Below, one piece after another: positions 1 through 64,000 of a stretch of DNA of 64,000 nucleotides. The stretch spans positions 1 to 64,000 of the forward strand of contig CP070643.1 in the NCBI GenBank assembly GCA_020354125.1, read 5' to 3'. This stretch comes from Betaproteobacteria bacterium (GTDB taxonomy: Bacteria > Pseudomonadota > Gammaproteobacteria > Burkholderiales > Eutrophovitaceae). The notes beneath the pieces were generated by a model. The model saw only the letters and a list, made by a program, of their open reading frames with translations, made no database searches and was not told the origin of the DNA. A program made the position numbers and the translations under genes. Every line of letters starts with the position of its first letter. Within the stretch, counting starts at the first letter, position 1.

Positions 1-135
1 CTTGTCGGTTGCCTGGGCCGACAGGATGACGGCGATCAACAGTTCGAAGGGGGTCCGATAGACGAGCTCGGTTGTCGGGTGAGGGTTGGTCGCTCGCAGC
101 CGCGAAAAAATCTCAACTCGCTTGGCCTTGTTCAT
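1..135 (-). CDS. nth: Endonuclease III, N-terminal part (truncated by window edge)
   Basis: Only the first 45 codons are inside the window; the gene runs off the left edge. The visible peptide starts MNKAKRVEIFSRLRA and continues through TPFELLIAVILSAQATDK, which is the conserved first helices of the HhH-GPD DNA glycosylase/AP lyase that removes oxidised pyrimidines. The catalytic Lys/Asp and the Fe-S cluster lie outside the window. It follows the RnfB-like gene by 16 bp, the same order as the rnf/rsx-nth arrangement of other gammaproteobacteria, so the two are probably co-transcribed. Confidence 0.85.
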   Translation of the reverse strand, partial: MNKAKRVEIFSRLRATNPHPTTELVYRTPFELLIAVILSAQATDK

Positions 136-151
136 CGCCAGGGCACGCCAG

Positions 152-826
152 TCAAGACCCGCGACGTACGCGAGCCCGTTTCAGTGCCGCCGCGATGATG
201 TCTGCTTTCTTTTCATTGGCTGCGGAACTGGATTCGTGTTGCTTGCCTTTGCTTCTGACGCCTGCCTTGCGTCGGAGCCGCCGTTCCCTTTCCTCTTGCC
301 GGCGCTGATTTCGTGTCTGGCGCTCGGCGTAGCGCCGGCGGAATACCGGTGCCAAGTCATCGACTGAATGATCGAGCATGCGCCTGGCTTCCATGTAACC
401 ATTTGCTGCCAGCGTTTCAAGGTTGACCATATCGATACAGTCAACCGGGCAGGGCGCAACACACAGGTCGCAGCCGCTGCAGCATGCCGTTAGCACGGTG
501 TGCATGCGCTTGGCTCTGCCGACAATCGCGTCGAGCGGGCAGGCCTGAATGCATAAGGTACAGCCGATGCAGCGTTGCTCGTCGATAACAGCGGTGGTTC
601 TTGGACCCTCAACGCCAAATTCGGGGTTCAGCGGCTCGGCTGTCATGTTTAACAGCGCCGCCAGACGTTCAATTCCACGCTGCCCGCCCGGTGGGCATTG
701 ATTGATTGGTGCCTCGCCGCCGGCGATGGCAACGGCGTAAGCGTGGCAGTCGGGATAGCCACAGCGCGTGCACTGTGTTTGCGGCAGCAGGGACTCAATC
801 GCTTCAATCGGATCAATCGGTTGCAT
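152..826 (-). CDS. rnfB: RnfB-like ferredoxin (orphan, soluble)
   Basis: Electron-transfer iron-sulfur protein of the RnfB/RsxB family. From the ATG at 826 it shows C19-x2-C22-x4-C27-x16-C44, the four-cysteine Fe-S domain of RnfB, then two ferredoxin motifs ([12 protein letters not shown] and [12 protein letters not shown]), then a basic, Lys/Arg-rich tail of about 60 residues. The hydrophobic N-terminal anchor of full RnfB is missing, and no other rnf subunits are present, so it is an orphan, probably soluble version. I chose 826 because homologous sequence begins there; the frame also stays open upstream to a GTG at 910, which would overlap the preceding flavoprotein gene. Its partner is unknown; the flavoprotein upstream is a candidate (inference). 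Confidence 0.75.
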
Positions 827-887
827 TAGATTGCTTGGTTCGATCCGCTTACTTGCGTCGGCGTCCCTGCTGGCGCGCGCCGCTGGA

Positions 888-3800
888 TCAGTTGCTGTTG
901 GCGGTGCCACGCGCGCCCAGATGTTTCAGGCAACGGTCGAGCCACTGCCAGGTCAACTTTTCCTGCAGCGAATTCTGTTTCAGGCGAGCGGCAAGTCCGT
1001 CGAAATCGACCCGGTCGAGCTCCTGATCCTGATTGAAGCAGGAGAACACGTGGCTCCGCTGGCCGGTTTCCGGGTCGGTGTGCGGCTGCAGGCATTGTGC
1101 GCAGATTTCCTTGAGCATGCACTGCATCGGCGAATTGATTGATCCGATCGCGAAGTGATGCTCGGACAGGTGCGGCGCGAGTAACCCATGACGGGCGGCG
1201 GCAACGGCTGCCATCATGCGGTCCGAACCGATCACGATCATCCGCTGGCAGTCGTTGAAGGCAATCGGTTGCCCGCCGAGTTCACCTTGGGCGTAGGTAC
1301 GCATTGCCTGAACAATATTGCCGACGAAAGCCTTGTCGCCTGGCCGTCGCGGTTCAAAGCCGGGCGCTTCGTCGCAGCACCACACCACGGTATCGGACGC
1401 GGCTTCGATTTCGTCTACCTTGTAGCGATCGACCATGCGCTTGTAACCGGCGAAATACAGCACGCGCGAACCGGCTTTGCGCAATGCGTCACCGATCGAG
1501 AACAACACGGCGTTGCCGAGACCGCCGCCAACCAGAACCACCGTCTGATCAGAAACGATTTCAGTCGGAGTTCCGGTCGGTCCCATCAGCACCACCGGTT
1601 CGCCCGGTTTTAGCAGGGCGCACAAATCCGATGAGCCACCCATTTCGAGAACAATGGTCGACACCAGGCCACGCTCTCGGTCGACCCAGGCTCCGGTCAT
1701 GGCAAGACCTTCCATTGCCAGACGAGTGCCGTCGATTTCGGGTGCCATTGTTTCGAAGTTTTGCAGCCGATAAAACTGCCCGGGTTGGAAGCGCCGCGCA
1801 GCCTGAGGTGCAAGCAGCACGACTTCCACGATGTTCGGGGTGAGCCTGATGACCTCGTGCACGCTGGCGCGCAGGGTCTGATTCAGCTGTGCAAAGAAAC
1901 CTTCATCGTTTCCGTCGAAGGCCGGTTGTACCTGTTGCAGTACCTTGCTCACGATTGGGTAGCCTTGCTTGGCGCCACCCATGGCTTTGACGACGTTGCC
2001 GAAGAATGACGGATGCAGATCGCCAAAGAAGCTGATGAAGCGGCCATCGTCCTGTCTTTCCAGCAGCACCTGTGGATGTTCCGGTTTTGCGGTGCGCTCG
2101 GGATGAACCGCTGCGCCGGTTTCATCGACCGCCTGAAAGTAGCGGCCGTCGAGGTGAAAATGTGTCGCATCCTCGCGTGCGGCGACCGTGTTGGGCTGGG
2201 TCCCGGCCGCGACCAATATGCAGCGCGCCGGCAAGGTCAAAGCCGATTCGGTCACGTTGCCTTCTTCATCGTTGGTCTTGACTGTTACTGTTAGAGCACT
2301 GGCATGACCGAAATCGTCCACCTCTATCGATTTTGGTGTGAGCATTTCGACGAAGCGCACGCCTTCTTCCAGCGCTTTCTCGACTTCTTCGTGATTAAGG
2401 GTGTACGAAGGGCTGTCGATGAGACGCTTGCGGTAAGCGATAGTGACACCACCCCACGAGTTGATCAGCTCGGCGATGCGGGGCTGGCGATTTTCGCTCG
2501 CCGCGAGTTCCTGTTCCGTACGGATCGCGCGGGCATGTGAAAGAAACTCCTCTGCGATCAGACGCTCTTCACTATCCCAGTTCGCGCGCACGGCTTCCTC
2601 GCCGCGTTCTGTGACCAGCGTTTCGTAGCGAGACAGGAATTTTTCGACTTGCAATGGATAGTAAGCAGCCGACTCGGTCGCGGTGTCAATCGCCGTCAGC
2701 CCACCACCGATGACTACAACTGGCAGCCGCAGCTGCATGTTGGCAATTGAATCTGTCTTTGCGGCACCAGTCAGTTGCAGTGCCATCAGAAAATCGGAGG
2801 CGGTTCGAACGCCACGCGCGAGCGAGTTGGGAATATTCAGCACCGTCGGTTTGCCGGCCCCGGTCGCCATGACGATGTGGTCGAAGCCGGTGTCGAAGGC
2901 GCTTGCGGCATCCAGTGTTCCGCCGAACCGAACGCCGCCGAACAGCGCGAATTCGCTGCGCCGCTCGAGCAGCAAGCGCACGACCTTCAGGAAGTTTTTG
3001 TCCCAGCGAACGGTGATGCCATATTCGGCAACGCCGCCGAATCCAGCCATGACGCGCTCATCGAGTGGTTCGGTTAGCGACGCGATGTCGCGCACCGGTT
3101 CGAATGGCGCTCGCTCTCCATATGCGTCAACGCCCGACACGGTTGCTGGCAGCGGCTCGATCTTCAAGCCGTCAACGCCGACCACAGTATGGCCATCGTT
3201 GATCAGATGATGAGCAACGGTGAAACCAGCCGGTCCCATGCCGGCGATGAGTACACGCCTGCCGCTTTTCTCGCGCGGAAAAGGCCGTCTCAAATCGAGC
3301 GGATTCCAGCGCGTGAGCAAGGAGTAGATTTCGAAACCCCACGGCAGGCCGAGAACGTCCTTAAGCGTGCGCGTCTCAACCTGAGGAATGTTCACCGGAT
3401 CCTGTTTTTGGTAGATGCACGACTTCATGCAGTCATTGCAGATGCGATGCCCGGTTGCGGCTACCATGGGGTTGTCAACGCAAATCATCGCCAGCGACCC
3501 GAGGACGATGCCTTCGGACTTGAGCTTCTGGAATTCGGATATGCGTTCCTCGAGCGGGCAGCCAGCGAGCTGGACGCCGAATACAGTGTCTTTGAATGCG
3601 CCTGCTTTGTCCTTCAGCCCGTGCGAGCAGGAATCCTTGCCTTGCTCGTGACACCAGATGCAGTAATTGGCCTGATCGAGGGCGCCGACAAGGTCGGTGC
3701 CGTGGTCAGTAAGCGCAAATCCACTGCGGCGGCGGAGATGGTCAAGTCGGTGTGTCGTCGCCCCCGCTTCCTCGGTTGTCGCGACCGGGACCAGTCTCTG

Positions 3801-4412
3801 AAAGTCGAGCTTGCGAGGCATATTGAACAAAAAGCCGCCGGCATGTCGCTTTCTGCCAGCCGCCGTGTGCACCGACCACGCGGCGTAACGCTTGGCGGTG
3901 TCCAGTACGGCGCTGTGGGCCTCGCTGTCGTCCAGCCATTGCTGCACATGGCGTGCAAACGCTGGCTCGGAGAAGGGCTCTTGCATGTACTCGACGAGCT
4001 GCGCTTCCAGTTCCGCTCCGTCAAAGGTCTCGGCCTCTGGCGCTTTGTAGGTGCTGGCCCCTTTTCGTTGAACGAACAGCCGCTTCAGTTTGTACATTGC
4101 CGCCGGCGCGTGGTGCGCTTGAGACAGCGCTTCGACTTCGTTTTCGATTGAAAAAAGATGTGACAGAAAATCATCGAGGTGCTCTGCGACGGCTATCAGC
4201 AGATGTGATTCGTCCTTGCGTGCAATCGCATCGGGCTGGTTGCGGGCCGAGCGCAGACGTTGCTCCAGATCCGGGTCGGTGTGGCGCAGAACTTCGAGGA
4301 AGCGAGCGTCCAGTCGTTTCAGTCCCTCGCGTTGGTAGAGTTGCTCGAAGCTGAGACCGAAAGCGAGGGTGAGGCGCGAGGCGGGCGTTGATGTTGTTGC
4401 GTTGACGAGCAT
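888..4412 (-). CDS. Two-flavin oxidoreductase: GltD-like plus PyrK/ferredoxin-reductase-like fusion
   Basis: A protein of 1174 residues in four parts. Residues 1 to about 240 are mostly helical and unrecognised. A GltD-type iron-sulfur region follows, with [12 protein letters not shown] near residue 250 and CNDCMKSC near 325. The FAD/NAD(P) pyridine-nucleotide oxidoreductase core has GMGPAG near 390 and [10 protein letters not shown] near 563. From about 850 comes a PyrK/ferredoxin-NADP-reductase module with [10 protein letters not shown], an NAD-binding [11 protein letters not shown] near 955 and a cysteine cluster [10 protein letters not shown] near 1097. It probably moves electrons between NAD(P)H and a ferredoxin or quinone-linked partner (inference). 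It lies between pyrD and the RnfB-like gene. The ATG at 4412 clears pyrD; an in-frame upstream start at 4481 would overlap it. Confidence 0.7.
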
Positions 4413-4446
4413 GCTGCGGTGGTCGAGCGAAGAGGCGCGAATTATA

Positions 4447-5481
4447 TCAGCGGTGTTCTCGCAGATAAGTATGCAGCGCATGCGCGCATTCGCTCACCAA
4501 TCGCGGGCCACGATAGATCAGTCCGGTATAGAGTTGAATCAGTGAAGCGCCGGCGGAAACTTTCTCGACAGCATCGGCTGCATTCATGATGCCGCCCACC
4601 GCAATGATGGGCAGCTGTCCGGCCAGCGATTCGGACAGCCAGCTGACGATTGTTGTCGCTCTTTCACGCAGCGGTGCACCGCTGAGCCCACCAGTCTGAT
4701 CGGCGTGTCGCAGGTTCTCGATGCCCTGACGGGCGACGGTGGTGTTGCTGGCAATGATGGCATCCATCTCGTGCCGGCATGCGCACTGTGCCGCGAAGTC
4801 GACGTCAGCCCGGTCGAGATCCGGTGCGATTTTCAGCGCGATAGGTACCCGCCGGCCATGCTTTTCGCTCAGTTGCTTGCGCTCCACCGCCAATCCGGTC
4901 AGCAAGTGGCTGAGTGCCGGGCCTTCTTGCAGACTGCGCAAATTCTGCGTGTTCGGTGACGAGATGTTGATGGTAACGTAGCTTGCGTAGTCATAGACTG
5001 CGCGAAGACAATAGCGGTAATCGTCTAGTGCGCGCTCGATTGGCGTGTCGAAATTCTTGCCGATGTTGATCCCCAAGATGCCTTTGTAGCGCGCTGCTCG
5101 TACATTTAGTACGAATTGTTCGACACCGCTGTTATTGAACCCCATGCGGTTAATCAGTGCTTGTGCCGCACCGATGCGAAACAGCCGTTTCGGCGGATTA
5201 CCGGGCTGCGGGCGTGGTGTAACCGTGCCGACCTCGAGAAAGCCAAATCCGAGTTGTGACAGGGAATCGATGTGCTCGGCATTCTTGTCAAGACCTGCGG
5301 CAAGGCCAACGGGATTGGGAAAGGCTAACCCCATTACCGTTGTGGGTGTATTGATCGGGGAGCCGGCTATGCCCCGCGCAATTCCCAAGCGTGCTGCCAT
5401 ATCGAGGGTGGCCAGCGCCATATCGTGAGCGCGCTCCGGGTCCAGCGCGAACAACAGTGGTCGCGCTAGCGAATACAGCAT
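4447..5481 (-). CDS. pyrD: Dihydroorotate dehydrogenase (quinone), class 2
   Basis: Oxidises dihydroorotate to orotate in pyrimidine synthesis and passes electrons to membrane quinone. The 344-residue length and the N-terminal amphipathic helices (LYSLARPLLFALDPERAHDMA) that form the quinone tunnel are typical of class 2. NISSPNTQNLR carries the class 2 catalytic serine; FMN-binding stretches include GLAAGLDKNAE and the C-terminal AVGGIMNAADA. Class 2 enzymes do not need a PyrK subunit, so the PyrK-like module in the next gene is not an obvious partner. The gene is followed 34 bp later by that flavoprotein. Confidence 0.95.
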   Translation of the reverse strand: MLYSLARPLLFALDPERAHDMALATLDMAARLGIARGIAGSPINTPTTVMGLAFPNPVGLAAGLDKNAEHIDSLSQLGFGFLEVGTVTPRPQPGNPPKRLFRIGAAQALINRMGFNNSGVEQFVLNVRAARYKGILGINIGKNFDTPIERALDDYRYCLRAVYDYASYVTINISSPNTQNLRSLQEGPALSHLLTGLAVERKQLSEKHGRRVPIALKIAPDLDRADVDFAAQCACRHEMDAIIASNTTVARQGIENLRHADQTGGLSGAPLRERATTIVSWLSESLAGQLPIIAVGGIMNAADAVEKVSAGASLIQLYTGLIYRGPRLVSECAHALHTYLREHR

Positions 5482-5530
5482 GGTTGTTTGTCAGGCGTGA
5501 CTTCGCTGCAGTTGGGTCGCGACGGGCATG

Positions 5531-6277
5531 TCACGCCTCTGGCGCCACCGCGTCGCGCGACAGTCTCTGCCAGCGGCCTTCGATCAGTCCCTCGATTGGT
5601 TGAAACAGGACCTTGTAGGCCATCTTCGGACTCTGTGCGATCCAGTAGCCGAGGTAGAGGTAGGGCAGTCCGAGTCGTTTGCACAGGTCCACTTGCCAGG
5701 TAACGTTGAATGTTCCGTAACTCGCACCGGCAATTTCCGGATCGAAAAAGGTGTAGACCGATGACAGTCCGTCATCGAGACGGTCGACGATGCTTACCAT
5801 GCGCAGTCTCCCGCCTTCACGAAATTCAACCAGACTGGATCGTACGTTACTTTGCAGCAGGAAATGACGATATTGTTCTCTACTATCGTGATCCATGCCG
5901 CCACCGCTATGTCGGCGCGACTGATAGCGCAGGTACAAGGCGTAGTGCTCGGGATGGTATTTGAGTTCGAGCATGTGCGCCTCGAGATTACTGTGCTTCT
6001 TCACCGCGCGGCGTTGCGATCTGTTGGGAGTGAATTCACCGGCTGCAATACGAACCGGTACACACGCGCGGCAGCGATCACAGTAGGGACGGTAGGTGAA
6101 TGCGCCGCTGCGGCGAAAACCGACCTTGACGAGATCGGCGTAGACCTGGCTGTCTATGGCGTGGCTCGGTGTGGCTACCTGCGAACGTGCCAACTTGTCG
6201 GGCAGGTAACTGCACGGATAAGGCGCTGTTGCATAAAACTGCAGAACCGAAAATGGCAGGTCATTCAACTGTGTCAT
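5531..6277 (-). CDS. bpt: Aspartate/glutamate leucyltransferase (bacterial ATE1-like)
   Basis: Transfers leucine from Leu-tRNA to proteins with N-terminal Asp or Glu, making them N-degrons for ClpS/ClpAP. The 248-residue protein has the N-terminal ATE cysteine region ([14 protein letters not shown], then [13 protein letters not shown]) and the C-terminal GNAT-like part ([19 protein letters not shown]). It lies next to aat, which encodes the other N-end-rule transferase; this adjacency is common in proteobacteria and supports both calls. The 110 bp upstream of the start hold a degenerate 14-bp repeat. Confidence 0.92.
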
Positions 6278-6340
6278 GAATTCACTGAGACTCGAATGAT
6301 GATTTCCTTTTGTCTTACCGGTTCATCAATGCATCGGTTT

Positions 6341-6382
6341 GATACAAACGGTCTGATACGAACGGTTCGATCAAAACAGCGC
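6341..6382. repeat. Degenerate 14-bp tandem repeat in the aat-bpt spacer
   Basis: Three successive 14-bp units, GATACAAACGGTCT, GATACGAACGGTTC and GATCAAAACAGCGC, lie just upstream of bpt and 5 bp from the aat stop codon. Units 1 and 2 differ at three positions; unit 3 is more diverged. I see no clear regulatory role. Confidence 0.5.
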
Positions 6383-6387
6383 ATGAA

Positions 6388-7086
6388 CTAGACTCCGGCA
6401 TCCACTGACAGCTTCCACGGCCCCGGAGCCGGCCCATAGTCTACCAAGTCAGCCAGCAACTGTGCGAACCGGGCGCGCGGTATCTCCCGCGCGCCGAACG
6501 TGGCGAGATGCTCCGTGCGCATCTGGCAGTCGATGAGTCCGAACTGCCATGCACCAAGCAGCCGGGTTAGAGTGATCAGGGCAATCTTCGACGCATCGGT
6601 CACGCGAGTGAACATCGATTCACCAAAGAAAGCGCGACCGATGGCCACTCCGTACAGGCCACCGGCGAGTTCGCCATCGATCCAGGTTTCGATCGAGTGT
6701 GCGTAACCGGCTCGATGTAGTTCCAGGTACGCATCGACCATCTGTTCGGTTATCCAGGTGCCATCAATGCCGTCGCGCGGTTGTCGGCAAGCTCTGATGA
6801 CATGCAAAAACTCGCGATCGGCGGTGACTTCGAACTGTCCGCTGCGCAACGTCTTGCGCATCGAGCGAGACACGTGCAGCTCTTCGGGAAACAAGACCAT
6901 GCGAGGATCCGGGCTCCACCAAAGAATCGGATCATCGTCGCCAAACCAGGGGAAAATGCCGAGCCGATAGGCTCGAAGCAGGGTACTTGTGGCAAGGTCA
7001 CCGCCGGCGGCGAGCAAGCCGTTCGGTTCACTTAATGCCCGCGACAGCGGGGGAAACTCATCACCGGGACGTAGCCAGGGAATCAC
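6388..7086 (-). CDS. aat: Leucyl/phenylalanyl-tRNA-protein transferase
   Basis: Adds Leu or Phe from aminoacyl-tRNA to N-terminal Arg or Lys of proteins (N-end rule). The family hallmarks are present: PWLRPGDEFPPLSRAL at the N-terminus, GLLAAGGDL, YRLGIFPWF, PILWWSPDPRMVL, and GGLYGVAIGRAFFGESMF. I chose the GTG at 7086 because the family normally starts with a short (M)IPWL lead; the frame continues upstream to 7158, but that would overlap sodC by 40 bp. The upstream ribosome-binding site is weak for either start. Confidence 0.92.
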   Translation of the reverse strand: MIPWLRPGDEFPPLSRALSEPNGLLAAGGDLATSTLLRAYRLGIFPWFGDDDPILWWSPDPRMVLFPEELHVSRSMRKTLRSGQFEVTADREFLHVIRACRQPRDGIDGTWITEQMVDAYLELHRAGYAHSIETWIDGELAGGLYGVAIGRAFFGESMFTRVTDASKIALITLTRLLGAWQFGLIDCQMRTEHLATFGAREIPRARFAQLLADLVDYGPAPGPWKLSVDAGV

Positions 7087-7118
7087 ACCATCGTTCGCAT
7101 TGCCACGGGCTGTCAGGC

Positions 7119-7661
7119 TCAGAAGAATGTGTCCGGATTCTTGCTGATGAGGCCGCATGCAATGCGTGGTCCGGCATTGCCGCTGGGCTGACTGACCAGA
7201 TCGTCGGCCTGTGCATGCACGATGACGGAACGCCCAATGACGCTGTTGGTTCCGGCCTTGAGACTGATACCGGTGACTTCGAATTCGGTTTCAGCTTTGC
7301 CATCGATGTCAGCGCGAATATTGCCCAAATCACCAGCGTGGCGGAACTCGCTGTCCAGCCCGCCATGCCTGTCGCCGGTAGGATTGAAATGTCCACCCGC
7401 GCTGCTGGCGTCGGGTGCGCGGCAGTCGCCTTTTTCATGAATGTGCACGCCGTGCAAGCCGTTCGGATTCAAACCTTCGATGCGCAAGCGAACAACCATC
7501 TCGTCGCCGTCCTGTTCGAACTCAACGACTCCGCTTGCGGTGTTGCCTTCTGTCGGGGCCAACATGGCGATCGCTGTGCGCTCGCGTTGCAATGCCGAAT
7601 TCACGCTCGAGCATGCTGCCAGCGCGGCACATAACCCGACCGCGACAAACCTCCTCCACAT
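7119..7661 (-). CDS. sodC: Superoxide dismutase [Cu-Zn], periplasmic lipoprotein
   Basis: Converts superoxide to peroxide and oxygen in the periplasm. The first residues form a lipoprotein signal with lipobox LAAC (MWRRFVAVGLCAALAAC). Copper and zinc ligands are visible in GVHIHEKGDC, GGHFNPTGDRHGG and VIVHAQADD, and the disulfide cysteines in GDC and IACGLI. The start at 7661 has GGGGA about 9 bp upstream; an ATG at 7670 and a longer frame to 7709 exist but are worse placed. It precedes aat on the same strand with a 32-bp gap, which does not by itself imply a shared function. Confidence 0.92.
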   Translation of the reverse strand: MWRRFVAVGLCAALAACSSVNSALQRERTAIAMLAPTEGNTASGVVEFEQDGDEMVVRLRIEGLNPNGLHGVHIHEKGDCRAPDASSAGGHFNPTGDRHGGLDSEFRHAGDLGNIRADIDGKAETEFEVTGISLKAGTNSVIGRSVIVHAQADDLVSQPSGNAGPRIACGLISKNPDTFF

Positions 7662-8081
7662 ACTTGCCATATCCCCGTTTACCGATTCGTCCGCAGCAAT
7701 TTTTTTCATGTATTCAGTCCCTTTTTAGCATTGCCGTGACAGCAGTGTCAACGCGAGCAGAACTACGCCCGGAGCGTCGAGAAAACTATCTGATGCCATT
7801 GTTAGCGCGGTAATGCGTTGCGTCATACGGCAACGGAGTTTTTGATGTTGCGAGCCCGCGGCCGGTCACAGAACTTCTCGTGGCGACTAACGCGCCACTG
7901 AACGGATGGGCTTACCCGGATCCGTCATGCGACGTAGTCAGGAATCGATTTAGGCCCGCTGTCATGGCGGGTTGCTCAGGGTAAGGCTGGCTAAGGCTAG
8001 CAGACAGGTTCGGCGGGCCACTGAGCCAGCCAATATGAGCCAATCGATGGTGAGCGATGTTTCTGGCACAATCCGCTGACC
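7662..8081. other. Intergenic region between divergent sodC and methyltransferase gene
   Basis: These 420 bp must hold both promoters. I see no convincing ORF, RNA gene or strong sigma-70 pair, only short imperfect inverted stretches (for example around 7975-8045, where GGCTGGCTAAGG and CCAGCC recur). Nothing further can be supported. Confidence 0.4.
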
Positions 8082-8636
8082 GTGCCAGAGACACCACATC
8101 AAGGGCTTGCGCCGTCGCCGTGGGTGACGCGCTGGATTCGATTGCTGCAGGCGGATTCACTGGTGCTGGATGTGGCCTGCGGCTTCGGCAGGCATACGCG
8201 ATTGGCGGTGCAGCAAGGGCATCGGGTGGTCGCAGTCGACCGCAACGAAGAGGTGTTGGCCGGCCTGGAGTCACTGCCCGGTGTTCGTACTGTGCAGGCC
8301 GATATCGAGAACGGCGAATGGCCCGTCAAGGGGCAAAGGTTTGACGCCGTCATCGTCACCAACTATCTGCATCGCCCGTTGTTTCCGGCATTGCTCAAAT
8401 CGGTCACAGAGGCCGGGTTGCTGATCTACGAGACGTTTGCCAAGGGAAATGAGCGCTTCGGGCGGCCGTCCAATCCTGACTATCTGCTCGAACCGGGTGA
8501 GCTCTGTAATGTTGTCCGTCCGTCGTTGAGGGTGCTGGGCTACGAGGATGTCTACGTTGACAGTCCCAAACCAGCGATGGTGCAACGGGTGTGCGCCTGC
8601 GGCCCGCGGTTTGTCTGGCCTGAAAACGATGGTTAA
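8082..8636 (+). CDS. Class I SAM-dependent methyltransferase (TehB-like)
   Basis: A 184-residue Rossmann-fold methyltransferase. Motif I is [12 protein letters not shown] (residues about 28-39), the acidic motif II residue follows in VVAVDRN, and [11 protein letters not shown] and [15 protein letters not shown] are motifs III/IV. It has no substrate domain, so the methyl acceptor cannot be told. It starts at a GTG and ends 56 bp before dapA on the same strand. A tellurite/thiopurine-type methyltransferase is possible but unproven. Confidence 0.75.
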
Positions 8637-8692
8637 GCCTGTTGGTGAATCGGGTAGAATTCGCTTTGATTCAACTCAGGAGTGTTCCAGCC

Positions 8693-9592
8693 ATGCTTAC
8701 CGGAAGCATCGTCGCAATTGTTACCCCGATGCACGAGGATGGTAGCCTCGACCTGGAGCGACTTCACCAGTTGATAGACTGGCATGTCGCCGAAGGCACA
8801 CAGGGTATCGTCGTCGTCGGTACCACCGGGGAGTCTCCAACTGTCGATTTCGAAGAGCACCGCCTGCTGATCAAGTCGACCGTCGAATGGGCTGCCGGAA
8901 GAGTGCCGGTCATTGCCGGCACGGGCGCGAATTCCACTGCAGAAGCAGTCGAACTTGCCAAGTTCGCAAAGGAAGCTGGTGCCGACATGAGCCTCTCTGT
9001 GGTGCCTTATTACAACAAGCCGACTCAGGAAGGCCTTTATCGCCACTTTCGGGCGATCGCCGAAGCGGCCGACATACCGCATATCCTCTATAACGTCCCG
9101 GGCCGCACGGTAGCCGACCTGCACAACGACACCACTCTGCGGTTGGCGCAGATTGGCAACATTGTCGGCATCAAGGACGCGACAGCAAACATGGAGCGTT
9201 GCGCAGATCTGTTGAAGCGCGCACCTCGCGACTTCGCGGTCTACAGTGGCGATGACGCCAGCTGCCTGGGGCTGATGATGCTGGGTGGCCACGGCGTCAT
9301 ATCGGTGACGGCCAACGTTGCGCCAGGTCCGATGCAGGAAATGTGTGCTGCTGTGTTTGCGGGGGACCTCGAACGGGCACGCGCCGTCAACAGTAAGCTG
9401 TTGGGCTTACATACGCATCTTTTTGTCGAGGCCAATCCGATACCTGTGAAGTGGGTGTTGCAGGCAATGAACAAGATCGGGCCGGGTATCCGCTTGCCGC
9501 TCACGCCGTTGTCGTCGTCGTTCCATGATTTGCTGCTCGGAGCCATGGAGCAGGCAGGCATTTCGGCGCAGAGTATCGCCGTTCATGAATAG
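8693..9592 (+). CDS. dapA: 4-hydroxy-tetrahydrodipicolinate synthase
   Basis: Condenses pyruvate with aspartate semialdehyde, the first committed step of lysine and diaminopimelate synthesis. The 299-residue TIM barrel has the substrate motif GTTGESPTV, the catalytic tyrosine in [14 protein letters not shown] and the Schiff-base lysine in [13 protein letters not shown]. The ATG at 8693 follows a CAGGAG site; the frame stays open upstream without homologous sequence. The last codons (VHE and stop) fall in the first unit of a 17-bp tandem repeat, so the extreme C-terminus is repeat-derived. bamC lies downstream, as in many gammaproteobacteria. Confidence 0.96.
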
Positions 9593-9646
9593 CGGCGATT
9601 CATGAATAGCGGCGATTCACGAATAGCGGCGATTCACGAATAGCGC
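9582..9646 (+). repeat. 17-bp tandem repeat at the dapA 3' end
   Basis: About 3.8 units of TTCAYGAATAGCGGCGA start at 9582, 9599, 9616 and 9633. Units 1 and 2 are identical, unit 3 differs by one T-to-C change, and unit 4 is partial. Each full unit contains an in-frame-type TAG, and the first supplies the dapA stop codon. Confidence 0.9.
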
Positions 9647-9759
9647 GAAGGTCGAGTGTTTCTGTATTAGCCGTCCAACAATCTGCAACGTATTGCTGCC
9701 GAGGTTGTCGAACTGACCGGTAGTGAATGTGTGTTGCTTTGCCAATGCCTGATTCATCG

Positions 9760-10863
9760 ATGAAACTGAATATTCTGACCGCCAGCGCCTTGATCGCGCT
9801 GGTGGCTCTGACCGGCTGCGCTTCGGACCAGCGCAAGGTCGATTACAAATCCGCTAAAAGCCTGCCACCACTGGAAATTCCTCCTGATCTGACGACGCCG
9901 GAGAACAGCAGTCGCTATGTGGTTTACGAGCGCGATGGAGCGACCTACTCGGATTACACCCGCGCTCGCGCGGCGGTGAGCGGTGCTGCTGAGCGCCAGG
10001 TACTCCCCGCGCAGGAGCGCATGCGGGTCGAGGGTGAAGGCAACTTTCGATGGCTTGTCGTAGATGCCGAACCGGAAGCCGTTTGGCCGACGTTGCGTGA
10101 ATTCTGGCAGGAAACAGGATTTCTGATCTCCCGGGAGTCGCCGGAAAGCGGTGTGATGGAAACCGACTGGGCGGAAAACCGCGCCATAGTGCCCAATTCG
10201 TGGTTCCGCAGGACGTTTGCTTTCATGGGTGCTGACAGGGCGTATTCCGCGTCTACCCGCGACAAATTCCATATGCGGGTCGAGCGTGGTGACGAACCGG
10301 GCACAAGCGAGATCTTTATCACCCACCACGGCGTGTACCAGAAGGTGACCCAGGACACCACCATAGCGCGCATTCAGTGGGAGGCGAGGCCACGCGATCC
10401 AAACCTTGAAGCCGAAATGCTCTATCTGCTGATGGCCAGACTCGGTGCTTCCGACACACAGATCCAGGAAGCCCAGAGCCAGCCGGCGCCGGCGCCGCGT
10501 GCCGAGTTGGCAAGCGGGCCAGACGATCTCGAGTATCTCGAGCTTCAGGACGAGTTTGACAGGGCATGGCGCCGCGTCGGTCTGGCGCTCGACTTCATCG
10601 GATTCACCGTCGAGGACCGCGACCGTTCGCAAGGCGTGTATTTCGTGCGCTACAACGACCCCGATGCCGACCCCGAGAAGAAGGGATTGGATAGGCTCGC
10701 CTTCTGGCGCGAGGCAGAGCGAACCGACCAGACGTTCCAGATTCAGGTAAGTAAGGGTGAGGATGCCGGCAGCGAAGTCCATGTCCTCGATGAAGGCGGT
10801 ACGGTGCTGGCGAACTCCACCTCAAGCCGTATCCTGGCGCTGTTGCGCGACGAACTCCGATAG
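9760..10863 (+). CDS. bamC: Outer membrane protein assembly factor BamC (NlpB)
   Basis: Lipoprotein of the BAM complex, which folds outer-membrane beta-barrels. The start at 9760 gives a signal peptide MKLNILTASALIALVALTGC with lipobox LTGC. The unstructured N-terminal lasso typical of BamC follows (YKSAKSLPPLEIPPDLTTP), then two helix-grip domains (about residues 100-220 and 260-365) separated by a Gln/Ala/Pro linker. The mature protein is about 350 residues, near the family norm. It sits downstream of dapA, as in Escherichia and Pseudomonas. Confidence 0.9.
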   Translation: MKLNILTASALIALVALTGCASDQRKVDYKSAKSLPPLEIPPDLTTPENSSRYVVYERDGATYSDYTRARAAVSGAAERQVLPAQERMRVEGEGNFRWLVVDAEPEAVWPTLREFWQETGFLISRESPESGVMETDWAENRAIVPNSWFRRTFAFMGADRAYSASTRDKFHMRVERGDEPGTSEIFITHHGVYQKVTQDTTIARIQWEARPRDPNLEAEMLYLLMARLGASDTQIQEAQSQPAPAPRAELASGPDDLEYLELQDEFDRAWRRVGLALDFIGFTVEDRDRSQGVYFVRYNDPDADPEKKGLDRLAFWREAERTDQTFQIQVSKGEDAGSEVHVLDEGGTVLANSTSSRILALLRDELR

Positions 10864-10899
10864 GAAATCCGGGCGAAGCGATGCCTGACGACTCTGCCA

Positions 10900-11673
10900 A
10901 TGTCAGGGCTGCGTTTCGCTAGCCTCGGCAGTGGCAGCGGCGGTAACGCCATGCTGATCTGCGCTGGCGACACGACTGTCATGCTTGATTGTGGCTTCAG
11001 CGTTGCCGAGACGAAGCGCCGGCTGGCACGCGTTGGAGTATGTCCTGAGCAGCTCGACGCCATCGTTGTCACCCACGAGCACGATGACCATATCGGCGGT
11101 GTTGCGCGTTTTGCCAGGCGCCACGACGTGCCGGTGTGGATGTCTCACGGAACCTGGCGTGGCTTTGAGGCCATGTTCGACGACGTGCGTCTCAATTTGG
11201 TGGAGGGCTACACAGCTTTTTCGGTCGGCGGTTTGCAAGTCGAACCATTTCCTGTTCCGCACGACGCACGTGAACCGGCGCAGTTCGTTTTCGGGGACGG
11301 CTCAGTTCACCTCGGGGTACTCACCGATACCGGCGAGAGCACGCCTCACATTGAAACCATGCTGAGCAGGTGTGACGGCCTGGTCATCGAGTGCAACCAT
11401 GACCTGGAAATGCTGGCGCGTTCCAACTATCCGCCCGCTTTGCGTGCGCGTATTTCCAGTCGCGTCGGTCACCTGGACAATACCGCCGCCGCGCAGTTGT
11501 TGTCGCGCGTTGCAGGCCCGGGGCTGCAACATGTGATTGCCGCACATCTGTCACAGCAGAACAATTGCGCTTCTCTTGCGCAGCGCGCACTTTCGCAAGC
11601 GCTCGGTTGCGATCCGCAGTGGATTGGTGTCGCGGATCAGGACAGCGGATTCGATTGGCGCGAGTTGCGCTAA
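10900..11673 (+). CDS. MBL-fold metallohydrolase (YycJ/WalJ-like)
   Basis: A 257-residue metallo-beta-lactamase-fold enzyme. The zinc motif THEHDDHIGG is at about residues 61-70, with further ligands in VPHDAREPAQF, LTDTGES and AAHLSQQNN. The N-terminal FASLGSGSGGNAMLI is characteristic of the YycJ group, thought to act on nucleic acid or phosphodiesters. It lies after bamC; in pseudomonads the same gene is followed by purC, which is absent here. The substrate is unknown. Confidence 0.85.
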   Translation: MSGLRFASLGSGSGGNAMLICAGDTTVMLDCGFSVAETKRRLARVGVCPEQLDAIVVTHEHDDHIGGVARFARRHDVPVWMSHGTWRGFEAMFDDVRLNLVEGYTAFSVGGLQVEPFPVPHDAREPAQFVFGDGSVHLGVLTDTGESTPHIETMLSRCDGLVIECNHDLEMLARSNYPPALRARISSRVGHLDNTAAAQLLSRVAGPGLQHVIAAHLSQQNNCASLAQRALSQALGCDPQWIGVADQDSGFDWRELR

Positions 11674-11757
11674 CGAAGTGAGCTGGCGCTCCAGGTAGTG
11701 AACGCGTCAATCAATCTTCTTCTCAGGTAATGACCGGTTCGGGTGATGGCTCTTGAA

Positions 11758-11775
11758 CTGCAGCGAATGCTGCAG
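11758..11775. terminator. Hairpin between convergent genes
   Basis: A perfect 7-bp stem with a GAAT loop (CTGCAGC-GAAT-GCTGCAG) lies in the 115-bp gap between the MBL gene and the convergent hypothetical gene. There is no T-run on either side, so intrinsic termination is uncertain. Confidence 0.35.
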
Positions 11776-11788
11776 TCCGTGTGACTAG

Positions 11789-12280
11789 CTACAGACCGAG
11801 TGTGTTGACCGTCACCGACGGCGTCGACATTTCCCAGATTTCCTCGAATCGCTCAGTCAGCGTGGCTGCCTCGATCGGGTCGTTCTTGGCAAACAGGCCG
11901 CGCAGGTCTTCGAAGTGAAAGCGCCGTACTGAATGAGTTTCGTCGGCCACTACGAACGGGTCATAGACGCCCTTGGCTTGCTGCTGGGTTTCGTGGATTG
12001 TTACGGCATGGCTGAACGCACGTAGCAGCTGCTTCATTCGCGGGCAGAAGCGATCGATGGTGGCTGAGTCATGGACCACGATCCGCACCCGGTTGCGCCG
12101 GCTCGCGAGCAGAAAGTGACGAAAAGCGTCGTGGCGCGCCGAGGCGTTGTAGCTGGTTCCGAGCTCTTGCTCGAAGACGCGCAACTCGTGTTTGGCGAGC
12201 GCGATCACCTCATCGACATACTCGTCGTATTGCCGCTTGCTGGTGAAGTTGGTTTTCTCTGGTAAAGGTTCGTCGCTCAA
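11789..12280 (-). CDS. Conserved hypothetical protein (RoxA-linked)
   Basis: A 163-residue soluble protein with no signal peptide or membrane segment. The middle (ARHDAFRHFLLASRRNRVRIVVHDS) and the end (RRFHFEDLRGLFAKNDPIEAATL) look like an alpha/beta fold with conserved His/Arg residues. From memory it resembles a domain of unknown function found next to acetyltransferase or RoxA genes; I cannot verify this. Its start overlaps the roxA stop by 4 bp, so the two are translationally coupled and probably work together or share expression. Confidence 0.7.
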   Translation of the reverse strand: MSDEPLPEKTNFTSKRQYDEYVDEVIALAKHELRVFEQELGTSYNASARHDAFRHFLLASRRNRVRIVVHDSATIDRFCPRMKQLLRAFSHAVTIHETQQQAKGVYDPFVVADETHSVRRFHFEDLRGLFAKNDPIEAATLTERFEEIWEMSTPSVTVNTLGL

Positions 12281-13410
12281 TTCGGGTCCCCGTTTCCAAG
12301 CCTGATATAGCCATTACCGTACCAGCCGTGAAGGGTTGGCAGAGCCCGACGGGCGCTGCGTGCCTGTTTCGCGGTAAGGCGGCGCCTGTTGGCGAGCAAG
12401 ATAACGGCCTGTTCAATGGCTGGCTCCATAACCACCGCTTCGCCGTTGATAAATGCCTGTTTGCCAAGGTAAAGCAGCGGCAAGGCCGGATGCACTTCAA
12501 TCCCCTCGGCTTGCGCACGGCGCGAAAACGCCCGGTAATCGAGGTCGGGCGGCCTGTCGAGCACGATATGTGGCTTTGGCTCGGAGAGGTAGCGGCCGAG
12601 AAACGTGGCTACATCGGTGCGACTCCAGCGGATGCGGGACATTGCGGCAGCGACCTGGTTGATCATGTCGTTGCCCAATCGCCCCGGATGGGGCGTGGGC
12701 TTCAGGCCAGGATCCCGATACTGACCGTCGATGTGGAGGTAGTCCTCCAGATGAGCCAGAAATTGTGTTTTGAGCTCCTCATAAGCCGGTGCGCGGAAAC
12801 CTATCGAGTAGGTCACGCAGCTGTCCAGAGCAGTACCGTTGTGTGCAAACCGCGGCGGCAGGTAGAGCATGTCGCCACGCCTGAGAACACACACACCGTC
12901 GGGATGGAAGCGCTGCAATATCTTTAGTTCGCTATCGGGCACGAGATCGAGGTTGCTCTGGGTGCCGACTTCCCATCGTCGCCGCCCGCGGCCCTGCAAC
13001 AGAAACACGTCGTAGGAATCAAAGTGAGGTCCGACGCCACCGCCCGGCGCGGCGTAACTGACCATGACGTCATCAAGCCGCGAATACGGCAAGAACGCGA
13101 AGCGATACAGAAGATCGCGTGCTTCGCGACAGACGTGGTTGACACCCTGGACAAGCAAAGTCCAGTTCTTCTCCGGCAGTTCGCGAAAAACCTTTGGAGA
13201 AAATGGCCCAAACAGGACTTGGTGCTTGCTATTGTCGGAGATGATAAGACGCGCTTCACATGCGTCGTTGCCAGAAAAAGCGATCAGCTTTCGCAGCGTC
13301 AGCGGATCCTGGAAGCCGGGAATTGCGCCGCGTATGAGCAATGGCCGTTTCTGCCAATGACGTTTGAGGAAAGCCGATGGCGTAAGGCCGCCCAGTAATG
13401 TGCGATCCAT
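12277..13410 (-). CDS. roxA: Ribosomal protein L16 arginine 3-hydroxylase (RoxA/YcfD)
   Basis: A JmjC-type Fe(II)/2-oxoglutarate oxygenase that hydroxylates an arginine of ribosomal protein L16. The 377 residues match the family. The N-terminal cupin has KRPLLIRGAIPGF, the iron ligands H-x-D in GPHFDSYD (about residues 127-134) and the distal His in PPRFAHNG (about 189). The C-terminal half holds the dimerisation and winged-helix parts. It starts close to a divergent peroxiredoxin gene and overlaps the next gene downstream by 4 bp. Confidence 0.88.
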   Translation of the reverse strand: MDRTLLGGLTPSAFLKRHWQKRPLLIRGAIPGFQDPLTLRKLIAFSGNDACEARLIISDNSKHQVLFGPFSPKVFRELPEKNWTLLVQGVNHVCREARDLLYRFAFLPYSRLDDVMVSYAAPGGGVGPHFDSYDVFLLQGRGRRRWEVGTQSNLDLVPDSELKILQRFHPDGVCVLRRGDMLYLPPRFAHNGTALDSCVTYSIGFRAPAYEELKTQFLAHLEDYLHIDGQYRDPGLKPTPHPGRLGNDMINQVAAAMSRIRWSRTDVATFLGRYLSEPKPHIVLDRPPDLDYRAFSRRAQAEGIEVHPALPLLYLGKQAFINGEAVVMEPAIEQAVILLANRRRLTAKQARSARRALPTLHGWYGNGYIRLGNGDPN

Positions 13411-13500
13411 GTTGTTAGATTATAGTTTGAGTGACAGTGCGCCGGCTGGCGCAGGAAATGTCAGTTAGAATCAAAACAGAATTGCGTCGGAGTTGTTGCC

Positions 13501-13968
13501 ATGCTCAAGGTAGGTCAAGCAGCACCTGTTTTCGAGATTCCTGATGCGGACATGAACATGGTCCGGCTGTCGGATTTCCGTGGCAACAATAACGTCGTTG
13601 TCTATTTCTACCCGAAGGACGATACGCCCGGGTGTACCACGGAAGCAATCGAGTTCAGCGACATGCAGGACGCGTTCGCCGGTGTTGATACCGTTGTGCT
13701 TGGTATCAGTCGCGACGACGTGCTGACCCACTCCGCCTTCCGCGACAAGCACGGGCTCAGCGTATCTTTGCTTGCTGATACTGATGGTGAGGTCTGTGAG
13801 GCATACGGGGTGATGATCGATCGGGAATTGGAAGGTGTCGGCATACGGCGCGTGCTGATACGCTCGACCTTCATCATCGACAAGGATGGTGTGTTGCGCG
13901 ACGCTTTTTATGGGGTCAACCCGCGCGGACACGCCCGGGAAATACTCGACAAGGTTAAGGGGCTCTAA
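13501..13968 (+). CDS. bcp: Peroxiredoxin, BCP/PrxQ type, lacking the usual resolving Cys
   Basis: A thiol peroxidase of 155 residues that reduces hydroperoxides. The peroxidatic cysteine lies in YPKDDTPGCTTEAIEF, about residue 45, with the conserved P-x3-T/S-x2-C context, and the distal arginine in RSTFIID. Classical PrxQ has a second cysteine five residues after the first; here that position is Ile. The only other Cys is in DGEVCEAYG near residue 100, which could be an alternative resolving residue, or the enzyme may work by a one-Cys mechanism (inference). slyD follows 5 bp downstream. Confidence 0.9.
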   Translation: MLKVGQAAPVFEIPDADMNMVRLSDFRGNNNVVVYFYPKDDTPGCTTEAIEFSDMQDAFAGVDTVVLGISRDDVLTHSAFRDKHGLSVSLLADTDGEVCEAYGVMIDRELEGVGIRRVLIRSTFIIDKDGVLRDAFYGVNPRGHAREILDKVKGL

Positions 13969-13973
13969 GTGCC

Positions 13974-14453
13974 ATGCAGATTTCGCGAGATACGGTGGTA
14001 TCGATCAATTACGAACTGTCGGATTCGTCGGGCAAGCTCATTGAGAAGACGTCTTCGCCGATAAGCTACCTTCACGGCGGCTATCGGGGAATTTTTCCGG
14101 TGGTCGAGAGTGCTCTCGACGGCAAGCAGGTGGGAGATGGCTGTGAAGTCTTGATGGAACCGGAGGACGCGTTCGGAGACTATGACGAGCAGCTGGTGCG
14201 TGTTGAGCCGCGTGAGCGTTTCCCGGAGAACGTGTCGGTCGGAATGCAGTTCGAAGGGGCGCCCGAAGGTTCGGAGCAGTACATCATTTATACCGTGACA
14301 GACATCGCCGATGATCGTGTCGTCGTCGACGGCAATCACCCATTGGCGGGCAAGTCACTGGTATTCAGTTGTAAAGTCACTGAAGTGCGTCAGGCAACCG
14401 GCGAGGAGTTGGCGCATGGTCATGTGCACGGGCCAGGCGGCCACCACCACTAA
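13974..14453 (+). CDS. slyD: FKBP-type peptidyl-prolyl isomerase, SlyD-like
   Basis: A 159-residue cytoplasmic prolyl isomerase/chaperone. An FKBP core (DTVVSINYELSDSSGKLIEKT, FPVVESALDGKQVGD) is interrupted by the insert-in-flap domain (about residues 70-120, MEPEDAFGDYDEQLV through IIYTVTDIADDRVVVDGNHPLAGKSL). It ends in a short His-rich tail (HGHVHGPGGHHH), a likely nickel or metal site as in SlyD. The gene lies 5 bp after the peroxiredoxin gene, suggesting one stress-related transcript. Confidence 0.92.
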   Translation: MQISRDTVVSINYELSDSSGKLIEKTSSPISYLHGGYRGIFPVVESALDGKQVGDGCEVLMEPEDAFGDYDEQLVRVEPRERFPENVSVGMQFEGAPEGSEQYIIYTVTDIADDRVVVDGNHPLAGKSLVFSCKVTEVRQATGEELAHGHVHGPGGHHH

Positions 14454-14534
14454 CGCCCGTCGTTCGAAGCGGGTAGGCCAGAAGGAAGCGGACACGCGAC
14501 ACTGCAATCGGGCCGTGCAGTAGCTGATTTCGGC

Positions 14535-14794
14535 GCAGGCTGTTGAAAAGCGTCGCGAGCGGCCTTCAGCCGGGTGCGCACTCGTTTTGATAGAAGCAGT
14601 GCGCAGCAACCGGAGTGTACATAGGAAGTACATGAGGGCGAGAGCGGGATGTGGCGCGGCACCGCCGTGCCCGCTCGCAGCGCCCGGCGACTATGATCGC
14701 CGGGCCGGACCGCCAAAGGCGGACGAGCAACGGTTCAAATCAATACTGGCGCAAGCCCGGATCAAGGTCGCGCAGTAGTTTTTCAACAGCCTGC
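14535..14794. mobile_element. Candidate MITE-like repeat with 15-bp terminal inverted repeats
   Basis: GCAGGCTGTTGAAAA at 14535-14549 is repeated in perfect inverse orientation (TTTTCAACAGCCTGC) at 14780-14794, bounding 260 bp without a plausible gene. The interior contains short palindromic pieces (for example TGTACATAGGAAGTACA near 14617). No clear target-site duplication flanks it. It fills nearly the whole gap between slyD and the ABC permease gene. A non-autonomous mobile element or an intergenic repeat family is the best reading; genome-wide copies would decide. Confidence 0.55.
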
Positions 14795-14801
14795 CAGATC
14801 G

Positions 14802-15602
14802 TTATCGTTTCGGGCCGGTCAGCCGATGAATCATCGGCTCATAGGCCGTCTCTCTCGAAAAGCGCCAGCTGGAAATCGCGATTGCCAGCAGTGTGAAGCT
14901 GATCAATACCGAGATGTCGGTCAAGCGGCTGAAATCGGCGGCCATTGTGGTTGAACCCAGCATGGCATGCTTGAGCAGGTCGACGCCATAGGTATAGGGA
15001 TTGATGGTGGCGATCCACCTGAGGATTTCGGGAAGGTTCTGTACCGGATAGAGCGAGCCGCTGAGAAAGAAAACCGGAAAGATCACGAAATTCATGATGG
15101 CCGCAAAGTTGTCGAGCGTGCGCGTGAACGAAGCGGTCAGCATGCCGATACCGGCGCAGGCAAGCGAGGTAATGAGCAAAGCCAAGGCGAGGAGGGCGAA
15201 GTCTGTCTCAGCGCTGATAAATCCGAGCAGCGCTAACAGCACGATCAGCAGTAATGCCTGAAGTATTGCCGCCAGCGCTGCCGAGAGCACTTTGGCAATT
15301 ACGATCCAGAAGTGTGGCAGCGGCGCGATGATCATCATGCGCATGACACCCGATTCTTTGTCATAGACTGTTGTCAGTGCCGCCAGCATGGCGCCGAACA
15401 GCATGGTCATGCCAATCACGCCGGGAATCAGGAATGACTGATATGGAATACCACGCGACTCGCCAATCACGGTGCCGAATCCGGTGCCAATGACGAGCAG
15501 CCAGATCAGCGGGCGCACCATCGCCGACACCAAACGCGTCTTCTGGCGCAGCATCCGCACCACCTCTCGCTCCAGCACGGCGTAAATCGGTCTGGCGATC
15601 AT
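14802..15602 (-). CDS. ABC-2 type transporter permease, PQQ-operon linked
   Basis: A 266-residue integral membrane protein with about six transmembrane segments (for example LIWLLVIGTGFGTVIG and LLLIVLLALLGFI) and the ABC-2 signature region (PFGAMLAAL-like stretch, MIIAPLPHFW). It pairs with the ATPase encoded just upstream; their coding regions overlap by 4 bp. Related exporters occur next to PQQ-dependent alcohol dehydrogenase genes in pseudomonads, where export of substrate or product has been proposed. The substrate here is unknown. Confidence 0.88.
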   Translation of the reverse strand: MIARPIYAVLEREVVRMLRQKTRLVSAMVRPLIWLLVIGTGFGTVIGESRGIPYQSFLIPGVIGMTMLFGAMLAALTTVYDKESGVMRMMIIAPLPHFWIVIAKVLSAALAAILQALLLIVLLALLGFISAETDFALLALALLITSLACAGIGMLTASFTRTLDNFAAIMNFVIFPVFFLSGSLYPVQNLPEILRWIATINPYTYGVDLLKHAMLGSTTMAADFSRLTDISVLISFTLLAIAISSWRFSRETAYEPMIHRLTGPKR

Positions 15603-16552
15603 GCCCGGAGCTCCTTACCCGCCGAAATCCACATAAACACGTCGTTGAGGTTGGGACGGCGTACCCGCCACGCCGTCGCGAGTTCGGCGGTATCGGTCTG
15701 CAGTTGCGCGAGTTCAGACAGGTCTTCTTCACCGTGCCTGAAGAATGCGGTATCACCATCAATCAGACAGTCTCCGAGTTTTGGTGCCAACCGTGCCTTC
15801 AAAGTGTCGAGGTCATCGGCTTCGACTTCCAGAATGTGTCGACCAAGCTTGTCCACCAGCGCCGCCGGTTCGCCTTCGTCAACCAGCTTGCCTTTGCGAA
15901 TAAAGCATACGCGATCACACGGAGACGCTTCCTCCAGATAATGCGTGGTGAGCAGGACGGTCATGCCGGTTCTGGCACGCAGCCGCTCGATGAAACGCCA
16001 GATTCGCCGACGGTTGGGCAAATCCAGACCGATGGTCGGCTCGTCAAGGAACAGAACACGTGGTTCGTGCAACACGCCGCGCACAATGTCCAGCGCGCGA
16101 CGCATGCCGCCCGACAAGGTCACGACCGGTTTGTCACGCCGGTCGGTCATATCGAACAACTCCAGCAGTTCCGCTGAGCGCCGTTCGCTGACAGCTGCTG
16201 GCAGGTTATACAGCCACCCGGCAAAACGGAGGTTCTCTCGCACGGTCAGGGTCCGATCGAGCGCTGACTCCTGGAAAACCAGACCGATCTGACGTCGTGC
16301 CAGCACCGGGTGTTGTGAAACATCGATGTCGCCAATGCGAACGCGACCGGTGCTGGGCCGAACCAGGGTGGCCAGCATATGTATAGTCGTTGTCTTGCCG
16401 GAGCCGTTCGGGCCAAGCAAGCCGAAGAACTGGCCGGCAGGAATCTCCAGGTCGAGGCCGTCGACGGCGGTCAGCGCGCCGTAGCGCTTAACGAGGCCGG
16501 CCGCGGAAATCGCGGCCGGGGTAGTGGTCTGGTCGATCGCAGGCGCGATCAT
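15599..16552 (-). CDS. ABC transporter ATPase, PQQ-operon linked
   Basis: A 317-residue ABC ATPase. Walker A is LLGPNGSGKTTT (about residues 45-56), the signature is VTLSGGMRRALD, Walker B is VLFLDEPTIGLD and the H-loop is TTHYLEEA. A C-terminal extension of about 80 residues resembles the drug/NatA-type regulatory tail. Its start overlaps the pqqE stop by 4 bp, so it is translated as part of the pqq operon, and it forms a transporter with the following permease. Confidence 0.92.
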   Translation of the reverse strand: MIAPAIDQTTTPAAISAAGLVKRYGALTAVDGLDLEIPAGQFFGLLGPNGSGKTTTIHMLATLVRPSTGRVRIGDIDVSQHPVLARRQIGLVFQESALDRTLTVRENLRFAGWLYNLPAAVSERRSAELLELFDMTDRRDKPVVTLSGGMRRALDIVRGVLHEPRVLFLDEPTIGLDLPNRRRIWRFIERLRARTGMTVLLTTHYLEEASPCDRVCFIRKGKLVDEGEPAALVDKLGRHILEVEADDLDTLKARLAPKLGDCLIDGDTAFFRHGEEDLSELAQLQTDTAELATAWRVRRPNLNDVFMWISAGKELRA

Positions 16553-17730
16553 GTAACGGGCGTCGTGTCGTCCCGATGCGCCGCTTCCCGCTCAGCGAGC
16601 TTGCGCGAATTTTTGTCGTCACGGAACAGAATGATCGGCTTGATCTCCGCCGCCGGCGGCTGAGGCTGCTGTGCCAGCTCGACCTGTTCCGTAATGAGGT
16701 GGTGATGCGGTGATTTGTCGCACACCGGATCGGCGTTGGCTGCATCGCCGGTCAGCATATAGGCCTGACAGCGGCAACCGCCGAGATCATTCTCTTTTTC
16801 CGGACAGCTTCTGCACGGTTCTTTCATCCAGCTGTCACCGCGATAGGCAGCGAAGCCCGGCGACTCCTGCCAGATCCAGCGCACATCGTGATCGCGCACG
16901 TTTGGAAATTCGAGTCCCGGCAGCATCCTTGCCTCATGGCAGGGCAGTGCCAGTCCATCTGCCGCTACGTTCAGAAACACAACGCCCCAACCGTTCATGC
17001 ACTTCTTGGGACGCGTCGAGTAGTAGTCCGGTACGACGAAGTAGATCTTCATCTTGTTACCAACGCGGTCCCTGAACCGATTGGTGACCTCCTCGGCGTG
17101 CTCCAGTTGCTTGCGGCTCGGCATCAGGTACTTGCGGTTTTCCATCGCCCACGCGTAGTACTGGCTGTTGGCAAGTTCAACGTGTTCCGCCCCCATCGCT
17201 TCGGCCATTTCCAGAATCTGCTGAATGTGGTCGATGTTGAGCCGGTGCAGCACGACGTTGAGCACCATCGGGTACTCATATTCCTTGATCAGCTTGGCAA
17301 CTTTCGACTTCAGATCGAAAGTGCGCGTGCTCGACAGAAAATCGTTCAGTTCCTTCGTCGAGTCCTGAAAGGACAGCTGGATTTGGCCAAGCCCACCTTC
17401 CTTGAACGCTGAAATTCGCTTTTCGGTGAGACCAATGCCGGACGTGATGAGGTTGACGTAGTAGCCCATGTCGCTGGCTTCAGCGACCATGACTTCGACG
17501 TCGTCGCGCATCAGCGGTTCGCCGCCTGAAATACCGAGTTGCACCGCGCCAAGGTCACGTGCTTCGCGAAACGTCTTGAGCCACTCCTCGGTTGTCAACT
17601 CAGGGCCAAAGGTGGCGTAGTCGACAGGGTTATAGCAGAACACGCAGTGCAACGGGCACTTATACGTAATCTCTGCATTGACCCAAAGCGGGCCGGTCAC
17701 TTTGTTACTGTCGGATCCAGCCTTTTGCAT
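16549..17730 (-). CDS. pqqE: PQQ biosynthesis radical SAM enzyme PqqE
   Basis: Forms the first carbon-carbon crosslink between Glu and Tyr of the PqqA peptide, working with PqqD. The radical-SAM motif CPLHCVFC is at about residues 25-32, then GISGGEP. The C-terminal SPASM domain has the auxiliary-cluster cysteines (KKCMNGWG, LPCHEA, EPCRSCPEKENDLGGCRCQAY). Length 393 is normal, with a short extra tail. It overlaps pqqD by 26 bp and the ABC ATPase gene by 4 bp. Confidence 0.97.
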   Translation of the reverse strand: MQKAGSDSNKVTGPLWVNAEITYKCPLHCVFCYNPVDYATFGPELTTEEWLKTFREARDLGAVQLGISGGEPLMRDDVEVMVAEASDMGYYVNLITSGIGLTEKRISAFKEGGLGQIQLSFQDSTKELNDFLSSTRTFDLKSKVAKLIKEYEYPMVLNVVLHRLNIDHIQQILEMAEAMGAEHVELANSQYYAWAMENRKYLMPSRKQLEHAEEVTNRFRDRVGNKMKIYFVVPDYYSTRPKKCMNGWGVVFLNVAADGLALPCHEARMLPGLEFPNVRDHDVRWIWQESPGFAAYRGDSWMKEPCRSCPEKENDLGGCRCQAYMLTGDAANADPVCDKSPHHHLITEQVELAQQPQPPAAEIKPIILFRDDKNSRKLAEREAAHRDDTTPVT

Positions 17731-17992
17731 ATGCGTGCTCCAGAAAATCGATTACGTCCTGACGCAAATCCACGCCGGGAAAGGTGGCCTCGAGGTCGGC
17801 AATGATCTGCGAGACCGTTTTGTTGCCATCAACGCGCTTCATTATCTCGCCCGCGCTGCCCTCCAGCTTTACAAGTCCTTCCGGATAGAGCAGCACGTAA
17901 CTGTCTTGCGCCGGCTCAAACTGAAAACGAAACTGCGCCTCCAATGAGACCGCGGCATCTTCCGAAAGTTTGCTTCCGGATGACTCACTCAT
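17705..17992 (-). CDS. pqqD: PqqA-binding chaperone PqqD
   Basis: A 95-residue RiPP recognition protein that binds the PqqA peptide and presents it to PqqE. It shows the typical PqqD order: [19 protein letters not shown], then [23 protein letters not shown], then the C-terminal helix [15 protein letters not shown]. It overlaps pqqC by 8 bp and pqqE by 26 bp, indicating tight translational coupling. One PqqD presumably serves the peptides from all three pqqA genes, which are identical. Confidence 0.95.
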
Positions 17993-18728
17993 CAGCCATC
18001 CTCTCTATTGCGCCGGTACGCTGCTCACCGATGCCGTATGTCACCTGCATGGCATCGAGCATAGTCCACAGCACATCGAGTTTGAACTGCAGAATCCCCA
18101 ATGCGCGTTCCTGCTCTTCGCGCGTGCGGAAATGATCGAGTGTGACGCGCAGTCCATGCTCGACGTCGCGACGCGCTTCAGACAGGCGCTTGCGGAAATA
18201 GGCATAGCCTTGCGGCTCAATCCATGGGTAGTGATCCGGCCAGGTGTCGAGGCGCTTCTGGTGAATGGTTGGCGCGAACAGTTCGGTTAGCGATGAACAC
18301 ACCGCTTCTTGCCAGGGCGCACGACGGGCGAAGTTGACGTAGGCATCGACGGCAAAGCGAACGCCCGGCAATACGTGTTCGAGCGAAATCACTTCGTCGC
18401 GCTTCAGACCCACCGCATCGGCCAGCGCCAGCCATGCTTCGATGCCGCCTTCTTCGCCTTCGTTACCGTCGTGGTCGATTATGCGCTGTATCCACAGACG
18501 ACGATGGTCGCGATCGGGCATGTTGGCCATGATCGCGCTGTCCTTGATCGGGATCATAATCTGGTAATAGAAGCGATTGGCGACCCACCCGCGCACCTGC
18601 TCCGGCGTGCATCCGCCGCCGTTCATGGCAATGTGAAACGGGTGATAGATGTGATAGCGCTTGTCTTTGGCTCGCAGCTTCTGTTCGAATTCTTCCTTGC
18701 TCCAGGGAAGGTTTTCAGCGGCACCCAT
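17985..18728 (-). CDS. pqqC: Pyrroloquinoline-quinone synthase PqqC
   Basis: Cofactor-free oxidase that performs the final ring closure and eight-electron oxidation to PQQ. The 247-residue all-helical protein has the family stretches [33 protein letters not shown] (in part), RIIDHDG and [16 protein letters not shown]. The active-site His/Tyr/Arg-rich helices are intact. It is 26 bp from pqqB and overlaps pqqD. Confidence 0.96.
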
Positions 18729-18754
18729 AACGGATCTCCTTGCGTCCTCGTGTT

Positions 18755-19672
18755 TCAGAGAGTGATGTCCATGCCGTCGTAAGAGACCTCGATTTTTTCG
18801 GCCTCGAGTTGACGACGCTCGTCTGAATCTTCCCTGAGAATCGGGTTGGTGTTGTTGATATGTATCAGGATCTTGCGGTCTGCCTTGAGAGGCCGCAGAA
18901 CCTCCATCATCCCGCCCGGACCCGATTGCGGCAAATGCCCCATATCGAGCGACATTTTGTTGGCAATTCCGAGTGCCGCCATCTCGTCATTGGTCCAGCA
19001 GGTGCCGTCCACCAGCAGGCAGTCGGCCTCTTCGAGGAAGGGTTTTACGTGCGGCTCGATTTCGCCGAGACCCGGGGCATAAAACAGGTTCTTGCCGCTA
19101 CGTGTGTCGATGACACGCATGCCGATGTTGTCACCCTCGTGCGGGTCGTGGCGATGCGGCGAATAGGGCGGTGCCTTGCTGCTCAGCGGCACTGCCGTGA
19201 ATTCGAGGTCTTCGATACCGACCATTTCAAATGCATTGTTCGCTTGCGTCGGGATCTGGTGCCAGTTGACACCGCAATAATGCTCGAGAATTTTCAATAA
19301 CGGATTGCCGGTCGTCAGATCCTCGTACGCCATGTCGGTGCAATAGAGCTCCAACGGCGTTTTGCCCTCGCGCAGCATCAGCAAGCCGGTGGTGTGATCG
19401 ATTTGTGCGTCCATCAGGACGACTGAACGAACCGCGGTATCGCGAATAGCACGCGCCGGCTGCAGCTCGGGGAAACCTCGGAACTGGGTGAGAATATCCG
19501 GCGATGCGTTGAACAACACCCAGTTGGTGTTATCGCCCGATATGGCAATCGATGATTGGGTGCGCGCCTTCGCGTTGATCGTGCCCTTGCGTAATCCGTC
19601 GCAATTCGGGCAATTGCAGTTCCACTGCGGGAATCCTCCTCCGGCTCCCGAGCCTAGCACTCTGATTCGCAT
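18755..19672 (-). CDS. pqqB: PQQ biosynthesis protein PqqB
   Basis: Metallo-beta-lactamase-fold protein of 305 residues, thought to act as an iron hydroxylase on the crosslinked tyrosine. It starts [21 protein letters not shown], the characteristic PqqB N-terminus with its structural zinc cysteines. Metal residues include [10 protein letters not shown] and the late [11 protein letters not shown]. It is the first gene after the hairpin terminator that follows pqqA, so its expression probably depends on read-through. Confidence 0.96.
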
Positions 19673-19710
19673 ACTAAATTTTCATTCGTCTGTATTAAGT
19701 GTGTGATCCG

Positions 19711-19740
19711 AAAAAACGAAAGCCCCGAGGCGGGGCTTTC
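19711..19740 (-). terminator. Partial terminator between pqqA and pqqB
   Basis: On the minus strand GAAAGCCCC-GCCTC-GGGGCTTTC forms a perfect 9-bp stem with a 5-nt loop, followed by GTTTTTT. It lies between pqqA (ending at 19760) and pqqB (starting at 19672). Such a hairpin would keep the short pqqA message abundant while a fraction of transcripts reads on into pqqBCDE. Confidence 0.85.
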
Positions 19741-19759
19741 ATTCTGTACTTCGCCGTGA

Positions 19760-19831
19760 TTAGCGGTTGGCGATGTACATGGTGACTTCGAAACCGAAGC
19801 GCATTTCGGTGTACTCAGGCTTGGTCCACAT
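19760..19831 (-). CDS. pqqA: PQQ precursor peptide PqqA, operon copy
   Basis: A 23-residue precursor peptide ([10 protein letters not shown]...ANR). It contains the E-V-T-M-Y core in which Glu15 and Tyr19 are crosslinked by PqqE and become PQQ. AGGTCATTCAC precedes the ATG, with GGAGG further upstream in the spacer. It heads the pqqABCDE operon. Two other genes in the window encode exactly the same peptide with synonymous differences, so the three copies are under strong selection at the protein level. Confidence 0.95.
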
Positions 19832-20026
19832 GTGAATGACCTCCAAAAGAAGATTAGATTATGTTTGGTTAAACCATGGTCAGGGTAACGATGTTCTGTT
19901 GCCCGAACCGGAACTCGTTTGAAAAGCATTAGTCGGAAGAGGCTGACTAAACCTCAACCCACGAGATCCGGACCGTATTGTCAGCGTTCGGCATCCTGCG
20001 TGCCGCAGAAAAATCAGCAAAAACTT

Positions 20027-20043
20027 CTCATGATTTTCATGAG
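20027..20043. promoter_or_regulatory. Palindromic operator between pqqA and tonB
   Basis: CTCATGATTTTCATGAG is a perfect 7-bp inverted repeat with a 3-bp centre. It lies 195 bp upstream of the pqqA start and 50 bp upstream of the divergent tonB. Near-identical elements precede the other two pqqA genes, so it is probably the binding site of a shared regulator. The LuxR-type response regulator encoded at 24196-24852 is the obvious candidate (inference). Confidence 0.7.
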
Positions 20044-20092
20044 ATTCGAAAGGAAACTTTACTCGACTCAACGGCTTGCATAGGCTTCGGAC

Positions 20093-21391
20093 ATGAGCAC
20101 GATTGCCCTCGGCGAAAACAGCCCACAATTCGAGCCGATTGTCAGTTGGTACCGGGAACGGCCGACGCAAGTGGCATTCGTGGCGTCGCTTGTTCTGCAC
20201 GCGCTGCTCATTGCGCTGATTCCGGGGTTTCGTTCGGTTCCGTTGGATACCCCGGCAGCATTAACGGTACAGATCGTTGCCGAGGAAATCCCCGCCGAGG
20301 AAATTCCCGCAGTGCAACCGGTCCCCGAGCCGCGACCGGTGGTGCGTGAGGCTGAGCCATTGCCGCAGCCTGCACCGCCTCCTGAACTCGTTGCGCCCGC
20401 GCCGCAACCACGTGTCATCGAACAGGCGCCAGTACAACCCAGGCCGGTGGTGGTCGAGCCGCAACCAGTCCCGGTGCTGCGCCAGCCAGAGGCTGCCAGC
20501 GTAGAACCGGTCGCACGCGCCGAGCTTGCCCCGACGATGCGGCGTGAAGTCCCACAAGTGCAGCCGATTATCACCAGGCGACCGGAACTGGCTCCGGCGC
20601 AACCGACCGTGCCGCTGATAGAGACGAGGCCAGTGACCGATGTAGAGGTGCCGGTTCAGCAAACGCCGGACATCTTCCGGCAAGTACGCAAGATCACCCG
20701 GGCGACTCCGCCGGTACAGGTGCAGCCACGCACCGATGTTCCGCCGCCAGTGGTGCAGGCACCACAAGTCGAACGGGTCGCGCCGAGTGCAGTTGAGGCG
20801 CCGGTCCTGGCAGCTCCGGGGGTGCGTACGCCGTCAGCACCAGCCGTGAAGGCTTCGCCATCGAGGCCAACCCAAGTGGCTCCGCCACCGGTGACGGCCC
20901 CGGTGCGCCCAACCAGCCCGACTGCGGCGCCAACGAGTCCGGCACCGGTCGCGCGGGTGGTGAAGGAATCGCCGTCGAGGCCGGTCCAGGCTGCAGCTCC
21001 GCAGTCGGTCGCGCCGGTGCAGCCAACGGCTCCGAAAGTGGCGCCAGCGCCAGCACCGGTCGTTGCCGCACCGATACCGCCGGCACCGGTACTGGAAGCC
21101 ATTGCACCATCAGTACTCGAAGCCTACCGGCAGGCAATTTCGCAAGAAATCATGCGCCATATGCTCTATCCGCGAGTGGCAGTCATGCGCAAATGGCAAG
21201 GCAAGACAGTTGTCGAAATGCAGTTGGCTGCCGACGGATCGGTGACGCGGATGATCATTGTCGAGTCGAGTGGTAGAGAAGTGCTCGACGAAGCTGCACT
21301 CAAGATGGTCAAGAAATCACTGCCGCTTCCGAAACCACCGCCCGGCGTGCGGGCCGTCAAGGTTCCAGTCGTTTTCCGGCTGCAGGGCTGA
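20093..21391 (+). CDS. tonB: TonB-family energy transducer with long Pro-rich linker
   Basis: Couples inner-membrane proton motive force (via ExbBD) to outer-membrane TonB-dependent transport. A single N-terminal membrane anchor (VAFVASLVLHALLIALIPGF, about residues 27-46) is followed by a periplasmic linker of about 300 residues rich in Pro, Val, Ala and Gln, then a C-terminal TonB domain (EMQLAADGSVTRMIIVESSG through PVVFRLQG). The linker is much longer than in Escherichia TonB. Placement between the pqq operon and a PqqU-like receptor suggests a dedicated TonB for PQQ uptake. No exbBD is seen nearby. Confidence 0.9.
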   Translation: MSTIALGENSPQFEPIVSWYRERPTQVAFVASLVLHALLIALIPGFRSVPLDTPAALTVQIVAEEIPAEEIPAVQPVPEPRPVVREAEPLPQPAPPPELVAPAPQPRVIEQAPVQPRPVVVEPQPVPVLRQPEAASVEPVARAELAPTMRREVPQVQPIITRRPELAPAQPTVPLIETRPVTDVEVPVQQTPDIFRQVRKITRATPPVQVQPRTDVPPPVVQAPQVERVAPSAVEAPVLAAPGVRTPSAPAVKASPSRPTQVAPPPVTAPVRPTSPTAAPTSPAPVARVVKESPSRPVQAAAPQSVAPVQPTAPKVAPAPAPVVAAPIPPAPVLEAIAPSVLEAYRQAISQEIMRHMLYPRVAVMRKWQGKTVVEMQLAADGSVTRMIIVESSGREVLDEAALKMVKKSLPLPKPPPGVRAVKVPVVFRLQG

Positions 21392-21403
21392 GTTGCGAAT
21401 CTA

Positions 21404-22426
21404 GTGTCAGAGACCAACACCGTTAACGGTGGCGGCGGCAATGGTTTGTATCCGCCGCTCGAGCCGTTCAGCGCGCAAAGTCTTTCTGTTTCGCCGGTTC
21501 ATCGCCTGTACGTAGAGCAGAGCGGCATTGCCACCGGATTCCCAGTGCTGTTTCTGCACGGCGGTCCGGGCAGCCAGACCAGGCCGGAGCATCGCCGCTA
21601 CTTTGATCCGAGCTTCTACCACGTGGTGCTGTTTGATCAGCGCGGCTGCGGCCGTTCCAATCCTTTTGGGTCGACCGAACAGAACACCACCTGGCATCTG
21701 GTCGAGGATATAGAGGCAATCCGCTACAAGCTGGGCGTGGACAAATGGTTGTTGTTCGGTGGCTCGTGGGGAAGCACGCTTGCACTCGCCTATGCCATGA
21801 GCCACCCTGGGCGCGTCGCCGGCATGATACTGCGAGGCGTCTTCCTGGCCAGCCGGCCCGAGCTCGAATGGTATATAAATGGACTGCGCAGCTTCATACC
21901 TACTGCATGGCAGCGGCTCACAGGTGGTATCGGCGAAGATGTCATTCAGCGCTACCAAGGCGAGGTGAATCATGCCGATCAGGCTGTGGCGCTGGGCGCG
22001 GCGCGCCGCTGGGTCGAATACGAAAACAGCGTCATGGCGATTGGCGGGCCCGCGGCACCGGAGGCGTCGGCGGCGCCAGGTTCGTCTGCGGCGCAGGGTT
22101 CCTCTACGGGACCGGGCGCGGGCGTAAATGAACGGGCGCTGCTTGCGCGCGCGCGCGTACAGCTACATTATCTGGCTGCTGAGTGCTTTCTTCGGGAGGG
22201 CGAGTTGATGCAGGCTGCGAGCGCAGTTACGGCACCGACTATCATCGTACAGGGGCGCACCGATATGGTATGCCCACCGGTAACGGCATACGAGTTGAGT
22301 GCGCGGTTGCCGGCGGCGCGACTGCGCATGATCGAGCAGGCCGGGCATGCGGCGCAAGGGCCGAGGTTGGCGCATGCATTGCGGATTGCCACGGACGATA
22401 TGCGCAAGGAGGTGGCGAGGGCTTAG
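21404..22426 (+). CDS. pip: Proline iminopeptidase-like alpha/beta hydrolase
   Basis: A 340-residue S33-family serine peptidase. It has the oxyanion region LFLHGGPGSQTRP, the S33 motif DQRGCGRSNP, the nucleophile elbow GGSWGST, the acid in QGRTDMVCPP and the catalytic His in EQAGHAA. The cap carries a low-complexity insert of Ala/Gly/Ser/Pro around residues 216-241, encoded by a GC-rich degenerate repeat, which ordinary iminopeptidases lack. Start is GTG. It sits in the PQQ locus, where a peptidase is needed to trim PqqA and no PqqF/PqqG is present; that role is a guess from context. Confidence 0.85.
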   Translation: MSETNTVNGGGGNGLYPPLEPFSAQSLSVSPVHRLYVEQSGIATGFPVLFLHGGPGSQTRPEHRRYFDPSFYHVVLFDQRGCGRSNPFGSTEQNTTWHLVEDIEAIRYKLGVDKWLLFGGSWGSTLALAYAMSHPGRVAGMILRGVFLASRPELEWYINGLRSFIPTAWQRLTGGIGEDVIQRYQGEVNHADQAVALGAARRWVEYENSVMAIGGPAAPEASAAPGSSAAQGSSTGPGAGVNERALLARARVQLHYLAAECFLREGELMQAASAVTAPTIIVQGRTDMVCPPVTAYELSARLPAARLRMIEQAGHAAQGPRLAHALRIATDDMRKEVARA

Positions 22427-24180
22427 TGAGTCTGCGGTTCTGGATCAATTTGGTGATCACGGTGGTGGTGGCAGGTTTCGCCATCGTGACAGCCTATATT
22501 CTGGTCGGTGATCTGAAGAAATCGATCAATGAAGAGATCGAGGCCGGTACGCGCGTCACGGTGCAGTTACTCGAGACCGTTATCGCGAGTTCGCAGGAGG
22601 CGGCCGAGGGTGGTGACGAGATGGCCGCATTGGCGATGTTCCTGCGTGATGCCGGCCGGGTGCGTGCCAATGAAATCCGCCTCTACGATGCGTTGGACAA
22701 TCTGATTTACGAGTCTCCACCATCGGTCTACAAGCAGGGCAGGTGGGCGCCGGAATGGTTCGCCTCATTGGTCAGGCCGCCGCTGCCCGATGTCCGGCTG
22801 GAACTACCCGGCGGTACCATCGTCGTCACCCCCGATTCCTCGCGCTCGATTCTGGATGCCTGGGACGAATTGAAGTGGCTGGGCGGACTGTTACTGGCGT
22901 TCTTCGTGTTGCTGAATCTGCTTGTTTTCTGGCTGCTCGGGCGCTTCATGCAACCATTGCAAAGCATTCTCGCTGGCCTCTCGCAAATGGAGCGGGGCCG
23001 CTTTGATGTGCGTCTGCCCGAGTACCGGCTACCTGAATTTGCCTCCATCAGTCACTCGTTCAATCGTATGGCGCAGGCGCTGGAAGACAGCATCTTCGAG
23101 AATCGCCGGCTCGCGTTGATAGCCCAGCAATCCAGCGATGCGATCATCATTCACGACCTGGAAGGCCGCGTGTCGTTCTGGAATTCGGCAGCCGAACGGA
23201 TGTTCGGCTATTGGGCGAGTGAGATTCTTGGTAACTCTGCTATGAAGCTTGCCCCGCCCGAGAAGCAGGACGAGTTGCGCGATACGCTCGACAAAATTCG
23301 TCGCCGCGAGCGTGTCGAACATCTCGAGACCACGCGTCTCACCAGATCGGGTGAACTGGTTGACGTCGCCCTTTCCGCGGCGCCGCTGGTCGATCCCGTG
23401 TCCGATGAAGTGATTGGCGAGATTTGCGCCATGCGTGACATGACCGAACACAAACGCATGCAGCAAACCGAAGAGGCCCTCGAGCAGAATCGGCGACTGA
23501 CCCAGCTGATCCAGTCGCGCCTCGAGGAGGAACGGCGCAATATCGCGCGCGAGCTCCATGATGAGCTTGGCCAGTGTGTCACTGCGATCAAGTCGATCGG
23601 CACTGCAATATCGAACCGTCAGGACGGCACATCGGAAGAAACGCGCAAAAATGCCGGCACCATCGTCTCCGTCGCGTCACACATCTACGACGTGGTGCAT
23701 TCCATAATTCGGCAGTTGCGCCCCAGCGCGCTAGATCATCTTGGTTTGAGCGAGGCGCTGCGAGAAGTAGTGGCGGCGTTTCAATCACGTCATCCGGAAG
23801 TTGTCGCCGAGCTGGTGCTGGGTCCGGACATTGATGGTTCGGCAGAAGACATCAATATCACCGTCTATCGCATCGTTCAGGAATGCTTGACCAACGTGAT
23901 TCGCCATTCGCAGGCGTCGCGGGTGATAATTGCAGTTTCACGAGATGACAACTCCAGCATGGGTGACGCGCTGCGAGTGCGCGTGCAAGACAACGGCAAA
24001 GGGCTGGATGTTCCGGATGCTTCGGCCAGCAGCCGCTTTGGGCTCATGGGAATGCGCGAAAGGGTGCAGGCCTTCGGTGGCAGTCTGGATATTGTATCCG
24101 GCGGGCCGGGAGAGGGTGTGATGGTCGAAGCCATGATTCCCGTGAAGCAGCCGCAAGCTGAGACTGCCGAACTGACCTGA
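22426..24180 (+). CDS. Membrane sensor histidine kinase, NarL-partner type (HAMP-PAS-HisKA_3)
   Basis: A 584-residue kinase. One transmembrane helix lies at about 5-27, then a periplasmic sensor of about 120 residues, a second helix (WLGGLLLAFFVLLNLLVFWLLG) at about 150-172, HAMP, a PAS domain at about 233-345, HisKA_3 with the phosphorylated His in ARELHDELG near 377, and a HATPase domain from about 475 (QECLTNVIRHSQAS, DNGKGLD). GTG at 22426 follows AAGGAGG and overlaps the pip stop. The response regulator is 15 bp downstream. Located between pqq genes, it probably controls PQQ or alcohol metabolism, as related systems do in pseudomonads (inference). Confidence 0.92.
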   Translation: MSLRFWINLVITVVVAGFAIVTAYILVGDLKKSINEEIEAGTRVTVQLLETVIASSQEAAEGGDEMAALAMFLRDAGRVRANEIRLYDALDNLIYESPPSVYKQGRWAPEWFASLVRPPLPDVRLELPGGTIVVTPDSSRSILDAWDELKWLGGLLLAFFVLLNLLVFWLLGRFMQPLQSILAGLSQMERGRFDVRLPEYRLPEFASISHSFNRMAQALEDSIFENRRLALIAQQSSDAIIIHDLEGRVSFWNSAAERMFGYWASEILGNSAMKLAPPEKQDELRDTLDKIRRRERVEHLETTRLTRSGELVDVALSAAPLVDPVSDEVIGEICAMRDMTEHKRMQQTEEALEQNRRLTQLIQSRLEEERRNIARELHDELGQCVTAIKSIGTAISNRQDGTSEETRKNAGTIVSVASHIYDVVHSIIRQLRPSALDHLGLSEALREVVAAFQSRHPEVVAELVLGPDIDGSAEDINITVYRIVQECLTNVIRHSQASRVIIAVSRDDNSSMGDALRVRVQDNGKGLDVPDASASSRFGLMGMRERVQAFGGSLDIVSGGPGEGVMVEAMIPVKQPQAETAELT

Positions 24181-24195
24181 CGATGGCCGCAACAG

Positions 24196-24852
24196 ATGGG
24201 CAACGCAATGAGTGATCACGGCATCGGCGTGATGCTCGTCGACGATCATGCGGTGGTGCGGATGGGGTTCCGGATGCTGCTAGAAGGCTCCGACGATATC
24301 AAAGTCCTCGGCGAGGCTGACAGCGGTGAGGAGGCCGTGCGCCAATTCGCTGAAATCAAACCCGACGTCATCGTCATGGATATTTCCATGCCGGGGATTG
24401 GTGGGCTTGAGGCGATCGACCGGATTCTTGCCAAGGTTCCTGATATGCGGATTCTTGCCCTGTCGGCGCACGAGGACGTCATGCATGCGCGGCGGGTGCT
24501 CAAGGCCGGGGCGGTTGGCTATCTCACCAAGCGCAGCGCGGCCGAAGAGTTGATGCACGCGATCAGGGTGGTGCACCAGGGCAAAACCTATCTGGAACCT
24601 GGTATCGCCCAGCAGATGGCCGTGGAACAGGTCTCGGGCCAGCGCAATCCGGTCGATACTTTGAGCGAAAAGGAGTTCAAGGTGTTTCTGGCGCTGGCCC
24701 GCGGTCAGTCAGTCCATGATATCGCTGACGTCATGTCGCTCAGCCCGCGCACGGTCGGTACCCATCTTTACAACATCAAGCAGAAGCTAGGCGCCTCCAA
24801 CAGTGCTGAATTGGCCATTATTGCTATTCGGGCTGGCCTCATAGAACCTTGA
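24196..24852 (+). CDS. LuxR/NarL-family response regulator
   Basis: A 218-residue DNA-binding response regulator. The receiver domain has VMLVDDHAVVR, the phospho-acceptor Asp in VIVMDISMPG near residue 62 and the Lys in GYLTKRS. The C-terminal LuxR helix-turn-helix is at about 153-218 (LSEKEFKVFLALARGQSVHDIA, MSLSPRTVGTHLYNIKQKL). It resembles ErbR/ExaE-type regulators, which activate pqq and quinoprotein genes in Pseudomonas. It ends 168 bp before the second pqqA and is the best candidate for binding the palindrome shared by the three pqqA upstream regions. An ATG at 24208 is an alternative start. Confidence 0.92.
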   Translation: MGNAMSDHGIGVMLVDDHAVVRMGFRMLLEGSDDIKVLGEADSGEEAVRQFAEIKPDVIVMDISMPGIGGLEAIDRILAKVPDMRILALSAHEDVMHARRVLKAGAVGYLTKRSAAEELMHAIRVVHQGKTYLEPGIAQQMAVEQVSGQRNPVDTLSEKEFKVFLALARGQSVHDIADVMSLSPRTVGTHLYNIKQKLGASNSAELAIIAIRAGLIEP

Positions 24853-24896
24853 AAAACAAGGTCTTTATTTTTTGGCCTTGGGTTGGAAGGGGTCTT

Positions 24897-24913
24897 CTAA
24901 TGAAAATCATGAG
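24897..24913 (+). promoter_or_regulatory. Operator-like element upstream of second pqqA
   Basis: CTAATGAAAATCATGAG matches the perfect palindrome at 20027-20043 (read on the opposite strand) in 16 of 17 positions. The following GTGGCTTTTACGCGTTTTTC is also nearly identical to the third copy's flank. The element ends 106 bp before the pqqA start. Confidence 0.7.
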
Positions 24914-25019
24914 TGGCTTTTACGCGTTTTTCGCTGTTGCCACGTCGACGAAGTCAGCAGAATGCAGCTGTCCGTTTCATAGACACCCCCGTTAATAATT
25001 TTTCGAGAGGAACAAGATC

Positions 25020-25091
25020 ATGTGGACCAAGCCCGAGTACACCGAAATGCGTTTTGGCTTTGAAGTAACGATGTACATCGCCAACCGCTAA
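25020..25091 (+). CDS. pqqA: PQQ precursor peptide PqqA, second copy
   Basis: Encodes the same 23-residue peptide as the operon copy, with the E-V-T-M-Y crosslink core. AGAGGAACAAGATC precedes the ATG (GAGG spaced 8 bp). It is a stand-alone, monocistronic unit with its own upstream element and its own terminator, and no pqqB follows. It likely boosts precursor supply under the control of the adjacent two-component system (inference). Confidence 0.93.
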
Positions 25092-25108
25092 TTTCAGGTT
25101 GAGTTCAG

Positions 25109-25138
25109 AAAAAAGGCTGCCCTCGGGCAGCCTTTTTT
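25109..25138 (+). terminator. Intrinsic terminator after second pqqA
   Basis: AAAAAAGGCTGCC-CTCG-GGCAGCCTTTTTT is a perfect hairpin with a tetraloop and T-run, 17 bp after the pqqA stop codon. It makes the 23-codon gene a single-gene transcript. Confidence 0.93.
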
Positions 25139-25142
25139 CATT

Positions 25143-25342
25143 GCAGCAAAGTTGACCGGCGATGATTGCGCCGAACAACCGGGTCAGCCAGTCACAACGT
25201 TATTTGTCCTGACAAGATCCGTCCACCTTTGCTGAACCGTGTCTGCCCGGGCAGCCAAACGTACCACACCTCGAATTGGGAAGGCATCAAGGGGGTGCGG
25301 GCATTCCGGTTTGGCTCGAATCTAAGATGTGAACGCGGTGGC
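25143..25342. other. Spacer between the two stand-alone pqqA units
   Basis: About 200 bp separate the duplicated units. I see no ORF with family features, no repeat of the flanking units and no recognisable RNA gene here. Confidence 0.4.
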
Positions 25343-25344
25343 TT

Positions 25345-25361
25345 CTAATGGAAATCATGAG
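25345..25361 (+). promoter_or_regulatory. Operator-like element upstream of third pqqA
   Basis: CTAATGGAAATCATGAG differs from the second-copy element at one base. The distance to the pqqA ATG is identical in the two units (123 bp from element start to ATG). The 3' flank GTGGTTTTTACGCGTTTTGC is also conserved. The half-site TCATGAG is invariant in all three copies. Confidence 0.7.
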
Positions 25362-25467
25362 TGGTTTTTACGCGTTTTGCGCTGTTGCTTTGCCGGCCGA
25401 ATCGGCACAATGCCGTACTGGGTTTTGTAGACAGTTCCTTTAATAGCTCTTAGAGAGGATCGAGATC

Positions 25468-25539
25468 ATGTGGACCAAGCCTGAGTACACCGAAATGCGT
25501 TTTGGCTTTGAAGTTACCATGTACATCGCCAACCGCTAA
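25468..25539 (+). CDS. pqqA: PQQ precursor peptide PqqA, third copy
   Basis: Again the identical 23-residue precursor, differing from the second copy only at synonymous sites (Pro5, Val16 and Thr17 codons). GAGAGGATCGAGATC precedes the ATG. Upstream element, spacing, leader and terminator all align with the second copy, showing tandem duplication of a unit of about 245 bp with a period of 448 bp. It is followed by a terminator and then the PqqU-like receptor gene. Confidence 0.93.
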
Positions 25540-25557
25540 TTCAGGTTGAGTTGGGAT

Positions 25558-25586
25558 AAAGAGGCTGCCTAAGGGCGGCCTCTTTT
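25558..25586 (+). terminator. Terminator after third pqqA
   Basis: AAAGAGGCTGCC-TAAG-GGCGGCCTCTTTT forms a stem with one mismatch and ends in a short T-run. It corresponds in position to the terminator of the second pqqA unit. Confidence 0.85.
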
Positions 25587-25600
25587 CATTTCAGGATCTC

Positions 25601-25619
25601 GTTAATGAGAATTATCCGC
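25601..25619 (+). promoter_or_regulatory. Weak Fur-box-like site upstream of PqqU-like gene
   Basis: GTTAATGAGAATTATCCGC agrees with the classical 19-bp Fur consensus (GATAATGATAATCATTATC) at 13 positions. It lies 62 bp before the receptor start. The match is modest and may be chance. Confidence 0.3.
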
Positions 25620-25681
25620 GCTCAGTGACACCAGGTCGCGGGAGGAGATGCAAGAAGAAACAGCTGCGCTGAAGTAATTTC

Positions 25682-27877
25682 ATGCAGGGGGAGCGGATGA
25701 ACAAGAACAGGCGCTGCCGCCGCGCATCGGCAGCAAGCCTTACATCCTTGGGTGGTGGAGAGCCACAGGGCAGGAGTATCGCCGGTCGGGCGCTTAGCCT
25801 AGGGCTACTGCTGACCTACACGCACGCAGTTGCCTACGCCCAGGACGTCGATGTGATCGTGGCACCGGTAGTGGTGACGCCGACGCGCGTCGAGCAACCA
25901 AGTTTCGACTTGCCGGTTTCAATCGAAGCCTATGACCAGCAGGTTATTCAAACAGCGCAACCTCAGGTGAACGTATCCGAGACACTGATCAGGTCGCCCG
26001 GCGTCGTCGCCAACGAGCGGCAGAACTACGCCCAAGACCTTCAGATCTCCATCCGGGGTTTTGGTGCGCGCGCCACTTTTGGTGTGCGAGGAATCCGCTT
26101 GATCGCGGATGGCATTCCGCTGACCATGCCGGATGGCCAGGGGCAGACTGCCAACATCGATCTTGGCAGCGCCAAGCGTATCGAGGTTATGCGTGGACCG
26201 TTTTCATCGCTGTACGGTAACTCGTCCGGTGGCGTGATCAACGTGTTCACTGAAGACGGCCCCGAACAGACGACGGTCTCGGGTATCGGCTGGCTGGGTG
26301 ACTTTGGCAGCAACCGGCTGGGGCTAAAACTGGGCGGACAGCAGGGCAGCCTCAATTACGTTCTCAGCGGTGCCCGGTTTGATACCGATGGCTACCGTGA
26401 GCACAGTGCGGCGACCCGGGATACCGTCAATACCAAGCTGTTCTGGGACACCAGTCAAAAAACGCGTGTAACGCTGGTAGCGAACTACCTCAACCAGCCC
26501 GAGACCCAGGATCCGCGTGGCCTGACCAAGGAACAGGTGGCGGAGGATCCGACTCAGGCTGGCGATGGAGCGGTCGAGTTCAACACGCGCAAGAGCGTTG
26601 AGCACGCGCAGACCGGCGCGGTGCTCGACCAGCAACTGACGGCACTGGATGCGATCCGTCTCATGGGTTACGGGGGCAAGCGCACCGTTGAGCAGTATCT
26701 CGGTTTTGGCGCTCCGGGTCGCGGCGTGATTGGGCTTGATCGCAATTTCTACGGTGTCGATTTGCGTTGGAATAGGCAAACCGAACTGGGCAATAACCCT
26801 TTTACGTTCACGCTCGGGATCAATTACGACAATATGGAGGAGCGGCGAAACAGCTGGACCAACGATGACGGCGACAAGGGTGCACTTGGTCGCGACGAGG
26901 ACAATAGTGTTTATAACTTCGACCAGTTCCTGCAGCTGGAGTGGACGTTGTCGGAGCGCTGGATCTTCAGCGGCGGAGTGCGCAACAGCGAAGTGACGTT
27001 CAAGAGCGTCGACTACTTCATCACGGGTACTAATCCTGATGACAGCGGCGAAATCGAATTCAGTGAAGTGACGCCTGTGGCGGGCGTGGTCTTCAAGGTC
27101 AAGCCGACATTCAATCTCTATGCAAACGCCGGAAGGGGGTTCGAGACGCCGACATTTTCGGAACTGGCCTACAGCTCTACCGATGGGTCCGTTACCGGCT
27201 TGAATCGGGACCTCAAACCAGCGACCAGTGACAATTACGAGATCGGCGCAAAAGCCTTTATTGGCGCCAATACCCGCGTTAATGCCGCGGTGTTTTATAT
27301 CGACACGAAGAATGAGATCGTTGTCTTCAGTAACTCCGGCGGACGCTCGGTCTATCAGAACATCGACAGTACCAGCCGCGAAGGATTCGAACTGGCTGTC
27401 GATAGCCGGTTCGGCGGTGGTTTCTCGGGCCTGCTCAGTTATTCCTATATCGATGCGACCTTCGATAACGAATTTGGCGCCTGTCTCGGCTTCTGCTCGA
27501 CCGCTGCTGGCCCGAACGTCACGGTTCCTGCGGGCAACAAGATCCCGGGAATTCCGGAAAACATGGTTTATGGAGAGCTCGCCTGGGGCAGTGAGCCGAC
27601 CGGGATGAGTACGGCGGTCGAAGCGCGCTGGGTCGACAAGATTTATACCAACGACATCAACGACGAATTTGCACACGCCTACACGGTGGTGAATTGGCGG
27701 ATCAACTTTGAACAGGTGGCCCAAGGTTGGCGCTACGGCGCGTTCGCCCGCATTAACAATCTTTTTGACGAGCAATACGTCGGGTCGGTCATTGTTAACG
27801 ACTCGGGGCGCCGCTACTACGAGCCCGCGCCGGGCCGGAATTTCATCGTTGGTGCGTCGGCAAGCTACGCGTTCTGA
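25682..27877 (+). CDS. pqqU: TonB-dependent outer-membrane receptor, PqqU (YncD)-like
   Basis: A TonB-dependent transporter of up to 731 residues (an ATG at 25697 is an alternative start). After an unusually long signal region ending near AVAYAQ come a TonB-box-like stretch (VDVIVAPVVVTPTR), the plug domain and a 22-strand-type barrel. Many blocks match, from memory, Escherichia PqqU/YncD: NYAQDLQISIRGFG, DGIPLTMPDGQGQT, GPFSSLYGNSSGGVIN, GRGFETPTFSELAY and NLFDEQYVGSVIV. PqqU takes up PQQ. Its position beside pqqA copies, the pqq operon and tonB strongly supports PQQ as substrate. It is followed by a strong terminator. Confidence 0.88.
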   Translation: MQGERMNKNRRCRRASAASLTSLGGGEPQGRSIAGRALSLGLLLTYTHAVAYAQDVDVIVAPVVVTPTRVEQPSFDLPVSIEAYDQQVIQTAQPQVNVSETLIRSPGVVANERQNYAQDLQISIRGFGARATFGVRGIRLIADGIPLTMPDGQGQTANIDLGSAKRIEVMRGPFSSLYGNSSGGVINVFTEDGPEQTTVSGIGWLGDFGSNRLGLKLGGQQGSLNYVLSGARFDTDGYREHSAATRDTVNTKLFWDTSQKTRVTLVANYLNQPETQDPRGLTKEQVAEDPTQAGDGAVEFNTRKSVEHAQTGAVLDQQLTALDAIRLMGYGGKRTVEQYLGFGAPGRGVIGLDRNFYGVDLRWNRQTELGNNPFTFTLGINYDNMEERRNSWTNDDGDKGALGRDEDNSVYNFDQFLQLEWTLSERWIFSGGVRNSEVTFKSVDYFITGTNPDDSGEIEFSEVTPVAGVVFKVKPTFNLYANAGRGFETPTFSELAYSSTDGSVTGLNRDLKPATSDNYEIGAKAFIGANTRVNAAVFYIDTKNEIVVFSNSGGRSVYQNIDSTSREGFELAVDSRFGGGFSGLLSYSYIDATFDNEFGACLGFCSTAAGPNVTVPAGNKIPGIPENMVYGELAWGSEPTGMSTAVEARWVDKIYTNDINDEFAHAYTVVNWRINFEQVAQGWRYGAFARINNLFDEQYVGSVIVNDSGRRYYEPAPGRNFIVGASASYAF

Positions 27878-27903
27878 TACGTTAGTGGTTCGGTCGCAAG
27901 AAG

Positions 27904-27926
27904 AAGGGGGCTTTGCCCCCTTTTTT
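27904..27926 (+). terminator. Terminator after PqqU-like gene
   Basis: GAAGGGGGC-TTT-GCCCCCTTTTTT: a 6-bp GC stem with a short loop and T-run, 27 bp after the stop codon. Confidence 0.92.
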
Positions 27927-28052
27927 CATTCGTTCTGGCGCGACTTGTCCGCTGGTTGTTGTGGCCAGCGCACGCCGGGGGGACTATAGGGGTTGTCAGC
28001 CGGCTGGGGGGCGCCTAACATTTGCCGCTGGCAAAAAACAGGAGTGACAACG

Positions 28053-28592
28053 GTGCAAGCAGCCGTACGTTATAACAATGTAGCCATCACCTTGCACTGG
28101 ATTGTTGGAGTGCTCGTTCTAGTCCTCGCAGGACTGGGTTGGTACATGGTCGATATCCCCCGCGGCACAGAGGAGCGCTCTTACTTCTATAACCTTCACA
28201 AGTCGATCGGCCTGACCACTGGAATCATTGTGCTGATCCGATTCTGGTGGCGAACGAAGCATCCACCACCACCACTGCCAGCTTCGATGCCCGGCTGGCA
28301 AGGCACCGCCTCGAAGATTAGTCATGCACTGTTATATATGTGTCTGATCTTGATGCCGATCGCCGGCTTTACTGCGTCACAGTTCACCAAGTGGGGCGTT
28401 ACCTACTTCGGATTGTTCAAGATCCCGCCGATGGCCTCGCCAAGCAAGGTCCTGTACGACTTTTTTCAGGGCGTGCACGTAAACACCTCTTATGTGCTGA
28501 TGGTCGTCCTGATCGTGCACATTGCTGCCGCCGTTTATCATCTGTTGTTCGTGAAGGACGGGGTATTTCAGCGGATGCTGCCGGGGCGCTAG
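28053..28592 (+). CDS. Cytochrome b561-family membrane protein
   Basis: A di-heme b-type cytochrome of about 179 residues with four transmembrane helices. The heme-ligand histidines lie in AITLHWIVG, FYNLHKSIGL, ISHALLYMCLI and VHIAAAVYHLLF. It probably passes electrons between quinone and a periplasmic partner. GTG at 28053 has GGAG 8-9 bp upstream (ACAGGAGTGACAACG); an in-frame GTG at 28044 is too close to that site. Near a PQQ locus it might support quinoprotein respiration, but b561 proteins are widespread, so this is only suggestive. Confidence 0.87.
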   Translation: MQAAVRYNNVAITLHWIVGVLVLVLAGLGWYMVDIPRGTEERSYFYNLHKSIGLTTGIIVLIRFWWRTKHPPPPLPASMPGWQGTASKISHALLYMCLILMPIAGFTASQFTKWGVTYFGLFKIPPMASPSKVLYDFFQGVHVNTSYVLMVVLIVHIAAAVYHLLFVKDGVFQRMLPGR

Positions 28593-28796
28593 TGTAGCGC
28601 CGCTGGGGCATTGCGGCGTAGCGGCTTGTGTTGTTTTGGGTTGCGCGCCTGCGTAACCGTTGATGCTCTGAACACGTCCGTTAGCGAGTCGCCGTGCACC
28701 GGGCCCCGACCCAAACGTCGCTGCCGTGAGTATCTCGTATGCCCGCGACATTCCCGGCGTTTTGACCGGCATCACTATGACAGGAGCACTGTACAG

Positions 28797-30365
28797 ATGA
28801 GTACGCCTGAGCAAACCATTGACGAGGGGCCGAAACTGATCGTGCGCAATGCGCAGCTCACGGACATTGCCTCGATTCGCACTTTGTGCAAGCAGGTCTA
28901 TGCGGATACACCTCCCTATTCCGAAGCCCAACTCAGGGGGCATCTACTGAAGTTTCCGGATGGTCAGTTCGTCGCTGTTTACGAGGATCGCGTGGTTGGC
29001 TACTGCGCGACGTTTCGCATTTCCGAGAAGCTCGCCTTTGAGCCGCATGACTGGTGGCAGATTACTGGCGGTGGATTCGCTTCGCGACACGATTCCCACG
29101 GCGACTGGTTGTACGGAATGGAAGTCTTTGTTGATCCAAACATGCGCGGCCATCGCATCGGGCAGCGCTTGTACAACGAGCGCAAGGCCTTGTGTACCCG
29201 GCTCGGACTCAAGGGCATCGTGTTCGGAGGACGCTTGCCAGGTCTTGCGCGCCGCTGGAAGAAGGTTGGTTCGGCGCAGGCCTACGTAAATATGGTCAAG
29301 GAGAAGAAGATCATTGATCGCACCCTGACTTTTCAGTTGCGCAATGGCTTCGAGGTGCTTGGCGTGTTGCCCGGTTATTTGCCGCCGGATCGTGAGTCAA
29401 TGGGTTACGCGTCGCACCTCATCTGGCGCAATCCGAAGTACCACAGATTGGAGGAGGGCGCGCGCCAGCAACGCGGTCGGATCTCCGAATCGGTTCGCGT
29501 GTCGCTGGTGCAGTATCAGCAACGGAGGTTGTCTTCTTTCAAGGAGTTCGGCCACCAGGTCGAGTATTTTGTCGACGTGGTCGCCGACTACAAGTCGGAC
29601 TTTGTCGTGTTTCCGGAGTTGTTTACGCTGCAGCTGCTGTCGATCGAAAACCAGCAAATTCCCGCCTCCGAGGCGATCGAGACGCTGACCGGTTATACCG
29701 AACCACTGAAGGAGTTATTGTCCGACCTGGCCATGAAATACAACATCAACATCATTGGCGGATCGCATCCAACGCACGACGAAAACGGCAACGTTCTCAA
29801 TATCTGCTACGTTTGTTTGCGTGACGGTTCGGTTCACGGTCAGGCAAAGATTCATCCGACGCCGAACGAGCGATACTGGTGGAACATCGAAGGTGGTGAC
29901 AGTTCGCACACCATCATGACAGATTGTGGTCCGATCGGCGTAATGATTTGCTACGACATCGAGTTTCCCGAGTTGTCCCGCCACTTGGTCGATCAAGGAG
30001 CTCAGTTGCTGTTCGTGCCGTTTTGCACCGACGAGCGGCAAAGCTATATGCGCGTTCGCTACTGTGCGCAGGCGCGGGCGGTGGAGAACCAGTGCTTTGT
30101 CGCCATGGCGGGTAACGTGGGCAATCTGCCAAACGTCGACAACATGGATATCCAGTACGCGCAGAGCTGCATTTTGACGCCCTGTGACTTCCCGTTCGCG
30201 CGCGACGGGATTGCCGCTGACACCACGCCAAATGTGGAAATGGTGGCTTTCGCCGATTTGCGTATCGAGGACCTCAATACTGCCCGCCGTACCGGCACGG
30301 TGCAGAATCTGAAGGACCGCCGCTTTGACCTGTATTCGGTAAACTGGACACGGCATCATTTGTAA
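28797..30365 (+). CDS. GNAT acetyltransferase fused to carbon-nitrogen hydrolase (nitrilase family)
   Basis: A 522-residue bifunctional protein. Residues about 15-215 are a GNAT domain (LIVRNAQLTDIASIRTLCKQVY; acetyl-CoA loop around VDPNMRGHRIGQRLYNER). Residues about 230-520 form a nitrilase-family amidase with the catalytic triad Glu in FPELFTLQ, Lys in QAKIHPTPNE and Cys in MICYDIEFPE. Such fusions are known, but their substrate is not established; acetylation followed or preceded by amide hydrolysis of one metabolite is a reasonable guess. The start at 28797 has AGGAG 10 bp upstream; the frame is open upstream without homologous content. Confidence 0.88.
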   Translation: MSTPEQTIDEGPKLIVRNAQLTDIASIRTLCKQVYADTPPYSEAQLRGHLLKFPDGQFVAVYEDRVVGYCATFRISEKLAFEPHDWWQITGGGFASRHDSHGDWLYGMEVFVDPNMRGHRIGQRLYNERKALCTRLGLKGIVFGGRLPGLARRWKKVGSAQAYVNMVKEKKIIDRTLTFQLRNGFEVLGVLPGYLPPDRESMGYASHLIWRNPKYHRLEEGARQQRGRISESVRVSLVQYQQRRLSSFKEFGHQVEYFVDVVADYKSDFVVFPELFTLQLLSIENQQIPASEAIETLTGYTEPLKELLSDLAMKYNINIIGGSHPTHDENGNVLNICYVCLRDGSVHGQAKIHPTPNERYWWNIEGGDSSHTIMTDCGPIGVMICYDIEFPELSRHLVDQGAQLLFVPFCTDERQSYMRVRYCAQARAVENQCFVAMAGNVGNLPNVDNMDIQYAQSCILTPCDFPFARDGIAADTTPNVEMVAFADLRIEDLNTARRTGTVQNLKDRRFDLYSVNWTRHHL

Positions 30366-30486
30366 GGCCGATGACAACAGCGTGGAAATTCGTCGGCAGC
30401 GGTTGCCAACATCGGATCAGCCCGAATATTTTTCACATTAAATCAGAAAGTTGATGGATTTGGTGCGGCGCGGCGTAAATACTATT

Positions 30487-30505
30487 GACAATCATTCTCA
30501 TTATG
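30487..30505 (+). promoter_or_regulatory. Fur box upstream of bfd
   Basis: GACAATCATTCTCATTATG matches 14 of 19 positions of the Fur consensus. It lies about 50 bp before the bfd start codon, a promoter-overlapping position. bfd genes are usually Fur-repressed, so the site fits its context. Confidence 0.65.
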
Positions 30506-30554
30506 ATCTAGCCTGTGATTGTTCTTTGAGCGTGGTGAGTTGGAGGTATGGCTC

Positions 30555-30749
30555 GTGTACATCTGTCTCTGCAATGGAGTCACAGAAAACCAGATTCGCG
30601 ATGCGGTCTCTGAGGGCGCCGTGAGCTTGCACGATCTCCGGCACACGCTTGGCGTAGCCTCGTCTTGTGGCTGCTGCGCCAAGTTCGCTCAACAGGTAAT
30701 CGAGGAAACCACCGCCACGGGTTTCGACCCCGCGGTTCAGGCTATCTAG
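30555..30749 (+). CDS. bfd: Bacterioferritin-associated ferredoxin
   Basis: A 64-residue [2Fe-2S] protein that docks on bacterioferritin and reduces its mineral core to release iron. Cluster ligands are Cys4 and Cys6 (MYICLCNGVTENQI) and Cys38 and Cys41 (ASSCGCCAKFA). The GTG at 30555 has GGAGG 8 bp upstream; the frame runs further upstream without family sequence. bacterioferritin follows 93 bp downstream, the usual functional pair, and a Fur box precedes it. Confidence 0.93.
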   Translation: MYICLCNGVTENQIRDAVSEGAVSLHDLRHTLGVASSCGCCAKFAQQVIEETTATGFDPAVQAI

Positions 30750-30842
30750 CCGTCAGTCAGATTCCCCTTGGTTTGCGCCACTGGTGGTGCGCTCAGCGCC
30801 GCTCCCGCCTATAATGGCGTCGCATTTTTCCTTGGAGAGCAT

Positions 30843-31313
30843 ATGAAAGGCGACGCCAAAGTCATCCAGCATCTGAACACGGTCCTCAAGAACGAACTCA
30901 CCGCCATTAACCAGTATTTCCTGCATTCGCGCATGTTTAACAACTGGGGCTTGGGAAAACTCGGTGAGTACGAGTACAAGGAATCGATCGATGAAATGAA
31001 GCATGCTGACAAGCTCATCGAACGGATCCTGTTCCTCGAAGGGGTGCCGAACTTGCAGGATCTGGGCAAACTGCTGATCGGCGAGAATCTCGAGGAATGC
31101 CTGAAATGTGACCTCAAGCTGGAAATGCTGGCGCATCCTGCGCTCAAGGAGGCCGTCGCCCATTGTGAGTCCACCGGTGATTACGTTTCCCGGGAATTGT
31201 TCGAAGACATTCTGGAAAGCGAAGAAGAGCACATCGATTACCTTGAAACACAGCTCGAGCTTATAGGGAAAGTCGGCATCCAGAATTACACCCAGTCGCA
31301 AATGGGTGACTGA
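30843..31313 (+). CDS. bfr: Bacterioferritin
   Basis: A 24-mer iron-storage heme protein of 156 residues. Ferroxidase residues are visible in [14 protein letters not shown] (Glu18), [15 protein letters not shown] (Glu51, heme-ligand Met52, His54) and [15 protein letters not shown] (Glu127, His130). The family starts MKGD(A)KVI, as here, and GGAGA precedes the ATG. The partner ferredoxin Bfd is encoded directly upstream. Confidence 0.96.
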
Positions 31314-31385
31314 TCGTCACGCCCTTACGCCTGCGTCTATCTGGACCTTATCTGACGGGTCAAATTGTCCGGCGAGTATGCGCCA

Positions 31386-32351
31386 GTGAAAGTTGATTGC
31401 GAGAGCAGGGCAGCTTTTCGTGTTCGCCTGTGTGCTTTGGCAGCGTGCCTGGCGCTATTGTTGAGCGCCTGTGCAACGACGCCGCCCGAGCCGGAAATCC
31501 CGCCTGAAGTTGAGCCGCCCATTGTCGAAGAGCCAACCATTGCGCTGGTTCTTGGCGGTGGCGCGGCAAAAGGCTTTGCTCATGTCGGTGTAATCAAAGC
31601 GCTCGAAGCGCATGACATCGCGCCTGACATGGTGGTTGGCACCAGCGCCGGTAGCGTTGTCGCAGCCTTGTTTGCGGCGGGTTACAACGGCTTCGAACTG
31701 CAACGCATATCACTCTCGATGGATGAGACCACGGTGCGCGATTGGATACTGCCCAACCGTGGTTTCATTCGTGGCGACGCACTTCAAAACTTCATTAACG
31801 AAGCGGTGCAAAACCGCGACATACAGACGCTGAATCGCAAGCTGGCGGTTGTCGCAACCGATCTTCAGACCGGCGATCCGATGGTGTTCCAAAGCGGCAA
31901 CACCGGCATGGCAGTGCGCGCATCGAGCAGTGTGCCGGGGATCTTCCGTCCAGTGAAGATTGGTACCCGCGAGTTTGTCGACGGCGGACTGGTGAGTCCG
32001 GTACCGGTCAAGGTGGCGCGAAATCTGGGCGCAGACATCGTGATTGCCGTGAACATATCCGAGGTGCCGCAACAATCGCAGGTTAAAGACACCGTCGATA
32101 TCCTGCTGCAGACGTTTACCATCATGGGCCACGTGATTGCCAGTCAGGAACTCGCGGAGGCGGACGTCGTGATCACCCCTGACATTTCGGAACTGAAATC
32201 GACCAGCTTCGATTCGCGCAACTACGCCATCATTGAAGGTGAAAAAGCCGGCCTGACGGCGGTGCCGATGATCAAGCAGAAGATCGAAGATTTCTATGCG
32301 TCGCGAAGTGGCGCTGCTGCCGTCGCCGCCGAGCAAGAGGAGATTCAGTAG
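31386..32351 (+). CDS. Patatin-like phospholipase lipoprotein (RssA-like)
   Basis: A serine lipid acyl hydrolase attached to a membrane by a lipobox (ACLALLLSAC). The patatin domain follows a Pro/Glu-rich spacer (TTPPEPEIPPEVEPP): oxyanion loop LGGGAAKGFAH, nucleophile GTSAGS, and the catalytic Asp in VDGGLVSPVP. About 321 residues. I prefer the GTG at 31386 (GGCGAG about 9 bp upstream); a TTG at 31365 is in frame. The in vivo substrate is unknown; envelope phospholipid is likely. Confidence 0.85.
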   Translation: MKVDCESRAAFRVRLCALAACLALLLSACATTPPEPEIPPEVEPPIVEEPTIALVLGGGAAKGFAHVGVIKALEAHDIAPDMVVGTSAGSVVAALFAAGYNGFELQRISLSMDETTVRDWILPNRGFIRGDALQNFINEAVQNRDIQTLNRKLAVVATDLQTGDPMVFQSGNTGMAVRASSSVPGIFRPVKIGTREFVDGGLVSPVPVKVARNLGADIVIAVNISEVPQQSQVKDTVDILLQTFTIMGHVIASQELAEADVVITPDISELKSTSFDSRNYAIIEGEKAGLTAVPMIKQKIEDFYASRSGAAAVAAEQEEIQ

Positions 32352-32420
32352 AAAGTTTGGCCCTGAGTTCGCCGCTTCTTCGACGAAGTTTCCGCAGGTC
32401 ACCGCGTGCAAATTCAGATA

Positions 32421-34166
32421 TCAAGTATCGCTTTGTGTTTGCGTGTACAGATGCACGTCGCGTTGTGGGAACGGGATTGAAATACCTTCGGCATCGAAGC
32501 GCATCTTGACCTCGCGCGTTATGGTCCAGTAAGTATCCCAGTAATCCTCAGTTCTTACCCATGGGCGCACAATAAAGTTTACCGATGAGTCGCCCAGTTC
32601 GTGGACATGGATAAGGGGTTCGGGATCTTCCAGAACCTTGTCATTGGAGGTGACGATTTCGCGTAACACTCGCTCGGCTTTCTCGATATCGTCGCCGTAG
32701 GAGATGCCGAAGGTCATGTCGACACGTCTGGTTGTCTGATTAGTCAGGTTCTTGATTACGTTCTGCCAGATCTGGTTGTTCGGCACGACCAGCGTCTGAT
32801 TGTCGTATGTCATCACGGTCGTATTGACCAGGCTCATCTCACGTACCGTTCCAAAGGCGCCATTGACATCGACCACATCGCCTACGTCGAATGGGCGATA
32901 GATCAGAATCATCATTCCGGACGCGAAGTTCGACAACGAATCTTGCAGCGCGAAGCCGACGATGAAACCAGCGATGCCCAAGCCAGCCAGGAGTGGCCCA
33001 AGTGACACGCCCAACTGGGACAGGCCGATCAACAGCCCCAAGACCAGAACGATGCTGCGGGCCGTTGATACGATCATATCCTGAAGCAGTTGGCTCAGAC
33101 GGACCCGCGTTGTACGCAATGCCCGCTGAGTGACAATCTGGGCCAGCCTTGCCAGTTTCCAGGCGATAGCCAGTATTGCCAGGAAAACCAGTATCTGAAA
33201 AACGATGCGTGCACCGTTGTCCGAAATCCAGTCCACGATGCCCTCAAAAAACTGGCCAGCAAGACCAGTGACCACGTTCCAGTTGAAGATCTCTGTTGTG
33301 AGTGCACCTGTTGCGGCGATCAACTGGGTCTCGATCCACGAAACATCTATACCCGTAGAGGCCATCTTCTTCGCCCGCTTGCGAAGAATGTCGGCAACCG
33401 CCAGCGTGTGTCGTTCTGTCACGGCAATTTTTGCCTTCAGTTCCTCGTTTTTCGGTAGCGTTGCCAGTTGCCGGCGTAATCGAGCAAGGTGATCCATGGT
33501 GACGTCGAGATAAGCCGACGCGCCTTCGGCACCGCGGATAATCTGTCGTCTGATGTCGGCCTCGACTGGCGCCGTATCGATTCCAAGCTCAGCAGCTAAC
33601 TTGTTACTCTGAGACAGGGCTTCCAGGAGCTCGTCGTATTTTCTGGAAGCGATCTCGAGTTCGGCGAGCACTCCGGCTTGTTCGAGCGCTGTCTGGTCCA
33701 GTCGGGGTAATACGATGCCCGCTCGGTTATTGGCTAGTTCAGTGCCAATAAGGGAGGGAATAGACGCCATCGCTTCCACGATTTGCTCTTTGAGAACATC
33801 CAGGCCCGGATACTCTTCCTGATTGCTGAGAAACTTCTTCGTCGTCGCTTGAGACAGAGAAATCAGTTGATCGAGCGTTCGTGAGATTCGCGCGTCCAAG
33901 ACCTCCTGCCGGATACCCTCCAGTTTTGAGCGCTGGGCGTTCAGACGTTGCAGTGTTTCCCGATACTTGGCAATTTGCGAAAGTGCTTCGGTCAGCTCCT
34001 GTTCGAGTTCTTTTTGGGGGCTGGATTCCTCAGCCACCGCCTCCTGCGATGATTCGCTTGGCTTGGGTGCGTCGGATTCCTGCGCACTCGTGAGTGCGGG
34101 ATTTCCCGAAATGAGCAGGAAGAGAAAGAGATGTGAGAAACGCCTCAAATGATGGAATAGCAGCAT
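32421..34166 (-). CDS. MscS-family mechanosensitive channel with long periplasmic N-terminal domain
   Basis: A 581-residue small-conductance mechanosensitive channel homologue. A signal peptide (FLFLLISGNPALTSAQE) is followed by about 270 residues of predicted coiled-coil periplasmic sequence rich in Glu/Gln/Leu/Ser. Then come membrane segments (IVFQILVFLAILAIAWKLA, SIVLVLGLLIGLSQLGV), the pore helix (GPLLAGLGIAGFIVGFALQDSL) and the cytoplasmic beta domain (FDVGDVVDVNGAFGTVREM, VVPNNQIWQNVIKNLT). The start at 34166 places the signal sequence at the N-terminus; an upstream in-frame start exists at 34301. It likely protects against osmotic downshock. Confidence 0.88.
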   Translation of the reverse strand: MLLFHHLRRFSHLFLFLLISGNPALTSAQESDAPKPSESSQEAVAEESSPQKELEQELTEALSQIAKYRETLQRLNAQRSKLEGIRQEVLDARISRTLDQLISLSQATTKKFLSNQEEYPGLDVLKEQIVEAMASIPSLIGTELANNRAGIVLPRLDQTALEQAGVLAELEIASRKYDELLEALSQSNKLAAELGIDTAPVEADIRRQIIRGAEGASAYLDVTMDHLARLRRQLATLPKNEELKAKIAVTERHTLAVADILRKRAKKMASTGIDVSWIETQLIAATGALTTEIFNWNVVTGLAGQFFEGIVDWISDNGARIVFQILVFLAILAIAWKLARLAQIVTQRALRTTRVRLSQLLQDMIVSTARSIVLVLGLLIGLSQLGVSLGPLLAGLGIAGFIVGFALQDSLSNFASGMMILIYRPFDVGDVVDVNGAFGTVREMSLVNTTVMTYDNQTLVVPNNQIWQNVIKNLTNQTTRRVDMTFGISYGDDIEKAERVLREIVTSNDKVLEDPEPLIHVHELGDSSVNFIVRPWVRTEDYWDTYWTITREVKMRFDAEGISIPFPQRDVHLYTQTQSDT

Positions 34167-34546
34167 TGTCTTCGGCACGCTTCCGGTGGATTGTTTTTCG
34201 GGGAAGACTGCAGACGGCGACATCAAACACGTCCACATCAACCTGCCGTCAATTATAAGCGGGCGTGGGACTTGTACGGAGGCGTCGCCCCGATCGTGCA
34301 ACGGCGGAAGAGAGCGTTACAACGTCTACTACGGATCATCGGCAAGCCGAACACCTGATCGAAACCGGACGACCTCACCGGGGAGCTTCTTGTTCCCCGG
34401 CGTTGTTATATCTGAGCTATGAAATCCAGTAACGATTAAACTAGTCGTCGACGTTCTCTCCGTCGCTGCCTTGCGGCATCGATGATGCTGGCCGTCGTTG
34501 CAAGGGCGGTCGAGAGATTTATGGGGCGGACTTTGGCCGGGGAGTA
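34167..34546. other. Divergent spacer between MscS and porin-like genes
   Basis: A 380-bp region with no supported gene. It contains one perfect 7-bp stem hairpin at 34378-34400 (CCGGGGA ... TCCCCGG, 9-nt loop) not followed by a T-run. Promoters for both divergent genes should lie here, but I cannot assign them. Confidence 0.4.
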
Positions 34547-35770
34547 ATGCGATCTGCAGCTTTACTGTTTTGCGCGGCGTTGTTGTTCTCTTGTCAGATC
34601 GTGTCCCGCGCAGAGACTGATGAAGATGGGGACGATACCGCCGACGTCGACACGGAGACCACCGCTGACCGGGACGAGGCGGTCCGCGGACTATTGATCC
34701 GTGGCGACTTCCGGCCGATCCTCGACACGTTTCATGTTGACGAGCGTGATGGAAGTGAGGACAGTGAGACCATTCTCGGCGCGCGTCTTCGGGTTGGTGG
34801 CGATTTCGGCCTGACAGAGAAACTGCGGGTCGGCGCACGAGTCGCGGGTGTTGGCCTTACCGGCCCTGACGACTTCGATCCCGAGTTCGTGTTCCAGGTT
34901 GCCTCGCCCGCTCCCAACGGTCTCGAGAACGGTCAGTTCACCTTCGATGAGCTGTACGTTCACGCCTACAGGACCGACCAATTCTCGTTAGTTGCCGGCC
35001 GAATGCAGACCCGCTTCGTGCTGCGCAGCGGCGTCTGGGCCCGGTCGCTTGACAGGGTCGACAGCAATAACGTCAACGTCACCTGGACGGATGGTATCCA
35101 AGCCACCTATCGGGCGACCAATGGCTGGAATACGAGTTTTATATTGCAGCGAAATGCCAGCGATGGGTCGGGCGGCATCCGCTACGAACCACTGGATTTC
35201 GATGATTCGGCCGCCCGCAACACATACTTTGTCGGCGCTGAGAACATCGAGAGTTGGGGCCTGGTGGTACAGCGTGCATTTGACGTCTCGTATCTGCCAT
35301 CGTCATTGCTGGAGGATGGGGACCCGGACGGACGACGAGCCGACTACTGGGCTGTGGTTGGCCGCCTCGCGCTTCGTTGGCCGCAGCGTCCGACGGGCAC
35401 GCGACTACGCGGCGGAGCGGAGATTGGTTACGCGCCGAACACCCAGACTGCTGAAGGAGCGAACCTCGAGCGCGATGCCGACGGGCTTGCCTGGAACGTT
35501 GTGGTCAGTCTTATGGACTTCATTCCGACGCATAACATTGGTGTCAATTACGGACGCGTGGGGGCAGGTTGGTTGCTGTCACCACAGTTCCGTCCCAATG
35601 AAGAGCAGTTGGAGTTTCGTTACCAGTGGCGCAATCCGCGCTGGCCGCTGGTCGAGGCGCGGATTCGCTGGCGCGAGGATCTCGAGCAGCCAGTCGAAAC
35701 TCAGCGCAAGCGCGACACCCTGGATGCCTTCCTGCGCCTGACCTGGGAATTCGGCAAGTCTGACCGCTAA
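34547..35770 (+). CDS. Putative outer-membrane porin-like protein
   Basis: A 407-residue secreted protein. The signal peptide is MRSAALLFCAALLFSCQIVSRA; a short acidic stretch (DEDGDDTADVDTETT) follows, and the rest alternates in the amphipathic pattern of beta-strands and ends in FLRLTWEFGKSDR with aromatic/charged terminal strand character. Segments such as FTFDELYVHAYRTDQFSLVAGRMQTRF resemble phosphate-selective or alginate-type porins. The specific substrate cannot be inferred. It ends before the convergent tmRNA gene. Confidence 0.7.
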   Translation: MRSAALLFCAALLFSCQIVSRAETDEDGDDTADVDTETTADRDEAVRGLLIRGDFRPILDTFHVDERDGSEDSETILGARLRVGGDFGLTEKLRVGARVAGVGLTGPDDFDPEFVFQVASPAPNGLENGQFTFDELYVHAYRTDQFSLVAGRMQTRFVLRSGVWARSLDRVDSNNVNVTWTDGIQATYRATNGWNTSFILQRNASDGSGGIRYEPLDFDDSAARNTYFVGAENIESWGLVVQRAFDVSYLPSSLLEDGDPDGRRADYWAVVGRLALRWPQRPTGTRLRGGAEIGYAPNTQTAEGANLERDADGLAWNVVVSLMDFIPTHNIGVNYGRVGAGWLLSPQFRPNEEQLEFRYQWRNPRWPLVEARIRWREDLEQPVETQRKRDTLDAFLRLTWEFGKSDR

Positions 35771-35963
35771 AGCGCGCTGAGCGCGTCCTGCGCGTGCGGC
35801 GCTCGCTGGTGTGGCTGGCTCGGCTAATGGCGACCAGCCATCCTTCGCCGCATGTGGCTCAGGACCGCCAGTGCGCTTGACGCGCATGGCGTCCAACCGG
35901 ATGTTCACCGGACATCAGGTTGTCAAACCCGAACGCGGGCTCTCATCCACACCACCTCCAAAC

Positions 35964-35990
35964 AAAAAAGCCACCGCAAGGGTGACTTTT
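35964..35990 (-). terminator. Terminator of the tmRNA gene
   Basis: On the minus strand AAAAGTCACC-CTTGC-GGTGGCTTTTTT forms a stem with a T-run starting a few bases after the tmRNA CCA end. Confidence 0.85.
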
Positions 35991-35995
35991 GTGTT

Positions 35996-36358
35996 TGGTG
36001 GAGGCGGCGGGAATCGAACCCGCGTCCGCAAGCCCTCTACAGAAGGCCCTACATGCTTAGTCTGGCCGTTTAATTTAACCGCACGACCGCCGACCGACGG
36101 GCTGACATGCAGCGAGCTACCTTGAATTTAATGCTGAGCGAAGTAACCCCGGACAGCACGATCTCACGTATATGGCTCCGCTGCTGGTTGCCCAGCCCGG
36201 CCCGTGAGAGAACCGGTGCGGAGTCTGGCCGGTATTAAGCGGCTAGAGCGTAACGTTCGTCGTTGGCGACTATACGTTGTCCAGCTGTTTAACAAGGTGA
36301 CTGGACCTTGGCATGCACCTCACTGCTTCGCGACCCACGTCGAGACCAGGTCGCCCCC
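35996..36358 (-). ncRNA. ssrA: Transfer-messenger RNA (tmRNA)
   Basis: One-piece tmRNA of 363 nt that rescues stalled ribosomes with SmpB. The 5' end GGGGGCGACCTGGTCTCGAC and the 3' end GGGTTCGATTCCCGCCGCC...ACCA form the tRNA-like acceptor and T-arm; the acceptor bases GGGGGCG pair with CGCCTCC (one G-U). The tag reading frame at 36235-36267 encodes ANDERYALAA and a stop. Most gammaproteobacterial tags read ANDENYALAA, so position 5 is Arg here. The CCA is encoded. Confidence 0.96.
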
Positions 36359-36365
36359 AATGATC

Positions 36366-36402
36366 TTGCCACAATAAATAGTGGCAAAAGCGTATTTTTC
36401 AA
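36366..36402 (-). promoter_or_regulatory. Probable ssrA promoter with overlapping inverted repeat
   Basis: On the minus strand TTGAAA (36397-36402) and TATTTA (36375-36380) are 16 bp apart, a plausible sigma-70 promoter whose transcript would start just upstream of the mature tmRNA 5' end. A perfect inverted repeat, TTGCCAC-N8-GTGGCAA (36366-36387), is centred on the -10 box. Confidence 0.45.
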
Positions 36403-36541
36403 TGACTTGTGCCTTATTTTATCAGACACGGGCGCCGCTTCCGAGTTCAGTTTCACGGCACCCCCGGCGAGGTGTGCGGGTCAACGATCAGGCCCGCAGA
36501 CAGCCACAACCAGCGCTCCCGAGTCGGTCTGATCGGGGTGC

Positions 36542-37126
36542 TCACTCCGCCAGCATCTCGAACAGCTTGTCGTCGTTGAGCACCTCGGTCAATGCCTGGG
36601 AAACTGCCTGATTAACCAGCTTGTTACTGTGTCTCTCGTACGGAGGGCCAGCCGTTTCCTGATAACTGCGCACGTAATAGACCCGCTCATATTGCCGTCG
36701 TTCGTTGGATGCGGCTGCGGTCACTTCTGCCCTCAGTTCGGTCTCGAACGTCACCGGTGTCTTCACCGAGTTGAGCACCAGACTGTCAATCCTGACTTCG
36801 AGTGACCGGGTCATTGCCGGGCTCCAAGGCACGACGCTGAAGCCACGCTTTTCGATGCCGGTCGTCATGCGCTCTGTGATGAGCGGCACGAAGTCTTCGT
36901 CCAGTGTGACGTCGACCAGCTCCGTGTTGGGGTCACCAACCTTACCCAGTGACTTGGTCGGGCGGGCATCGGTTACCGAAAAGCCAATCAGTGTCTCTGA
37001 CGTCATGGCTTCGCCCGAATATGTGACATCCGGGTCCAGGCGCAGGCTTTGCGGCTTGAGCGCGCAACCCAGTATCACAACTGTCACAACGGCGGCCAGC
37101 GCGCCTACACTTTTCATTGGATTCAT
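36542..37126 (-). CDS. YajG-family lipoprotein, copy 1
   Basis: A 194-residue lipoprotein with signal MNPMKSVGALAAVVTVVILGC (lipobox VILGC). The mature part has the YajG-like order of short beta-strands and helices (LIGFSVTDARPTKSLG, DVTLDEDFVPLITERM, GIEKRGFSVVP). It is the downstream member of a tandem pair with the gene at 37246-37830, about half identical throughout. GGAGGAGGT precedes the ATG. Function of the family is unknown; envelope location is clear. Confidence 0.75.
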   Translation of the reverse strand: MNPMKSVGALAAVVTVVILGCALKPQSLRLDPDVTYSGEAMTSETLIGFSVTDARPTKSLGKVGDPNTELVDVTLDEDFVPLITERMTTGIEKRGFSVVPWSPAMTRSLEVRIDSLVLNSVKTPVTFETELRAEVTAAASNERRQYERVYYVRSYQETAGPPYERHSNKLVNQAVSQALTEVLNDDKLFEMLAE

Positions 37127-37191
37127 TTGGTACCTCCTCCTGCGGATGGATCTTGCTGATTTCGAATGTCAGTCCGGATCGATTTGTGAGG

Positions 37192-37220
37192 TAAACAAAC
37201 GGCCGGACGCGCCGGCCGTT
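37192..37220 (-). terminator. Hairpin terminator between the YajG paralogues
   Basis: On the minus strand AACGGCCGG-CGCGT-CCGGCCGTT is a perfect 9-bp stem followed by TGTTTAC. The T-run is short, but the position 26 bp after the first gene's stop suits a terminator. Confidence 0.7.
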
Positions 37221-37245
37221 GTCGGTGGTAACTGATCTAACAGGT

Positions 37246-37830
37246 TCAGCGCGTCAGCGCCTCGAACAACTTGTCGTCGTTCATCACCGCAGTCAACGCC
37301 TGAGACATTGCCTCGTTTATCAGCTTGTTAGTTTGGCCCTCGTACGGAGGCCCAGCCGTATCCTGGGAAGTTTGTACGTAATAGACTCGCTCGTAGACAC
37401 CGGATTCGGTGGCCGCCACCGCTGTCACGTCCGCCCTGAGCTCTGTCCTGAAGGTCATTGGCATCTTGACGGAGTTCAGAGCCAGATTGTCGACCTTGAT
37501 TGTGAGCGTCCGGCCCACCGTAGGATCGTCCGGATCGACCATGAAACCGCGTTGCTCGATGCCGGCGGTGAGACGCTCCGTTAGCAATGGTACAAAGTCC
37601 TCATTAAGTGTCACGTCCACCTTTGCCTGATGTGCGTCACCGATCTCGCCCAGTTTCTTGGTCGGACGGTCGTCCGCCACCGAGAACCCGATGAGGACCT
37701 CAGAAGGGGATACCTCCTTGGCGTATTCCACCTCCGGGTCCAGATGCACGTTCTGCGGCTTGAGTGCGCAGCCCTGTATGACTGCACCCAGAAAAATGAC
37801 CAGCACGCTTACTTTTCTCATTGATTTCAT
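37246..37830 (-). CDS. YajG-family lipoprotein, copy 2
   Basis: A 194-residue lipoprotein, same length as its downstream paralogue. The signal peptide is MKSMRKVSVLVIFLGAVIQGC. Mature blocks align with copy 1: LIGFSVADDRPTKKLGE, VTLNEDFVPLLTERL, NSVKMPMTFRTELRADVTA, TAGPPYEGQTNKLINEAMSQAL. AGGAGG precedes the ATG. Each copy has its own ribosome-binding site and they are separated by a hairpin, so the two may be expressed differently. Confidence 0.75.
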   Translation of the reverse strand: MKSMRKVSVLVIFLGAVIQGCALKPQNVHLDPEVEYAKEVSPSEVLIGFSVADDRPTKKLGEIGDAHQAKVDVTLNEDFVPLLTERLTAGIEQRGFMVDPDDPTVGRTLTIKVDNLALNSVKMPMTFRTELRADVTAVAATESGVYERVYYVQTSQDTAGPPYEGQTNKLINEAMSQALTAVMNDDKLFEALTR

Positions 37831-37878
37831 TTGAGACTGCCTCCTAAATTCGGTTATTGCTGTTCCCGCGTTCGAATT

Positions 37879-38577
37879 TTAATCGGATTTTCGAGTACAC
37901 AATATATAGTTGACTGCGACGTCATTTCCCAAAGAGTACTTCTTCATAATGGGGTTGTAGTTCATGCCAATCGTTGCCTGCGTGTCCAGTCCCGCATTGC
38001 GGCAATCACGCGCCAGCTCCGATGGGCGTATGAATTTGCTGTAATCGTGCGTTCCTTTGGGAAGCATTTTTAGCACATATTCCGCGCCGATGATGGCAAA
38101 AAGATATGCCTTGGGCGTGCGGCTGATGGTGGCAAATATGCACCAGCCTCCTGGCTTGACAAGCTGGGCGCATGCTTTAACGGTGCTTGCTGGATCTGGC
38201 ACGTGCTCGAGCAATTCCATGCACGTTACGACGTCGTAATGGCCGGGCTGTTCTTCCGCCAATTCCTCCGCAGAAACATGGCGGTAGTCGACCGACAGGC
38301 GGCTTTCGAGCAGGTGCAGCTGGGCAACCTTGAGCCCTTTCTCGCCAAGGTCGATGCCGGTCACTTCGGCACCGCGCCGTGCCATGGCTTCCGAGAGAAT
38401 GCCGCCGCCGCAGCCGACGTCGAGAACTCGCTTGCCGTCAAGACCGACCAGCGAATCAATGTACTCGAGCCGTAACGGATTGATATCGTGCAGCGGCTTG
38501 AACTCACTGTTGGGATCCCACCAGCGGTGTGCCAGCTCGCTGAATTTGTCCAGTTCGGTAGGGTCGACGTTAATCAT
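37879..38577 (-). CDS. ubiG: Ubiquinone biosynthesis O-methyltransferase
   Basis: Catalyses both O-methylations in ubiquinone synthesis. The 232-residue protein has the UbiG N-terminus [32 protein letters not shown] motif [14 protein letters not shown], the acidic [11 protein letters not shown] and the late [11 protein letters not shown]. The organism is therefore a ubiquinone user. It lies 40 bp after the deaminase gene on the same strand. Confidence 0.96.
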
Positions 38578-38617
38578 TGGAAATGAGCCGCCTTCGTTGC
38601 GTTAAGTCTTGGTCCGA

Positions 38618-39949
38618 TTAATCTGTAGCAGCAATTTGCCGTTGCCAGGAACGCGCCTTGGCGAGAAGTTGTTGCTGGTCGACATCGTTGATGTGTCCAT
38701 TGGTGACAACCTCTTCGCCTTGTACCCAGACGTGAGTAACGTGTTCACGCCCGGCGGCATAAACAAGGTGGGAGGCCGGGTCGTACCATGGCGCAAGTTC
38801 CAATGCGTCGGCCAAATTGACCGCCGTCAGGTCGGCATACTTGTCTGGCTTGATGGAGCCAATGTGCTGATCCATGCCGAGTGCTTTCGCACCATCGAGG
38901 GTTGCCATGCGCAATGCAGCGTGTGCTGACATGGTCTCGGCGTTACCGCTTTCGGTTTTTGAGACCAGCGCTGCCAATCGGAGTTCGCCGAGGATATCGA
39001 GGCGGTTGTTGCTTGCCGCGCCATCGGTTCCGATGCCGATGTTCACGCCGGCTTCGAGTAGATCACCAACGCGTGCGAAGCCGCTCGCCAGCTTGAGGTT
39101 GGAGGCCGGGCAGTGGGCCACGGAGCAACCCTGTGCCGCCAGACGCGCAATCTCCATGTCATCGAGATGTACCGCATGCACGGCGATCAGTCGCGGACCA
39201 AGCAGCCCGAGCCGTTGCACCCTTTCCAGCGGCCGCACGCCGTATTGCTTCAAGTGATCGGTGATTTCGTTTTCTGTTTCGTGCAAATGAACGTGAATCG
39301 GCAGATCGAGCTGCTCCGCCAGCGTGACCACCTGTTCAAAACTCGCGTCTGATACCGTGTATGGCGCGTGTGGCGCCATGCAGAAGCTCATCAGTTCTTC
39401 GCCCTTGAGGCTGTCCCGCGCCGCAATACCTTTGCGCAGGTAATCCTGCGCATCACTGGCATACGGTGTCGGGAACTCGATCAAGACAATTCCCAGACAT
39501 GCGCGCATGCCGGCATCGAGTGCGGCGCGTCCGGCTTGCTCGGGGAAGAAGTACATGTCATTGAAACAGGTGACGCCGCCCTTTAGCATCTCCGCGCATG
39601 CGAGCAGGGTGCCGTCGTAAATGAACTGCTCGGAGATATAGCGTCCTTCGGCGGGCCAGATGTGATTCGATAGCCAGTCCATCAGCGCCAGGTCATCGGC
39701 CAGGCCGCGAAACAGCGCCATGGCTGCGTGCGTGTGCAGGTTGATCAGGCCCGGGATCAGGACGTGGCCATCGAGTCGTTTCCTGGAACGTGGGCTGAAA
39801 CGCTGCGCAGCGTCGTTGGTGGGCAGTACTTCAACGATGCGGCCGCCATCAATGGCAACGGCGTGGTTTTCGAGAACGACGTCGGCTGGTTCGACTGGCA
39901 AGAGCCAGTCGGCTTCGACGAGCAGATCAATTTCTGGTGTGCTTTGCAT
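38618..39949 (-). CDS. mtaD: TRZ/ATZ-family amidohydrolase (MTA/SAH deaminase-like)
   Basis: A 443-residue zinc amidohydrolase that probably deaminates 5-methylthioadenosine or S-adenosylhomocysteine. Metal ligands are in LINLHTHAAMALFRG, IHVHLHETENE, IAVHAVHLDD and GIGTDGAASNN. The neighbour ubiG produces S-adenosylhomocysteine, a sensible pairing seen in other gammaproteobacteria. Substrate choice among family members cannot be decided from sequence alone. Confidence 0.88.
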   Translation of the reverse strand: MQSTPEIDLLVEADWLLPVEPADVVLENHAVAIDGGRIVEVLPTNDAAQRFSPRSRKRLDGHVLIPGLINLHTHAAMALFRGLADDLALMDWLSNHIWPAEGRYISEQFIYDGTLLACAEMLKGGVTCFNDMYFFPEQAGRAALDAGMRACLGIVLIEFPTPYASDAQDYLRKGIAARDSLKGEELMSFCMAPHAPYTVSDASFEQVVTLAEQLDLPIHVHLHETENEITDHLKQYGVRPLERVQRLGLLGPRLIAVHAVHLDDMEIARLAAQGCSVAHCPASNLKLASGFARVGDLLEAGVNIGIGTDGAASNNRLDILGELRLAALVSKTESGNAETMSAHAALRMATLDGAKALGMDQHIGSIKPDKYADLTAVNLADALELAPWYDPASHLVYAAGREHVTHVWVQGEEVVTNGHINDVDQQQLLAKARSWQRQIAATD

Positions 39950-39970
39950 GGCTGGGAACCGAGAGGGTAC

Positions 39971-39999
39971 AAAAAAAAGCCCTGCATGAGCAGGGCTTT
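39971..39999 (-). terminator. Terminator after the OmpA-family gene
   Basis: Minus-strand AAAGCCCTGC-TCAT-GCAGGGCTTTTTTTT is a perfect hairpin with an eight-T tail, 48 bp after the ompA-type stop codon and just before mtaD. Confidence 0.93.
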
Positions 40000-40046
40000 A
40001 ACAACAACCTATTGAATTTATTTCAGCGTATCAGGTAGTGACTCGC

Positions 40047-41096
40047 TTAGTTCATTACTTCCTGGACGACCTCGGCGCTGACCGAAACTTCGACCCGACG
40101 ATCCGGCTGGAAGCACTCAATCAGAGCGTTACCACGCATCCCTTCGCATTCGTAGTCGGCCGTGACCGGCATCAACTCGCTGCGCCCGGAGGTGCTGATC
40201 TTGTCATCGGCAATGCCGAGTTTGACCAGGAATGCCTTGACGGCACTGGCGCGTCGCTCGGACAAGCCCTGGTTGTACTCAACCGTGCCGATGCGATCGG
40301 CGTGACCGACGACCCAGACAGTCTCGAAATCCGCACCGGTCAGTTCCGTAACGAAGCCCTCCAGCTTCCACTGTTCGTCCATTTGGACTTCCGAACGGTC
40401 GAACTCAAACAGTGGCTGGGCTTCGGCATTAACCGTGACCGACTCATAGGTGGTTACGTCACCGACGGACTCTTCCTGGTAGAGAGGTTCTTCGTCGAAG
40501 CTCAGTGTCTCCTCGGCGGCCGCAACCGGACCGAGTTCAGGCACTTCCTCTTCCATGACGTATTCCTCGGGCTCCGACACGCCGGTGCCCTCATCCGGAA
40601 CATACTCTTCTGCGTAGCTCAGCGTTTCGGTCGACTGCTCGATCGCGCCAAGATCTTCAACTTCCGGCTCTTCGGTCATCTCGTAGGTGGTAACCGGGAA
40701 TTCCATCACTTCTTGCGGAGCTTCAACCGCTGTCTCGGTCGGAGCGCTGACACCGGTACCGCTGTCGGCGAGAAACTCTTCTTCGTACTCGATGGTATCC
40801 GTTGTGTAATCGTAGTATTCCTCGGGTTCGCTCACTCCGGTATCGGTACCGAAGGTTTCTTCCTCGTAGGTCACCGTTTCTTCGGCGTAGTCGATCGGAC
40901 CAAGGTCACCGACGTCCAGTTCAGCTTCTGTGTACTGGATCGGCTCAGGCTCGGGCGGTGGGGTATCCACGGTGGACGGAGGAATGTCGTAGAACTCCTC
41001 CTCTGTTCCCGAAGTGCCTTGCTCGGTCGTCGCTTGACACGCCGCCAGTGCCGTGCCGATCAGCAGCAGCAGCAAACGATTCGCTTTTCGTTGCAT
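40047..41096 (-). CDS. OmpA-family lipoprotein with acidic repeat region
   Basis: A 349-residue lipoprotein. The signal peptide MQRKANRLLLLLIGTALAAC has lipobox LAAC. Residues about 30-215 are a very acidic, Tyr/Thr/Pro-rich stretch made of about four imperfect repeats (DLGPIDYAEETVTYEEE, TIEYEEEFLADSGTGVS, DLGAIEQSTETLSYAEE, ELGPVAAAEETLSFDEE, with GTGVSEPEEY shared). The C-terminal OmpA domain (LFEFDRSEVQM, VVGHADRIGTVEYNQGLSERRA, PDRRVEVSV) binds peptidoglycan. The start at 41096 has GGAG about 9 bp upstream. The acidic part may span the periplasm or bind cations (inference). Confidence 0.85.
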   Translation of the reverse strand: MQRKANRLLLLLIGTALAACQATTEQGTSGTEEEFYDIPPSTVDTPPPEPEPIQYTEAELDVGDLGPIDYAEETVTYEEETFGTDTGVSEPEEYYDYTTDTIEYEEEFLADSGTGVSAPTETAVEAPQEVMEFPVTTYEMTEEPEVEDLGAIEQSTETLSYAEEYVPDEGTGVSEPEEYVMEEEVPELGPVAAAEETLSFDEEPLYQEESVGDVTTYESVTVNAEAQPLFEFDRSEVQMDEQWKLEGFVTELTGADFETVWVVGHADRIGTVEYNQGLSERRASAVKAFLVKLGIADDKISTSGRSELMPVTADYECEGMRGNALIECFQPDRRVEVSVSAEVVQEVMN

Positions 41097-41442
41097 CCCA
41101 AAAGTCTCCGTTGAATTGATAGAGGGCATATAAAATCGCAAGGGTGTCATACAGAGCCGATTATCGCTTGACTACGGCGGCCGATACAACACGATCGCCA
41201 CGCGAGTGTCGAACGATCTGACTGACACGCTCGTCGCGCATGACGCAGGAATTAAGCAAAAAATATACAGCCTCGTCTCGCTTACCGCTTACCCGGTGTG
41301 GTATCTTTACACTTTTTCGCTTTACCTCAGAAGGTTACCGTCGCTAGGCGGCCTCAAATTCGCCATCAACAAAGCGGTGTTTTGTCGCCGATCAACGACT
41401 AGCGGGGTGCGCCGTTCAGGCTAAATCGACAATATTCTTCCA
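41097..41442. other. Divergent spacer upstream of gyrA
   Basis: A 346-bp region between the OmpA-type gene and gyrA. A short open frame at 41206-41424 shows no family features and is not called. No clear Shine-Dalgarno sequence precedes the gyrA ATG (CGACAATATTCTTCC). Promoters for both genes should be here, but none can be assigned with confidence. Confidence 0.4.
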
Positions 41443-44016
41443 ATGGAGCAGTTCGCAAAAGAAACGCTGCCGATCAGCCTCGAAGAGGAGATGCGGCGCT
41501 CTTATCTCGATTACGCGATGAGCGTGATCGTTGGCCGGGCCTTACCTGACGTTCGGGACGGCCTGAAGCCGGTCCACCGCCGCATTTTGTTCTCCATGTA
41601 TGAGGGCAATAACCTGTGGAACCGACCCTACGTTAAATGTGCCCGCGTAGTCGGCGATGTCATGGGTAAATTCCACCCGCACGGGGATACGGCAATCTAT
41701 GACACGCTGGTGCGCATGGCGCAGGACTTCAGCTTGCGCTACATGCTGATCGACGGGCAGGGCAATTTCGGTTCGGTCGATGGCGACAATGCCGCGGCCA
41801 TGCGCTACACCGAATGCCGGCTGGCGCGCATCGCCGGCGAGTTGCTTGCCGACATCGACAAGGAAACAGTCGATTTCGGCCCCAATTACGACGGCAAGGA
41901 GTTAGAGCCACTTGTTCTGCCGGCGAAAATTCCCAACCTGCTGGTCAACGGCTCTTCCGGGATTGCCGTCGGCATGGCAACCAACATCCCGCCGCACAAT
42001 CTTGGCGAAGTGGTGGATGCCTGTCTGGCGATGCTCGACAACCCGGACATCACGGTCGACGAGCTGATCGAGATTGTGCCTGGGCCCGATTTCCCGACTA
42101 GCGGGATCATCTATGGCACGGCAGGTATACGCGAAGCCTATCGCACCGGTCGCGGCCGCGTGGTAATCCGCGCACGCACACATTTCGAGGAGCTGGACAA
42201 GGGCGGTCGCCAAGCTATCGTGATTGACGAACTTCCCTACCAGGTGAACAAGTCGGCGCTATTGATGCGCATTGGTGAACTGGTTCGCGAAAAGCGTCTC
42301 GAGGGGATTTCGGAGATTCGTGACGAATCGGACAAGTCTGGCATGCGCGTGGTGTTCGAACTCAAGCGCGGCGAAATACCCGAGGTCATCCTCAATAATC
42401 TGTACAAGGATACCCAGCTCCAGGACACCTTCGGTATGAATATGGTGGCGCTGGTTGATGGTCAGCCGCGTCTGCTCAGTCTGCACCAGATCATTGACGA
42501 GTTCATTCGCCACCGGCGCGAGGTGGTCACACGGCGTTCAGTATTTGAACTGCGCAAAGCGCGCGAGCGCGGCCACGTCCTTGAAGGTCTGGCGGTTGCA
42601 CTGTCTAACGTCGACGAGATCATCGCCCTGATCAAGGCCGCACCCGCCCCGGCAGATGCAAAGCAGCAGTTAATGTCGCGCACCTGGCGCTCGACATTGG
42701 TCGAGGAAATGCTGGCACGCTCGGGTGGTTTGCAGAGCAAGCCCGATGGCCTTTCGCCCGAGTACGGGTTGCATGACGATGGCTATCACTTCTCCGATGT
42801 GCAGGCGCAACGCATCCTCGAAATGCAGTTGCAGCGTCTCACGGGCCTGGAGCAGCGCAAGATCGAGGACGAGTACCGGCAAGTAATGGACACCATTGCC
42901 GATCTGCTCGACATCCTGGCTTCGCCCGAGCGTATTCGCGGAATCATCGCCGAAGAACTCACCAAGACCCGCTCGGAGTTTGCTGACGCGCGCCGCAGCG
43001 AGATTGAGGTCAATGCGCAGGAGATTTCAATCGAGGACCTGATCACGCCGGAAGACGTGGTGGTGACCCTGTCACACACCGGCTACGTCAAGGCGCAGCC
43101 ATTGGTCGACTATCGTGCCCAGAGACGCGGCGGCCGCGGCAGGCAAGCGGCGCGAACCAAGGAAGACGATTTCATCGACAGTTTGTTTGTCGCGCACACG
43201 CATGACCACATCCTGTGTTTCTCGGATCGCGGGCGCCTTTATTGGCTCAAGGTTTACGAGGTTCCCCAGGGCGGAAGAGCGAGCCGGGGCAAGCCGATCG
43301 TCAACCTGGTGCAGCTTGCCGAAGGCGAAAAGATCACCGCGATACTGCCGGTCAAAGAGTTCGACGACAATCACTTCGTGTTCATGGCCACCGCAAATGG
43401 CACGGTCAAGAAAACGCCTTTGTCGCACTTCTCGCGTCCGCGCCAGATGGGCATCATCGCGGTCGATCTGGATGAAGGTGACTACCTGGTCGGCGTGGCC
43501 CTTACCAACGGCCATCTCGACATCATGTTGTTCTCCGATGCCGGCAAAGCGGTGCGTTTCTCCGAGCAGGATGTCAGGCCGATGGGCCGCACGGCGCGTG
43601 GCGTACGCGGCATGCGGCTCGGTCCCGACCATCAACTGATATCGCTGGTCGCGGTGGAGGATGAACAGCTGGCAGTGCTGACGGCAACAGAAAATGGATT
43701 TGGCAAACGAACGCCGGTGACCGACTTCACGCGTCACGGGCGTGGCACGCAGGGCATGATCGCGATTCAGACCACCGCGCGTAATGGCCGCGTGGTCGCC
43801 GCCAGACTCGTCGCCACGGATGATGAAATCATGCTCATCACTACGGGTGGCGTGCTGATTCGCACTCACGTACATGAGATTCGCGAAATGGGCAGGGCAA
43901 CGCAAGGCGTGCGACTGATCAATCTCGGGGAGGACGAACGTCTTGCCGGGCTCGAGAAAATTGTAGAAAAAGATGACGAGGCAAATGGCGTAGTCGGCGA
44001 CAATGGCAATTCCTGA
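41443..44016 (+). CDS. gyrA: DNA gyrase subunit A
   Basis: Breaks and rejoins DNA in the gyrase tetramer. The 857-residue protein has the N-terminal winged-helix and tower domains and a C-terminal six-bladed pinwheel with the GyrA box QRRGGRGR. The catalytic tyrosine lies in [10 protein letters not shown]. In the quinolone-binding region [10 protein letters not shown], position 83 (Escherichia numbering) is Thr and 87 is Asp; Thr83 occurs naturally in other gammaproteobacteria such as Pseudomonas. The gene heads the serC supraoperon region. Confidence 0.97.
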
Positions 44017-44232
44017 CGCATCCCTCAGGTGCGTCGGGACACAAAACACGGGTTGACGGCGCTGCGGCGCACATTTCCGCTACACAATAACCAACAGAAG
44101 GCGGCATCGCCGTCGAGAGTTCATTGCAGTCAGTAGTTCCAGGCCGGAGGTCGGAACTAAACGGACTTAAATTGAGTGAACTTCATTGATCGGACGGCGG
44201 GTGCAAAACACAAAAACTGAAGAAGGAAACAG

Positions 44233-45315
44233 GTGAGCAGGGTATTTAATTTCAGCGCGGGGCCGGCGGCCTTACCCGAGGAAGTACTGGAACAAGCACG
44301 TGACGAGATGCTTGACTGGCATGGTGCTGGTATGTCGGTCATGGAGATGAGCCATCGCGGCAAGGAATTCATCTCGATAGCCGAGGCGGCCGAGGCGGAT
44401 CTTCGTGAATTGCTGGGCGTAACGGACAATTACAAGGTTCTTTTCCTGCAGGGAGGGGCCACCTCGCAGTTTTCAATGGTGCCGCAGAACCTTCTCGCAG
44501 ACAAACAATCGGCCGACTACGTATACACCGGGCAGTGGTCCAAGAAAGCGATTGCAGAGGCGAAGAAGTTCTGCCGAGTGAATATCGCCGCCTCTTCAGA
44601 GGACAGGAATTTCACTTATATACCGCGATTCGGGACGTGGCGTCGCGATCCGGCCTCGGCCTACGTGCATATCACCAGCAACGAAACCATAGGTGGCGTC
44701 GAATACCATTGGGTGCCTGACGTCGGCGACGTGCCTCTGGTGGCGGACATGTCTTCGCACTTGTTGTCGCGTCCGGTTGACGTATCGCGATACGGTCTGA
44801 TTTATGCCGGGGCGCAGAAAAACATCGGTCCAGCCGGTCTGACAATCGTCATTATCAAGGAAGACCTGATCGGGACAGCAGCGGCGGAGATCGCTACCAT
44901 GGCAGATTACAAGACGCACGCCGAGAGCGGCTCGATGTACAACACACCGCCGACATATGCAATATATGTGGCTGGCCTGGTACTGCAGTGGCTCAAACGT
45001 CTCGGCGGGCTGGCCGCGATGGAGAAGACCAACATCGCCAAATCGCAACTGCTATACGAGTATCTCGATTCAACCCAATTTTATGACTGTCCGGTGTCAC
45101 CTGAGGACCGCTCGCGGATGAATGTGCCGTTTCGCATCAAGGAGGACAGTCTCGATGCACAGTTCCTGGCAGAAGCGAAAAATCATGGGCTGGTACAGTT
45201 AAAAGGACATCGATCAGTCGGCGGAATGCGAGCTTCGATCTACAATGCCATGCCGATCGAAGGTGTTCGGACATTGGTGGAATTCATGCGGGAGTTTGAG
45301 CGCAATCATGGCTGA
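44233..45315 (+). CDS. serC: Phosphoserine aminotransferase
   Basis: PLP enzyme of serine and PLP synthesis converting 3-phosphohydroxypyruvate to phosphoserine. The 360-residue protein has NFSAGPAALPEEVL at the start, GGATSQFSMVP, the PLP lysine in YAGAQKNIGPAGL, and the C-terminal HRSVGGMRASIYNAMP. Start is GTG preceded by GAAGGAAACAG. It overlaps serA by 8 bp. Confidence 0.96.
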   Translation: MSRVFNFSAGPAALPEEVLEQARDEMLDWHGAGMSVMEMSHRGKEFISIAEAAEADLRELLGVTDNYKVLFLQGGATSQFSMVPQNLLADKQSADYVYTGQWSKKAIAEAKKFCRVNIAASSEDRNFTYIPRFGTWRRDPASAYVHITSNETIGGVEYHWVPDVGDVPLVADMSSHLLSRPVDVSRYGLIYAGAQKNIGPAGLTIVIIKEDLIGTAAAEIATMADYKTHAESGSMYNTPPTYAIYVAGLVLQWLKRLGGLAAMEKTNIAKSQLLYEYLDSTQFYDCPVSPEDRSRMNVPFRIKEDSLDAQFLAEAKNHGLVQLKGHRSVGGMRASIYNAMPIEGVRTLVEFMREFERNHG

Positions 45316-46555
45316 GGGTGGCGTACACAGCGAAACCGTACACAACGAAACCGTACAGAACAAAACGATGCACAGAAAGATGCGCATACTGACGCTCAAC
45401 AACATTTCCAGTCTCGGGCTTCAGCGTTTTCCTGCGGATCGGTACAAGACCGAAACCGAAGCGAGCGGACCGGATGCCATCCTGGTCCGCTCTCACAATA
45501 TGCATGACCTCGAGATCCCGGACACGGTCAAGGCAATTGGCCGCGCCGGAGCGGGTACCAACAACATCCCGGTCGCGCAAATGAGTCAGCGCGGCATTCC
45601 CGTATTCAACACACCGGGCGCGAACGCCAACGCGGTAAAGGAACTGGTGATAGCGGCGATGCTCATCGCAGCGCGCAATCTCACCGGCGCAGTGCGCTTC
45701 GTCGAAACGGTCGAGGGTAATGATGAAGAAATCAATCGCATCGTTGAAGGGGCGAAGAAGAACTTCGCTGGGGTCGAGCTGCCCAATCGCACACTCGGTG
45801 TGATCGGTCTCGGCAAGATCGGCAGTCTGGTGGCCGATGCGGCCATCAAACTTGGAATGAACGTATGGGGTTACGACCCCAACATCACTGTTGACGCCGC
45901 CTGGAGTCTGCCGGCACAAGTGCACAAAGCGCATACGATCGAAGAACTGGTGCGTCGCTGCCAATTCCTCACCGTACACGTGCCCCTGCTCGATTCCACC
46001 CGCGACCTGATTGACGCAAGGCGGCTGGCGATGATGGACCCTGGCGGCGTTGTGTTGAATTTCGCGCGCGACGGTGTGGTCAGCAACGACGCGGTGCTGG
46101 AATTCCTCGGCAATGGCCGGCTGAAATACTACGTATGCGACTTTCCGAGTGCCAAACTTGCCAAGGCGGAGCGCGTTATCGCGCTGCCGCACCTTGGCGC
46201 GTCAACCAGGGAAGCCGAGGACAATTGCGCGGTGATGGTGGTCGACCAGATCCGCGACTATCTCGAACACGGCAATATCCGTCACTCAGTAAATTTTCCG
46301 GAAGTGTTGATGGCGCGCGAATCGCCGTATCGGTTGGGTATCGCCAATTCGAACGTGCCCAACATGGTGAGCCAGATCTCGGCGGCGGTTGCCGAAGCGG
46401 GTCTGAACATTCACAACATGATCAACAAATCACGAGAGGATATCGCCTACACGCTGGTCGATGTCGATAGTCCGGTGCCGGCACAAGTGGTCGACGCGAT
46501 CCATGAGATTGCCGGTGTCCTGACGCTACGCTATCTGCCGCTGCAAGGCGAATGA
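45308..46555 (+). CDS. serA: D-3-phosphoglycerate dehydrogenase, with repeat-made N-terminal extension
   Basis: Oxidises 3-phosphoglycerate, the first step of serine synthesis. The core begins MRILTLNNISSLGL at 45380; NAD-binding LGVIGLGKIGSLVAD and the catalytic Arg/Glu/His regions (NFARDGVV, LPHLGASTREAE) are intact, with a C-terminal ACT domain (NVPNMVSQISAAVAEAGLNI). From the ATG at 45308 the protein is 415 residues and carries about 24 extra residues made of the pentapeptide repeats VHSET, VHNET, VQNKT and MHRKM. A start at 45380 would remove them but lacks a good ribosome-binding site. The gene sits between serC and pheA. Confidence 0.88.
   Translation: MAEGGVHSETVHNETVQNKTMHRKMRILTLNNISSLGLQRFPADRYKTETEASGPDAILVRSHNMHDLEIPDTVKAIGRAGAGTNNIPVAQMSQRGIPVFNTPGANANAVKELVIAAMLIAARNLTGAVRFVETVEGNDEEINRIVEGAKKNFAGVELPNRTLGVIGLGKIGSLVADAAIKLGMNVWGYDPNITVDAAWSLPAQVHKAHTIEELVRRCQFLTVHVPLLDSTRDLIDARRLAMMDPGGVVLNFARDGVVSNDAVLEFLGNGRLKYYVCDFPSAKLAKAERVIALPHLGASTREAEDNCAVMVVDQIRDYLEHGNIRHSVNFPEVLMARESPYRLGIANSNVPNMVSQISAAVAEAGLNIHNMINKSREDIAYTLVDVDSPVPAQVVDAIHEIAGVLTLRYLPLQGE
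45323..45382 (+). repeat. 15-bp tandem repeat encoding the SerA N-terminal extension
   Basis: Four units of 15 bp begin at 45323, 45338, 45353 and 45368 (GTACACAGCGAAACC, GTACACAACGAAACC, GTACAGAACAAAACG, ATGCACAGAAAGATG). The first two differ at one base; divergence grows towards the conserved core. Being 15 bp, the repeat keeps the reading frame. Confidence 0.85.
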
Positions 46556-47628
46556 GCATGTCATCGGACCCGCTAAAGGCCCTGCGTACCCAAATCGACG
46601 AGGTCGACGAAGAACTACTGCGGCTGTTCAACGAGCGTGCGAAGCTTGCGCAGTCAGTTGGCGAGGTCAAAGGCAGTGACGTGGTATATCGTCCCGAGCG
46701 CGAAGCACAGGTACTACTGCGTCTGAGCCAGATCAACCCTGGCCCGTTGCCGGCCAAGGCGGTTGTACACTTGTTTACCGAATTGATTTCGGCTTGCCGC
46801 GCACAGGAGGAGATGCTGTCGGTGGCTTGCCTTGGACCGCGCGGAACCTTCAGTGAAGAAGCATTGAGCAAACATTTTGGCGCGCAGGTGCCACGGGTGA
46901 TGTGCCCATCCATCGACGAAGTGTTCCGAACCGTTGAAGCGGGTGCAGTGGGCTACGGCGTCGTCCCGGTCGAGAATTCAACCGAAGGCGGGGTAGGGCG
47001 AAGCATGGATCTGTTACTGGTAACGCCGTTGACCGTGTGCGGCGAGGTATCACTGCCGGTACACCAGAATCTGCTCAGCAAGGCCGACTCACAGGAGAAT
47101 TTGCGCCGAATCTATTCGCACGTGCAGAGCCTCGCGCAGTGCAATTCGTGGTTGTCGCAGCACCTGCCTGACGTTGAGCGGGTGCCGGTGGCCAGCAATG
47201 CTGAAGCCGCACGGCGCGCTGCTGAAGATGCTGATGCGGCGGCGATCGCGGGCGCAGCAGCGGCCGCGCACTATGGTTTGTCGGTTCTGGCAAGCAGCAT
47301 CGAAGACGATCCCAATAACACGACGCGCTTCCTTGTAATCGGCTCGCAGGAAGTCGCAGCTTCTGGAAGGGACAAGACGTCGTTCGTGATGGCATCGCAG
47401 AACCGGCCGGGGGCAATTTTCGATCTTCTCGAGCCACTTGCCAGGCATCAGGTCAGCATGACCAGGTTGGAATCGCGGCCATCGCGTACCGGCTTGTGGG
47501 AATACGTGTTCTTCGTCGACATCGAGGGCCATCAGAACGACGCGACTGTCAGCGCTGCGCTTGCGGAAATCCGCGAGCGTGCCGGCTTCCTGAAAATCCT
47601 CGGCTCCTATCCGGTAGCCGTTTCGTGA
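46552..47628 (+). CDS. pheA: Chorismate mutase-prephenate dehydratase (P-protein)
   Basis: Bifunctional phenylalanine-pathway enzyme, 358 residues. The N-terminal AroQ chorismate mutase is at about residues 5-90 (LRTQIDEVDEELLRLFNERAKLA), prephenate dehydratase at about 95-270 (CLGPRGTFSEEA, PVENSTEGGVG, and catalytic Thr in NTTRFLVIG), and an ACT domain at about 280-355 with the Phe-binding ESRPSR. It overlaps the serA stop by 4 bp. Confidence 0.96.
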   Translation: MSMSSDPLKALRTQIDEVDEELLRLFNERAKLAQSVGEVKGSDVVYRPEREAQVLLRLSQINPGPLPAKAVVHLFTELISACRAQEEMLSVACLGPRGTFSEEALSKHFGAQVPRVMCPSIDEVFRTVEAGAVGYGVVPVENSTEGGVGRSMDLLLVTPLTVCGEVSLPVHQNLLSKADSQENLRRIYSHVQSLAQCNSWLSQHLPDVERVPVASNAEAARRAAEDADAAAIAGAAAAAHYGLSVLASSIEDDPNNTTRFLVIGSQEVAASGRDKTSFVMASQNRPGAIFDLLEPLARHQVSMTRLESRPSRTGLWEYVFFVDIEGHQNDATVSAALAEIRERAGFLKILGSYPVAVS

Positions 47629-47683
47629 GCGCCGCGACGCTGAACGAAGCCATTTCTGAATAGGGCGATGTCAAAGCGAAGCG

Positions 47684-48805
47684 ATGTCTGAAGGAAACAC
47701 ATACGAAGTGCGGGTACCGGCGCTACCTTATGTCCGGTCGATTGCGCCTTACCAGCCAGGCAAGCCGATCTCGGAAGTGGCGCGGGAACTCGGGCTGGCC
47801 GAAGCCGATATCGTCAAGCTCGCCTCCAACGAGAATCCACTCGGTGCCAGTCCGCACGCCATGCAGGCGGCGCAAGCCGAGCTCACCGAAGTTGCACGCT
47901 ATCCGGATGGCAGCGGCTTCCTGCTAAGGAACGCACTAGCCGATTACCACAATGTCAGCCCGGAAATGCTGGTGCTTGGTAACGGATCGAATGATGTGCT
48001 GGAACTGGCGTCGATTGCGTTTCTTGGACCTGGACTGTCAGCCGTGTATGCGCAGCACTGCTTCGTTGTGAATCAGCTCGCGACCAAAGCGCGAGGTGCC
48101 GAAGGAATTGAAGTGCCGGCAAACGACTTCGGGCACGATCTGCAAGCGATGCGCAAAGCAGTGCGTGACGATACGCGCATCATTTTCGTGTCGAATCCGA
48201 ACAATCCGACTGGAACCTTTGTAACACCGGCCGAGGTGCGCGATTTCCTGCAACAGGTGCCGGCCAACGTCTTGGTCGTGTTGGACGAAGCCTACTATGA
48301 GTATCTGGCGCCGGGACAACAGTCAGGCAGCATTGCATGGATTTCAGAGTTTCCGAATCTGCTGGTAACGCGCACCTTCTCCAAGGCACACGGACTGGCC
48401 GGTCTGCGCGTCGGTTACGGCGTTGCGCACCCGAGCGTGGCAGATCTGATGAATCGGATTCGCCAACCGTTCAACGTCAGTAACGTGGCGCAGGCGGCGG
48501 CGCTCGCCGCACTCGGCGATGCCGAATTCATCGAGCGCAGCGTCGAGCTCAATCGTGTCGGAATGAAGCAACTGACTGACGGATTTGCTTCTCTTGGACT
48601 CGAATGGATTGAGTCGTCCGGCAATTTTGTTACGCTTCGTGTCGGTGACGCGGGCCGGGTCTTCAAGCAATTGCTCGAGCGCGGCGTGATCGTTCGACCG
48701 GTTGCGGGTTACGGTTTGCCGGAACACTTGCGTGTGTCGATCGGTCTCGAATCCGAAAACAGCCGGCTGTTGGAGACGCTTGGCGCGGTATTGAAGGCGT
48801 CCTGA
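47684..48805 (+). CDS. hisC: Histidinol-phosphate aminotransferase (HisC family)
   Basis: PLP aminotransferase of 373 residues. Key motifs are KLASNENPLG, NGSNDVLELA, FVSNPNNPTGT, the PLP lysine in TRTFSKAHGLAGLRVGYG and the late RPVAGYGLPEHLRVSIG. Located between pheA and tyrA, it probably also serves as the aromatic aminotransferase of the Phe/Tyr pathways (hisH-type role), as in pseudomonads; this is from context. Confidence 0.93.
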   Translation: MSEGNTYEVRVPALPYVRSIAPYQPGKPISEVARELGLAEADIVKLASNENPLGASPHAMQAAQAELTEVARYPDGSGFLLRNALADYHNVSPEMLVLGNGSNDVLELASIAFLGPGLSAVYAQHCFVVNQLATKARGAEGIEVPANDFGHDLQAMRKAVRDDTRIIFVSNPNNPTGTFVTPAEVRDFLQQVPANVLVVLDEAYYEYLAPGQQSGSIAWISEFPNLLVTRTFSKAHGLAGLRVGYGVAHPSVADLMNRIRQPFNVSNVAQAAALAALGDAEFIERSVELNRVGMKQLTDGFASLGLEWIESSGNFVTLRVGDAGRVFKQLLERGVIVRPVAGYGLPEHLRVSIGLESENSRLLETLGAVLKAS

Positions 48806-48831
48806 GCGGCACCGGGGAAGGGTAACAGGCC

Positions 48832-49710
48832 TTGCAGGACTTCCATATCGGCAAGCTGGTTGTGGTTGGTGTCGGCCTGATCGGCGGCTCGGTGGCTGCG
48901 GCGCTGAAACGCGAGCGGCTGGTCGATCGCGTCGTCGGCGTGGGCCGCAGTCGCGCCAACATGCAGCAGGCATTATCTGCTGGCGTGATTGACGAACAAG
49001 CGCAAGACCTCACTAGCGCAGCCCGCGGCGCTGAATTGGTGCTGGTTGCAGTACCGGTCAGACAGACTGCCAGTGTGTTGCAGCAATTGCGCCAAGCCGT
49101 GGCCGATGGTGTCATCGTCACCGACGCCGGAAGCACCAAGCGCGACTTTGTGCACATGGCGCGGGACATATTTGGATCATCTGTGAAGCATGTCGTGCCA
49201 GGCCATCCGATCGCCGGAGCAGAACGCAGCGGTGTTGCGGCTGCAACCGCCGATTTGTATACCGGCAAGCGCGTGGTTCTCACTCCCTTGCCGGATAACG
49301 AGAATAAATTCGTGGAACGTGTTGCATCGATGTGGCGCGCTTGTGGTGCCAACGTCATTCAGATGAGTCCGGAGCATCACGACGCGGTCTTCTCGGCGGT
49401 CAGTCATCTGCCACACGTGCTTTCCTATGCACTGGTCGAATTGATTGCCTCGCGCGACAATGCCGAAGAACTGTTTTCGTTTGCGGCCGGCGGCTTCCGC
49501 GACTTCACGCGCATCGCCGGCAGCTCTCCTGAAATGTGGCGCGACATCTGCGACGCCAATGCCGATCAACTGCTGCGCGACATTGACGCTTTCCAGCAAG
49601 CACTTTCGCTGTTGGCCGGCTACATCCGTTCCGGAGATATGGACAAGGTCGAAGCGGTGTTTGCAGCGGCGGCACGGGCGCGCAATGCCTGGGTCAACAG
49701 TCTGAAATGA
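48832..49710 (+). CDS. tyrA: Prephenate/arogenate dehydrogenase
   Basis: NAD(P)-dependent enzyme of tyrosine synthesis, 292 residues. The nucleotide-binding start [19 protein letters not shown] is followed by [22 protein letters not shown] (catalytic His region) and [16 protein letters not shown]. It starts at TTG preceded by GGGGAAGGG. In Pseudomonas this domain is fused to AroA; here it is separate, ending 13 bp before aroA. Confidence 0.93.
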
Positions 49711-49723
49711 GATCGCAGCTAAT

Positions 49724-49756
49724 ATGAGTGCGGCGACTATGAGTGCGGCGAACATG
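49724..49756 (+). repeat. 15-bp duplication at the aroA-cmk start
   Basis: ATGAGTGCGGCGACT (49724) and ATGAGTGCGGCGAAC (49739) give the start [11 protein letters not shown]. Twelve of 15 bases are identical. Three in-frame ATGs (49724, 49739, 49754) result, so the true start is uncertain. Confidence 0.75.
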
Positions 49757-51697
49757 AAACAGCGGCGTGATCATATCGAACTCATCGCACCTTTTGGAGC
49801 AGCGGGCTCGGTCACGTTGCCGGGGTCGAAGAGTATTTCGAATCGGGTGCTGTTGCTCGCCGCGCTTGCCGAAGGCAAGACTGAGATTGCCCATCTGCTC
49901 GCATCAGACGATACGCGCTACATGCTCGACGCGCTGAAGACACTCGGCGTGGAAATTGACGAACAGACGTCGCTGTGTACCGTCACTGGGACTGCCGGCA
50001 GCTTTGCCACGCGCCAAGCCGATCTGTTTCTCGGCAATGCCGGCACCGCAATCCGGCCCCTGACCGCCGTATTGGCCGTGGCGTCCGGCAATTACCACCT
50101 GTCCGGCGTGGCGCGCATGCATGAAAGACCCATCGGTGATTTAGTCGAGGCACTGTGTGCCGTGGGCGCAACCATCCGCTATGCAGAAAAAGAGGGCTAT
50201 CCGCCGCTGCAAATTGGTCCGGGGGAGATCGACCTGTCGTCCCCGGTGCATGTGCGAGGAGATGTGTCGAGCCAGTTTCTGACCGCGCTCCTGCTGGCCT
50301 TGCCGCTCACGCAACAGGACGCCGTCATTCGTGTCGACGGCGAGTTGGTATCGCGACCATACGTGGAGATTACTTTGAACCTGATGGCACGCTTCGGGGT
50401 GAACGTGGCTCGCGACGGATGGCGCGAGTTCCGTCTGGCGAAGGGCAGCCGCTACCGGTCACCGGGGCGCATCAGGGTGGAAGGTGATGCTTCGGGTGCT
50501 TCCTATTTCCTCGCCGCCGGTGCGCTCGGCGGCGGCCCGGTGCGCGTCAACGGTGTCGGGCGCGACAGTATTCAGGGTGACGTCAGGTTTTCAGACGCGC
50601 TTGTTGAACTCGGTGCCCAAATCGACATCGGTGAAGAGTGGATCGAGGCGCAGGCCCCGGAGCATGGACAACTCAAAGCGTTTGATCTGGATCTGAATCA
50701 CATTCCGGACGCTGCCATGACGCTGGCGGTGGTGGCGCTGTTCTGCAATGGCACCAGCAAGTTGAGAAATATTGCCAATTGGAGGGTGAAGGAAACAGAT
50801 CGTCTCGCCGCCATGGCGAGCGAGCTGCGCAAATTGGGTGCTTTGGTGAAAGAAGGCGAAGATTTCCTCGAAATCAAGCCACCTGACGCCATCAGCGGTG
50901 GCGCCAGCATCGATACTTACGACGATCATCGTATCGCCATGTGTTTCTCGCTGGCAGCACTGTCTGGAGTGTCGGTTCGTATCAACGACCCCGACTGTGT
51001 CGCCAAGACGTACCCGGATTACTTCGAACATTTTGCGCGACTGATCGAAGCACCAGTCATCGCCATTGACGGTCCATCCGGATCGGGCAAGGGCACCGTC
51101 GCCAAACGAGTGGCCGAAGTCCTCGGTTTTCATTACCTCGACAGCGGTGCACTGTATCGACTTGTGGCCCTGCATGCCCAGCGCACCAAAGTAGCTGTCG
51201 ACGACACCAGCTCTGTGGCGACGCTGGCTCGTGATCTGCCGGTCGAATTCCGCGACTCCGAAATCTATCTCGACGGCGAACGGGTAACCGATGCCATTCG
51301 CGCTGAGTCGGTGTCAGAGGCAGCCAGTCGCGCAGCCCAAATTCCTGAGGTTCGTGAGGCGCTTATGAAGCGTCAACGGCATTTTCGCCGGGCTCCCGGG
51401 CTGGTTGCCGAGGGACGTGATATGGCGAGCGTTGTTTTCCCCGAGGCAGCGCTCAAGGTCTATCTCACGGCAAGCGCTGAAGCGCGTGCCGATAGACGCT
51501 ATAAGCAGTTGATAGAAAAAGGGTTAGATGCTAATCTAGCGACCCTTTTGCGAGACATTCGGCAACGTGATGCGCGCGACAGCGGGCGCAGCGTTGCGCC
51601 TCTCCAGAAGAGTGCGGATGCGCAAGTGCTTGAAACAACGGATCTTTCAATCGACGAAGGCGTCGACCAGGTGATTCGCTGGTTCAGCAAAGCGTGA
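49724..51697 (+). CDS. aroA: EPSP synthase-cytidylate kinase fusion
   Basis: A bifunctional protein of 657 residues. Residues about 15-440 are 3-phosphoshikimate 1-carboxyvinyltransferase of the shikimate pathway ([56 protein letters not shown]). From about 443 the sequence runs directly into cytidylate kinase ([23 protein letters not shown] with the P-loop, [35 protein letters not shown]). Separate aroA and cmk genes are adjacent here in pseudomonads, so this is a fusion of neighbours. A TyrA gene precedes and rpsA follows. Confidence 0.95.
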
Positions 51698-51843
51698 TCC
51701 GGGGCCCCACTCCCTACAGACCCGGACTTCAAGCACGCGGCCTAAATGACACGGCCAAGGGCAGATTTTCGGTTCGTCAGGGTGGGTTGAACAACCAGCC
51801 CCGTCCTTGTTTGACGGGTTATTACATTGAAACTTAACACTTT
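51698..51843 (+). promoter_or_regulatory. rpsA leader without Shine-Dalgarno
   Basis: The 146-bp leader contains a hairpin at 51800-51818 (CCCGTC-CTTGTTT-GACGGG), and the 25 bases before the ATG (ending AACTTAACACTTT) have no purine-rich ribosome-binding site. In Escherichia the rpsA leader likewise lacks one and is folded into hairpins for S1 autoregulation, so a similar control is likely here. Confidence 0.5.
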
Positions 51844-53550
51844 ATGACAACTGCAACCGAAGCCCCCTCAACCACTACAGAGAGTTTTGCCGCGCTGTTT
51901 GAAGAAAGCCTGTCACGCCAGGAAATGCGCGCGGGGGAGGTGATTACTGCTGAAGTCGTTCGCATCGACCAGAATTTTGTCGTCGTGAACGCCGGACTGA
52001 AGTCCGAAAGCTATATTGCAATAGACGAATTCAAGAACGACCGTGGCGAGCTCGAAGTCAGCCCGGGCGACTATGTCGCGGTCGCCATCGAGGCGCTCGA
52101 GGACGGCTATGGCGAAACCCGCCTGTCGCGTGAGAAAGCCAAGCGTCTTGCCGCCTGGCAAGACCTCGAGAAAGCAATGGAGGAAAGCCGCCTTGTTGAG
52201 GGCCTGGTCAGTGGCAAGGTCAAGGGTGGATTGACGGTCATGATCAATGGCATTCGTGCCTTCTTGCCCGGCTCACTGGTAGATATTCGTCCGGTCAAGG
52301 ACACTAATCCGTTCGAAGGCAAGCAACTCGAATTCAAAGTCATCAAGCTCGATCGCAAGCGTAACAACGTCGTTGTGTCGCGGCGCGCAGTACTCGAAGA
52401 AAGTCAGGGAGAGGAGCGGCAGAAACTGCTCGAAACTCTCAAGGAAGGTGCCGTCGTCAAAGGCATCGTCAAGAACATCACCGACTATGGCGCGTTTGTC
52501 GACCTGGGCGGCATAGACGGATTGCTGCACATCACTGATCTCGCCTGGCGGCGCGTCAAGCACCCGACCGAGGTCGTCAACGTTGGCGACGAAGTCGAAG
52601 CCAAGGTGCTGAAGTTCGACCAGGAGAAAAACCGCGTATCGCTTGGCCTGAAGCAGCTGGGAGAGGACCCGTGGGTTGGCCTGTCGCGTCGCTATCCGCC
52701 GGGAACACGCCTGTTTGGCAAGATTTCGAATCTGACTGATTACGGCGCGTTTGTCGAGATCGAATCGGGGATTGAAGGCTTGGTGCATGTCTCTGAGATG
52801 GACTGGACCAACAAGAATGTGCATCCGGCGAAAGTGGTGCAGGTCGGTGACGAAGTCGAAGTGATGATTCTCGAAATCGACGAAGATCGCCGCCGCATCT
52901 CACTTGGCATGAAACAGTGCAAGCCCAATCCTTGGGAAGAGTTTTCGCAGAATGCCAAGAAGGGCGACAAGGTCCGCGGCCAAATCAAGTCGATCACCGA
53001 TTTCGGAATCTTCATTGGCCTTGCCGGTGGTATCGACGGTCTGGTGCACCTGTCCGACTTGTCCTGGTCTGAACAGGGCGAGGAGGCAGTACGCAAGTAC
53101 AAGAAGGGCGACGAAGTTGAGGCCGTCGTGCTGTCGATCGACGTTGAGCGCGAGCGAATTTCACTGGGTATAAAGCAGCTCGAAGGCGATCCGTTCTCCA
53201 ACTATGTATCCACCCACGACAAAGGATCAGTAGTCGAGGGTGTGGTCACGGCGATTGATCCGAAAGGGGCAGTGGTCACGCTGGATGGGAACGTCGAGGC
53301 GTATTTGCGTGCCTCGGAGGTTTCGCGTGACCGGGTCGAAGATATTCGCAGCCACCTCAAGGAAGGTGACGAGGTATCTGCGATGATTATTAATATTGAC
53401 CGGAAGAATAGAAACATCAATCTTTCTATCAAGGCCAAGGATGCCGCCGAAGAGGCAGAGGCTGTTCAGAAGCACAGTTCCGATAGCCAGAAAGCTGGCG
53501 CCGGAACCACCAATCTTGGGGCGCTGTTGAAAGCCAAACTGGGGAAGTGA
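51844..53550 (+). CDS. rpsA: 30S ribosomal protein S1
   Basis: Binds mRNA on the small ribosomal subunit and melts structure during initiation. The 568 residues contain six S1 domains; repeated signatures are [48 protein letters not shown] (in parts) and [23 protein letters not shown]. The N-terminus ([24 protein letters not shown]) is the S2-binding part. It sits between aroA-cmk and ihfB, as in other gammaproteobacteria. Confidence 0.97.
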
Positions 53551-53588
53551 CAAAGCGCGTTCAATAACGACAAAGAACAGGACATGCC

Positions 53589-53876
53589 ATGACCAAGTCG
53601 GAACTTATCGCCAGGCTTGCGGCACATTTTCCGCAACTAGTTGCCAGCGACGCGGAGCTCGCTGTGAAGATGATTCTTGACGCGATGACCAGGAGCCTTT
53701 CCTCCGGTCAGCGCATCGAGATTCGCGGCTTTGGCAGTTTTGGCCTCAATTACCGGCCACCGCGGATCGGCCGCAATCCGAAGTCAGGTGAAAAGGTTCA
53801 GGTGCCGGCCAAGTATGTGCCTCACTTCAAGGCCGGTAAGGAGCTGCGAGAGCGGGTCGACGTCAAGAAACAGTGA
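53589..53876 (+). CDS. ihfB: Integration host factor subunit beta
   Basis: DNA-bending protein of 95 residues acting as a heterodimer with IhfA. It has [11 protein letters not shown] at the start, the HU/IHF signature [27 protein letters not shown] including the proline-tipped beta-arm, and a C-terminal [16 protein letters not shown] precedes the ATG. It is 38 bp after rpsA and is followed by a terminator. Confidence 0.97.
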
Positions 53877-53913
53877 AAAACCCGCTCCTGCATTGATGCA
53901 AGGACAAGGCGAG

Positions 53914-53957
53914 TGAAAAAAAAGCGGCATCAGCGAAAGATTGTGCCGCTTTTTTTG
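53914..53957 (+). terminator. Terminator after ihfB
   Basis: AAAAAAAAGCGGCA ... TGCCGCTTTTTTT forms a stem with a loop of about 14 nt and a T-run; the A-tract on the other arm would extend the stem. Confidence 0.85.
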
Positions 53958-53990
53958 TGCCGTTAACGTAACCGGATGCTGGGTCAGGAT

Positions 53991-54034
53991 CGCGAGATAA
54001 CGGCTTCGAGATAACTGATTGCGAGATATCTAGG
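53991..54034 (+). repeat. Degenerate 14-15 bp repeat in the lapA leader
   Basis: GCGAGATAACGGCTT, CGAGATAACTGATT and GCGAGATATCTAGG follow one another immediately upstream of lapA. The shared core is CGAGATA. The last unit contains the start region of lapA. Confidence 0.5.
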
Positions 54035-54297
54035 TGAAGTATCTGATTTGGTTTTTGCGCGTGCTGTTGTTCCTCGTGCTGTTGGGTTTTGCGATCAAGA
54101 ACACCGACCCGGTCGCGGTCAGGTTCTATCTCGGTGGTGAATGGGAAGCGCCGCTCGTATTCGTGTTGTTGGTGGCCTTTGTAGTTGGCGCTGCGGCGGG
54201 CATAGCGGCCAGTCTCGGCGTGGTCTTTCGTAAACGCAGGGAAATGGCCGGCCTGCGTAAAGAGCTTCGGGCGCGCAGCACTGAGCAGCCGCGGTGA
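54034..54297 (+). CDS. lapA: LapA-family membrane protein (DUF1049)
   Basis: An 87-residue inner-membrane protein with two transmembrane helices (LIWFLRVLLFLVLLGFAI and VFVLLVAFVVGAAAGIAASLGV) and the family sentence KNTDPVAVRFYLG between them, ending in a basic cytoplasmic tail. In Escherichia LapA works with LapB in control of lipopolysaccharide synthesis. Start is GTG. lapB follows 26 bp downstream. Confidence 0.92.
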   Translation: MKYLIWFLRVLLFLVLLGFAIKNTDPVAVRFYLGGEWEAPLVFVLLVAFVVGAAAGIAASLGVVFRKRREMAGLRKELRARSTEQPR

Positions 54298-54323
54298 GGC
54301 CCGTCAGAGATTGAAGACGCTGT

Positions 54324-55499
54324 ATGGAATTTGAACTTTGGTGGCTGCTGGGTTTCCCGCTGTTCTTCGTTCTCGGTTGGATGGCGGCACGTATCGACAT
54401 CAAGCAGCTGCTGTCTGAATCGCGCGCCTTGCCTCTGTCGTACTTCAAGGGGCTGAATTTTCTCCTCAATGAACAGCCGGACAAAGCGATTGAGGCGTTG
54501 ATCGAGGTTGTCAAGGTCGAGCCCCAGACGGTTGAGCTGCATTTCGCGTTGGGCAACCTGTTTCGCCGCAGAGGTGAAGTCGAACGTGCTATCAGGATGC
54601 ATCAGAACCTGCTAGATCGCCCCGATTTACGCGGCGAGGAACGGCTGCATGCGCTTTACGAATTGGCTCAGGATTACCTAAAGGCCGGCCTGCTGGATCG
54701 CGCCGAGGAGTTCTTTGCCAAGCTCGAAGGTACCGAATATGAGCAGAAAGGCTTGAAATTCCTGCTCGAGATTTACGAACAGGAAAAAGACTGGAAAAAA
54801 GCCATCAATGCGTCGCGGCGCATGGACGAGGTCACAGGTAAATCGAGCGAGAAAGATATAGCGAACTACTTCTGCGAGCTGGCTGCCAGCGAAGCAACAA
54901 CATCTAGCTCGCAGGCGGCGAAACCCTATCTGGAGCGCGCACTCGAAGTCAATCGGAAGTGCGTTCGGGCGAACATCATGCTCGGCGAATTGGCAATGTC
55001 CGACGGCGATGCGGAACAGGCAATTAGTTACTGGAAGCGCGTTGAACAACAGGATCCGGCGTATCTTTCCTTGGTCGCCGAAAAAATTCTTGATGCTTAC
55101 CGCAGTCTCGGGCAATCGGACGAGGGTGTTCGATTGATTCGAGAATACCTGTCGCGCTACCCGTCACTTGACTTGCTCAATGCTTCATTTGAGGGTGAAC
55201 TCGAATTGCAGGGCGCGCAATCTGCCAGCCGCTTGGTGCGCGAGGAGTTGATGCGCAACCCGACCCTGTTGGGATTGGACAAACTGCTCGAGGTGCAGTT
55301 GATTGACGCGCCGCCAGAGCGTCGCAACGATCTGGAGCTGATCAAGAGCCTGATCCACCAGCACACACGCAGCCTGGCGCTTTTCCGCTGCGACGCCTGC
55401 GGATTCAAGGCACGCCAGTTCTACTGGCATTGCCCGGCGTGCAATGGCTGGGAGACCTATCCGCCGCGCCGTTCCGAAGAGCAGGAGGCCGCTGCCTGA
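54324..55499 (+). CDS. lapB: Lipopolysaccharide assembly protein LapB (YciM)
   Basis: Membrane-anchored adaptor that directs LpxC to FtsH proteolysis and coordinates lipopolysaccharide assembly. The 391-residue protein has an N-terminal helix (WWLLGFPLFFVLGWMAAR), nine or so TPR-like repeats (for example DKAIEALIEVVKVEPQTVELHFALG), and a rubredoxin-type metal knuckle near the end (CDACGFKARQFYWHCPACNGW). It overlaps pyrF at the TGATG junction. Confidence 0.95.
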   Translation: MEFELWWLLGFPLFFVLGWMAARIDIKQLLSESRALPLSYFKGLNFLLNEQPDKAIEALIEVVKVEPQTVELHFALGNLFRRRGEVERAIRMHQNLLDRPDLRGEERLHALYELAQDYLKAGLLDRAEEFFAKLEGTEYEQKGLKFLLEIYEQEKDWKKAINASRRMDEVTGKSSEKDIANYFCELAASEATTSSSQAAKPYLERALEVNRKCVRANIMLGELAMSDGDAEQAISYWKRVEQQDPAYLSLVAEKILDAYRSLGQSDEGVRLIREYLSRYPSLDLLNASFEGELELQGAQSASRLVREELMRNPTLLGLDKLLEVQLIDAPPERRNDLELIKSLIHQHTRSLALFRCDACGFKARQFYWHCPACNGWETYPPRRSEEQEAAA

Positions 55500-56236
55500 T
55501 GGACTCGCGGATCATCGTCGCACTCGATTTTCCGGATGCCGAGTCGGCCCAGGCCTGTGCAAAGCTATTGTCACCCCAGTCGTGCAAACTGAAGGTTGGC
55601 AAGGAATTGTTTACCGCCGAGGGTCCCGCCTTTGTCGAAACATTGGTGCGGCGCGGATTCGACGTTTTTCTCGATCTCAAATTCCACGATATTCCTAATA
55701 CAGTTTCGCGCGCCTGCAGTGCCGCCGCCAATCTTGGTGTCTGGATGTTGAACGTGCATGCGCTCGGTGGTGCGGCAATGATGCAAGCCGCGCGTGATGC
55801 CCTCGGACAGGGTGATGACCGCGCCTTATTGGTTGCCGTAACTGTTCTCACCTCATTGTCAGATTCTGATTTGCAGCAAATCGGCATTCAGGAAAGTGCT
55901 GCGCAGGCTGCGCTTCGCCTTGCTGCGCTCGCGCAGGTGAGCGGTGCGGACGGAGTGGTGTGTTCGGCGCATGAAGCGACATCAATTCGCGACCGGTTCG
56001 GCGATGCGTTCTTGCGCGTCACGCCGGGCATTCGCCTGACAGACGATAGCGCCGATGAGAATAAACCCGATGAGAATAAACCCGATGACCAGAAGCGCAT
56101 CATGACGCCATCGCGGGCCGTGCAAAACGGCGCCAGTTATCTCGTTGTTGGACGGCCGGTCACCCGGGCGAGTGATCCGCCTGCCGTTCTGCGGCGTATC
56201 GAGCAGGAATTGACCGAAACAGGAGACATACATTGA
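55499..56236 (+). CDS. pyrF: Orotidine 5'-phosphate decarboxylase, with a duplicated loop insert
   Basis: Decarboxylates OMP to UMP. The 245-residue barrel has [13 protein letters not shown], the catalytic [13 protein letters not shown] and the phosphate-binding [14 protein letters not shown]. The phosphate-gripping loop normally reads TPGIR...DDQKR; here about ten extra residues ([10 protein letters not shown], about 186-195) are inserted before DDQKR by a perfect 15-bp duplication. They lie in a flexible loop, so activity may be kept. The start at 55499 overlaps the lapB stop. Confidence 0.95.
56054..56083 (+). repeat. Perfect 15-bp tandem duplication inside pyrF
   Basis: GATGAGAATAAACCC occurs twice in a row at 56054-56068 and 56069-56083, followed by a GATGA start of a third unit. 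It encodes DENKP twice and keeps the frame. Its AT-rich composition contrasts with the surrounding gene. Confidence 0.92.
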
Positions 56237-57555
56237 ACATCACAGTGATCGGTAGCGGCTATGTTGGCCTGGTGTCAGGTGCGTGCTTCGCAGACCATGG
56301 AAATGATGTCGTCTGTGTTGATCTTGACGCTGACAAGATCAACACGCTCAACAGTGGTGGAATACCGATCTATGAGCCTGGCCTTGAACAACTGGTGACG
56401 CGCAACCGCGACTCCGGAAGGCTGCGCTTCACGACGGATGTCGAGATGTCGGTCGAACACGGATCGGTACAGTTTATTGCCGTCGGCACGCCTTCTGACG
56501 AGGACGGATCGGCTGATGTACGTTACGTTCTCGATGCCGCACGCAACATCGCCAGGCATATGGACGATTACAAAGTAATCGTCGATAAATCCACCGTACC
56601 GGTAGGTACCGCGGAGCGCGTCGAAGCTGTCATGCAAGAAGAGTTGCAGCGCCGAGGCGAACAGATTGGTTTCAGCGTGGTTTCCAATCCGGAATTTCTG
56701 AAAGAGGGCGCCGCCGTGGAGGATTTCATGCGCCCTGACCGGATCGTTGTCGGAAGTGCAGACGAAAAAGCGATTGCCATCATGCGGCAACTGTATGCGC
56801 CGGTTAACCGCGTTCACGATCGCATGATCGTGATGGATACGCGCTCGGCGGAGCTGACCAAGTATGCGGCGAATGCAATGCTCGCCACGCGCATCTCCTT
56901 CATGAACGAGCTTGCCAATTTGTCAGAGAAGCTTGGCGCCGACATCGAGAAGGTTCGTCACGGTATCGGATCCGATCCGCGTATCGGCTACCACTTCCTG
57001 TATGCCGGCTGCGGCTACGGCGGGTCGTGCTTCCCGAAGGACATCAAGGCGCTGCAGCACAGTGCCGGTGAATACGGCATGCAGCTTTCCATCGTCGACG
57101 CGGTAGAGAAAGTCAACCGTACCCAGAAGCAGCGCATACTCGACAAGGTGCGCACACGGTTTGGCGAACATCTTGACGGCAAGCGGTTTGCAATATGGGG
57201 CCTGGCGTTCAAGCCGAATACCGATGACATGCGTGAGGCGCCGAGCAGAGTCGTCATTAACGGTTTGCTGGCGCGCGGCGCAAGCGTTTGCGCCTTTGAT
57301 CCGGCTGCAATTGACGAAGCAAAGCACGTGCTGGCGGGTGAGAAAGGCATCAGTTATGCGGCCTCGCCAGTCGATGCTCTCGATAACGCCGACGCACTGA
57401 TTATTGTCACGGAGTGGAAGGAATTTCGCAGTCCGGATTTCGATGCGCTCAAGTCGCGCCTCAAACAGCCGGTGGTGATCGACGGGCGCAATCTTTACGA
57501 TCCTGGTGTCATGAATGATTCTGGCATCGAGTACCTTTCGATTGGTCGGCCATGA
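56233..57555 (+). CDS. ugd: UDP-glucose 6-dehydrogenase
   Basis: Makes UDP-glucuronate for surface polysaccharide or lipid A modification. The 440-residue protein has the NAD site [18 protein letters not shown], the catalytic cysteine in [12 protein letters not shown] (about residues 258-269) and the C-terminal [17 protein letters not shown]. It starts at TTG (AGGAGA 7 bp upstream), overlapping the pyrF stop by 4 bp, and overlaps the heptose kinase gene by 4 bp. Confidence 0.96.
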
Positions 57556-58487
57556 CGCCTCAGCCGGTCAGAGAAGCTGTGAAAAATGCGCGCGTGCTGG
57601 TGGTCGGCGACATCATGCTCGACCGTTACTGGTTTGGCGATGTCGAGCGTATATCGCCCGAAGCTCCGGTGCCGGTGGTCAGGGTCTCGAGGACCGAGGA
57701 GCGGCTAGGCGGTGCCGCTAACGTCGCCTGGAATATGGCGGCGATCGGCTCGCATCCGGTGCTGTTGTCGGTGGTCGGTGATGACGAGGCGGCCGGGAGT
57801 CTCGAGCAGCATCTGGCTGAACATCGCATTGTCTCGCAGCTCTATCGGGATCCAGCGCTGTCGACCACCATCAAGCTGCGGGTGATCGGTCGCCAGCAGC
57901 AACTCATCCGTGTCGATTTCGAAAACGAGCCGGGGCACGAGGCGCTTGCGGCGAAGCTGGCTGATTTCGAGACCAAGCTGCCTGAATGTGACGTGGTTGT
58001 CCTGTCGGACTATGGCAAGGGAGGCTTGAAACACATCGAGCGCATGATCGAGCAGGCCCGCGACAAGGGCAAACCGATTCTGGTCGATCCGAAAGGTGAC
58101 GATTATTCCCGTTACGCGGGCGCGACCTTGATCACGCCGAACCGTTCCGAGTTACGCGAAGTGGTTGGCCGCTGGAAGGACGAGGCGGATCTGACCCGTC
58201 GTGCCCGGGAACTGCGCGAATCGCTGGGCGTCGATGCACTGCTGGTGACGCGCAGCGAGGAGGGCATGACTTTGTTCAGCGACGCCGAGCCATTTCACGT
58301 CGCAGCAGTGGCGCGCGAAGTGTACGATGTGAGCGGCGCAGGCGACACGGTGATTGGCATTATGGCTGTCATGCTGGCCAGCGGGCAGACCCTGGAGGAG
58401 GCGGTGCAATGGTCCAACAAGGCGGCCGGTATCGTAGTCGGTAAATTGGGCACTGCGGTTGCCCGCCCGGATGAGTTGTTCGAATGA
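57552..58487 (+). CDS. rfaE1: D-glycero-beta-D-manno-heptose-7-phosphate kinase (kinase domain only)
   Basis: Ribokinase-family kinase of 311 residues for the lipopolysaccharide core heptose precursor. Visible motifs are [47 protein letters not shown] (as [11 protein letters not shown]) and the catalytic [11 protein letters not shown]. Escherichia HldE has a C-terminal adenylyltransferase domain; here the protein stops after the kinase, so the transferase must be encoded elsewhere. It overlaps ugd and hldD upstream and downstream. Confidence 0.93.
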
Positions 58488-58501
58488 GGTTCACCGAATC
58501 C

Positions 58502-59500
58502 ATGTACATCGTTGTTACCGGCGCGGCCGGATTCATCGGAGCAAATATCGTCAAGGCGCTGAACGAACGCGGCGTCGACAACATCATCGCGGTCGACAAC
58601 CTCACCCGGTCGGAGAAGTTCCGCAACCTTGCTGACTGCGACATTGCGGATTACTTTCACAAGGAAGACTTCCGCATGGCGTTGGCCTCGGGTGCTTTCG
58701 ACGGCGAGGTAGCCGCCATTCTTCATCAGGGCGCGTGTTCCGACACAATGGAAACCGACGGCCGCTACGTGATGGACAATAACTACCGCTATTCGGCGGA
58801 TCTCCTGGCGTATTGTCAGTCCGAGGCTGTGCCGTTTATCTATGCCTCGTCGGCTGCGGTTTATGGTGCCAGTGATGAGTTTCTCGAGGAGCGCAGCGCC
58901 GAGAAGCCGCTCAACGTGTACGGCTATTCCAAGTTTCTGTTCGACCAACTGGTTCGGCGCCGTTGGGAGGACAACAGCGCGCAGGTTGTCGGGTTGCGTT
59001 ACTTCAATGTCTATGGCCCACGCGAGGCGCACAAGGAGCGCATGGCATCGGTCGCCTGGCATTTTTTCAATCAGTTTCGCGAAACCGGTCAGGTTCGTCT
59101 GTTCGAAGGCAGCGGCGGGTTCGCCGCCGGCGAGCAGCGCCGCGACTTCGTCTCGGTCGATGACGTTGTCAACGTGAACATGTGGTTTCTCGAGAACGCT
59201 GATCGTTCGGGAATATTTAACTGTGGTACAGGTGCGTCACAGACATTCAATGAGGTAGCCGTTGCCACCGTCAACTCGATTCATCGTGCGCAAGGAACCG
59301 GTGAAGCACTCAGCCTCGAGGAACTCAAGTCGCGGGGCATTATCCAGTACGTGCCGTTCCCGGACGGGTTGAAAGAGAAATACCAGAGTTTCACCGAAGC
59401 CGATCTCACGCAGTTGCGCGAGTGTGGTTACGAAGCGCCGTTTTCCACCGTCGAGCAGGGTGTCGAGCGCTACGTCGAGTGGCTGCTCCAGAGGCAATGA
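58502..59500 (+). CDS. hldD: ADP-L-glycero-D-manno-heptose-6-epimerase
   Basis: Last step of ADP-heptose synthesis. A 332-residue short-chain dehydrogenase-type epimerase with [21 protein letters not shown] at the start, [16 protein letters not shown], and the catalytic Tyr-Lys in [15 protein letters not shown] chose the ATG at 58502 as the family start; an ATG at 58484 (MRFTES) overlaps the kinase gene by 4 bp and could also be used. Confidence 0.96.
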
Positions 59501-59554
59501 GCACGGCCGTCGCTGGCGTGATTAGATTGCAGGTCTTCCGGGTAGCGAGCCGAG

Positions 59555-61426
59555 TCAGGCTGGCGGTGTCCAGCGAAGGGGCGAGCGCCACAAAGTTGCC
59601 AGCAGCAACTCGCGCTTGAGCACGAACTCCTTGGGGAGTTTGTCGTAGAGCTTGACGAACAGTTCTTCGTGCAACAGCAGTTCCTTTATCCACAGATCGC
59701 GATCGACCGACATCAGGCTCGCAAACCGCTCGGTATCAAATCCGGCCAGCCCGCTCCAGTCGATATCCGAGTAATGCGGCATCCAACCAAGAGGGCTTTC
59801 AGCAGCGCCCGCCCGACCGTGGCAGCGATCGACAACCCATTTGAGGATACGCATATTGTCGCCAAACCCCGGCCACAGGAACTTGCCGTCGTCATCCTTG
59901 CGGAACCAGTTAACGGCGAAAATGCGCGGCGGGTGCGTGACGTTGCGGCCGGTTTCTAACCAATGATCGAAATAGTCGCCGATGTGGTAGCCGCAGAACG
60001 GCAGCATGGCAAACGGATCGCGACGCACATTGCCGACCTTGTGGGCGGCGGCAGCGGTGGTCTCGGAGCCCATCGTTGCAGCCATATAGGCGCCGTCGAC
60101 CCAGTTGAAACTTTCGGTTACCAGCGGCACGGTGGTGCTTCGGCGTCCGCCGAATATGAAGGCCGAAATCGGTACCCCGGCCGTTTGCTCCCAGTCCGGA
60201 TCGATCGACGGGCATTGTGATGCGGGCACCGTGAAGCGGGCATTCGGATGCGCCGCGTTGCGGCCACAATCGGGCGTCCACGGCTGTCCCCGCCAGTCGG
60301 TCAGTTGTTGCGGCGGCTCGCCCATGCCTTCCCACCAGACGTCGCCATCTTCGGTCATCGCGACGTTGGTAAAGATACAGTTCCCGGACAGCGTCGCCAT
60401 CGCATTCGGATTGGACTGTGCAGATGTTCCGGGCGCCACACCAAAAAAGCCGTACTCAGGGTTGATGGCGTAAAGGCGCCCATCCTCGCCCGGCTTGATC
60501 CAGGCGATGTCGTCTCCGATAGTGGTGACTTTCCAGCCGCTCAAGGCGTCCGGCGGAATCAGCATGGCAAAATTGGTCTTGCCGCAAGCACTCGGAAAGG
60601 CCGCTGCGACATAGGTTTTCTCCCCCGCCGGCGATTCCACGCCGAGGATCAGCATGTGCTCGGCAAGCCAGCCTTGCTCACGACCCATTGCCGAAGCAAT
60701 GCGCAAGGCGAAACACTTTTTACCCAGTAGCGCGTTGCCGCCATAGCCGCTGCCGAACGACCAGATGGCCTGCTCTTCGGGAAAGTGCACGATGTACTTG
60801 TGGTCCTTGTTGCAAGGCCAGGGCACATCTTTCTCGCCCGCTGCCAAGGGCATTCCAACGGAATGCACGCAGCGAACGAAATCGCCGTCCTCACCGAGCA
60901 CATCGAATACCGCCTTGCCCATGCGCGTCATGATGCGCATGCTCACGGCGACATAAGGAGAATCGGTGAGCTGAATGCCGATGTGCGAGATCGGCGAGCC
61001 GATCGGCCCCATCGAGAACGGCACGACGTAAAGCATCCTGCCTCGCATGCAGCCCTCGAACACTTCACCGAGACGCTTCTTCATGTCTGCCGGGGCCATC
61101 CAGTTGTTGGTCGGTCCGGCATCGGCGCGATGGGTACTACAGATGAAGGTGCGATCCTCGACGCGGGCTACGTCAGACGGATCGGAGCGTGCCAGGAAGC
61201 TGTTGGGGCGTTTTTCAGGATTGAGAGGGATAAAGGTACCGGCTTCTACCAGCTGCTGACACAAGGCGTCGTATTCGGCTTTCGAACCGTCGCACCAGTG
61301 AATCTTCTCTGGTTGCGTGCGCTGAGCAAACTCGTCGATCCATTCCACCAGTCCACGGTGGCGGACATAAGACGGTGCGTGTCCTGCCTCGTCAGCGAGC
61401 ACCTGAACGGACTCAAGCGGTGCCAC
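59555..61426 (-). CDS. pckG: Phosphoenolpyruvate carboxykinase (GTP)
   Basis: Converts oxaloacetate and GTP to PEP for gluconeogenesis. The 623-residue protein has the GTP-type PCK signatures [12 protein letters not shown] (P-loop with the reactive cysteine), [24 protein letters not shown] and [18 protein letters not shown] at 61426 has AAGGGA 7 bp upstream and family sequence follows; an ATG further up at 61492 is in frame. GTP-type PEPCK is less common than the ATP type in gammaproteobacteria. It is convergent with hldD. Confidence 0.94.
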
Positions 61427-61723
61427 CTGTATTCCCTTCTTTAGCGTTTCTCCCCTTAGTTGAAAGTCTAACACCGGGCAAAAAAATCGCAACGAAAAAC
61501 AGGGACTAACGGGGCGAGCGCCGGTGATCAGTCACTCGCTTGCTAACTTTCATCTTATCGTCAGCCAATGTATGACGATCGTCGCTTCCGCTACAATCAG
61601 AGGTCGCTTTGATGCGGGAACCGCGACTACGTCTAAGCCACATCCGGATTTGGTCAGCCATATGCGATGCCCGTTTGCCCGCACTGAATCCAGTGCACAG
61701 CTGAAGGAAATCCTGAGTAGCCA

Positions 61724-62500
61724 ATGACACCCGTTCTTGTGTTCGACATTGAAACCATTCCCGACATCGACGGTTTGCGTCTGCTGCGCGATTTGCCAGA
61801 TGACATGCCAGCAGCGGAGGTTGCCGAGCGCGCTTTCGAGGAGCGCCGCGAGAAGACGGGCAGTGATTTCCTGCCGCTGCATCTCCACCGGGTAGTGGCA
61901 ATTTCTTGCGTGCTGCGCGATCGCGACAGCGTGCGGGTCTGGTCTCTCGGTGAGCCGCAGGACGAAGAACGGATTCTCATTCAGCGGTTCTTTGATGGAG
62001 TCGAAAAATATACGCCGCAACTGGTGTCGTGGAACGGCGGCGGCTTCGATCTGCCTGTGTTGAATTACCGGGGCATGCGCAACCGGGTACGAGCGGCTCG
62101 CTACTGGGACATGGGCGAGGACGACCGTGACTTCAAGTGGAACAACTACATCAGTCGCTACCACGCCCGTCATCTCGATTTGATGGATTTGTTGGCGATG
62201 TATCAACCGCGTGCCAGTGCGCCGCTTGACGAGGTTTCGCAGTTGATGGGCTTCCCCGGCAAGGTGGGCATGGCGGGTAGTAAGGTGTGGGAGCAGTTTC
62301 AGGCCGGCAAGATCGATGAGATTCGTGCCTATTGCGAGACCGACGTAGTGAATACCTATCTTGTATATCTGCGATTCCAGCTCATGCGTGGCGTCTACGA
62401 AGATGCGCGCTATGACCAGGAGTGCGATTTGGTGCGCTCGACACTCAATGATTCAAGCGCACCGCATTGGCGACAGTTCCTGAACGCCTGGCCCACCTGA
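61724..62500 (+). CDS. PolB-like 3'-5' exonuclease (DEDD family)
   Basis: A 258-residue predicted exonuclease. DEDD residues appear in VLVFDIETIPDIDG (Asp8, Glu10), in LVSWNGGGFDLPVLNYR and in the final YCETDVVNTYLVYL. It lacks polymerase domains. Such stand-alone proteins are related to the proofreading domain of family B polymerases, but the physiological substrate is unknown. rlmD begins 1 bp after its stop codon. Confidence 0.87.
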   Translation: MTPVLVFDIETIPDIDGLRLLRDLPDDMPAAEVAERAFEERREKTGSDFLPLHLHRVVAISCVLRDRDSVRVWSLGEPQDEERILIQRFFDGVEKYTPQLVSWNGGGFDLPVLNYRGMRNRVRAARYWDMGEDDRDFKWNNYISRYHARHLDLMDLLAMYQPRASAPLDEVSQLMGFPGKVGMAGSKVWEQFQAGKIDEIRAYCETDVVNTYLVYLRFQLMRGVYEDARYDQECDLVRSTLNDSSAPHWRQFLNAWPT

Positions 62501-62501
62501 G

Positions 62502-63809
62502 TTGACCGTGGCACCGTTGACGGCCGACATCGAATCGCTCGACCACGAAGGGCGGGGCGTCACCCACGTCGATGGCAAAGTCGTTTTTGTCGAAGGAGCG
62601 CTCGCCGGAGAGCGGGTCGAGCTCGAGACGTATCGGCGCAAACCGAAGTACGACCTCGCCAAAACGCAAGTGGTCCTTCGCGCCTCGCCGTCGAGGACGC
62701 AACCGCGCTGTCAAAGTTTCGGTGTCTGCGGTGGCTGCGCCATGCAACATCTCGAGCCGCGCGCACAGGTCGCTGCCAAACAGCGTGTGCTGGAAGACAA
62801 CTTTGCCCACATTGGTCAAGTTCGTCCGGAAATCATGCTTGCACCGATTCACGGGCCGGCATGGGGATACCGTTTGCGCGCGCGCTTTTCCTCGCGCTAC
62901 GTTCACAAGCGTGGCACCGCCTTGGTTGGTTTCCGCGAACGCAGACATAGCTTTGTCGCCGACATGCAAACCTGCGAGGTGGTGCCGCCGAAGATTTCGG
63001 CGTTGTTGATGCCACTCAGATCATTGGTCAACAGTCTCAGTATTCGCGAGCGTGTGCCGCAGATCGAACTGGCGGTCGGCGAAGACCGCGATGCTTTGGC
63101 ATTTCGCATCCTGGAGAAACCTTCGGACGAAGACCAGGTTTGCTTACGGGAATTTGCCGACCGCCACGGTGTGCACGTTTACCTGCAACCGGGTGGTCCC
63201 GATACGGTTCGGCTGTTCCATCCTGCTGGGGATGAGTTGCTCAGCTACACGCTGCCTGATTTCGACCTCGAGTTCCGCTTCGGGTTGACTGATTTCACCC
63301 AGGTCAATCATCAAATCAATCGCGTGCTGGTACGGCGTGCGTTGTCGCTGCTCCAGATCCAGGCCAGTGAGCGCGTTGCTGATCTGTTCTGCGGGATCGG
63401 CAATTTCTCGTTGCCGATTGCGCGACGTGGAGCACGAGTGTCAGGTTTCGAGGGAAGCGAGACACTGATTAAACGAGCGCGAAGCAATGCCCGGCACAAC
63501 GGTCTCGAATCAGCCTGCGAATTCAGTGAGGCTGATCTGTTCAAAATGGATGCTGAGCAATGGCGAGATTTCGGGCACTTCGACAAAGTGCTTATCGATC
63601 CGCCCCGCGACGGTGCAGTCGAACTTGTTAAAGCAATCGCCAGTGACCCGCCTAGGCGAGTCGTTTACGTATCGTGCAATCCGGCGACGCTGGCACGTGA
63701 CGCGGCAATCATGGTGCACTCGAACGGCTACAGGCTGCGCGCTGCCGGAGTGGTGAATATGTTTCCCCACACGTCACATGTCGAGTCGATTGCCGTGTTC
63801 GACAAATGA
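62502..63809 (+). CDS. rlmD: 23S rRNA (uracil-1939-C5)-methyltransferase
   Basis: Iron-sulfur RNA methyltransferase of 435 residues. An N-terminal TRAM domain (IESLDHEGRGVTHVDGKVVFVEGAL) is followed by the Fe-S cysteines (CQSFGVCGGCAMQHL and CEVV), the methyltransferase core (DLFCGIGNFSLPIAR), and the nucleophile/base region (DPPRDGAVELVKAI, YVSCNPATLARD). It starts at TTG immediately after the exonuclease gene; a GTG at 62508 is an alternative. Confidence 0.95.
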   Translation: MTVAPLTADIESLDHEGRGVTHVDGKVVFVEGALAGERVELETYRRKPKYDLAKTQVVLRASPSRTQPRCQSFGVCGGCAMQHLEPRAQVAAKQRVLEDNFAHIGQVRPEIMLAPIHGPAWGYRLRARFSSRYVHKRGTALVGFRERRHSFVADMQTCEVVPPKISALLMPLRSLVNSLSIRERVPQIELAVGEDRDALAFRILEKPSDEDQVCLREFADRHGVHVYLQPGGPDTVRLFHPAGDELLSYTLPDFDLEFRFGLTDFTQVNHQINRVLVRRALSLLQIQASERVADLFCGIGNFSLPIARRGARVSGFEGSETLIKRARSNARHNGLESACEFSEADLFKMDAEQWRDFGHFDKVLIDPPRDGAVELVKAIASDPPRRVVYVSCNPATLARDAAIMVHSNGYRLRAAGVVNMFPHTSHVESIAVFDK

Positions 63810-63833
63810 GTTTGGTCAAACAACACGACGTAG

Positions 63834-63866
63834 AAAAAACGACGGGCGCCCTCGAGCGCCCGTTGT
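63834..63866. terminator. Bidirectional terminator between rlmD and the Bax-inhibitor gene
   Basis: ACGGGCGC-CCTCGA-GCGCCCGT is a perfect 8-bp stem, with A-rich sequence on the left giving GTTTTTTC on the minus strand. It is stronger for the minus-strand gene. Confidence 0.85.
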
Positions 63867-63897
63867 TGTGTTTAAGCTGCTATGTGTTGTTTGGCCG

Positions 63898-64000
63898 CTA
63901 CTCGCGTTCGCCAGCCAGTGCCATCAACAGGTGAAGCAGGTTGGCGAAGATCGCCCACAGGCTGATGTACACGCCTGTTGCCGCCATGATGTAGTTGGTT
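63898..64000 (-). CDS. Bax inhibitor-1/YccA-family protein, C-terminal end (truncated)
   Basis: Only the last 34 codons are in the window. The minus-strand reading ends TNYIMAATGVYISLWAIFAN, then LLHLLMALAGERE and a stop. A closing TNY-x-hydrophobic helix with a short acidic tail is typical of the C-terminus of YccA/Bax-inhibitor-1 membrane proteins. The rest lies beyond the right edge. Confidence 0.75.
   Translation of the reverse strand, partial: TNYIMAATGVYISLWAIFANLLHLLMALAGERE

Follow-up and report, generated by a model that had tools for sequence, protein, structure and literature searches.

A conserved palindrome at pqqA promoters as the probable operator of a neighboring two-component system

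Gene content of the PQQ locus

The window (the whole stretch of 64,000 nucleotides that was analyzed) carries a PQQ biosynthesis cluster, with pqqABCDE on the minus strand and, divergent from it, genes for a TonB-like protein, a prolyl aminopeptidase, a histidine kinase, a response regulator, two stand-alone pqqA copies, and a TonB-dependent receptor (Table 1). All three pqqA genes encode an identical 23-residue PqqA, which scored over the cut-offs of both PF08042 (43.9 bits) and TIGR02107 (49.4 bits). The arrangement of pqq, kinase, and regulator genes with operators on either side is shared by many metagenome-assembled genomes of Burkholderiales, and a shorter version of the cluster was detected in Pseudohongiella.

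Both tonB and the PqqU-like receptor gene lie within the PQQ biosynthesis cluster, and synteny of such a PqqU-type receptor with PQQ genes has been reported for four Burkholderiales genomes (PMC12124388); PQQ synthesis plus re-uptake from one cluster is possible. Two metagenome bins that carry the cluster are labeled Bordetella parapertussis and Klebsiella pneumoniae (L098 and L134, respectively), and these species labels look wrong. L095 (G007:C129) contains an additional, divergent pqqB that is accompanied by a pqqA of its own but lacks the operator; it is a foreign copy or contamination.

Table 1 Features of the PQQ locus in the window, by position.
Feature	Position	Strand	Basis or remark
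pqqE, radical SAM with SPASM domain	16549..17730	-	Domain match
pqqD	17705..17992	-	Position and sequence
pqqC	17985..18728	-	Position and sequence, conserved beside pqqB
pqqB	18755..19672	-	TIGR02108, 417 bits
pqqA1, first gene of the pqq operon	19760..19831	-	PF08042, TIGR02107
Predicted -10 of pqqA1, GACAAT	19977..19982	-	Offset 61 from operator edge; prediction only
Degenerate second operator copy, TTGCTGATTTTTCTGCG	20004..20020	-	23 bp downstream of operator 1 towards pqqA
Putative operator 1, main site of pqqABCDE	20027..20043	-	CTCATGAAAATCATGAG on the pqqA strand; motif matching
TonB-like protein gene, divergent from pqqA1	20093..21391	+	Profile match
Prolyl aminopeptidase-like hydrolase	21404..22426	+	TIGR01249, 284 bits (cut-off 259.75)
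Sensor histidine kinase	22426..24180	+	Periplasmic region (weakly LapD/MoxY-like), HAMP, PAS, HisKA_3, HATPase
NarL/LuxR-type response regulator, proposed operator binder	24196..24852	+	Recognition helix SPRTVGTHLYNIKQKL
Putative operator 2, main site of stand-alone pqqA2	24897..24913	+	Motif matching
Degenerate second operator copy, TTACGCGTTTTTCGCTG	24920..24936	+	Offset analysis, operator 2
Predicted -10 of pqqA2, CAGAAT	24958..24963	+	Prediction only
pqqA2, stand-alone	25020..25091	+	Sequence; peptide identical to pqqA1 product (23 aa)
Putative operator 3, main site of stand-alone pqqA3	25345..25361	+	Motif matching
Degenerate second operator copy, TTACGCGTTTTGCGCTG	25368..25384	+	Offset analysis, operator 3
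Predicted -10 of pqqA3, CACAAT	25406..25411	+	Prediction only
pqqA3, stand-alone	25468..25539	+	Sequence; peptide identical to pqqA1 product (23 aa)
TonB-dependent receptor, nearest PQQ importer PqqU	25682..27877	+	NF041535, 645 bits (below cut-off 1200); conserved neighbor

Three copies of a 17-bp palindrome

As the initial annotation had reported, a 17-bp palindrome is located upstream of each of the three pqqA genes. The first copy, CTCATGATTTTCATGAG, had been described as a perfect inverted repeat, which is true of its two 7-bp arms but not of the 3-bp AAA/TTT spacer between them (7-3-7). The other two are near copies of it, as proposed, and all three fit the single pattern CT[CA]ATG[AG]AAATCATGAG when read in the coding direction of the downstream pqqA gene. 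Four motif matches at up to three mismatches were detected in the window, compared with 0.17 expected from shuffles. A scan of the 4.24-Mb genome with CTMATGRWWWYCATKAG for random scatter of the motif returned only the three pqqA copies at zero or one mismatch, and the 10 extra matches at two mismatches (6 for a reversed control) were near background.

Measured from its 5' edge, the site lies 212 bp from the ATG in the pqqABCDE copy and 123 bp in both pqqA2 and pqqA3, the equal spacing and the conserved flank noted earlier for the stand-alone units thus being real; the flank, TTTTACGCGTTTT, belongs to a degenerate second copy of the operator. Operator 1 ends 49 bp from the ATG of the divergent tonB, close to the earlier figure of 50 bp. 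Because operators 2 and 3 arose by a recent tandem duplication, they are not independent of each other, whereas operator 1 and the sites in other genomes are independent evidence.

Conservation of the site at pqqA promoters

The fetched DNA as a whole, some of which had been retrieved with PqqB, the regulator, or the motif itself as the query, contained 129 distinct exact sites, and 113 of them were within 300 bp upstream of a pqqA, compared with none for the reversed control pattern. The site was present with at most one mismatch in 29 of 61 relatives from the same order (the control pattern gave two hits in total), and all 49 matches in 80 loci from named genomes, which were picked by the regulator and not by pqqA, lay 107–260 bp upstream of a pqqA gene. 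Exact sites were found in 79 of 100 Methylophilaceae genomes, with no control hits. In this family the kinase-regulator pair is unlinked to pqqA, and nearly all sites inspected precede dispersed pqqA genes, or pqqB in one genus (probably Methylophilus; L201–L205, L350, and L367), where no pqqA was recognized beside the operator.

A position matrix built from 116 operator-to-ATG stretches indicated that T2, A4, G6, T11, C12, and A16 are invariant or nearly so. A chance or scattered motif was ruled out by the whole-genome and control-pattern counts, and the palindrome is a conserved putative operator at pqqA promoters well beyond the source genus.

Promoter architecture

The operator-aligned promoter sequences fall into two classes according to their half-sites (ATGA or AGGA), and both have a degenerate second site, at offset 23 from the operator in the ATGA class (z = 6.0, 100 sequences) and at offset 22 in the AGGA class (z = 5.0, 51 sequences). 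A -10-like hexamer was detected at offset 60–62 in 56 of the 100 sequences of the former and at offset 60–61 in 42 of the 51 sequences of the latter, and no obvious -35 was seen in either class. Assuming a transcription start ~7 bp past the -10, the center of the main site would be near -65 and that of the weak site near -42. The second site and a -10 at fixed distance without a clear -35 suggest activation, this being the layout expected of an activated promoter. The predicted leader of pqqA1 (window 19832–19976) is ~140 nt long, compared with ~45 nt for the stand-alone copies, and operon-linked pqqA copies in other genomes also tend to be farther from the operator.

The same regulator could instead use this operator to repress pqqA (or tonB), and operator 1 is close enough to the divergent tonB for a protein bound there to block this gene. 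We consider this unlikely, as a main site near -65, a weak site near -42, and no clear -35 are the usual layout of activated promoters, and the LuxR-type AgmR of Pseudomonas activates the PQQ operon (PMC12997753).

The site follows the regulator ortholog

Orthologs of the regulator (at least 66% identity) were detected in 21 to 22 of the 61 order relatives, all but one of which have the site with at most one mismatch. In the remaining genome, G017, pqqA is preceded by a degenerate TTCATGAATTTCATGAC; likewise, the regulator-bearing locus L108 has a degenerate CTCATGAAAATACTGAG only. Genome G019, with PqqB and no regulator ortholog, has no site. None of 275 other Gammaproteobacteria had the exact site; PqqB was present in 34 of them and a regulator of at least 60% identity in none, which rules out the site as a general mark of PQQ genes. 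The 25 readable upstream regions from these PqqB genomes had at least four mismatches to the site, except that of the regulator-bearing G403, with two; its regulator (59% identical) keeps the recognition helix GTHLYNIKQKL, and its pqqA is preceded by ATCATGAAAATCATGAA. Because the site tracks the orthologs of the adjacent regulator and not PQQ genes in general, also where the two are unlinked, this regulator is the best-supported binder, and the operator is very probably bound by the two-component regulator encoded next door.

A joint change of half-site and recognition helix

A different pair was found in G302, the regulator of which (56% identical) has the helix GTHHTNIKQKL and the pqqA of which is preceded by ATCAGGAAAATCCTGAA, with both half-sites altered alike. 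In the gammaproteobacterial family of G302, TCAGGAWWWTCCTGA was detected in 29 of 57 genomes, and 30 of the 31 sites examined are before pqqA. The half-site is changed from ATGA to AGGA on both sides in this family, and its regulators have GTHHTNIKQKL or a one-residue variant in place of GTHLYNIKQKL. As a reciprocal control, the AGGA-type pattern gave six single hits in the 61 relatives, none near a pqqA.

When distinct regulators whose fetched DNA also contained a site were tallied, LY helices were paired with ATGA 37:0 and HT helices with AGGA 11:0, a pairing for which the Fisher p is nominal as it ignores relatedness; the switch is restricted to one family and so could have arisen just once. 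When the DNA-binding domain was aligned without gaps to VraR, LiaR, and EsrB, the changed residues fell in the recognition helix, the second of them at what we take to be the position of the base-contacting lysine of NarL. This joint change of site and helix is the best evidence for this regulator as the likely binder. The initial proposal of an operator for the adjacent LuxR-type protein is hence supported by co-occurrence, by the sites at unlinked pqqA genes, and by the joint change of site and recognition helix.

There is little reason to believe that another, unlinked regulator binds the palindrome, with the adjacent two-component system merely traveling with the PQQ genes. These genomes do encode several other LuxR-type paralogs, but those inspected have other helices, and the site both tracks the ortholog of the adjacent regulator and changes along with its recognition helix. 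An element that works in RNA, as a hairpin in the pqqA leader, is very improbable: the 7-bp arms and 3-nt spacer could fold, but the element is ~52–53 bp upstream of the predicted -10 and therefore outside the transcript, both half-sites keep the same A/T-rich 3-bp spacer, and no Rfam family scored above its gathering threshold at the element. That the similarity is a functionless relic of pqqA-unit duplication has a negligible probability, since the shared flank of the tandem duplicates 2 and 3 would fit it but the flank of operator 1 differs and the site, unlike the DNA around it, is conserved in many families.

Extent of the regulon

The initial annotation had asked whether the motif also precedes quinoprotein dehydrogenase or cytochrome genes. 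None of the 10 matches to the quinoprotein dehydrogenase model in the source genome has a site with fewer than four mismatches within 1.5 kb, so that control of these genes by the operator was rejected there, and the predicted exact-site regulon of this genome seems confined to pqqA. A site beside a cytochrome gene was found in two Methylophilaceae of one genus (L346 1118–1134 and L363 1183–1199), in which the exact operator is located between divergent genes for cytochrome b561 and a metallohydrolase, the latter identified as quinoprotein relay system zinc metallohydrolase 2 (TIGR04559, over cut-off). This is a predicted lineage-specific addition to the regulon.

Other exact operators were found before a DUF1800 gene, before the gene for a glycine-zipper protein (two genomes), and near a DUF3025 gene (L210 2069; L342 1145; L362 1142; L348 1225). 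Such sites before unrelated genes may be extra targets or chance. The kinase-regulator pair is placed after a PQQ-dependent dehydrogenase in Methylobacillus flagellatus (L153 4528–6342), and a 54% identical regulator is encoded near a PQQ-dependent dehydrogenase, with no recognizable site, on the Azoarcus plasmid pAZKH (L374 4556–6292).

Comparison with known systems

The regulator matched PF00072 and PF00196 over their cut-offs, thus having the receiver domain with a phosphorylatable Asp and the GerE helix-turn-helix of the NarL/FixJ class, and its acidic pair and Asp (positions 16, 17, and 62) are invariant. Assignments to the UvrY/SirA/GacA family (NF007018, 208.9 bits, below the cut-off of 280) and to ErdR (NF041830, 59 bits, below the cut-off of 390) were rejected. 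The domain order is that of UhpA, NarL, and VraR/LiaR, members of the NarL family with palindromic or paired binding sites, and UhpA uses a strong upstream site and a weak site over the -35, similar to the arrangement predicted here. The system differs from all of these in its own half-site sequence and 3-bp spacing, and in its target, a cofactor precursor.

The pair also resembles MxaY/MoxY with MxaX/MoxX, and MxaB, i.e., a HisKA_3 kinase with a LapD/MoxY-type periplasmic domain plus a LuxR-type regulator, in methylotrophs. The LapD_MoxY_N model (cut-off 25) gave a weak 14.5 bits for the window kinase and 25.6 bits, over the cut-off, for its Methylobacillus ortholog. Based on this match the system probably works like MxaY-type ones and is at most a possible member of their group. 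MoxY/MoxX act on methanol dehydrogenase genes, and MxaY/MxaB control mxaF and xoxF (PMC5018670), whereas here it is pqqA that has the operator in front of it, and the quinoprotein dehydrogenases of the source genome lack the site. The analogy suggests that the kinase may sense a periplasmic signal tied to methanol or alcohol oxidation.

In Pseudomonas, the LuxR-type protein AgmR/ErbR/PedR1 activates both the ped cluster and the pqq operon (PMC12997753) and is similar in that it, too, belongs to a two-component pathway and switches genes of PQQ biosynthesis. The passages of this review that were consulted name no AgmR operator. The agmR gene is in the ped/exa alcohol dehydrogenase cluster, with hybrid kinases, and its product controls dehydrogenases too. 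In contrast, a plain HAMP-PAS-HisKA_3 kinase is encoded here beside the pqq genes, and the sites are nearly confined to pqqA. With the regulator gene in the pqq cluster, an AgmR-type genomic setting was rejected, a distinction from AgmR/ErbR/PedR1 made by gene context.

Discussion

It is highly probable that the palindrome is the operator of the adjacent kinase-regulator system, which would activate pqqA on phosphorylation. From the conservation and position of the site, its co-occurrence with the regulator, and its co-variation with the recognition helix, we infer binding, activation, and phosphorylation as the driver. The phosphorylated NarL-type regulator would bind CT(M)ATGA-AAA-TCAT(K)AG as a dimer and then occupy the weaker copy 22–23 bp downstream, overlapping the -35 region, from where it would recruit RNA polymerase to a promoter with a -10 but no clear -35. 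All three pqqA genes of the source genome, i.e., that of the pqqABCDE operon and the two stand-alone copies, would be switched together, with the stand-alone copies adding precursor peptide.

No prior description of this operator/regulator pair was found in the open-licence papers searched. The predicted regulon is new, of a well-known type, and its natural change of specificity is unusually clear. Our sequence comparisons likely reveal a two-component regulon that is widespread, previously undescribed, and devoted to the PQQ precursor peptide. In it, one regulator would serve one to several scattered pqqA genes plus pqqBCDE, and specificity would have been swapped naturally, with one base changed per half-site and two or three residues changed in the recognition helix.

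PQQ regulation in methanol oxidizers is poorly known so far, and the operator/regulator pair is conserved in many bacteria, methanol users included. For methanol oxidizers that depend on lanthanides or calcium, the results put forward a candidate regulator of PQQ supply together with its site and promoter layout. Methylophilaceae have 3–12 pqqA genes but only one copy of each other pqq gene (PMC4109929). The shared operator at their scattered pqqA copies suggests coordinated precursor supply. The natural helix/site pair could be used to test recognition rules for the NarL family, and the operator could be used to find overlooked pqqA genes, which are just 23 codons long.
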